This document shows positions 1 to 33,373 of a DNA stretch of 33,373 nucleotides, one piece after another; the stretch's first letter is position 1; every line of letters starts with the position of its first letter. The stretch covers positions 1 through 33,373 of the forward strand of contig LUZO01000048.1 in NCBI GenBank assembly GCA_001603685.1. The letters run 5' to 3'. This DNA is from Bacteroidales bacterium Bact_23. Lineage in GTDB: Bacteria; Bacteroidota; Bacteroidia; Bacteroidales; Lentimicrobiaceae. The notes beneath the pieces are model-generated. The model made no database searches and was not told the origin of the DNA. It saw only the letters and a program-made list of their open reading frames with translations. The translations under genes were made by a program, and so were the position numbers.

Positions 1-4
1 GTTG

Positions 5-30
5 TAAAGCCAAAGTTTTGATTGGCTTTA
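5..30. repeat. Perfect inverted repeat TAAAGCCAA-8nt-TTGGCTTTA
   Basis: 9-bp perfect arms at 5-13 and 22-30. The right arm overlaps the candidate -33 TTG of the next gene. Could be the terminator of an upstream gene or an operator. Confidence 0.55.
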
Positions 31-52
31 ATTCTCAAAAACTCTATTTTTG
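22..52 (+). promoter_or_regulatory. Bacteroidota-type promoter (TTG... TATTTTTG)
   Basis: TATTTTTG at 45-52 matches TAnnTTTG; TTG at 22-24 lies 20 nt upstream; ATG at 71. Confidence 0.5.
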
Positions 53-70
53 CTAATAAATCCTGTTCCG

Positions 71-1162
71 ATGAAAATAAAAACCGCATTGCTGACGGTA
101 TTTTTGCTCATTTTGGTTACCGTCGCAAATAAAGATCTGGGAGCTCAGACAGAAACGCCCTCGTACGAAGAGCTTACCGGCAAAATCAATGATCTGCAAC
201 ACCGGCTCGACCAGCTTTCCAAGGGAATCGACGATATCCTCTGGTTCCAGCGGGTAGCCGATGTGGCCTTTATCGATAAAATTTTCATCACCGGCCCGCC
301 TCCAGCCAATGTAAAAAATCCAACGGCCATGGGAGCTGCAAACCCCCTGAAGTTTTACAATTATGTTTTTATTCCCAAATGGATAGACCCGAAAGGCAAA
401 TATCCGCTGATTGTGCTTCCACATGGCGGCGTACACGGCGACTTTACCACCTACCATACCCACATAATCCGCGAACTGATGGCACAGGGCTACATCGTGG
501 CGGCCCCCGAATACCGTGGCAGCACCGGATACGGAAAAGCATTCTGGAAACAGATTGATTACGGCGGACTGGAAATTGAAGATGCAAAAGCCGCACGCGA
601 CCATATGGTTGAAAATTACGAAATGGTTGACGGCTCCAGGGTGGGAATCATCGGATGGAGCCATGGAGGACTGATTGCGCTAATGAATGTATTCAACTAT
701 CCCGAAGCATATAAAGCCTGCTTTGCCGGTGTCCCCGTCAGTGATCTGATAGCCAGAATGGGATACTACGACGAAAATTACCGGGAACTTTTTTCAGCTG
801 ATTATCACATCGGAAAAACAGCGCAGGAAAACATTGAGGAATACCGCCGCCGCTCACCCGTCTGGAATGCCCACAAGCTGAAAACTCCCCTGCTTATCCA
901 TACCAATACCATCGACGACGATGTGAATGTGCTGGAAGTGGAACATCTCATCAAATCACTGAAGGCGGAGGGGAAAAAGTTTGAATATGAAATCTTTGAA
1001 AACATCGAAGGCGGCCACTCGTTCGACCGCATCGATACCAAAACGGGCAAGGAGATCCGGCTGAAAATCTACCGCTTCCTCGACAAACACCTGAATCCGC
1101 CCCGTAAAATCAGCTCAGTTTCCGACATGAACAGAGCCGCCTACCGGCCGGCCGGTAACTAA
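71..1162 (+). CDS. Secreted alpha/beta hydrolase, prolyl oligopeptidase (S9)-like catalytic domain
   Basis: ORF 50..1162, with ATG at 71 giving a signal peptide (MKIKTALLTVFLLILVTVANKDLGAQ). GWSHGG nucleophile elbow, IDDDV Asp region, EGGHSF His. Confidence 0.85.
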   Translation: MKIKTALLTVFLLILVTVANKDLGAQTETPSYEELTGKINDLQHRLDQLSKGIDDILWFQRVADVAFIDKIFITGPPPANVKNPTAMGAANPLKFYNYVFIPKWIDPKGKYPLIVLPHGGVHGDFTTYHTHIIRELMAQGYIVAAPEYRGSTGYGKAFWKQIDYGGLEIEDAKAARDHMVENYEMVDGSRVGIIGWSHGGLIALMNVFNYPEAYKACFAGVPVSDLIARMGYYDENYRELFSADYHIGKTAQENIEEYRRRSPVWNAHKLKTPLLIHTNTIDDDVNVLEVEHLIKSLKAEGKKFEYEIFENIEGGHSFDRIDTKTGKEIRLKIYRFLDKHLNPPRKISSVSDMNRAAYRPAGN

Positions 1163-1238
1163 GCGGCCCGTTGTTAACCGCCAAATCCCGGTGCCTCTCT
1201 TCGCAGGACGGCACCAGGATTTGCCCCGTTTTATCCGC

Positions 1239-1916
1239 TCAGTTTACAAGCCTGAAAACAACCGGCAGGTTCAACATTACCCGCACCGGTTTCCCGGCCT
1301 GATTGCCCGGCTTCCAGGCAGGCATTGAACCAACTACCCTTACCGCCTCTTCGCTGCATCCTCCTGCCACACCCCGCAATACTTTTACCGATGAAACGCT
1401 TCCATCCTTTTCGATTATAAAAGTGATGTAAACTGTTCCTGAAATTCCGGCTTCTCTGGCCTGGGTCGGATATTTGATGTTTAGTGCAAGATATTTCATT
1501 AACGCAGCCTCTCCGCCCGGGAACTCAGGCATTCTTTCAACTATCACAAAAGGAGCTTCGTCTGTTACATTTGCCTCTTCGGGAAGTGGATCGGGAAAAA
1601 AGATCAGAGAAATGGGTTCGTCAATACCGGTTTCGACATCTATACTGATGTCCTGAAGGTCTTCTGTAATGTCGGCAACCACATTGATCAAAGTGGTATT
1701 CACAGGTTTAGGCATCTCTTTTTTAAAGTTAACCACCTCAATAAGTTCGGTTTCCGGCTCAACGGCGGTCCTCAGGGGCAAATCGATACCGCCCGGGTCG
1801 GGAGTTTTCCACTCAAAAGCCACCAATACGGCAGCAAGCGAAACAGTCATCCCTATCTGAAGAAATACAAAGCGCTTTCTTTCAAGGTTGGCTTTTTTGG
1901 TTTTTCGTGTTTCCAT
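1239..1916 (-). CDS. Energy transducer TonB-like protein (TonB C-terminal domain)
   Basis: N-terminal basic stretch plus TM (FVFLQIGMTVSLAAVLVAF). CTD motif MPEFPGGEAALMKYLALNIKYPTQAREAGISGTVYITFIIEKDGSVSSVKVLRG...MPAWKPGNQAGKPVRVMLNLPVVF. Confidence 0.9.
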   Translation of the reverse strand: METRKTKKANLERKRFVFLQIGMTVSLAAVLVAFEWKTPDPGGIDLPLRTAVEPETELIEVVNFKKEMPKPVNTTLINVVADITEDLQDISIDVETGIDEPISLIFFPDPLPEEANVTDEAPFVIVERMPEFPGGEAALMKYLALNIKYPTQAREAGISGTVYITFIIEKDGSVSSVKVLRGVAGGCSEEAVRVVGSMPAWKPGNQAGKPVRVMLNLPVVFRLVN

Positions 1917-2042
1917 GACTTTACATTTTAAAAGGGTGATTTCTTACAGTAATAGATTCACTTAAAGCCGGTTTTCCATAATAAAAGGGTAAATATTTTC
2001 GTTTTCAACATTCTTCAGTATCTTTACAGATGGCATCGCCCC

Positions 2043-2660
2043 ATGCTTAAAAAACAAACTGCAATGGTTGAAAACTCCCCCGATGGAATTCTGCTAAATA
2101 ATCTGACAGATGAAGAGCTGTCGGAAATGTTCCGTCAGACCGGAGACCGGGGGGCAATTCGCATTTTGTTCGACAGATATGCACATCTGGTTCTCGGCCT
2201 CAGCATGAAGTATCTGGGAAATCGCGAGGATGCCAGGGATGCCGCCGCCGAAGTCTTCCGGAAACTGATTCCCTCGCTGAGCAAATATGAAATCACCAAC
2301 TTCAAGGCCTGGCTGATTACCGTGGCCAAGAATCAATGCGCAATGATGCTGCGCGAACGCAAAAAGGAGGGAATCAGAATAGGCTGGGAAGATTATTTGG
2401 TTAGCGGAATTGTGGAAAACAGGGAAGATTTTCATCTTAATCATGAGGATGTTAATGAAAAAGAGGAGCTCATTCAAAAGTTATACAAAGCCATTGACAA
2501 GCTGCCGCAGAAACAGCAACATTGTCTGCTGCTGTTCTATTTCGAAGGAAAATCGTACCGCGAAATAGAAGAGATGACCGGCTTTACCAACATGGAAGTG
2601 AAAAGCCACATCCAGAATGGTAAGCGGAAACTGAAACTTCTGATTGAAAATCCGGAATAA
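2043..2660 (+). CDS. ECF-type RNA polymerase sigma factor
   Basis: sigma70 region 2 (DRYAHLVLGLSMKYLGNREDARDAAAEVFRKL) and region 4 (LPQKQQHCLLLFYFEGKSYREIEEMTGFTNMEVKSHIQNGKRKL). Confidence 0.92.
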   Translation: MLKKQTAMVENSPDGILLNNLTDEELSEMFRQTGDRGAIRILFDRYAHLVLGLSMKYLGNREDARDAAAEVFRKLIPSLSKYEITNFKAWLITVAKNQCAMMLRERKKEGIRIGWEDYLVSGIVENREDFHLNHEDVNEKEELIQKLYKAIDKLPQKQQHCLLLFYFEGKSYREIEEMTGFTNMEVKSHIQNGKRKLKLLIENPE

Positions 2661-2670
2661 TCGTTTGAAA

Positions 2671-3786
2671 ATGGAAGAAAAATCAACATATCAGCTGTTT
2701 ACCCGTTCCGGATGCCTGACACCCGAAGGAATGGCTCTTTTTGCCGATAATAAACTCAGCCGCAGGGAGATGGATCTGGTAAACAAGCATCTGGAAGAGT
2801 GCGAGTTGTGCAGCCTGGCCATGGAGGGCTTTATGCTATACCCCCAGGAACAGTTTGATGAAGATCTGCAGGATATTAAAAAAGGTTTTTCTTCGAAGCA
2901 GGCGGTACAACCTGTAGTATATGCTAAAAAACTCATTCCTGAACCATCCGTTTCACTTCATGCAATGGACAGGATAACACCCCAACCCGAAGAAAAGATA
3001 CCTGAAATCCGGCATACCGGTAAATTCCGTACCATCCTGGTTGCTGCAGCGTTTATCCTTCTGTTTACCGTTGCCGGATGGTTTCTGATACTGCTGTATG
3101 AGATAATCCGTCCGCAAAAACAGGCCGATCTGGCAGTGATCACGAAAACGGAAAAGTCAACAGCTCCTGCCGGACCTTCCGATTATCCATCCATCGCTCA
3201 GGAATCCGTGGAAGCCACACAAGAGGCGGAAACATCACATCCTCCCCTTCCACCACCCGCCGCATCTGCAAGAGCAGTTCCCATTGTTCAGCATGATAAA
3301 GAAAAAGAAGCTGTGAAAACCGTACCGGAAATGGCTGCTCATGAAAAGATTCAGGCAAAGGCTGCTGCCGGAGAACGACAAATCTATGCTGATGCACAGG
3401 CTGTTGAGGACGACGGGAAAGATGCCTTATTGCCTGAGGAAATTATGGAAGAAGAAGCGGAAGCCGGAATTTTTATGGTAGTTGAAGAGGCGCCGGCCTT
3501 TCCGGGAGGTGAAGAGGCGCTGAGGAAGTTCTTAAAGGATAATATCAGGTATCCGCAGCAGGCGCTGGATGCTTCGCTACAGGGAACCGTATTTGTAACT
3601 TTTGTTGTTGAGCAGGATGGCAGCATCGGCAATGCACGGGTATTAAGAGGAATCGGAAAGGGATGCGACGAAGAAGCCCTGAGGGTAGTTAAAATGATGC
3701 CCGCATGGAAACCGGGCACACAACGCGGCAAGCCTGTAAAAGTGCAAATAAATTTACCGGTAAGATTTGCTTTGACAAATGATTAA
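2671..3786 (+). CDS. Zinc-finger anti-sigma (zf-HC2-like) / TM / TonB C-terminal domain fusion protein
   Basis: ORF 2644..3786, with ATG at 2671. HLEECELC (Hx3Cx2C), TM FRTILVAAAFILLFTVAGWFLILL, TonB CTD APAFPGGEEALRKFLKDNIRYPQQALDASLQGTVFVTFVVEQDGSIGNARVLRG...MPAWKPGTQRGKPVKV. Confidence 0.85.
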   Translation: MEEKSTYQLFTRSGCLTPEGMALFADNKLSRREMDLVNKHLEECELCSLAMEGFMLYPQEQFDEDLQDIKKGFSSKQAVQPVVYAKKLIPEPSVSLHAMDRITPQPEEKIPEIRHTGKFRTILVAAAFILLFTVAGWFLILLYEIIRPQKQADLAVITKTEKSTAPAGPSDYPSIAQESVEATQEAETSHPPLPPPAASARAVPIVQHDKEKEAVKTVPEMAAHEKIQAKAAAGERQIYADAQAVEDDGKDALLPEEIMEEEAEAGIFMVVEEAPAFPGGEEALRKFLKDNIRYPQQALDASLQGTVFVTFVVEQDGSIGNARVLRGIGKGCDEEALRVVKMMPAWKPGTQRGKPVKVQINLPVRFALTND

Positions 3787-3810
3787 GACTCAAATTCAGA
3801 AAATCAAGTC

Positions 3811-5070
3811 ATGGGAAACCGCATAAAAGAAAATATTGAAAATCCAGAATTCCTTGAAAGGTTATACCGGGAGGATAAAAAGCATTTTGAACGGGCCTTT
3901 TTTGAAATTTACCCTGAATTATCCGGTTCTCCGATGGCTGATTTCTGGAAAGCAAGGCTTGTTTTCGGAAAACAGCGTGAGGAAAGTACGGGAGTCCTGA
4001 AAAACGAAATTCTGTTTCTGATCATTGCCTGCCTGATTGCAGGATTTCTCATCAAACTTCCGGACATTTTTAACTTCAAGTCCGAAAGCTACCTGTTTTA
4101 TGAGAAAAATGCCGGCCTTGTCGTTTTTCTCGGCTTGTCGGTTTATGCCTTCCTGACAAAGCCCCGGTTCAATTCTAAGCAATTGATTTTCACCATGCTG
4201 ATTTTTGCGGCTTCGGCAGTTTACATTAACCTGCTGCCCAACGATACCAATATTCATTCCGTCAGCCTGGCACTGCTTCATTTCCCTCTGTTTCTATGGT
4301 ATCTCTATGGCCTTTTATTTGCAGATTTCGATTTAAAGAACAAAGCTGCCCGGATTGATTATCTGAGATACAACGGAGATATCGTTATTCTGGCGAACAT
4401 CCTGTTGCTTGCCGGCGTGATTTTAACGGCCATAACCCTGGGACTTTTTTCAGTCATTGGCCTCAATATTGAAGATTTCTACATGGAATATATCGCAACC
4501 ATTGGATTGGTTTCATCGCCGATTGTAGCAACCTACATCATTAAAATCCTCCCGATGGTAACCAATAAGATTGCTCCGATAATTGCCGGTATTTTTAGTC
4601 CGCTGGTACTGATTACCCTGGTTATCTATCTGATAAGCTTTGCTTTAATGGGAAAAGACCCCTACAACGACCGGGATTTTCTCATCATTTTCAATCTTAT
4701 GCTGATCGGGGTCATGGCCCTTATCCTGTTTTCGGTATCTGAAACTTCGGTTGAGAAGAAACAGAGGTTTAACGAGCTGGTGCTGTTTGCATTATCAATC
4801 GTAACGCTGATTGTTGATTTGATCGCTTTGTCAGCCATACTGTACCGGCTTGGAGAATATGGCTTCACCCCCAACAGAACGGCGGTTCTTGGATTAAACC
4901 TCCTGATCTTTGGAAACCTGATTCTGATTATGATCGATTTATTCAAAGTCGGTTTCAGGGGAAAAAGGATTCAGGATGTTGAAAAAACCATTGCATCTTA
5001 CCTTCCTGTCTATCTGGTATGGATCGCCATTGTTACATTTGGATTTCCATTTATTTTCGGGATGAAATAA
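3811..5070 (+). CDS. Multi-pass membrane protein, DUF4153-like
   Basis: About 10-12 hydrophobic segments; overall composition resembles the DUF4153 family. Begins 24 bp after the anti-sigma/TonB fusion gene. Confidence 0.65.
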   Translation: MGNRIKENIENPEFLERLYREDKKHFERAFFEIYPELSGSPMADFWKARLVFGKQREESTGVLKNEILFLIIACLIAGFLIKLPDIFNFKSESYLFYEKNAGLVVFLGLSVYAFLTKPRFNSKQLIFTMLIFAASAVYINLLPNDTNIHSVSLALLHFPLFLWYLYGLLFADFDLKNKAARIDYLRYNGDIVILANILLLAGVILTAITLGLFSVIGLNIEDFYMEYIATIGLVSSPIVATYIIKILPMVTNKIAPIIAGIFSPLVLITLVIYLISFALMGKDPYNDRDFLIIFNLMLIGVMALILFSVSETSVEKKQRFNELVLFALSIVTLIVDLIALSAILYRLGEYGFTPNRTAVLGLNLLIFGNLILIMIDLFKVGFRGKRIQDVEKTIASYLPVYLVWIAIVTFGFPFIFGMK

Positions 5071-5107
5071 AACCGCTTAAAATTAGCGGCTATCCATCTC
5101 TCTAAAA

Positions 5108-5133
5108 AAATCCTAAAAAAGTAGGATTTGTTT
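5108..5133 (+). terminator. Candidate hairpin AAATCCTA-6nt-TAGGATTT
   Basis: 8-bp perfect stem downstream of the 5070 stop; the T-rich tail is weak. Confidence 0.45.
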
Positions 5134-5143
5134 CATTTAATTA

Positions 5144-5151
5144 TATTTTTG
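5144..5151 (+). promoter_or_regulatory. -7 element TATTTTTG for the mltD-like gene
   Basis: Matches TAnnTTTG; no well-spaced -33 TTTG found. Confidence 0.4.
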
Positions 5152-5285
5152 CATCGGGACATATTTTTCTCAGCCGCAAACATTTGAGTTACTTGTATTT
5201 GACTAATAATCAACAGGTTTAGTATTGTTTCTCAATCAAGATAAGAATGTCCGGTATGGGAGAAATCAGGATTAAAGTATTTGAA

Positions 5286-7121
5286 ATGAAATTTTTAAGA
5301 ATTACCATCATCCTGGTTGCGGCTTTCGGTTTATTACCTGTAAATCGCCTCTTCAGTCAGGTTGAACCGGCTGCAGCCGATACAAGCCGCAGTGAATTTG
5401 AATTTATCAAAGACGATTTTATAGCTGCATCTCTCGACAGTCTGGCCAACCTGAAATATTTTCAGGGCTTTGAATGCCCCGATGATGAGACCCTGAAGAA
5501 TGTATTTGGCTTCACACCAGGTTTTGTTCCTGTTTATGCCGATTCGGTTTATTACAACCGCCTGAAGGTTCTGAGTGCCGGCTCGCCCATAAATCTTACA
5601 TACAACCAGTATGTTAAGGATTACATTGAACTGTATGCCATTAAGAAAAGAGGGTTGACCCAGCGTGTTATGGGCCTTGCCCAGATTTATTTCCCCATGT
5701 TCGAGGAGCAGCTCGACCGCTTCAATATGCCGCTTGAGCTGAAATATCTGGCCATCGTGGAATCGGCGCTCAATCCGGTTGCAAAATCCAGGGTTGGCGC
5801 AACAGGTTTATGGCAGTTTATGTATGGAACCGGCAAAGCTTACAAACTGAATGTAACTTCACTGGTTGACGACCGCCGCGATCCGCTGAAATCGACCATT
5901 GCAGCGTGCGAACACATGAGCGACCTCTACAGAATGTACAACGACTGGCTGCTCGTTCTCGCCGCCTACAATTCCGGTGCCGGCAATGTAAACAAGGCAA
6001 TCCGCCGTTCGGGAGGCAAGATGGACTTCTGGCAGATAAGACCATTCCTGCCCCTTGAAACCAGAGGTTATGTACCCGCCTTCATTGCAGTAAACTATGT
6101 GATGGAATACGCCGCCGAACACAACCTCAGGCCGGTAAGCCCACTGTATCATCATTATGAAATTGATACGGTTATTGTAAAGGATGTGCTGTCGTTCAAC
6201 CAGATATCATCCATGCTCAACATCCCGGTCGAAGAGATCGAATTTCTGAACCCGGCCTATAAAGGGGGAATCATTCCTGCCACCAGGGACAACACTTATG
6301 TGCTGAGGCTTCAGAAAAAGAACATTCCCGATTTTGTAAACAACGAAGCTCAATTGTATGCTTTCCGCTCACAAGCCGAGATCGAGAAAGAACAGGTGAT
6401 GGCAATGATGAAAACCGTTACTCAGGCCGAATATCACAAAGTAAAAAAGGGTGAGTCGCTGGGAAGCATTGCCGGCAAGTACCGTTGTTCGGTAAACGAT
6501 CTGAAACGGTGGAACAAGCTTAAATCAACCAACATCCAGATTGGCCAGCGGCTGATTGTAAGGCCTGAAAGCACACAGCAGGTCAGCTATGCGCAGGCAA
6601 AACCCAAACCCGCCCCCGCTGCCGCTCCTCAGCCGGCAAAAGCCGAAGAACCTGCGAAGGAGACCGTTACAGCTACCACTTCGGAAGAAGTTGCAGCCAA
6701 CACAGCAGCCGACAGCCTGCCGGCTGAAACAGAAGTTAAAATCCATAGAGAAAATAAATACCACAAGGTACGGCCGGGCGAAAATCTCGGAAAGATCGCT
6801 GCAAAATACAATACAACCATTGCAGCTATTCAGAAACTGAACAATATGAAAACTGCTGACATTCAGGCTGGTAAAAACCTGATTGTAGGGGTTACCGAGA
6901 TAAAAACAACCGTTCAGCAGGCCGATACAGGTAAAATATCCAAACCCGGGGATAAAAAAGACACCTATATGTATTATACTGTTCAACAGGGCGATACGCT
7001 GTGGAAAATTGCCAACAAATACGAAGGCGTTACCGTTGACGATATCAAACAGCTCAATAATATTACCGACGAAAAGCAGATAAAACCCGGACAAAAATTA
7101 AAGGTAGTCCCCGTATCCTGA
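5286..7121 (+). CDS. mltD: Membrane-bound lytic murein transglycosylase D-like protein with three LysM domains
   Basis: SLT domain (ALNPVAKSRVGATGLWQFMYGTGKAYKL, LAAYNSGAGNVNKAIRRSGG). Three LysM repeats beginning YHKVKKGESLGSIAGKY, YHKVRPGENLGKIAAKY, YYTVQQGDTLWKIANKY. Met at 5286 starts a signal peptide. Confidence 0.9.
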   Translation: MKFLRITIILVAAFGLLPVNRLFSQVEPAAADTSRSEFEFIKDDFIAASLDSLANLKYFQGFECPDDETLKNVFGFTPGFVPVYADSVYYNRLKVLSAGSPINLTYNQYVKDYIELYAIKKRGLTQRVMGLAQIYFPMFEEQLDRFNMPLELKYLAIVESALNPVAKSRVGATGLWQFMYGTGKAYKLNVTSLVDDRRDPLKSTIAACEHMSDLYRMYNDWLLVLAAYNSGAGNVNKAIRRSGGKMDFWQIRPFLPLETRGYVPAFIAVNYVMEYAAEHNLRPVSPLYHHYEIDTVIVKDVLSFNQISSMLNIPVEEIEFLNPAYKGGIIPATRDNTYVLRLQKKNIPDFVNNEAQLYAFRSQAEIEKEQVMAMMKTVTQAEYHKVKKGESLGSIAGKYRCSVNDLKRWNKLKSTNIQIGQRLIVRPESTQQVSYAQAKPKPAPAAAPQPAKAEEPAKETVTATTSEEVAANTAADSLPAETEVKIHRENKYHKVRPGENLGKIAAKYNTTIAAIQKLNNMKTADIQAGKNLIVGVTEIKTTVQQADTGKISKPGDKKDTYMYYTVQQGDTLWKIANKYEGVTVDDIKQLNNITDEKQIKPGQKLKVVPVS

Positions 7122-7131
7122 ATTTAATTTG

Positions 7132-7139
7132 TACTTTTG
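7132..7139 (+). promoter_or_regulatory. -7 element TACTTTTG
   Basis: Matches TAnnTTTG, lies inside the over-extended ORF 7129..8235, and sits upstream of the likely start at 7228. Confidence 0.4.
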
Positions 7140-7227
7140 GTTCTGGATCGGTTTCCGGCATAGTAGCTTTCTTATATCTGCCGGCGTCCGGAGTTGTTAT
7201 TTGTACAACCTCTTACACAGAACCCAA

Positions 7228-8235
7228 ATGAAACTGTCTTTTTCATCTCCCTTTCAGTTGCTAATGATTGTCGCTGTTTCGGCCGTGCTTTTTTCATGCT
7301 CATCCGACGACAAATCAACCAGAGTTCCCTCAACCGGGCGACCGTCAGAAGTGGTTGTGGTTGCGGAAAACAACCTGTGGCGAAGCTCTGCCGGCGATTC
7401 ACTCCGCGAACTGCTTGGCAGGCCGGTTGAGGGACTTCCCCAGCCTGAACCCTATTACAAACCGGTTCAGATAAAACTCGACGAATTCGGCAGGCTGCTC
7501 AAAACGCACCGCAACATCTTCATAATGACCATTGACAGTTCATATAAAAAGCCCATTGCCGAACTTACCCGCGATATCTGGGCGGCCCCTCAGCGTGTGG
7601 TAAAGATTACTTCACCCTCCATCGAAGGAATAAAAGAGGTTTTGGCAGAGAAAAGCGAGGAAATCCTGAATCTGTATAACAATGCAGAAATTGAGCGTCT
7701 GCAGAAACTATACGCTAAAAGCACCAACCTGGATGCCAAAATAAAAGTGAAAGAAGTTTTTCACCTCGACATGAATATCCCTGCCGACTATTTTCTGGCC
7801 GTTGAAAAAGAGAATTTTATGTGGCTGAGGCACGAAACCAGCAAAACAAGCCAGGGAATCCTCATATACTCGTATCCCTACACCGACACACTGGCTTTTA
7901 AACCAGAAAAAATCAAGTTTATCCGCAACCAGTTTACGCGGATGTATGTTCCCGGACCCAGCGACAGCTCCTATATGGTGGTTGCCGATGAGTTTATACC
8001 CCTTTCCTCAAAACGGATTCAGCTGAAAAATCAGTTTGCCATCGAAACAAGAGGGCTGTGGGAAGTAGAAAAAGATTTTATGGGTGGGCCTTTTATCAAT
8101 TATACCTTTGTTGATACAAAAAACAATATGGTAATCGCCCTCGACTGCTATGTTTATGCGCCGAACGATCCGAAGTTCGATCTCCTGAGACAAGTGCAGG
8201 CAGTATTGCTTACCTTTAAGCTTACCGATGAGTAA
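7228..8235 (+). CDS. DUF4837-family lipoprotein
   Basis: MKLSFSSPFQLLMIVAVSAVLFSCSSDD lipobox. The body (RPSEVVVVAENNLWRSSAGDSLRELLGRPVEGLPQPEPYY...) resembles DUF4837 proteins. Confidence 0.75.
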   Translation: MKLSFSSPFQLLMIVAVSAVLFSCSSDDKSTRVPSTGRPSEVVVVAENNLWRSSAGDSLRELLGRPVEGLPQPEPYYKPVQIKLDEFGRLLKTHRNIFIMTIDSSYKKPIAELTRDIWAAPQRVVKITSPSIEGIKEVLAEKSEEILNLYNNAEIERLQKLYAKSTNLDAKIKVKEVFHLDMNIPADYFLAVEKENFMWLRHETSKTSQGILIYSYPYTDTLAFKPEKIKFIRNQFTRMYVPGPSDSSYMVVADEFIPLSSKRIQLKNQFAIETRGLWEVEKDFMGGPFINYTFVDTKNNMVIALDCYVYAPNDPKFDLLRQVQAVLLTFKLTDE

Positions 8236-8242
8236 TTTATTG

Positions 8243-8287
8243 AAAAAAGTGTTGCAGAACTCCTGAATTTCTGCAACACTTTTTTTT
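8243..8287 (+). terminator. Intrinsic terminator after the DUF4837 gene
   Basis: AAAAAAGTGTTGCAGAA - loop - TTCTGCAACACTTTTTTTT perfect stem plus T-run. Confidence 0.9.
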
Positions 8288-8296
8288 CTTCGCCGA

Positions 8297-8318
8297 TTAA
8301 CCATTTGGTTAAACCAAA
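8297..8318. promoter_or_regulatory. Overlapping palindromes, candidate TetR operator
   Basis: TTAACCA-TT-TGGTTAA (8297-8312) overlaps TTTGGTT-A-AACCAAA (8304-8318), 28 bp upstream of the TetR ATG. Confidence 0.6.
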
Positions 8319-8345
8319 ATATCAAAAATTGCAAATAAATTACAA

Positions 8346-8957
8346 ATGCCTGATATAGACCATAATACAGAGAGCGCCATCTTTAGCGCAGCGAAAAGAA
8401 TTTTTACAGACAGGGGTTTTGACGGCACAAGAATGCATTTGATAGCCGACGAAGCCGGTATCAACAAAGCACTGCTCCATTATTACTTCAGAAGTAAGGA
8501 AAAACTGTTTGAAGCGGTAATAAAGGATATCACAAAGACCTACATTCCCGCCATTAACAGAATAACAACGACAGCATTGCCGCTGTTCGAAAAAATCCGG
8601 CTGTTTGTAAACATATTCTCCGATATCCTGTCGCGCAATCCCAATCTGGCCGGCTTTGTTCTGAATGAACTCAGGATAAATCCCGGACGGTTTACAAAAA
8701 TTCTGAAAGAAGCCGGCATTGATCTGGCGCCGGTAAAGGAACAACTGGAAAACGAGATGGCCGCCGGAAATATACGGGCAATTAAAACAAATCATCTGCT
8801 TACCAATCTGATTTCGCTAACGGTATTTCCATTCATCGCCAAATCATTTTATCAGGAATTCGCCGGTATGGATGAAAAACTGTTCAGCCAGTTTACCGAA
8901 GAACGAAAAACGCTGATCCCCGAAATAATAATTCAATCAATTAAGGTATTGAAATAA
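8346..8957 (+). CDS. TetR/AcrR family transcriptional regulator
   Basis: N-terminal HTH typical of TetR: IFSAAKRIFTDRGFDGTRMHLIADEAGINKALLHYYFRSKEKLFEAVI. Confidence 0.92.
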   Translation: MPDIDHNTESAIFSAAKRIFTDRGFDGTRMHLIADEAGINKALLHYYFRSKEKLFEAVIKDITKTYIPAINRITTTALPLFEKIRLFVNIFSDILSRNPNLAGFVLNELRINPGRFTKILKEAGIDLAPVKEQLENEMAAGNIRAIKTNHLLTNLISLTVFPFIAKSFYQEFAGMDEKLFSQFTEERKTLIPEIIIQSIKVLK

Positions 8958-9341
8958 GGATTCTGCCCTCCGGATTCCATTTTAATAAATACTTATAATG
9001 GTGATATTCATTGTTTTAACAAGATTATTATCATAATATATGAATGGCATAAGTTTTGGATGTAAAGGAATGCCGGCGTCCAACCCGCAGCCAGGATGGG
9101 ATGTGAAGGCAATTTAAAATGCCACATTCTTATCCTTTTGTGCAGTTAACTGACCGGCGCAGCGCATATTTCTACCCTGACACCTTATTATATGCAGGCA
9201 TTCAAGGTAAAAACAGTTATTCAGAAAGCATGCAAACCGAATAACAAAAGGGTTCAGATGAGAGAAAAATAATTTCGGATGAAATCCATGTAAAATAAAT
9301 AACTATCTTTCGCTGTTCAATAACACAAAAAACCAATCATC

Positions 9342-9824
9342 ATGAAGAGAGCATTCCTAATCGCCGGCCTGATTCTGGCAATTGCCTTTCCCTCAATACT
9401 GAAAGCGCAGTCGAAAGCCGACAGGGTAATCGGATATTATCTTACTACCGACGAAGACACCGGTAAAGAGAACTCACAGGTGAAAATCTACAAAAATGCC
9501 AATGGAAAATATTATGGTGAGATTGTCTGGCTTAAAGATGCGCACGAAGCCGATGGCAGTGATAAAGTTGACAAACACAACCCGGATGCTAAACTCAGGA
9601 ACAAAAAGCTCATCGGGCTCCAGATCCTGAAGGATTTTAACTACGATCCCAAGGAAGATGAGTGGAGTGGCGGAACCATCTACAACCCGAAAACAGGAAA
9701 AACCTATAACAGCTTTATGAAACTCGACGGAAAGAAAATGTCGTTGAGGGGTTATATTGGTAAGGCCTGGATGGGACTGGGTAAAACAGCCATCTGGATG
9801 AAAGAAGAGACCCAGAGAAAATAA
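9342..9824 (+). CDS. DUF2147 family secreted protein
   Basis: Signal peptide MKRAFLIAGLILAIAFPSILKAQ. VIGYYLTTDEDTGKENSQVKIYKNANGKYYGEIVWL...NPDAKLRNKKLIGLQILKDF...WSGGTIYNPKTGKTYNSFMKLDGKKMSLRGYIG. Confidence 0.88.
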   Translation: MKRAFLIAGLILAIAFPSILKAQSKADRVIGYYLTTDEDTGKENSQVKIYKNANGKYYGEIVWLKDAHEADGSDKVDKHNPDAKLRNKKLIGLQILKDFNYDPKEDEWSGGTIYNPKTGKTYNSFMKLDGKKMSLRGYIGKAWMGLGKTAIWMKEETQRK

Positions 9825-9847
9825 GGCCATTTTCCTAATATTCTTAT

Positions 9848-9898
9848 ACCGGTATTCAGAGTCGGTTTCAGGCTGATCTGTAAATGCCGGTTTTTTTT
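9848..9898 (+). terminator. Candidate terminator downstream of the DUF2147 gene
   Basis: ACCGGTATT ... AATGCCGGT stem (one G-U) followed by TTTTTTTT. Confidence 0.5.
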
Positions 9899-9918
9899 AT
9901 TTCAACCGCTAAATAATA

Positions 9919-9966
9919 CGAATTGTATTTCCAAAATAGTTTGGACTATTCTGGAAATTACAATCG
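9919..9966. repeat. Long inverted repeat, 22-nt arms, 4-nt loop
   Basis: cgaattgtatttccaaaatagt - ttgg - actattctggaaattacaatcg. The arms are complementary apart from one mismatch and a compensating pair of 1-nt indels. Confidence 0.75.
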
Positions 9967-10114
9967 TTAATGCCGGGGGTTAAAATTTTAGAAAAAATCT
10001 CGCTCTGATCAATTGTTCTGTTATATTTTTCCAAGCGGTATAAATCCGATGATTTTTCCGAATAACAAACCACTTTTTAAATTTTTTATAGAAGTAGGCC
10101 ATTAATCTCCACAA

Positions 10115-10134
10115 TGTGTGTATATATCTACACA
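10115..10134. repeat. Imperfect 20-bp palindrome TGTGTGTATA/TATCTACACA
   Basis: 8 of 10 positions pair between arms 10115-10124 and 10125-10134, upstream of the mltF-like gene. Confidence 0.4.
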
Positions 10135-10369
10135 GCATGAAGCCTTAATCCTTGAAACCGTCAGGAATCGGAAAGCGAACCTGCAGAGGACATAAAACCC
10201 AGTAACGGCAGGTGCTACAGCGCATGCAGATCCCAAAAGAAAACTTTTGGCACGCAAATTGCAAAAGGGGCTCCGTCCTATTTTTCAGGGCATGGTAATT
10301 ATTGGCAGATGCCTGTTGCCTGATAAGTTAACATGGTTCATCTGCTTGGTATTCACCAAATTAACACAA

Positions 10370-11779
10370 ATGCTCAACAAGCTTTTAGTAAAAACAAGCG
10401 GTGCATTACTGATCTTTCTAATTCTGCTCATTCCCCAGTCCTGTACATTTTCCGTCAGGAATGGTTCCACTACTCCAGATGACTTTGGAAATACTCTGAA
10501 AGAGATCCAGCAACGTGGCGAACTTGTAGCCATTACCGATAACGACCCGTTTAATTACATCAGCGATTTCGGTGATTTAAAGGGTTATCAGTACGAGATG
10601 CTGAAAAATTTTACAGCAACTCTTGGAGTGGAGCTCAAGATAATTGTAGAGCCAAATCCCCACAAAGCACTGGTTTACCTGAAACAGCGTAAGGCCGACC
10701 TGGTTGCCATGGAGCTTCCCGCAACCAATGAGGATGTAAATGGTCTGGTTTTTTCCGAACCTTTATTCACCTCATCACAGGTACTGGTACAGCGTAAGTC
10801 TGTTCCAGGCAAAGCAGTTATCCGTGACCTCGCAGAGCTGAAAGACAAATCCATTGTTCTACCCACGGGAAAACAGAAACAATTCTATCTTACTGATATT
10901 CAGCATGAAACCTCATACGATGCAAACATAACCGGTGTCGATCATGTAAGCATCCCCGATCTTATTGAGGCAGTTGCACTGAAGGAGGCCGATTATACCA
11001 TTGCTTATGAACATACTGCAAAAGCGATGTCGCAAATTTATCGCAACCTTGATATCCGTACAACTGTTAGCCCGGAGCTCGAAGTTTCGTGGATAGTGCG
11101 CAAAGGTTCGGCCAACCTGCTGAATGCAATCAACACCTGGATTGACGACAACAAAGATGGCCGTGAGTTTGCAGGTGTTTATTCGAAATACTACAAAAAT
11201 CCCCGTCAGGCCAGACTGGCACTTGGGCACTCCACAAAGAATCAGGCCATTTCTGATTACGATGACATAATCCGCGAGTCAAGCCGCATTATCAACTGGG
11301 ATTGGCGTTTGATTGCAGCACTGATTTACAACGAGTCGAAATTTAATTCAGATGCCGTTTCCAACCGCGGAGCCTTCGGACTGATGCAGCTAATGCCGCA
11401 CACCGCAAAACGCTTTGGCGCCGATGTGAACTCCTCCCCTGCCGAACAGATTTCAGCCGGCCTGAAGCTGATCAAACACCTCGACAACGCCTTTGCCAGG
11501 AGTGTTCCAGACCCTAAAGAGAGGAAGAAGTTTATCCTGGCAGCATACAACATCGGCCTCGCCCATATTCTGGATGCCCAGAAACTGGCTGAGAAACATG
11601 GTAAAGATCCGGCTGTATGGTATGATAATGTGGAATACTTCCTTCTTGCCAAATCAGAACCACAATATTACAACGATCCGGTTGTTAAATTTGGCAAGGT
11701 AAAAGGCACCGAAACACAGCGTTTTGTACGCAATGTACTGGAAAAATACGATCATTACAAAACTCTGGCATCGCTTTGA
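10370..11779 (+). CDS. mltF: MltF-like lytic transglycosylase (SBP_bac_3 domain plus SLT domain), lipoprotein
   Basis: MLNKLLVKTSGALLIFLILLIPQSC lipobox. Periplasmic solute-binding-like region (RGELVAITDNDPFNYISDFGDLKGYQYEMLKNFTATLGVELKI), then SLT motifs LIAALIYNESKFNSDAVSNRGAFGLMQLMPHTAKRFG and FILAAYNIGLAHILDAQ. Confidence 0.92.
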   Translation: MLNKLLVKTSGALLIFLILLIPQSCTFSVRNGSTTPDDFGNTLKEIQQRGELVAITDNDPFNYISDFGDLKGYQYEMLKNFTATLGVELKIIVEPNPHKALVYLKQRKADLVAMELPATNEDVNGLVFSEPLFTSSQVLVQRKSVPGKAVIRDLAELKDKSIVLPTGKQKQFYLTDIQHETSYDANITGVDHVSIPDLIEAVALKEADYTIAYEHTAKAMSQIYRNLDIRTTVSPELEVSWIVRKGSANLLNAINTWIDDNKDGREFAGVYSKYYKNPRQARLALGHSTKNQAISDYDDIIRESSRIINWDWRLIAALIYNESKFNSDAVSNRGAFGLMQLMPHTAKRFGADVNSSPAEQISAGLKLIKHLDNAFARSVPDPKERKKFILAAYNIGLAHILDAQKLAEKHGKDPAVWYDNVEYFLLAKSEPQYYNDPVVKFGKVKGTETQRFVRNVLEKYDHYKTLASL

Positions 11780-11800
11780 TTTCCAACTCCCTATATTTCC

Positions 11801-11829
11801 AATCCCCTGAAAAATCAGGGGATTTTTTT
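11801..11829 (+). terminator. Intrinsic terminator
   Basis: AATCCCCTGA-AAAA-TCAGGGGATTTTTTT. Confidence 0.92.
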
Positions 11830-11899
11830 ATTTCGTTCCTGTGGAAAATAACGATTAGGAAATCTGAATCAGGATTAGTATTCCGGAGATTGGTGGTGT

Positions 11900-12922
11900 T
11901 TACCTTCTTTCCCTGATCTCATCCGCAATAAGCCGGCAGGTATGTTCAATCACCTGATCAATGGGAGTAAATTCGAAATTCAGGGTGTTTTTCAGCTTTT
12001 TGGCTGAGTAAAGGAAGTTGCCTTTTGATGTCCGGGCCGTTTCACGCGTAATCAGCGGTTTAGCTCCGGTAATTTTGCTGCGAAGCCACTCAATCCGCCA
12101 TACCACATCAAGAGCGGCGGAAGGAATGGGATATTTCGGCTCCTTCTTTCCAAATCCGCGGGCAATCATCGTGAAGAGTTCGCGATAGGTATAATCGCCG
12201 GCCGATACCACAAACCGCTCGTTTGTAACGGGACTCTCCATCAGGCCCGTCATGGCACGCACCACATCCTCAACGCCCACAAAACCATTGATTCCGCGGC
12301 CATAGAACAGGGAATTCTTATGAATGGTATGAAACAGCTCCACACTTCCGCCCTTGCCTGCAGTTCCATAGCCCAGAATCAGACTCGGATTTACAATTAC
12401 CGCATTAAGGCCCTCTGCAATGCCGCGCCAAACCTCCCGTTCACCCAGATATTTGCTGAGCGAGTACCTTGAGTTGTACCGGCTGGTAACAAACTGTGAG
12501 TTTTCATCAATCACATTGCTGTTTTCCGTTCTTCCCAGTGATGCAATGGAACTGACATAGCACAACTTATCCACACCGGCTTCCAGTGCCGCATTCACAA
12601 CATTGGCAGTGCCCTCCACATTCACTTTCATCATCTGCCCGCGGTTCGACGGATCGAATGATACGATGGCCGCACAGTGGTACACCTTGCTTACTCCCTG
12701 CATCGCCCTTTCGAGAATGGAAACATCCAGCACATCCCCTTCAACCCACTCCACCTTCTTCAGAACCACAGCGGGATCAGCCCCGCGACTACGGATGATC
12801 CGTTTGAGCAGACCAAAGCCTGCCTCATTACGATACAGCGCCCTTACAGGCTCTTTCCCGCCAATAAGCGAAAGCAACAAATGTGAACCCACCATTCCGG
12901 TGGCGCCGGTAACAAATATCAT
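11900..12922 (-). CDS. NAD-dependent epimerase/dehydratase family protein (extended SDR)
   Basis: N-terminal GATGMVGSHLLLSL nucleotide-binding motif; YSLSKYLGE (YxxxK) active site. Confidence 0.9.
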   Translation of the reverse strand: MIFVTGATGMVGSHLLLSLIGGKEPVRALYRNEAGFGLLKRIIRSRGADPAVVLKKVEWVEGDVLDVSILERAMQGVSKVYHCAAIVSFDPSNRGQMMKVNVEGTANVVNAALEAGVDKLCYVSSIASLGRTENSNVIDENSQFVTSRYNSRYSLSKYLGEREVWRGIAEGLNAVIVNPSLILGYGTAGKGGSVELFHTIHKNSLFYGRGINGFVGVEDVVRAMTGLMESPVTNERFVVSAGDYTYRELFTMIARGFGKKEPKYPIPSAALDVVWRIEWLRSKITGAKPLITRETARTSKGNFLYSAKKLKNTLNFEFTPIDQVIEHTCRLIADEIRERR

Positions 12923-12926
12923 GGTG

Positions 12927-12934
12927 CAAAGCTA
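12927..12934 (-). promoter_or_regulatory. -7 element TAGCTTTG just upstream of the epimerase start
   Basis: Reverse complement of 12927-12934 is TAGCTTTG. Only 4 nt separate it from the ATG at 12922. Confidence 0.55.
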
Positions 12935-13131
12935 AGAAAATGATTCGGGATTATTTTTCCGGAACGGAAGATAAATATTTAATACATCTATCTGTTTCAC
13001 AATATCTTACACATCTCTATTTACAGCTATGCCGCTATTACCGTCAGGATATAATATTTGCGTTGCCGGTTTTGCGGGAAACAGTATGGCACATACCAGG
13101 GCAAGGCATATGCCTGCCGGTGAATCCTTTC

Positions 13132-13162
13132 TTTGCCAATTCGGCAGATAAGCGTATTTTTG
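13132..13162 (+). promoter_or_regulatory. tyrS promoter (TTTG-19nt-TATTTTTG)
   Basis: TTTG 13132-13135; TATTTTTG 13155-13162; ATG 13179. Confidence 0.65.
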
Positions 13163-13178
13163 CAAAAATTTTTATCGG

Positions 13179-14468
13179 ATGAACTTCGTTGAAGAACTGC
13201 GCTGGAGAGGCATGATCCACGATATCATGCCCGGAACAGAAGAATTGATGCAAAAAGAGATGATATCGGCTTATGTGGGGATAGATCCTACAGCCGATTC
13301 GCTGCATATTGGCCATTTGGTAGGAGTAATGATGCTGAAGCACCTTCAGCAGAGCGGCCATCGCCCCATTGTTCTGGTTGGCGGCGCCACGGGTATGATA
13401 GGTGACCCCTCCGGAAAATCGGAGGAACGCAACCTGCTGGATGAAGCCACCCTGAGAAAAAATCAGGAAGGCCTGAAAAAACAACTTCGCAAACTGCTTG
13501 ATTTTGATACCAATGCACTCAACCGCGCCGAGATGGTTAACAACTACGACTGGATGAAGGAGTTTTCATTCCTGAGTTTTATCCGGGATGTGGGAAAGCA
13601 CATTACGGTAAATTACATGATGTCGAAGGATTCGGTGAAAAAGCGCCTTACGGGTGAAGCCGGCGAAGGGATGTCGTTTACCGAATTTACCTATCAGTTG
13701 GTTCAGGGGTACGATTTCCTGCACCTTTACCTGAACAACAACTGCAAGCTGCAGATGGGCGGTTCAGACCAGTGGGGCAACATTACCACCGGCACCGAAC
13801 TGATTCGCCGCAAAACCGGCGGCGAAGCCTTTGCCCTTACCTGCCCGCTGATAACCAAATCAGACGGCGGGAAATTCGGCAAAACCGAGTCGGGTAATGT
13901 GTGGCTGGATCCTGAGAAAACATCGCCCTACAAATTCTATCAGTTCTGGCTCAACACCTCCGATGCCGATGCCGAGAAATACATCAAAATCTTCACCCTG
14001 TACAGTAAGGAAGAGGTAGAGGCAATGGTTGCAGAACATCAGCAGGCTCCCCATTTGCGCATTCTTCAGAAAGCGCTTGCCAAAGACATTACCATCCGCA
14101 TTCACTCCGAAGCAGACTACCATTCTGCCGTGGAAGCCTCTGAGATTCTGTTTGGGAAGGGAACGGCTGAAGCGTTGTATCGCCTTGATGAACAGACCCT
14201 TTTTTCGGTATTTGAAGGTGTTCCGCAATTCGAAATCAGCGCTGCAGAGCTTTCAGCAGGAATTGGCATTGTTGATCTGGTTTCAGAAAAGACCGCTATT
14301 TTCCCCTCGAAGGGCGAAGCGCGCCGCATGCTGAAAGATGGAGGCGTATTGGTAAACAAAACGAAAGTAACCGAAGATTTTACAGCCAGCGCCTCAAACC
14401 TGCTCAATAACAGGTATATGCTGGTGCAGAAGGGAAAGAAAAACTATTATCTGCTAATTGTAAAATAG
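13179..14468 (+). CDS. tyrS: Tyrosine--tRNA ligase
   Basis: Class I aaRS motifs: [16 protein letters not shown] (HIGH), [18 protein letters not shown] (KMSKS-like), C-terminal S4-like domain ([17 protein letters not shown]). Confidence 0.97.
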
Positions 14469-14509
14469 CCGGGTACGGAGGAACCTGTCCTCAAATTTGT
14501 AAAACCGAT

Positions 14510-15076
14510 CTACTCATCTATCAACCGTTCAATGGCTGCCGGAAAGTGCTCGTATTCGAGGTTGTGAATCCGTTCAGCCAGGGAATCGGGCGTATCGCCG
14601 GGCAGTACCGGGCATTTCGCCTGCATCAGGATCTTCCCGCGGTCGTAAACCTCATCAATCAGATGAATGGTGATGCCCGATTCAGCCTCGCCGGCTTCGA
14701 TAACCGCTTTATGAACCGCCATTCCATACATTCCTTTACCTCCGAACTTCGGCAGCAGGGCCGGATGGATGTTTACAATTTTTCCGGCAAAGGCACGGGT
14801 TAGATTTTCAGGCACCAGCCACAGAAAACCCGCCAGCACAATCAGATCTATCCCCCTGGATCTCAAATCATTCAATACCTCATCGCCTGAATAAAACTTC
14901 TCGCGGTTGAACAGCATCAGCGGGATACCTAGCCTATGCGCCCGCTCAATCACAAAAGCCTTCGGATTGTTGCAGTAAAAGGCTTCCACCCTGGCTTTAT
15001 CGCTGTTCCGGAAATAAAGGGCTATATTTTCGGCATTGCTCCCGCTACCCGATGCAAAAATGGCAATTCGTTTCAT
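14510..15076 (-). CDS. purN: Phosphoribosylglycinamide formyltransferase
   Basis: MKRIAIFASGSGSNAENI; LAGFLWLVPENLTRAFAGKIVNIHPALLPKFGGKGMYG; ESGITIHLIDEVYDRGKILMQ. The ORF track starts at 15097; Met at 15076 is preferred. Confidence 0.93.
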   Translation of the reverse strand: MKRIAIFASGSGSNAENIALYFRNSDKARVEAFYCNNPKAFVIERAHRLGIPLMLFNREKFYSGDEVLNDLRSRGIDLIVLAGFLWLVPENLTRAFAGKIVNIHPALLPKFGGKGMYGMAVHKAVIEAGEAESGITIHLIDEVYDRGKILMQAKCPVLPGDTPDSLAERIHNLEYEHFPAAIERLIDE

Positions 15077-15094
15077 GTTCAGAATTTTCAACTG

Positions 15095-15102
15095 CAAAGT
15101 TA
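15095..15102 (-). promoter_or_regulatory. -7 element TAACTTTG for purN
   Basis: Reverse complement matches TAnnTTTG, about 19 nt upstream of the ATG at 15076. It overlaps the over-extended ORF start. Confidence 0.5.
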
Positions 15103-15192
15103 CGCAGATTTGACGGCTTGCGGTGAATGCAGTAATTTTATCCGGAAAGCATCCCTACAATCTGACTGTTTATTGGCGTTTGGTATGATCCT

Positions 15193-15228
15193 AAAAAAAA
15201 TCAGGACACTGTTTCCGGTATCCTGATT
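15193..15228 (-). terminator. Intrinsic terminator of the acd-etfBA operon
   Basis: On the minus strand: AATCAGGA-14nt-TCCTGATT followed by TTTTTT. Confidence 0.85.
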
Positions 15229-15266
15229 GCTTTGATTGCTGGTTGGTTAGTATTTTCCGTATCGCT

Positions 15267-16229
15267 TTACGCGTTGGCTTTAAATTTCCTGAAAGCCTCG
15301 GTCATTTTGGGGAGAATTTCCTGCAAATCGCCCACGATGCCGTAGTCGGCTGCCGTGAAGATGGGGGCTTCGGCATCTTTATTCACCGCCACAATCACCT
15401 TCGATGAGCTTACGCCGGCAAGATGCTGAATAGCACCTGAGATGCCGAGGGCAAAATAGAGGTTCGGGGCAATGACTTTACCGGTTTGTCCCACATGTTC
15501 GTGGTGAGGACGCCAACCTTCATCGGAAACGGGCCTTGAACAGGCGGTAGCGGCTCCAAGCACCTCAGCAAGTTCCTCCAGGGGTTTCCAGTTTTCGGGG
15601 CCGCGCATTCCTCTGCCGCCAGAAACTACGATTTCGGCTTCAGTAAGCAGAATGGTGCCGGTTTGAACATCGGATGACAGAACCTTCACACTTCCGCTAA
15701 CGGCAGAAACATCAACAGGTTCAACCGTAACATCTCCCGGGAACTCCTCAACCCCAGCGGTGTTCTGAGAAAGGGTAATGACCTTTTTACCGGAAGTAAT
15801 CTCAGCCTGAAGCAATGATTTACCCGAAAATGCCTTTTTACTTACCACAAAAGGCTGATAGGAGAGCGGCAGTCCGTTCACTCCGCTTACCAGACCGGCA
15901 TTCAGTTTAACGGCTACGCGCGGAGCCAGGGCCTTTCCCGTTGAGTTGTTGGCCATAACTACTACTGAAGCATTGCTTTTATTTGCAACTTCTGCAATAA
16001 GTGCTGCGTATGCCTTATCGTCGAGAGCCATATCGGTATTGGCTGACAGAACCTTGCCCGCCCCATAGGCGCCAAGCTTCTTAAGCTCTGTCTCATCCAC
16101 ATTTCCGATTGAAATAATGCTGAGTTCACCACCCAGTCCTGCAGCTATGCGTTTCCCATAAGAAACAAGTTCATAGGTGCTCTTTTTGAACTTTCCGTTC
16201 CAGTTTTCTATATAAACAAGTACTGACAT
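15267..16229 (-). CDS. etfA: Electron transfer flavoprotein subunit alpha
   Basis: VGQTGKVIAPNLYFALGISGAIQHLAGVSSSKVIVAVNKDAEAPIFTAADYGIVGDL is the canonical EtfA FAD-binding region. Confidence 0.96.
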   Translation of the reverse strand: MSVLVYIENWNGKFKKSTYELVSYGKRIAAGLGGELSIISIGNVDETELKKLGAYGAGKVLSANTDMALDDKAYAALIAEVANKSNASVVVMANNSTGKALAPRVAVKLNAGLVSGVNGLPLSYQPFVVSKKAFSGKSLLQAEITSGKKVITLSQNTAGVEEFPGDVTVEPVDVSAVSGSVKVLSSDVQTGTILLTEAEIVVSGGRGMRGPENWKPLEELAEVLGAATACSRPVSDEGWRPHHEHVGQTGKVIAPNLYFALGISGAIQHLAGVSSSKVIVAVNKDAEAPIFTAADYGIVGDLQEILPKMTEAFRKFKANA

Positions 16230-16249
16230 ATCTTATTGAATTAAGGTGA

Positions 16250-16999
16250 TTAAATTACCCTTGCCTCATTGTGGAGAAGGTTTACCAGTTCCTCGATATG
16301 ATCGGGGGCAATCATTTTGCAGGCCGATTTTGCAGGCGGAGCTTCATACGAAACCACCCTGCTGGCAGGTATAACATCCGTTGCCGGTACTACTTTCAGC
16401 GGCTTGGTACGGGCAGTCATGATTCCCCTCATGGAAGGAATACGCGGATTTATGGCGATTCCTTTCTGAACGATCAGCACAACAGGGCCTGCTACTTCAA
16501 TATTCTGCTTTCCGCCATCGATTTCACGGGTTACTTTTATGGTATTGCCATCAAGATTGAGCGAACTTACTGCAGAAACTGAATTGTAATCAAGCAGTTC
16601 AGCCATCATCCCTCCTACTGCCGAGTTGTTGTAATCGCTCGATTCGATTCCGCAGAGGATCACATCATAGGCGTCACCTTTTACGGCATTGGCAAGCTGG
16701 GATGCCGTGTAAAGCGAATCGCCCGAAGCGGCATCCACCCTGATGGCGTCGTCGGCGCCACAGGCCAGGGCTTTACGCAGGGTAGCCTCAACATCAGCCC
16801 GACCGGCGGTAATTACGGTTATTTTCTGAACCAATGCGGGATTGGCTTCCTTCAGTTCAATGGCACGGGTAAGCGCCAGTTCGTCCCAGGGATTGATGAT
16901 CCACTGTACACCCGAATAGTCCACCTCCTTCATATCCGCAGAATATTTAATGCGGGTGGTGGTGTCAGGGACATTGCTTATGCAAACGAGAATGTTCAT
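16250..16999 (-). CDS. etfB: Electron transfer flavoprotein subunit beta
   Basis: MNILVCISNVPDTTTRIKY...INPWDELALTRAIELKE; CGIESSDYNNSAVGGMMAELLDYNSVS; PRIPSMRGIMTARTKPL. Confidence 0.95.
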   Translation of the reverse strand: MNILVCISNVPDTTTRIKYSADMKEVDYSGVQWIINPWDELALTRAIELKEANPALVQKITVITAGRADVEATLRKALACGADDAIRVDAASGDSLYTASQLANAVKGDAYDVILCGIESSDYNNSAVGGMMAELLDYNSVSAVSSLNLDGNTIKVTREIDGGKQNIEVAGPVVLIVQKGIAINPRIPSMRGIMTARTKPLKVVPATDVIPASRVVSYEAPPAKSACKMIAPDHIEELVNLLHNEARVI

Positions 17000-17060
17000 A
17001 TTGTATTGGAATTCAGTGTTATTTGTTGAACAATAAATTATTTTCAGCTGAATAAAGCAA

Positions 17061-17085
17061 GGGAGAACAATTCATATGAACTCCC
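17061..17085. repeat. Intergenic hairpin/palindrome between acd and etfB
   Basis: GGGAG (17061-17065) pairs with CTCCC (17081-17085), enclosing the palindrome TTCATATGAA (17071-17080). Confidence 0.4.
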
Positions 17086-17107
17086 CTCCCGCTTCTTCCT
17101 TCCGGAA

Positions 17108-18253
17108 TCAGAAATCTTTCAGAACCTGTCGTGAGATAACGATCTGCTGAATTTCAGAGGTACCTTCGTAAATCTGGGTCAGTTTGGCTTCACGCATCAG
17201 GCGTTCCACATGGTACTCCTTCACATAGCCGTATCCGCCATGTATTTGAACAGCCTCAGTAGTGACTTCCATAGCTATTTCGGCGGCATAATATTTGGCC
17301 ATGGCACTGGCATAACCGTAAGGTTTACCCTGATCCTTCAGCCATGCAGCTTTCAGGCAGAGGTTGCGTGCGTTTTCAATTTTCACTGCCATATCAGCCA
17401 GTTTAAAGGCAATTGCCTGGTGGTTGGCTATTTCGGTACCAAATGCTTTTCTCTCTTTGGCATATTTTACAGCTCTTTCAAAAGCGCCTGATGCCAGGCC
17501 CAATGCCTGTGATGCAATGCCGATGCGTCCGCCTTCCAGAGTCATCATCGCGAACTTAAAGCCGAAGCCATCTTCTCCAATGCGGTTTTCCTTTGGCACT
17601 TTCACATCGTTGAACATAACCGAATGGGTATCGGAACTGCGCATTCCCATCTTGTCTTCGTGCGGTCCCACGCTGATTCCTGGGGAGTTGCGGTCAACAA
17701 TCAGCACATTGATTCCTTTGTGGCCTTTCTCAGGATGTGTCTGTGCAATAACCAGATAGGTACCGGCGGTATTACCATTGGTAATCCAGTTCTTCGTTCC
17801 GTTCAACAGATAATAATCACCTTTATCTTCAGCAGTGGTACGCTGCGAGGTGGCATCTGAGCCCGCCTCGGGTTCTGAAAGCAGAAATGCACCGATTTTT
17901 TCACCGCGGGCCAGGGGCTTCAGGTATTTCTCCTTCTGCTCCTTACTTCCAAACTTGTCCAGACCGTAGCAGACCAATGAATTGTTTACCGACATAATCA
18001 CACTGACCGAAGCGTCAACCTTCGAAATCTCTTCCATCGCAAGAACATAGGAAACGGTATCCATCCCTCCCCCATCATACTCGGGATCAACCAGCATGCC
18101 CATAAACCCAAGCTCTGCAAGGGCTTTCACATGCTTTTCAGGATAAATGGCATGGGTGTCGCGTTCAATCACATCCTGAATCAGTTCGCGCTGAGCATAG
18201 TCGCGTGCCGCCTGTTGAATCATCAACTGCTCTTCTGTAAATTCAAAATTCAT
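17108..18253 (-). CDS. Acyl-CoA dehydrogenase (short/medium-chain type)
   Basis: MNFEFTEEQLMIQQAARDYAQREL; LSEPEAGSDATSQRTTAEDKGDYYLLNGTKNWITNG; QIHGGYGYVKEYHVERLMREAKLTQIYEGTSEIQQIVISR. Start revised from 18319 to Met at 18253. Confidence 0.95.
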   Translation of the reverse strand: MNFEFTEEQLMIQQAARDYAQRELIQDVIERDTHAIYPEKHVKALAELGFMGMLVDPEYDGGGMDTVSYVLAMEEISKVDASVSVIMSVNNSLVCYGLDKFGSKEQKEKYLKPLARGEKIGAFLLSEPEAGSDATSQRTTAEDKGDYYLLNGTKNWITNGNTAGTYLVIAQTHPEKGHKGINVLIVDRNSPGISVGPHEDKMGMRSSDTHSVMFNDVKVPKENRIGEDGFGFKFAMMTLEGGRIGIASQALGLASGAFERAVKYAKERKAFGTEIANHQAIAFKLADMAVKIENARNLCLKAAWLKDQGKPYGYASAMAKYYAAEIAMEVTTEAVQIHGGYGYVKEYHVERLMREAKLTQIYEGTSEIQQIVISRQVLKDF

Positions 18254-18613
18254 AACAAAAGCTTTTATTATTATTTGGAAAACTGCATGAAATGTCTGAT
18301 AAACAAGAAAACTGTGCAATGTGTTCAGCCCCTGTAAGGTTTTAATGCTTTTAACCGGTTTTAAACACGCAATATTTCAATTCAGGGGCGTCCAAATGGA
18401 CAAGAGTACCGGAAGCGACCATTTTTTGGATTACAAACCCAACCGTTAATACCTGATGAACGGTATGTGGGATTAGCCTGTCCTCTCAGGTTTTTCGCAA
18501 AACCATTCACTTTTGTCCGGAAGAAAGATTCGCCTTTACTTTGAAATAACGGCCTTCTGAGAAATAATCGAGTTTGGAAAACAAAAACCGGTTCTTAATT
18601 CTCAAAATTGCAA

Positions 18614-18621
18614 TACTTTTG
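18614..18621 (+). promoter_or_regulatory. -7 element TACTTTTG immediately upstream of the mntP-like start
   Basis: TAnnTTTG match ending 8 nt before the ATG at 18630. Confidence 0.5.
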
Positions 18622-18629
18622 TGCTTCAA

Positions 18630-19211
18630 ATGGGAATTCCTACGCTTTTTCTGCTGGCATTAAGCCTTTCGTTCGACTCGTTTGCCGTTTCGGTAAGCAG
18701 CGGGCTGATGCTGCCCGGTATCAGATTCTGGCGGGCCACCATCATTGCCTTTTCGATGGCTTTTTTTCAGGCTTTGATGCCGCTTCTTGGCTGGGCTGCC
18801 GGTACCGGCGTAAGGGAATACCTTGCCGAATACGACCACTGGATTGCGTTCGGGCTGTTGTCGCTGCTGGGAATCAAGATGATTACCGAAAGCCTGAAGG
18901 CGGATGAGGAAAGAAACGGATTCAACCCGCTGAAGCCGCTTGTGCTGTTTACCATCTCACTGGCTACCAGTATCGATGCCTTTGTGGTGGGCATCAGCTT
19001 CGCACTGATTGAAACCCCCGACACCCCCTTCTGGATGGCCATCCTCTTTCCGGTTTTCATAATCGGAAGCGTAACCTTCATCATGTCGATGCTGGGAATT
19101 CTTTTCGGCAAAAAAGCCGGAAGCCGGCTCGGAAAAAGGATGGAACTGCTGGGCGGTATCATTCTTATTGCCATCGGCCTGAAAATCCTGCTGGAAGATC
19201 TGTACTTCTGA
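18630..19211 (+). CDS. mntP: MntP-like manganese efflux pump
   Basis: Six-TM protein with LALSLSFDSFAVSVSSG and TISLATSIDAFVVGISFALIE, two-fold repeated motifs typical of MntP/YebN. ORF track starts at GTG 18621. Confidence 0.88.
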   Translation: MGIPTLFLLALSLSFDSFAVSVSSGLMLPGIRFWRATIIAFSMAFFQALMPLLGWAAGTGVREYLAEYDHWIAFGLLSLLGIKMITESLKADEERNGFNPLKPLVLFTISLATSIDAFVVGISFALIETPDTPFWMAILFPVFIIGSVTFIMSMLGILFGKKAGSRLGKRMELLGGIILIAIGLKILLEDLYF

Positions 19212-19293
19212 GTTCCCGAAAAGTCGGAAAGCCACCGTTTTCCGGGGTTCAATCCCAAACAGAATTCTGAAATCCAAATTCCTTACAATTCAC

Positions 19294-19301
19294 TATCTTT
19301 G
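19294..19301 (+). promoter_or_regulatory. -7 element TATCTTTG for glnS
   Basis: TAnnTTTG match 28 nt upstream of the ATG at 19330. Confidence 0.5.
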
Positions 19302-19329
19302 CACCCTTGAAAAATAAAACGCCAGCAGC

Positions 19330-21033
19330 ATGACTGACAGCAAATCTGTAACCGAAAATACCGGAGAAAACAAGACACCGGTGAATTTTATCCATGCAAT
19401 CATTGATGATGATATCCGCAACGGCAAGCACGGATCGAGGGTACATACCCGTTTTCCTCCGGAGCCGAACGGCTATCTGCATATCGGCCATGCAAAATCC
19501 ATATGCCTTAATTTTGGTACTGCCCTGAAATACAACGGCAAATGCAACCTCCGCTTCGACGATACCAATCCGGTGAAGGAAGATGTTGAGTATGTTGACT
19601 CCATCCGCTACGATGTCCACTGGCTTGGCTTCGACTGGGAAGGGCGCGAATATTACGCTTCGGACTATTTTCCCCAGCTTTATGAATTTGCCGAAAAGCT
19701 GATTCAGAAAGGCAAAGCCTATGTTTGTGAGCTAACAGCTGAGCAGATTGCCGAACAGAAGGGCTCCCCTACCCGTCCGGGCCAGGAAAGTCCGTACCGC
19801 AACCGCAGCATTGAAGAGAATCTCGACCTCTTCCGCCGTATGAAAGCCGGCGAATTTCCCGATGGCAGCAAGGTGTTAAGAGCCAAAATCGATATGGCAT
19901 CCCCCAACATGCACATGCGCGATCCCATACTTTACCGCATTATCCACACCGAACACCACCGGACCGGCAAGTCGTGGTGCATCTACCCGATGTACGACTT
20001 TGCCCACGGACAGAGCGACAGCATCGAGGGCATCACTCACAGCCTCTGCACCCTGGAGTTTGAGGTACACCGCCCGCTTTACGACTGGCTGATTCAGGAA
20101 CTGGAAATCTTTGCCCCTCAGCAGATTGAGTTTGCAAGGCTGAATATGACCTATACGGTTATGAGCAAGCGAAAGTTGCTGGAGCTGGTCAAGAACAACT
20201 ATGTAAATGGCTGGGACGACCCACGCATGCCCACCATTTCGGGGCTTCGCCGCCGCGGCTACACCCCCGCCTCCATCCGCAACTTCTCCGATATCGTGGG
20301 AGTTGCCAAACGCGAAAATGTGATTGATGTGGGTCTGCTGGAGTTCTGCATCCGCGAGGACCTGAACAAAACGGCCCAGCGTGTTATGGGTGTCATCAAT
20401 CCGGTGAAACTCATCATCGACAACTATCCCGAAGGGCTGACCGAGGAGATGCCATCGGCCAACAATCCGGAAGATCCTGAAGCAGGTATACGCAATGTCC
20501 CATTTTCCAGAGAGTTATACATTGAACGGGATGACTTTATGGAAGATCCTCCAGCAAAATTCTTCCGGCTGGCACCGGGTCGCGAGGTCAGGCTCAGATC
20601 GGCCTACATCATCAGGTGCGAATCGGTGGTAAAAGATCCGGAAACTGGCGAAATTACCGGGATTCACTGCACTTACGATCCCGATACGCTGAGCGGGCGC
20701 CCCGGCAGCAACCGAAAGGTGAAAGGAACCCTGCACTGGGTATCGGCCGCTCATGCCATCAAGGCTGAAATCAGGCTCTACGACAGACTATTTATGACTG
20801 AAGACCCCGAAGATGTACCCGAGGGAGAGGACTACAAGAAAAATCTGAATCCCGACTCGCTGAAGGTGATGACGGGATATGTGGAACCGTTTGTAGCCGG
20901 CACCAAACCTCTCGATAAATTCCAGTTCGAAAGGCTTGGCTATTTCTGTACCGACAGCGACTCAACCCCCGAAAAACTTGTATTTAACCGCACTGTGGCG
21001 CTGAAGGATTCGTGGGCAAAAACAAATAAGTGA
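19330..21033 (+). CDS. glnS: Glutamine--tRNA ligase
   Basis: [73 protein letters not shown]; GlnRS-type beta-barrel anticodon-binding C-terminus. Confidence 0.97.
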
Positions 21034-21060
21034 TTTTTTGTCAATATTTTGCCTGAAAAG

Positions 21061-21093
21061 TTTGCAAATTAATTAAGTTTTTTACTAATTTTG
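21061..21093 (+). promoter_or_regulatory. Promoter for tRNA-Gln (TTTG-21nt-TAATTTTG)
   Basis: TTTG 21061-21064 and TAATTTTG 21086-21093, just 5' of the tRNA. Confidence 0.6.
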
Positions 21094-21105
21094 CAGCCCT
21101 GTAAC

Positions 21106-21178
21106 TGACCTATGGTGTAATTGGCAACACGTCTGACTCTGGATCAGAAGAGTCCAGGTTCGATCCCTGGTAGGTCAA
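21106..21178 (+). tRNA. tRNA-Gln (anticodon CTG)
   Basis: Manual cloverleaf: acceptor TGACCTA/TAGGTCA, D stem GTGT/ACAC, anticodon stem TCTGA/TCAGA with loop CTCTGGA (CTG), 5-nt variable loop, T arm CCAGG-TTCGATC-CCTGG. CCA is not encoded. Confidence 0.96.
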
Positions 21179-21188
21179 CAAGGTAGAG

Positions 21189-21222
21189 AAAGCAGTCAAA
21201 CATAGGTTTTGGCTGCTTTTTT
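21189..21222 (+). terminator. Intrinsic terminator after tRNA-Gln
   Basis: AAAGCAGTCAAA-7nt-TTTGGCTGCTTT(TTTT), 12-bp stem with one wobble. Confidence 0.85.
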
Positions 21223-21353
21223 CGTTTTCTAAATCTTAATTTTGTACTTCCCTTATTCGTTTACCGGTTCATCCTGCTTCCTGGAAACATCCGGATCGGC
21301 CGTCCATAAAAAGCATCTGCAGAAAAACAGCTCTTTTTCACATTTTTTGCAAT

Positions 21354-21361
21354 TATCTTTG
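21354..21361 (+). promoter_or_regulatory. -7 element TATCTTTG
   Basis: TAnnTTTG match 38 nt upstream of the ATG at 21400. Confidence 0.45.
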
Positions 21362-21399
21362 CCTTAAAGTCTGTTCCGTTCTCCCAAAATTCAAAATTC

Positions 21400-22476
21400 A
21401 TGAAGCGTTTAATTTCCATACTCCTGATTTTCAGCTCTCTGATTGCAAATTCCCAAAGTCTGCTGACTCAGGAACGGGCGTCGCTCTTTTCGAAGATGGC
21501 GCTGAAGTGCATTCATCAGGAGTATCCGAACAAGCCGGGCGAAGTGCTTGGCAGCGATCGCGATGCGCGACCCGTTCGCGATTACCGGCCTGCATTTTAC
21601 GGTTGTTTCGACTGGCATTCATCGGTTCACGGACACTGGATGCTGGTGAAGCTCCTGAAGGAGTTCCCCGGAATGCCCGAGGGCGCCCGCATCAGGGAAG
21701 CCATCGCCAGAAACATCACTCCCGATCATATTTCCGTGGAGGTAAGCTTCTTTCTCGACAGCAACAACCGCAGTTTTGAGCGCACCTATGGCTGGGCGTG
21801 GCTGCTGAAGCTCGCCACCGAGCTACACACCTGGGATGACCCTCAGGCACGGCAGTGGGAAACGGCGCTGCAGCCGCTAACTGACCTGATTGTGGAAAAT
21901 TACATCGGGTTTCTGCCCAAACTGGTCTATCCCATCCGCGTGGGCGAACATTCAAACACCGCCTTCGGGCTTTCATTTGCCCTGGATTATGCCCGCACCG
22001 TGGAAAATACCGCCCTTGAATCGCTGATTGTTACCCGCTCAAGGGATTTTTACCTGAATGATGTGAACTGCCCCATCTCATGGGAGCCTTCGGGTTATGA
22101 TTTTCTCTCGCCCTGCTTTGCTGAAGCCGAACTGATGGCCAGGGTATTGCCCGGAGCTGAATTCAGCAACTGGCTGCACCATTTTCTGCCTTCCGGCGAT
22201 GGCCACCCTTTGGCTATTCTGAATACTCCGGCAAAGGTAAGCGACCGAACCGACGGTAAGCTGGTTCACCTCGATGGCCTCAACTTCTCACGGGCGTGGG
22301 CCTATGCCATTATCGCCCCTAAGCTGAAACCGGAGTTGCGTGAGCCATTCTTTGAAGCGGCCCTAACCCATGTTCTGCACTCGCTGGAAGCCATCAGCGA
22401 CGGAAATTATATGGGAGAGCACTGGCTGGCTTCTTTTGCCGTGTATGCTCTGGATCAGCTGGACAAAATAAAATGA
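21400..22476 (+). CDS. DUF2891 family secreted protein
   Basis: Signal peptide MKRLISILLIFSSLIANSQS. Motifs CIHQEYPNKPGE, FYGCFDWHSSVHGHWMLVKLLKEFP, FERTYGWAWLLKLATEL, GEHSNTAFGLSFALDYA, SGYDFLSPCFAEAELMARVLP. Confidence 0.85.
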   Translation: MKRLISILLIFSSLIANSQSLLTQERASLFSKMALKCIHQEYPNKPGEVLGSDRDARPVRDYRPAFYGCFDWHSSVHGHWMLVKLLKEFPGMPEGARIREAIARNITPDHISVEVSFFLDSNNRSFERTYGWAWLLKLATELHTWDDPQARQWETALQPLTDLIVENYIGFLPKLVYPIRVGEHSNTAFGLSFALDYARTVENTALESLIVTRSRDFYLNDVNCPISWEPSGYDFLSPCFAEAELMARVLPGAEFSNWLHHFLPSGDGHPLAILNTPAKVSDRTDGKLVHLDGLNFSRAWAYAIIAPKLKPELREPFFEAALTHVLHSLEAISDGNYMGEHWLASFAVYALDQLDKIK

Positions 22477-22560
22477 TTCGCGGAAACAGGAGTTTTTACC
22501 AACTTGTGAAACTGAACGGGTGTTTCTTTGCAACCAGTTTTCAGTTTTACTGCCAATACA

Positions 22561-24222
22561 TCAAAACTGGAAATAGATAAACGGCTGGAAAGTAGCCGAA
22601 TAGGCCTGATAGCAGATCACTCCCGTGATTACGGCAAATCCGGCCTTTAGCGCAAGCGGGCTTCCGGCCCACAGATTCTCAATTCCTTCCTTTGCCCTTA
22701 CCGGCAGCCAGTGGGTAATGTATCCCAGCAACATCACGATAAAAACCAGCCTGTACTGGTCCAGAACCTTAAGGGCATTTCCCCAGTCCATGTTGGTGGC
22801 AATCTGCCGGTACCAGACCGAGATATGCTCCATGCTTTCACCCCTGAAATAAATCCTGGTGAAGGTAATGAAGGTGAAGGTCAGCATAATTTTCCACATG
22901 ACGGCCAGCCTGTTTTCCGACTGCTCCCAGGGGCTGATGCGGCGCCAGTATTTGTAAACCAGAATGCCAATTCCGTTCAGGCCGCCCCAGATAACAAACT
23001 TCCACGAAGCGCCGTGCCACAGACCGCCAATCAGCATGGTCAGCATTATGTTGATGTTTGTTACAAAATGCTTTCTGGGCTTTTCAAAATCTATGGCAAT
23101 AAGCAGAAAGAGAAATACAATGGGAATTATAATCAGGATGGCAGCCACACTCTTGAATGCCAGTAACACCCCTACAACAATCAGCAGGGTAATCAGAATG
23201 GTGGCCGGGGTCGCTTTCCTGTTTCCGCCCAGCGGAATATAGAGGAAATCCTTCAGGAACGAAGAGAGTGAGATGTGCCATCTGCGCCAGAAATCGGAGG
23301 TATTCCGGGCTTTGTACGGCGAATTGAAGTTTACAGGCAGCCTGAAACCCATCAGCAGCGCCAGCCCGATGGCAATATCGGTATATCCGGAAAAGTCGCC
23401 GTAAATCTGCAGCGAGTAGCCAATGAGCGCCATGATGTTGGTGAATCCCGAAAACATACCCGGCGCATCGAACACCTTGTCCATAAAGTGCATCGCCAGA
23501 TAATCAGCAAATATCATTTTCTTAATTAACCCTTTAAGAATCAGAAATGTACCTGAATTGAAATCCTGAACCGAGATAACGGTAGGCCGGTGTATCTGCG
23601 GGATAAAATCACCGGCGCGAACAATGGGTCCTGCAACCAGTTGCGGAAAGAAGGTGACAAACAGGCCAAAATCGAATATCGATTTCAGCGGCTCAAGTTT
23701 GCCGCGGTAGATATCCACACAATAGGTAATCGTCTGAAAAAGATAAAACGAGATGCCAATCGGCAGAATGATCTTATCCACCGAAAAGTAGTTTACACTC
23801 TGCACCCTGTTGCCCATCTCAGCCAGCCAGTGCGAAACCTGATAATCGGTGCCGAACAGGTAGTTAACAGAATCGACAAAGAAATAGGCATATTTAAAAT
23901 AGCTGAGAATAAACAGGTTAAGCGCCACGCTCAGGGAAACCAGTAGCAGCTTGACCGCCTTGCTTCCGGCTTTGCTGATGCCCGCACCCAGCAGAAAATT
24001 GCTGATGGTGGTAAAAATAAGCAACCCGACAAACAAACCGGAGGTTTTATAATAGAAAAAGAGGGAGACAATCAGCAGATAGACATTCCGAAGCTTGATT
24101 TTGCGATAGATTACCGCAAATATCAGGTATATTACCGTGAAGAATATCCAGAAATCGGCCTGGGTAAAGATGAGCGGAAACTCATCCGAAAAAGTAAATA
24201 TCTCCTTCAGCCTATTATTCAT
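22561..24222 (-). CDS. MBOAT family O-acyltransferase (AlgI/DltB-like)
   Basis: Multi-TM. GYSLQIYGDFSGYTDIAIGLALLMGFRLPVNFNSPYKARNTSDFWRRWHISLSSFLKDFLYIPLGGNR; catalytic-His motif GGLWHGASWKFVIWGGLNG. Confidence 0.95.
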   Translation of the reverse strand: MNNRLKEIFTFSDEFPLIFTQADFWIFFTVIYLIFAVIYRKIKLRNVYLLIVSLFFYYKTSGLFVGLLIFTTISNFLLGAGISKAGSKAVKLLLVSLSVALNLFILSYFKYAYFFVDSVNYLFGTDYQVSHWLAEMGNRVQSVNYFSVDKIILPIGISFYLFQTITYCVDIYRGKLEPLKSIFDFGLFVTFFPQLVAGPIVRAGDFIPQIHRPTVISVQDFNSGTFLILKGLIKKMIFADYLAMHFMDKVFDAPGMFSGFTNIMALIGYSLQIYGDFSGYTDIAIGLALLMGFRLPVNFNSPYKARNTSDFWRRWHISLSSFLKDFLYIPLGGNRKATPATILITLLIVVGVLLAFKSVAAILIIIPIVFLFLLIAIDFEKPRKHFVTNINIMLTMLIGGLWHGASWKFVIWGGLNGIGILVYKYWRRISPWEQSENRLAVMWKIMLTFTFITFTRIYFRGESMEHISVWYRQIATNMDWGNALKVLDQYRLVFIVMLLGYITHWLPVRAKEGIENLWAGSPLALKAGFAVITGVICYQAYSATFQPFIYFQF

Positions 24223-25510
24223 CGCTCCTTTTTATTAGTCTGATCAACGATTCCGGCTCTCTTCCGGTGCTTCTCTCCCACTGTCCGATAAGTGCGACGG
24301 CAAGCAGGTCGCCTTTCAGGTTGTAGCCGGTCAGGGTAAAGTGAATCCTGTCGTAAACCATCAGTTTCCGGTTATACCACCGCTGCGAAGAGCCCAGGCC
24401 ACCCATCACGGCATAAAAATCCCATACCGCCTGCCTGTGTTTCCTGGCCAGTTCATGGATTACCTGCTGCTGAATCGCAGTATTTTTATTGGGATATTTT
24501 TTTCGGTAATAGGAATCATTTGGCACCGTCAGCAAAATGGCGCATTCCGGATTCACCGCCTGAATAACGGAAATCAATGAATCGTAGTAGCTTCTGAACC
24601 TCTCTGCATCAAAATCTCTGGTGCTTGCGTCGTTTGTTCCAATGGAAATGATAAAAAGATCGGGTCTGAAAAGCTGCAGTTGCCGGTTGAACAGCGTACA
24701 TCTGGAATAACTCCTGAAGCTGGCGCCGTTTACTCCAATGGAATTGTAGGAAATGCCGTGAAATCCGTTCTTCAGTTCCATTCCGCTGAGACTCAGAAAA
24801 GCATTGTCAATGCTGTCATTTTTACTGATTAACAGCCCTGCACTTGAAACGGTATCGTAGAATTCAATATCGCAATAGCCTTTCTCCGGATTGAAAATCA
24901 GGCTCCTGAATTTCAGCAACGAATCGGAAGGAGCAACGGTATAACCCGAGGAGTCGGACTCGATAAAAAGCCTGATTTTATCGAAGGTATATGGTGCTTT
25001 AACATTTACCTTTCTGTTGGCTGAAATTCTCAGGGTGTCGGAATCGCCGTCGAGTGTAACGGAAATCCCGCACAAACCCCACAATCCGGAATCGCCGCTT
25101 CTGGACGACCTCTCGCCTTTCCACTGCTTTCTGTCGCCGGTAATGGCATAATTTGCCGGGTTATTGGTGCCGACCAGGCGGTAGGGAAAAATCAGCCCGC
25201 GCGCAGAGCCGGTAAATGGCGTGATGTTACGAAGATATTCTCTTACCCTGTTCGGATATATATCGGCCTGAATATGGGAGCCGCCGATATGAAATATCTG
25301 AATATCAACCGGGTACCCATTATACAAGCTATCAAGCTTATGAAAAAATCTGTTGAAATTTTCCGAGGAATCGGCAAAGGCGAATGTGTTGAACTCTTCC
25401 TTTATCAGGCTTCCGTTTACCTGCCTGATGCTATCCAGAATAAAGTGCTGGGCATTCAGCGAAGCCGAAAATAGAAGCAGTAAAAGTGCTGGTAGTATCT
25501 TCTTTTTCAT
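24215..25510 (-). CDS. SGNH/GDSL hydrolase-fold protein (exported), probable O-acyl transferase/esterase partner of MBOAT
   Basis: Signal peptide MKKKILPALLLLLFSASLNAQ. Block I variant IFHIGGSHIQAD, IISIGTNDAS, C-terminal DRIHFTLTGY (DxxH). Overlaps the MBOAT gene by 8 nt. Confidence 0.85.
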   Translation of the reverse strand: MKKKILPALLLLLFSASLNAQHFILDSIRQVNGSLIKEEFNTFAFADSSENFNRFFHKLDSLYNGYPVDIQIFHIGGSHIQADIYPNRVREYLRNITPFTGSARGLIFPYRLVGTNNPANYAITGDRKQWKGERSSRSGDSGLWGLCGISVTLDGDSDTLRISANRKVNVKAPYTFDKIRLFIESDSSGYTVAPSDSLLKFRSLIFNPEKGYCDIEFYDTVSSAGLLISKNDSIDNAFLSLSGMELKNGFHGISYNSIGVNGASFRSYSRCTLFNRQLQLFRPDLFIISIGTNDASTRDFDAERFRSYYDSLISVIQAVNPECAILLTVPNDSYYRKKYPNKNTAIQQQVIHELARKHRQAVWDFYAVMGGLGSSQRWYNRKLMVYDRIHFTLTGYNLKGDLLAVALIGQWERSTGREPESLIRLIKRSDE

Positions 25511-26949
25511 CGTTTCAGATCAAGGTAAAGGGAAGTAAAAAAGAGTTCACCTATGATGCGCGCTCCCTTTGGCGAAAAGTGGGTGTAGTCGCTGGCTGCA
25601 AGGCCCTGTTCCACCCATGCCGGCATGGAATTCAGGCCACCCATTGCTTTGTACATACTCCAGTAAGCCCATCCGTTCCTGATGCTTGTTTCCCTGAGTT
25701 TCTCATCCAGGTAGGGCAGCAGGGGATAGGTGACCATTTTACCGTTAATCATGGTACTCATATCACCCGGGCCTATAAACATGATCATCGCCTGTGGAAT
25801 CAACCCTTTCACCCGGTTTATGTTAACCGCAAGCGAGCGCATATAGTGATCAACTGAGAGCGAGTCCTTAAGATAGGGCACGGAATTTCCACCATACTGA
25901 AAAATAATGACTTTCGGATTCAGCTTCTGAGCCATAGCCCTGAAACTACTCATATTCAGTTTGTTGAATATGGTTCCCGAAGCGCCCCGCATGGCGATGT
26001 TATCCAGCATGATCCCCCTGCTTCCGTCAAGTGTAAGTCCGTAAACATCAGGGCTTTGCTCCGCTTCAAATTCCATGGTAATCTCTGCCGGGGTTCCGCC
26101 GGCCCTGATTTCTAAACAGTGGTAGGCACTGTCGGCGATAAGCGGGGTATGGCTGATCACCGAATCGTTGCTGCGGACAAGCACTCTGGCCGGTTTTCTC
26201 AGGTTTCCGTAATGCATCCTGATGTGGTTGTAGCGGCGAAGGGCAGGGTAGGAGCGGTATGAGGGTTTTATCCTGATAAAAGTGGATAGAGAGGATTTCT
26301 GTTTTTCAGCTGAATCACTGATAATTGCAGCCTTTCCGGTGAATCTGGAGAGTGTGGTGTAAAGGCCGTAGTTGTTGTTGCTTACCGGCTGCTGGGTCGG
26401 GTCAAAAATGGCATACCTCTCCCAGTTTTCACTTACGGTAACCTCAGCCGAAATCTGGTTATAAACCTGCTTCACCGGTATAAACCCCGGACCACTGCCT
26501 CCGAAAATGCCCTGAAGCCGGTGACGGAGATAGCCTGAAATGCGATCGCCCTCCAGTTGCGAATCGCCAAAATGCAGAATCCTGCATGATTCGCCTTCAA
26601 ACAGGGAGAGCAATTGCTGCGGAAAATCTTTGTCAGCCCCCGGATAACTGATTCTTTCCAGTTGCGAAGTATCTATTTTCGAGAAATCGGGAGGGGCGAT
26701 AACGGTTTCAACCTCGGGTGTACCTACCAGGGTAATGATGGTATCAACACGCACATTAACCTCTGCAACCACTTCATTATTATCACCCAAAAAGGTTTCA
26801 ATGGTCGGATACTTTATCATGGATCCGCCTACTGAAAACCCATCTTCGCTGCGCATGCCTTCCAATACTACCCGGCTACTGAAAAGCGTTGCCAGAAGCA
26901 ACCCACCCATCACCAGTAAAATGAAAAGTGCAATTTTCCAGGGTTTCAT
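25507..26949 (-). CDS. SGNH/GDSL hydrolase-like membrane-anchored protein
   Basis: N-terminal TM anchor KIALFILLVMGGLLLATLFSSRVV; block I ILHFGDSQLEGDRISGYLRHRL; FQYGGNS; C-terminal SDYTHFSPKGARIIGE (DxxH). ATGA-type 4-nt overlap with the next gene. Confidence 0.85.
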   Translation of the reverse strand: MKPWKIALFILLVMGGLLLATLFSSRVVLEGMRSEDGFSVGGSMIKYPTIETFLGDNNEVVAEVNVRVDTIITLVGTPEVETVIAPPDFSKIDTSQLERISYPGADKDFPQQLLSLFEGESCRILHFGDSQLEGDRISGYLRHRLQGIFGGSGPGFIPVKQVYNQISAEVTVSENWERYAIFDPTQQPVSNNNYGLYTTLSRFTGKAAIISDSAEKQKSSLSTFIRIKPSYRSYPALRRYNHIRMHYGNLRKPARVLVRSNDSVISHTPLIADSAYHCLEIRAGGTPAEITMEFEAEQSPDVYGLTLDGSRGIMLDNIAMRGASGTIFNKLNMSSFRAMAQKLNPKVIIFQYGGNSVPYLKDSLSVDHYMRSLAVNINRVKGLIPQAMIMFIGPGDMSTMINGKMVTYPLLPYLDEKLRETSIRNGWAYWSMYKAMGGLNSMPAWVEQGLAASDYTHFSPKGARIIGELFFTSLYLDLKR

Positions 26950-27125
26950 ATAGTCATATTCTCAATATCTGTAGTGGTTCCACAGAAGTTTCGGAAATTA
27001 TCGGCCGGCAATAGATGATTTCTGCCTATTCCCGACTGTTTCCGGAGTTTTTGGAAAAATTGCAGCTATACTACAACATTTTCTCAATATCTCAGCACCT
27101 GAATATATATTTTGTTTTAATACCG

Positions 27126-27144
27126 GATTAACGAGCTGTTAATC
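27126..27144. repeat. Inverted repeat GATTAAC-GAGCT-GTTAATC
   Basis: Perfect 7-bp arms with a 5-bp spacer in the intergenic region upstream of the SGNH-SGNH-MBOAT operon. Confidence 0.5.
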
Positions 27145-27170
27145 TGATATTTATTTCCAGGTAGAATATT

Positions 27171-27695
27171 TCAGTCTTCTGTGGCCTGTTCGTTATCTCC
27201 GGAATAGAGTTCCAGAAACTCATAACCATTTCCACAGTGATCGAGGAATTTGATAAAGTCCTTAAAATCAATAACCAGCGATGCGGTATTGTCGTTGGGA
27301 TGGAAGCTGATTCTGGGCAATTTCTTCAGGTTTTCATCAAGAAACAGATAAACATGATGTGCGGTATCATGTATCAGTCCAAAGGGTGAAACAGAGCCGG
27401 GGATAAGGCCAAGATAGCGATTCATGCGCTCGGGCGAGGCAAAGCTGAGCTTTCCCTGTTTCAGCATCTTTTCCAGGTCGTGAATTGCCATCGACTGGCG
27501 ATGGTCGAAAATTACCAGGTAATGCCGGTTTCCTTTATGGTTCCGGAAGAAAAGGTTCTTGCAATGAGAGGTTTCCTTGATGTCCTTCCAGTATTGCACC
27601 GCAATTTCAATGGTTGGTGCAGGCGGATGTTCATGGTACTCAAAGGATATTCCGAGTTCATCCAGTTTCCGGTAAAGCAGGGGATCTCCGTTCAC
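27171..27695 (-). CDS. YbaK/ProXp-family aminoacyl-tRNA deacylase (prolyl-tRNA editing PrdX-like)
   Basis: GISFEYHEHPPAPTIEIA...SHCKNLFFRNHKGNRHYLVIFDH...LSFASPERMNRYLGLIPGSVSPFGLIHD is typical of the ProXp/PrdX family. Confidence 0.88.
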   Translation of the reverse strand: MNGDPLLYRKLDELGISFEYHEHPPAPTIEIAVQYWKDIKETSHCKNLFFRNHKGNRHYLVIFDHRQSMAIHDLEKMLKQGKLSFASPERMNRYLGLIPGSVSPFGLIHDTAHHVYLFLDENLKKLPRISFHPNDNTASLVIDFKDFIKFLDHCGNGYEFLELYSGDNEQATED

Positions 27696-27743
27696 AATCG
27701 CAGTAAAGATATTTTAGTTCATAATTCAGCAATATCAGCCATT

Positions 27744-29261
27744 TCAGGCCAGGGCTTCCTTTGCCTTCAGGATGCGGTTAATGGCTTCTTCCTTTCCCAG
27801 CGTGGCGATGATGGCTGCCACTCCCGGCCCGAAGCTGCCACCCACTAATGACAGACGAAGGGTATTCATCACCTGCCCCATGCCCAGGCCGTTCTCCTGG
27901 ATAAAAGCTTTGATCCGTGCCTCAAGGTTATCCGCCGAAAAATCGCTTGTTTCACGCAGCAGGGCGGTAATCCGGTCGAGCAGGGCAGGGGTTTCAGGTT
28001 TCCAGAACTTCTGAACCACCTTTTCGTCATAGCTTTCCGGCGCCCGGAAGAAGAACCACGACTGCTCCCAAAGGTCGGGAATCAGTACTGCCCGTTCTTT
28101 GGTGAATCCAACTACCGTTTCAATATAGCTTTTCTCCGCTTTTATTCCTTTTTCAGCAAGCTGTTTATCAAGCAGTTCCGAAACATATGAGTTATCGAGT
28201 GCCGACAGGTAGTGGTGGTTGAACCATTTTGCCTTTTCGGGATCGAATTTCGAACCCGATTTCCCCACCCGGTCAATGGTAAAGAGGTCAACCAGTTCAT
28301 CCATGCCAAATACCTCCTGCTCGGTTCCCGGGTTCCATCCGAGAAGGGCGAGCATATTGATAAATGCCTCGGGCAGATAGCCTGATTCACGGTAACCCGA
28401 CGACACCTCGCCGCTTTCCGGATCGGTCCATCGCAGCGGAAATACGGGGAAACCAAGACGATCGCCGTCGCGCTTGCTCAGTTTGCCGTTGCCATCGGGT
28501 TTCAGCAGCAACGGCAGGTGGGCAAACTGCGGCGCTTCCCAGCCCAGGCTTCTGTATAGCAAAACATGCAGAGGCGCTGAGGGAAGCCACTCTTCGCCGC
28601 GGATTACATGGGTAATCTCCATCAGGTGGTCGTCAACGATATTTGCCAGATGATAGGTGGGCATGCCATCCGATTTGTAAAGCACCTTGTCGTCAAGCCT
28701 GGAAGTATTGACCACCACCTCGCCGCGGATCAGGTCGTTTACCTTAATCTCTTCATTTTCAGGAATCAGCATTCTGATTACAAAGGGTTCCCCGCTGTTC
28801 AGCCGGCGCTCTGTCTCCTCATTACTGAGTGTCAGAGAGTTGCACATTTCATTCCGGGTAAACAGGTCATACTGCGGAGTGGCTACTCCCCTGGCTTTCA
28901 GCCGTTCGCGCATCTCATCAAGCGCTTCGGGCGTATCAAAGGCATAATAGGCATGGCCATCCCTGACCAGTTGTTCGGCATACTGACGGTACAACTCCTT
29001 GCGCTCACTCTGCCGGTAGGGAGCGTGCGGGCCACCAACCCCGACTCCTTCATCATATTCAATGCCGCACCACTTCAGCGATTCAATGATGTACTCCTCA
29101 GCTCCCGGAACATAACGGGTCTGATCGGTATCTTCAATGCGCAACAGGAATTTACCGTTGTTCTTCCTGGCAAACAAATAGTTATACAAAGCCGTACGAA
29201 CGCCGCCAATATGCAGCGGTCCGGTGGGGCTGGGTGCAAATCTTACTCTTACTTCTTTCAT
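27744..29261 (-). CDS. gltX: Glutamate--tRNA ligase
   Basis: [75 protein letters not shown] (KMSKS). Confidence 0.97.
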
Positions 29262-29281
29262 TCATGTTGATTTTGAAGGTG

Positions 29282-29289
29282 CAAAGATA
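29282..29289 (-). promoter_or_regulatory. -7 element TATCTTTG for gltX
   Basis: Reverse complement matches TAnnTTTG, 20 nt upstream of the ATG at 29261. Confidence 0.5.
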
Positions 29290-29581
29290 GTGAAATCAGC
29301 CGTGGCGATGCCGGTGTGAATTAATGTGAAGGGTATAGGCATTTTTGGGGTTGATTTTTAGGTGGAAGGAGGAAGAAAGAAGTAGCCCTCCGCGGTGGTA
29401 TGAAAGCCGGATATATTTAATCCGACTTCATTGTGTTTCAGTATTTTAACGATAAATTGCAAGAAGATAATCAACAACATAACTTTTCAGACTTTTATTG
29501 ATTAAAACAGAGGAGCATCTGAAATACAAATGGCAGTATTTATTCCCGCAGTGGGCTGTAATACAATAACTCCTGCCGGAA

Positions 29582-29613
29582 TTGGTTTTCAATGCCCCGT
29601 TTGCTTAATTTTG
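29582..29613 (+). promoter_or_regulatory. Promoter (TTG-21nt-TAATTTTG) upstream of the DUF4175-like gene
   Basis: TTG 29582-29584; TAATTTTG 29606-29613. Overlaps the start of the extended ORF, supporting a start at 29688. Confidence 0.55.
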
Positions 29614-29687
29614 TATCGGAGAAAACATCGCACCGCCGTTTGCGTTATTTAAAGAATGCCTGTCCGGCAGTGTTGCACCTGAAGAAA

Positions 29688-32600
29688 ATGAACGAAAACT
29701 ACAATATACTAATAGATAAACTGGATGCCTTTATCAGGAAGTATTATACCAACCGGTTAATCAGGGGGATACTGTACAGTATTGCTTTGCTGGGATCGTT
29801 TTTCCTGATTATCGCACTGCTCGAATCGGCCGCCTGGTTTTCTTCACCTGTGCGCACCGTTTTGTTTTACGGCTATCTGGCCGCAGCGCTTTTCATTCTT
29901 GGAAAATTCATCATAAATCCGCTGCTCAAGCTGAACAAAGCCGGAAAACGGATTTCGCACGATATGGCGGCACAGATCATCGGAGAGCACTTTTCAGAGG
30001 TAAAGGACTCACTGCTGAATACGCTACAGTTGCATAAACTCGCCGATTCTGAGGCTGAAAATTACTCCCTGGTTATTGCAGGAATAAACCAGAAAGCGGC
30101 AAACCTGAAGCCGGTACCGTTTCTTTCGGCCATCGACCTGAGTAAAAACAGGAAATACCTGCCTCTGGCACTCCCGCCGGTTCTGATTATCCTGGCGCTG
30201 CTGCTGGTTTCACCCACAAGCATCACCGAACCGGGAAAAAGGCTGATCAGGCATGCCGAGAACTTCGAAAAACCGCTTCCGTTTACTTTCCATATTGAAA
30301 ATGAAAATTTAAAGGCGATACAGCAGGAAGATTTTGAACTCAGGATTTTGGTGGCAGGGGAGGAGTTACCCGAACATGTATATCTGGTTTCGGAAGGCAG
30401 CGAGTTCAGAATGGAAAAGCACTCTAAGCTCGGATATTCCTTTATCTTTAAAAAGGTGAGGAAAAACCAGACTTTCCATTTCCTGGCGGGTGGTTATGAA
30501 TCGCCCGACTACGAGCTGGTTGTCTTGCCAAGGCCTACCATCGTGAATTTTGATCTGGAATTGAATTATCCGGCCTATACCGGCGTAAAACCTGAAACCG
30601 TTTCCAATTCCGGCGATGTTGTCATCCCTCAGGGAACCCAGGTTACCTGGAAATTCTTTACCCGAGATACCAGAAAGGTCAGTTTCAGAATTGGCTCTGA
30701 AAACAGGGAGCTGAAATCGGATAACAATAATGTTTTTCAGACTACGGAGCGGGTTATGGCGCCCGTTGACTACAGTGTGAGCCTGCAAAACGAATTTATG
30801 ACCGGATCTGACTCTATGTCATTCACCATCAATGTTATACCTGATGTTTATCCGGTGATCAATGTGGAGGAATACCGCGATACGATTTATGATAACAGGC
30901 TCTATTTCAGAGGGTTAATTAAGGATGACTATGGCTTTAACAAACTGGAATTCAGGCTGGCGCGAAAGACCGGTTTCAACAGCTATTCTGCGGAAACATC
31001 CGTACCAGTTCCATTCGACAGAAACAATACCCAGCAGACATTCTATCATTTCTTCGACCTCTCCGCCGCCGGGCTGGTTCCAGGTGATGAAGTGGAATAT
31101 TACTTCCAGGTGTGGGACAACGATGCCGTTAATGGCAACAAATCTTCACGCTCACAGAAGATGAGTTTCCGTCTCCCTACGCTTGAAGAGATAGAGGAGA
31201 TGGTAAAAAAGAATCAGGAGAATGTTAAAAGCGAACTCGAAAAAAGCCTGGATGAGGCGCGCGCCATTCAGAAAGAGATAGAGCAACTCAACCTGAATCT
31301 GTTCGACAAAAAAAGCCTGAACTATCAGGAAAAGAAACAGATACAGGATCTGATTGACCGGCAGAAGAACCTGCAGAAACAGGTTGAGCAGATAAGGGAA
31401 CAGCATGCAAAGACAAATCAGAAAGAGCAGCAGTATAAGGAAATAAATGAAAGCATTGCCGAAAAACAGCAGCAGCTGGAGAAGCTTTTCGAACAGATTA
31501 TGACCGATGAAATGAAGCAGCTTTTTGAGGAGCTTCAGAAAATGATGGACGATCTGGATAAGAACAAGCTGAACGAGGTAATGGATAAACTTCAGTTCAA
31601 TGCCGAGGACCTGGAAAAAAGCCTCGATAGAAATCTTGAGCTGTTCAAGCAGCTGGAATTTGATAAGAAATTGACTGAAACCATCGACAAACTTAAGGAA
31701 CTTGCCGATGAGCAGAAAAAACTGTCGGAAGAAACGGCTGCTTCCGATAAAAACGATTCCGATAAATTAAGGGAGGATCAACAGAAAATCAGCGAAAAAT
31801 TCGATAAAATCCGGGAAAACCTTAAAGATCTGGAGAAAATGAACAAGGAGCTGGAAGAGCCAAACAACTTCAAAAATCCGGAAGATCGTCAGCAGGATAT
31901 CAAAAAGGAGCTCGAGCAATCGGATCAGGAGTTGAAAAGCGGCCAGATGAAGAAGGCTTCCGGCAAGCAGAAATCAGCCTCCGACAAAATGGAGGAGCTT
32001 AGCAATATGCTTTTTGATATGCAACAGGCTATGGAGGAGGAAGAGCTGGCAGAGGACATTGATGCACTACGGCTTATCCTCGAGAATCTGGTCAGAACTT
32101 CGTTCGAACAGGAAGATCTGATGAATGTATTATCGAAACTGAAACGGAACGATCCGAAATATCCCAACATTATTGAAAGGCAAACCTCCATCAAGGACAA
32201 CCTGCTGATGATAGAAGACTCGCTGTTTGCCCTGAGTAAACGGCAGGCGGCAATCGGCCAGTTTGTAAACCGCGAAATTGCAGCCATTAACGATAATGTT
32301 GAGAGTGCCATGGAAGCGCTGCACAACCGAATTGTCTCCACGGTGCTTAACAAACAGCAGTTTGTGATGACTTCGGTAAACAATCTTGCACTGATGCTTG
32401 CCGAATCCATGAATCAGATGGAGCAGAATATGATGATGAAGTCATCGGGTAAATCCGGCAAGAGTTGTCCGATGCCGGGGCAGGGAAAACCTTCGATGAA
32501 ATCGATGCGCCAGATGCAGGAGAAACTGAATCAGCAGATGGAGGCAATGAAGAAGAGTATGCAGGAAGGGAAGGACAAGCAGGGAAAAACCAGAAAAAGC

Positions 32601-33038
32601 GGCATGAGCGAACAGCTGGCAAGAATGGCTGCCCAGCAGGAAGCTCTGCGCAGACAGCTTCAGGAGTACAGGGATGAGCTTCAGAAAGAGGGCAGGCTTG
32701 GCGATAAGGGATTGAACAAGATGATTCAGGATATGGAGCGCACCGAATCGGACCTTGTTAATAAGATTCTGAATGAACAGACCATGCGACGCCAGCAGGA
32801 TATTCTCACCAGACTTCTTGAATCGGAGAAGGCAGATATGCAACGGGAACAGGAGGAGAAGCGGGAATCAAACGAAGGAAAAGATCTTCCCAAACCCGAT
32901 CCGGCATCGTTCTTCGACAGCATCGGGCTTCCCGGCAGGGAAACGGAATTGCTGCGAACCATTCCGCCTTCACTTAAGAATTACTACCGCAACAAAGTGA
33001 ATGAGTATTTTATCTCCATTCCGACTCAGGAGAAATAA
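29688..33038 (+). CDS. DUF4175-like large coiled-coil membrane protein
   Basis: N-terminal TM helices (GILYSIALLGSFFLIIALLESAAWF; VLFYGYLAAALFILGKFIINPLL; LALPPVLIILALLLVSP), a beta-rich middle, and a long Q/K/E-rich coiled-coil C-terminus. ORF track starts at 29592. Confidence 0.8.
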   Translation: MNENYNILIDKLDAFIRKYYTNRLIRGILYSIALLGSFFLIIALLESAAWFSSPVRTVLFYGYLAAALFILGKFIINPLLKLNKAGKRISHDMAAQIIGEHFSEVKDSLLNTLQLHKLADSEAENYSLVIAGINQKAANLKPVPFLSAIDLSKNRKYLPLALPPVLIILALLLVSPTSITEPGKRLIRHAENFEKPLPFTFHIENENLKAIQQEDFELRILVAGEELPEHVYLVSEGSEFRMEKHSKLGYSFIFKKVRKNQTFHFLAGGYESPDYELVVLPRPTIVNFDLELNYPAYTGVKPETVSNSGDVVIPQGTQVTWKFFTRDTRKVSFRIGSENRELKSDNNNVFQTTERVMAPVDYSVSLQNEFMTGSDSMSFTINVIPDVYPVINVEEYRDTIYDNRLYFRGLIKDDYGFNKLEFRLARKTGFNSYSAETSVPVPFDRNNTQQTFYHFFDLSAAGLVPGDEVEYYFQVWDNDAVNGNKSSRSQKMSFRLPTLEEIEEMVKKNQENVKSELEKSLDEARAIQKEIEQLNLNLFDKKSLNYQEKKQIQDLIDRQKNLQKQVEQIREQHAKTNQKEQQYKEINESIAEKQQQLEKLFEQIMTDEMKQLFEELQKMMDDLDKNKLNEVMDKLQFNAEDLEKSLDRNLELFKQLEFDKKLTETIDKLKELADEQKKLSEETAASDKNDSDKLREDQQKISEKFDKIRENLKDLEKMNKELEEPNNFKNPEDRQQDIKKELEQSDQELKSGQMKKASGKQKSASDKMEELSNMLFDMQQAMEEEELAEDIDALRLILENLVRTSFEQEDLMNVLSKLKRNDPKYPNIIERQTSIKDNLLMIEDSLFALSKRQAAIGQFVNREIAAINDNVESAMEALHNRIVSTVLNKQQFVMTSVNNLALMLAESMNQMEQNMMMKSSGKSGKSCPMPGQGKPSMKSMRQMQEKLNQQMEAMKKSMQEGKDKQGKTRKSGMSEQLARMAAQQEALRRQLQEYRDELQKEGRLGDKGLNKMIQDMERTESDLVNKILNEQTMRRQQDILTRLLESEKADMQREQEEKRESNEGKDLPKPDPASFFDSIGLPGRETELLRTIPPSLKNYYRNKVNEYFISIPTQEK

Positions 33039-33054
33039 CAGATTAAAGAAATCA

Positions 33055-33084
33055 AAAACGGCCGGTACTCCCGGCTGTTTTTTT
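33055..33084 (+). terminator. Intrinsic terminator
   Basis: AACGGCCGG-tactc-CCGGCTGTT followed by a T-run; also placed between convergent genes. Confidence 0.85.
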
Positions 33085-33373
33085 ATCTGCTGGCTCGTCC
33101 GCTTCCGCCAAATAAAATTCCGGCGCCCAGTACAAAGCCGAAATCGTACCATCCACCGTTGTTGTTTACGGCATAAAGAGCAATGGAGTCGCTGATCAGG
33201 CTTCCGAAAAAGGATACCGGTGCAATAAAGCCGTGCCACAAGCCGCCGATAAATCCATAAGGCTTTCCGGTAAGGCACTCCCTGACCGGACTCACCTGCG
33301 CACAGGCTGAAAGCAAAAGTGAAACAAGTAAAATAAACGCCGTAGTTTTCAGCGTCTTTTTATCAAGATATTT
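33083..33373 (-). CDS. Small putative lipoprotein, start beyond the window edge
   Basis: The ORF track starts at 33316, but the same frame stays open upstream and reads KKTLKTTAFILLVSLLLSAC-AQVSPVREC..., a lipoprotein signal/lipobox. The start codon is not in the window. Confidence 0.65.
   Translation of the reverse strand, partial: KYLDKKTLKTTAFILLVSLLLSACAQVSPVRECLTGKPYGFIGGLWHGFIAPVSFFGSLISDSIALYAVNNNGGWYDFGFVLGAGILFGGSGRASR

Follow-up and report, generated by a model that had tools for sequence, protein, structure and literature searches.

O-acetylation of peptidoglycan determines whether the bacterial cell wall is open to cutting by lysozyme and lytic transglycosylases; the modification has been studied in Neisseria and Campylobacter, and in Neisseria the peptidoglycan O-acetyltransferase is PatB. 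Three overlapping genes in a Bacteroidales genome, encoding two SGNH-fold proteins and an MBOAT, raise the question of which envelope polymer they act on and which of the two SGNH proteins performs the transfer. The window that we analysed is a contig of 33,373 nucleotides (C45) from a draft Bacteroidota genome of 3.7 Mb, and it carries all three genes on the minus strand.

SGNH1 occupies positions 25507..26949 (480 aa), SGNH2 24215..25510 (431 aa) and the MBOAT 22561..24222 (553 aa); they correspond to the 'Ape1b', 'Ape1c' and 'pat' positions of Weadge and colleagues, respectively. Read directly from the sequence, the stop codon of SGNH1 overlaps the start codon of SGNH2 by 4 nt (ATGA; 25507..25510, minus strand), and SGNH2 overlaps the MBOAT gene by 8 nt (ATGAATAA; 24215..24222, minus strand). 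A sequence-only reading of this DNA had described just such genes and overlaps, and the open reading frames were found at exactly that span. Since the nearest loci in congeners (filed in the public set as Lentimicrobium sp. or as Bacteroidales MAGs) encode proteins with 70% (SGNH1), 68% (SGNH2) and 81% (MBOAT) identity, and since gene order is kept across Bacteroidota loci, we regard the three as real genes rather than chance reading frames. The full triad is present in order at 65 of the 66 named Bacteroidota loci (all of them selected for SGNH1) whose sequence runs on for 3.5 kb or more after SGNH1, which bears out the expectation that relatives would conserve it as a unit. A promoter scan returned sites no commoner than in shuffled sequence. 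The 19 window proteins scanned included no glycosyltransferase or polysaccharide-synthesis family, in agreement with the earlier statement that none flanks the cassette. Two lytic-transglycosylase genes, absent from that reading, also lie in the window, 11-17 kb from the cassette.

Each SGNH protein carries an N-terminal segment consistent with export, as had been proposed for one membrane-anchored and one secreted protein. In SGNH1, the AlphaFold2 model and the sequence both place a hydrophobic, presumably transmembrane, helix at residues 3-22 (26884..26943, minus strand), with no obvious cleavage site; residues 57-78, a linker that follows this helix, are modelled at low confidence. SGNH2 starts with a signal-peptide-like segment (residues 1-20, MKKKILPALLLLLFSASLNA; 25451..25510, minus strand) whose helix ends in SLNA before Q21, a residue shared by all 30 aligned sequences.

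By sequence and by predicted fold, SGNH1 and SGNH2 both belong to the Ape1 family. SGNH2 matches PF13472 (54 bits against a cut-off of 32.9); SGNH1 alone reaches 21 bits in Pfam, under the cut-off. In phmmer searches of solved structures, both proteins matched Ape1 of Neisseria meningitidis (E = 1.7e-20 for SGNH1). A profile of 22 SGNH1 relatives again retrieved N. meningitidis Ape1 first (E = 3.5e-40) and then C. jejuni Ape1 (1.9e-21), and a profile of 18 SGNH2 relatives found the same two structures (7e-47 and 8.7e-35, respectively); neither profile matched a PatB structure. The AlphaFold2 models (mean pLDDT 84 for SGNH1 and 91 for SGNH2) had these two Ape1 structures as their best Foldseek matches, with target-normalised TM scores of 0.74-0.82, and the alignments spanned Ape1 almost end to end, taking in the beta-rich module that in solved Ape1 is inserted after motif I. 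In SGNH2, about 180 residues, beta-rich in the model, separate Ser78 from block II.

The catalytic residues expected of the family are in place. The predicted nucleophile of SGNH1 is Ser130 in GDSQ (26560..26562, minus strand), invariant in the alignment, as are the Asp and His of its block V (D454-Y-T-H457; 25579..25590, minus strand). The SGNH2 counterpart is Ser78 in GGSH (25277..25279, minus strand), where the Ser and the following His are both invariant, and the alignment places block V at D387-R-I-H390 (24341..24352, minus strand). Block II keeps the esterase-type Gly in both proteins (RG322 in SGNH1, NG262 in SGNH2). Relative to the GDSH of Ape1, SGNH2 keeps the Ser-His pair without the Asp, and SGNH1 lacks the His. 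In a set of 38 sequences, a His follows the catalytic Ser in each of the seven proteobacterial Ape1-family proteins and each of the 11 SGNH2 proteins, and in none of the 14 SGNH1 or six PatB proteins. SGNH2 is also the closer Ape1 relative: its profile outscores that of SGNH1 against seven of seven proteobacterial Ape1-family proteins, and in the tree it groups weakly with them (support 82/73).

These assignments place the cassette among systems already described. Weadge et al. (2005) named O-acetylpeptidoglycan (OAP) clusters and reported the order ape1b-ape1c-pat in Bacteroides fragilis, B. thetaiotaomicron and Porphyromonas gingivalis, with an efflux transporter upstream in Bacteroides (PMC1199599). 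The window shares with these clusters the phylum, the three genes, their order on one strand and, judged by comparators from B. finegoldii and Parabacteroides, the gene families. The tie between its triad and the published cluster comes from B. finegoldii, where an RND efflux operon stands upstream of the same three genes, in the published place; the window cassette itself has no such operon. Two further differences concern SGNH2, which has GGSH and not GDSH in motif I and which keeps the beta-rich insert that Ape1c is described as lacking. The 2005 survey used the loss of the segment of about 100 aa after motif I as a mark of the Ape1c subfamily, not of the cluster (PMC1199599). Because the insert is lacking in B. 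finegoldii SGNH2 (305 aa) and kept in that of P. distasonis (443 aa), we read its presence or absence, from these sequences, as variation within a family.

We are therefore highly confident that SGNH1-SGNH2-MBOAT is a peptidoglycan O-acetylation cassette of the Bacteroidota type (ape1b-ape1c-pat), a kind already known. The sequence-only reading had left the acceptor unknown; because both SGNH proteins resemble Ape1 in sequence and fold and the gene order is that of the OAP cluster, the likeliest acceptor in the host organism, by analogy, would be the MurNAc of peptidoglycan. Its central proposal of a MBOAT-SGNH system for O-acylating an envelope glycan is supported by the MBOAT and Ape1 homologies and by the conserved triad. 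Its picture of two transfer or relay enzymes fits less well, as both SGNH proteins group with Ape1, a peptidoglycan O-acetylesterase, and one of them most likely removes acetate. It had also named an esterase family with an unrelated role as a match that would speak against it: the family is indeed a characterised esterase family, but its role lies in the same pathway.

Two further associations bear on the acceptor. At 23 of 80 named loci, a gene of SLT lytic-transglycosylase and LysM type lies directly upstream of SGNH1 (gap -70 to +95 nt); the window copy has no such neighbour, so this is evidence for the family and not for the window copy. In addition, four of the 18 SGNH2 relatives carry a LysM domain. 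LtgA of Neisseria, a lytic transglycosylase, complexes with Ape1 and makes it more active (PMC7083599). O-acetylation has been measured in the peptidoglycan of B. fragilis (69%) and B. thetaiotaomicron (27%), values that were not tied to the OAP genes by mutation (PMC1199599). That 2005 survey was the only work on peptidoglycan O-acetylation in Bacteroidota that our literature search found; the search, which mostly missed subscription papers, returned no OAP mutants or biochemistry from this phylum.

The earlier proposal, in which a relay like that of AlgI, AlgJ and AlgX O-acylates another envelope glycan (capsule, LPS or exopolysaccharide), is improbable in our judgement. MBOAT-SGNH pairs modify many polymers (PMC12148441), and the window MBOAT is not placed as a PatA orthologue by the tree; against this stand the Ape1-type SGNH proteins, the lack of polysaccharide genes among the scanned neighbours and the LysM and lytic-transglycosylase links, which point to peptidoglycan. 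Alginate O-acetylation by AlgI-AlgJ-AlgX likewise joins a MBOAT to two SGNH-fold partners and uses the same type of Tyr-shuttle motif, but AlgJ and AlgX come from another SGNH family, PF16822, in which the fold is circularly permuted, and the window has no alginate genes. Pfam found no PF16822 (ALGX) domain in SGNH1 or SGNH2, and with an Ape1 fold in its place we rejected an AlgJ/AlgX-like relay. The same genome has a separate AlgI/AlgX-like system, distinct from the cassette: a MBOAT on contig C71 lies beside a PF16822-domain partner. Two more MBOATs complete its set, one with a weakly DUF1574-like partner (C191) and one with no recognised partner (C356).

The window MBOAT itself, described in the earlier reading as AlgI/DltB-type, matches PF03062 (88 bits against a cut-off of 27), and its GGLWHGASW motif contains the catalytic-type His403 (23014..23016, minus strand), invariant in the alignment. 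At its C terminus, the putative acyl-shuttle motif FIYFQF with Tyr550 (22564..22581, minus strand) fits FxYxxF and compares with FIYANF of N. gonorrhoeae PatA (PMC12148441). The Tyr of FxYxxF shuttles acetyl in C. jejuni PatA, and an acetylated FIYANF peptide can donate acetate to N. gonorrhoeae PatB (PMC12148441). The WHG His and the C-terminal FxYxxF are thus PatA traits, but they are common to other MBOATs and hence not specific; because all four MBOATs of the genome end in FxYxxF, the motif is no marker of substrate. In the tree, proteobacterial PatA proteins form their own clade (100/100) and the Bacteroidota MBOATs another group (68/89), which gives no support to the window protein as a PatA orthologue.

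By sequence, the closest solved MBOATs are DltB D-alanine transferases, and DltB is also the sole NCBIfam match, far below the cut-off. These matches could be taken to mean that the MBOAT carries a cargo other than acetate, such as an amino acid or a longer acyl group, to a wall polymer. We give this very little credence: the Ape1 relatives hydrolyse acetyl esters, the domain searches found no dltA- or dltC-like carrier genes beside the MBOAT, and the acetate measured in Bacteroides peptidoglycan is ester-linked (PMC1199599). Beyond the shared MBOAT fold, the window differs from the DltB-DltD system of teichoic acid D-alanylation in carrying the shuttle motif on the MBOAT itself and not on a separate DltX.

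The patA-patB-ape1 clusters of N. gonorrhoeae and C. jejuni, like the window cassette, combine a FxYxxF-ending MBOAT with an Ape1 esterase and a second SGNH protein, but the gene order differs, the window MBOAT falls outside the PatA clade and the window has no PatB, its second SGNH protein being another member of the Ape1 family. Records from N. gonorrhoeae and Proteus served for comparison. A PatB profile was made from the middle gene of the N. gonorrhoeae cluster, confirmed as PatB by its match to PDB 7tjb (E = 1.8e-152), and five further homologues. We searched 148 Bacteroidales genomes, almost all of which reach 90% completeness: the profile had no match in 147 and a single marginal one (27 bits) in the other. 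It had none in the host genome. SGNH1 and SGNH2 score 3.1 and -1.4 bits against it, the tree separates PatB from every Ape1-family protein, and neither SGNH protein has the PatB block II trait (Gly replaced by Ser or Asn, in a type I turn); on these grounds we ruled out either one as PatB. As Bacteroides peptidoglycan is acetylated and PatB is missing, one Ape1-like protein should be the transferase, and one of the two probably does PatB's job in Bacteroidales.

The distribution of the cassette, which is patchy, helps to suggest which one. SGNH1 occurs in 78 of the 148 genomes and SGNH2 in 67; 49 contain contiguous triads, and a further seven carry the SGNH genes at unlinked positions. Within the genus of the host, 13 of 19 genomes have SGNH1, which is missing from some that are 93-96% complete. 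Ten of the 148 genomes have SGNH1 and the MBOAT adjacent without SGNH2, and none has SGNH2 beside the MBOAT without SGNH1 anywhere. As the ten include two congeneric pairs and a short SGNH1 (G143), they amount to about eight independent cases; G018, from the genus of the host, is a further example of SGNH1 and MBOAT without SGNH2.

We favour SGNH1 as the PatB stand-in and SGNH2 as the esterase, a division of labour that we infer with reasonable but not strong confidence. Three observations argue for SGNH1: the ten genomes that pair it with the MBOAT in the absence of SGNH2, with none the other way round; its membrane anchor, a PatB trait that bears on function and not on family membership; and the lack of a His after its nucleophile, as in PatB and unlike Ape1 and SGNH2. 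Against the division, SGNH1 is itself an Ape1-family protein and looks like an esterase at block II, with Gly (RG322) where PatB has Ser or Asn. We set aside block II and the 'hydrophobic wall' residues as a means of telling transferase from esterase, since the Gly is retained in both SGNH proteins and a Val precedes the His in Neisseria Ape1 too. In Sphingomonadales, moreover, an Ape1-family protein lies beside a PatB-like one, so the position of an Ape1-family protein need not be that of a transferase.

The same peptidoglycan cassette with its roles reversed (SGNH2 the transferase, SGNH1 a membrane-held esterase) or shared between two transferases is the less likely arrangement, at something over one chance in five. 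In its favour, SGNH2 adjoins the MBOAT in the triads, two genomes (G032 and G035) keep it there with SGNH1 elsewhere, both proteins have full Ser-His-Asp triads with the block II Gly, and ape1b was labelled an esterase in the 2005 paper (PMC1199599). The genomes that retain SGNH1 and the MBOAT alone run the other way, as do the Ape1-type Ser-His of SGNH2, the closer Ape1 relative, and the LysM domain on some SGNH2 proteins, which suits an enzyme acting on finished wall.

With SGNH1 as transferase, the pathway would run in three steps. His403 of the MBOAT would move acetyl from cytoplasmic acetyl-CoA onto Tyr550 of FIYFQF at the periplasmic face. Membrane-anchored SGNH1 would then accept it on Ser130 and pass it to the C-6 hydroxyl of peptidoglycan MurNAc, the role played by PatB in Proteobacteria. 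Lastly, secreted SGNH2 would strip acetyl by means of Ser78 so that lytic transglycosylases could act. For the MBOAT and SGNH2 steps, the proposed chemistry is taken over from characterised homologues.

A broader proposal, to which we give about even chances, is that a second Ape1-family protein, anchored in the membrane, has taken over from PatB in Bacteroidota. An O-acetyltransferase built on an esterase fold, it would work with a PatA-like MBOAT, and the true esterase, SGNH2, would be optional. In part of the phylum the operon would add a LysM protein whose lytic-transglycosylase domain lacks the catalytic Glu, perhaps as a wall-binding or regulatory subunit. Bacteroidota are major members of the gut flora, and the comparison narrows an ill-defined finding to a precise question about the transferase. 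If true, the proposal would argue for caution in labelling ape1b genes as esterases, and it would help to identify the few residues on which the difference between an acetyl-ester hydrolase and a transferase depends.

Two lytic transglycosylases are encoded on the plus strand of the window, 11-17 kb from the SGNH1-SGNH2-MBOAT cassette: an MltD-like protein with an SLT domain, three LysM domains and an intact catalytic-type glutamate, Glu172 (5247-7121), and an MltF-like protein with SBP_bac_3-SLT architecture (10247-11779). Enzymes of these kinds would come under the control of O-acetylation, although these two lie at that distance from the cassette.

A related protein stands much closer to the cassette in relatives, where 23 of the 80 named loci carry a LysM-SLT gene directly upstream of the gene for SGNH1, the membrane-anchored Ape1-family protein. 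The catalytic glutamate of lytic transglycosylases has been lost from the encoded protein, usually by replacement with leucine, at about 16 of these 23 loci (L101, L105, L106, L107, L118, L120, L122, L124, L128, L130, L131, L138 and L141, with L103, L119 and L143 too divergent for certainty), and the ESALN motif is kept at L126, L132, L133, L140, L142, L144 and L145. Such an inactive transglycosylase, carried within an O-acetylation operon, has the look of a subunit that binds the wall or serves in regulation.

The immediate neighbors of the cassette in the window are of other kinds. Convergent with it is a gene for a full-length DUF2891 protein (21400-22476, plus strand; 446 bits) with a signal-peptide-like start, a family that also adjoins one other triad. 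The genes for a YbaK-like tRNA-editing domain protein directly upstream (27171-27695, minus strand), the glutamyl-tRNA synthetase beyond it (27744-29261, minus strand) and a glutaminyl-tRNA synthetase (19330-21033) have no apparent tie to cassette function.

Among the 148 Bacteroidales genomes, two (G032 and G035) still pair the MBOAT gene with that of SGNH2, the secreted Ape1-family protein, and have SGNH1 elsewhere. Seven more contain the SGNH genes with no linkage detected (G053, G072, G080, G084, G139, G146 and G162, the last without a strong MBOAT match). The set therefore tends to be retained even when it is dispersed or split by contig ends. A cassette-like MBOAT (>420 bits) occurs without either SGNH family in six genomes (G061, G071, G091, G138, G159 and G163).

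A Bacteroidota-type triad laid out almost identically to that of Flavobacteriales UBA5869 (L102) was also found in CP034120.1 (L099), named Glaciecola amylolytica. Glaciecola is a gammaproteobacterial genus; either this triad was acquired by transfer or the record is misnamed. O-acetylpeptidoglycan clusters are likewise carried by NZ_CP119142.1, NZ_CP119140.1, NZ_OL790811.1 and NZ_OL790812.1, filed as N. gonorrhoeae and P. mirabilis plasmids; these records, 2.2 and 4.1 Mb in size, are probably chromosomes.

Complete patA-patB-ape1-type clusters are present on two further plasmid-typed records, from Citrobacter portucalensis (NZ_CP134684.1, 32272-35947) and Acinetobacter junii (CP077416.1), one of which is mobilizable. 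Their location suggests that genes for peptidoglycan O-acetylation can move between species.
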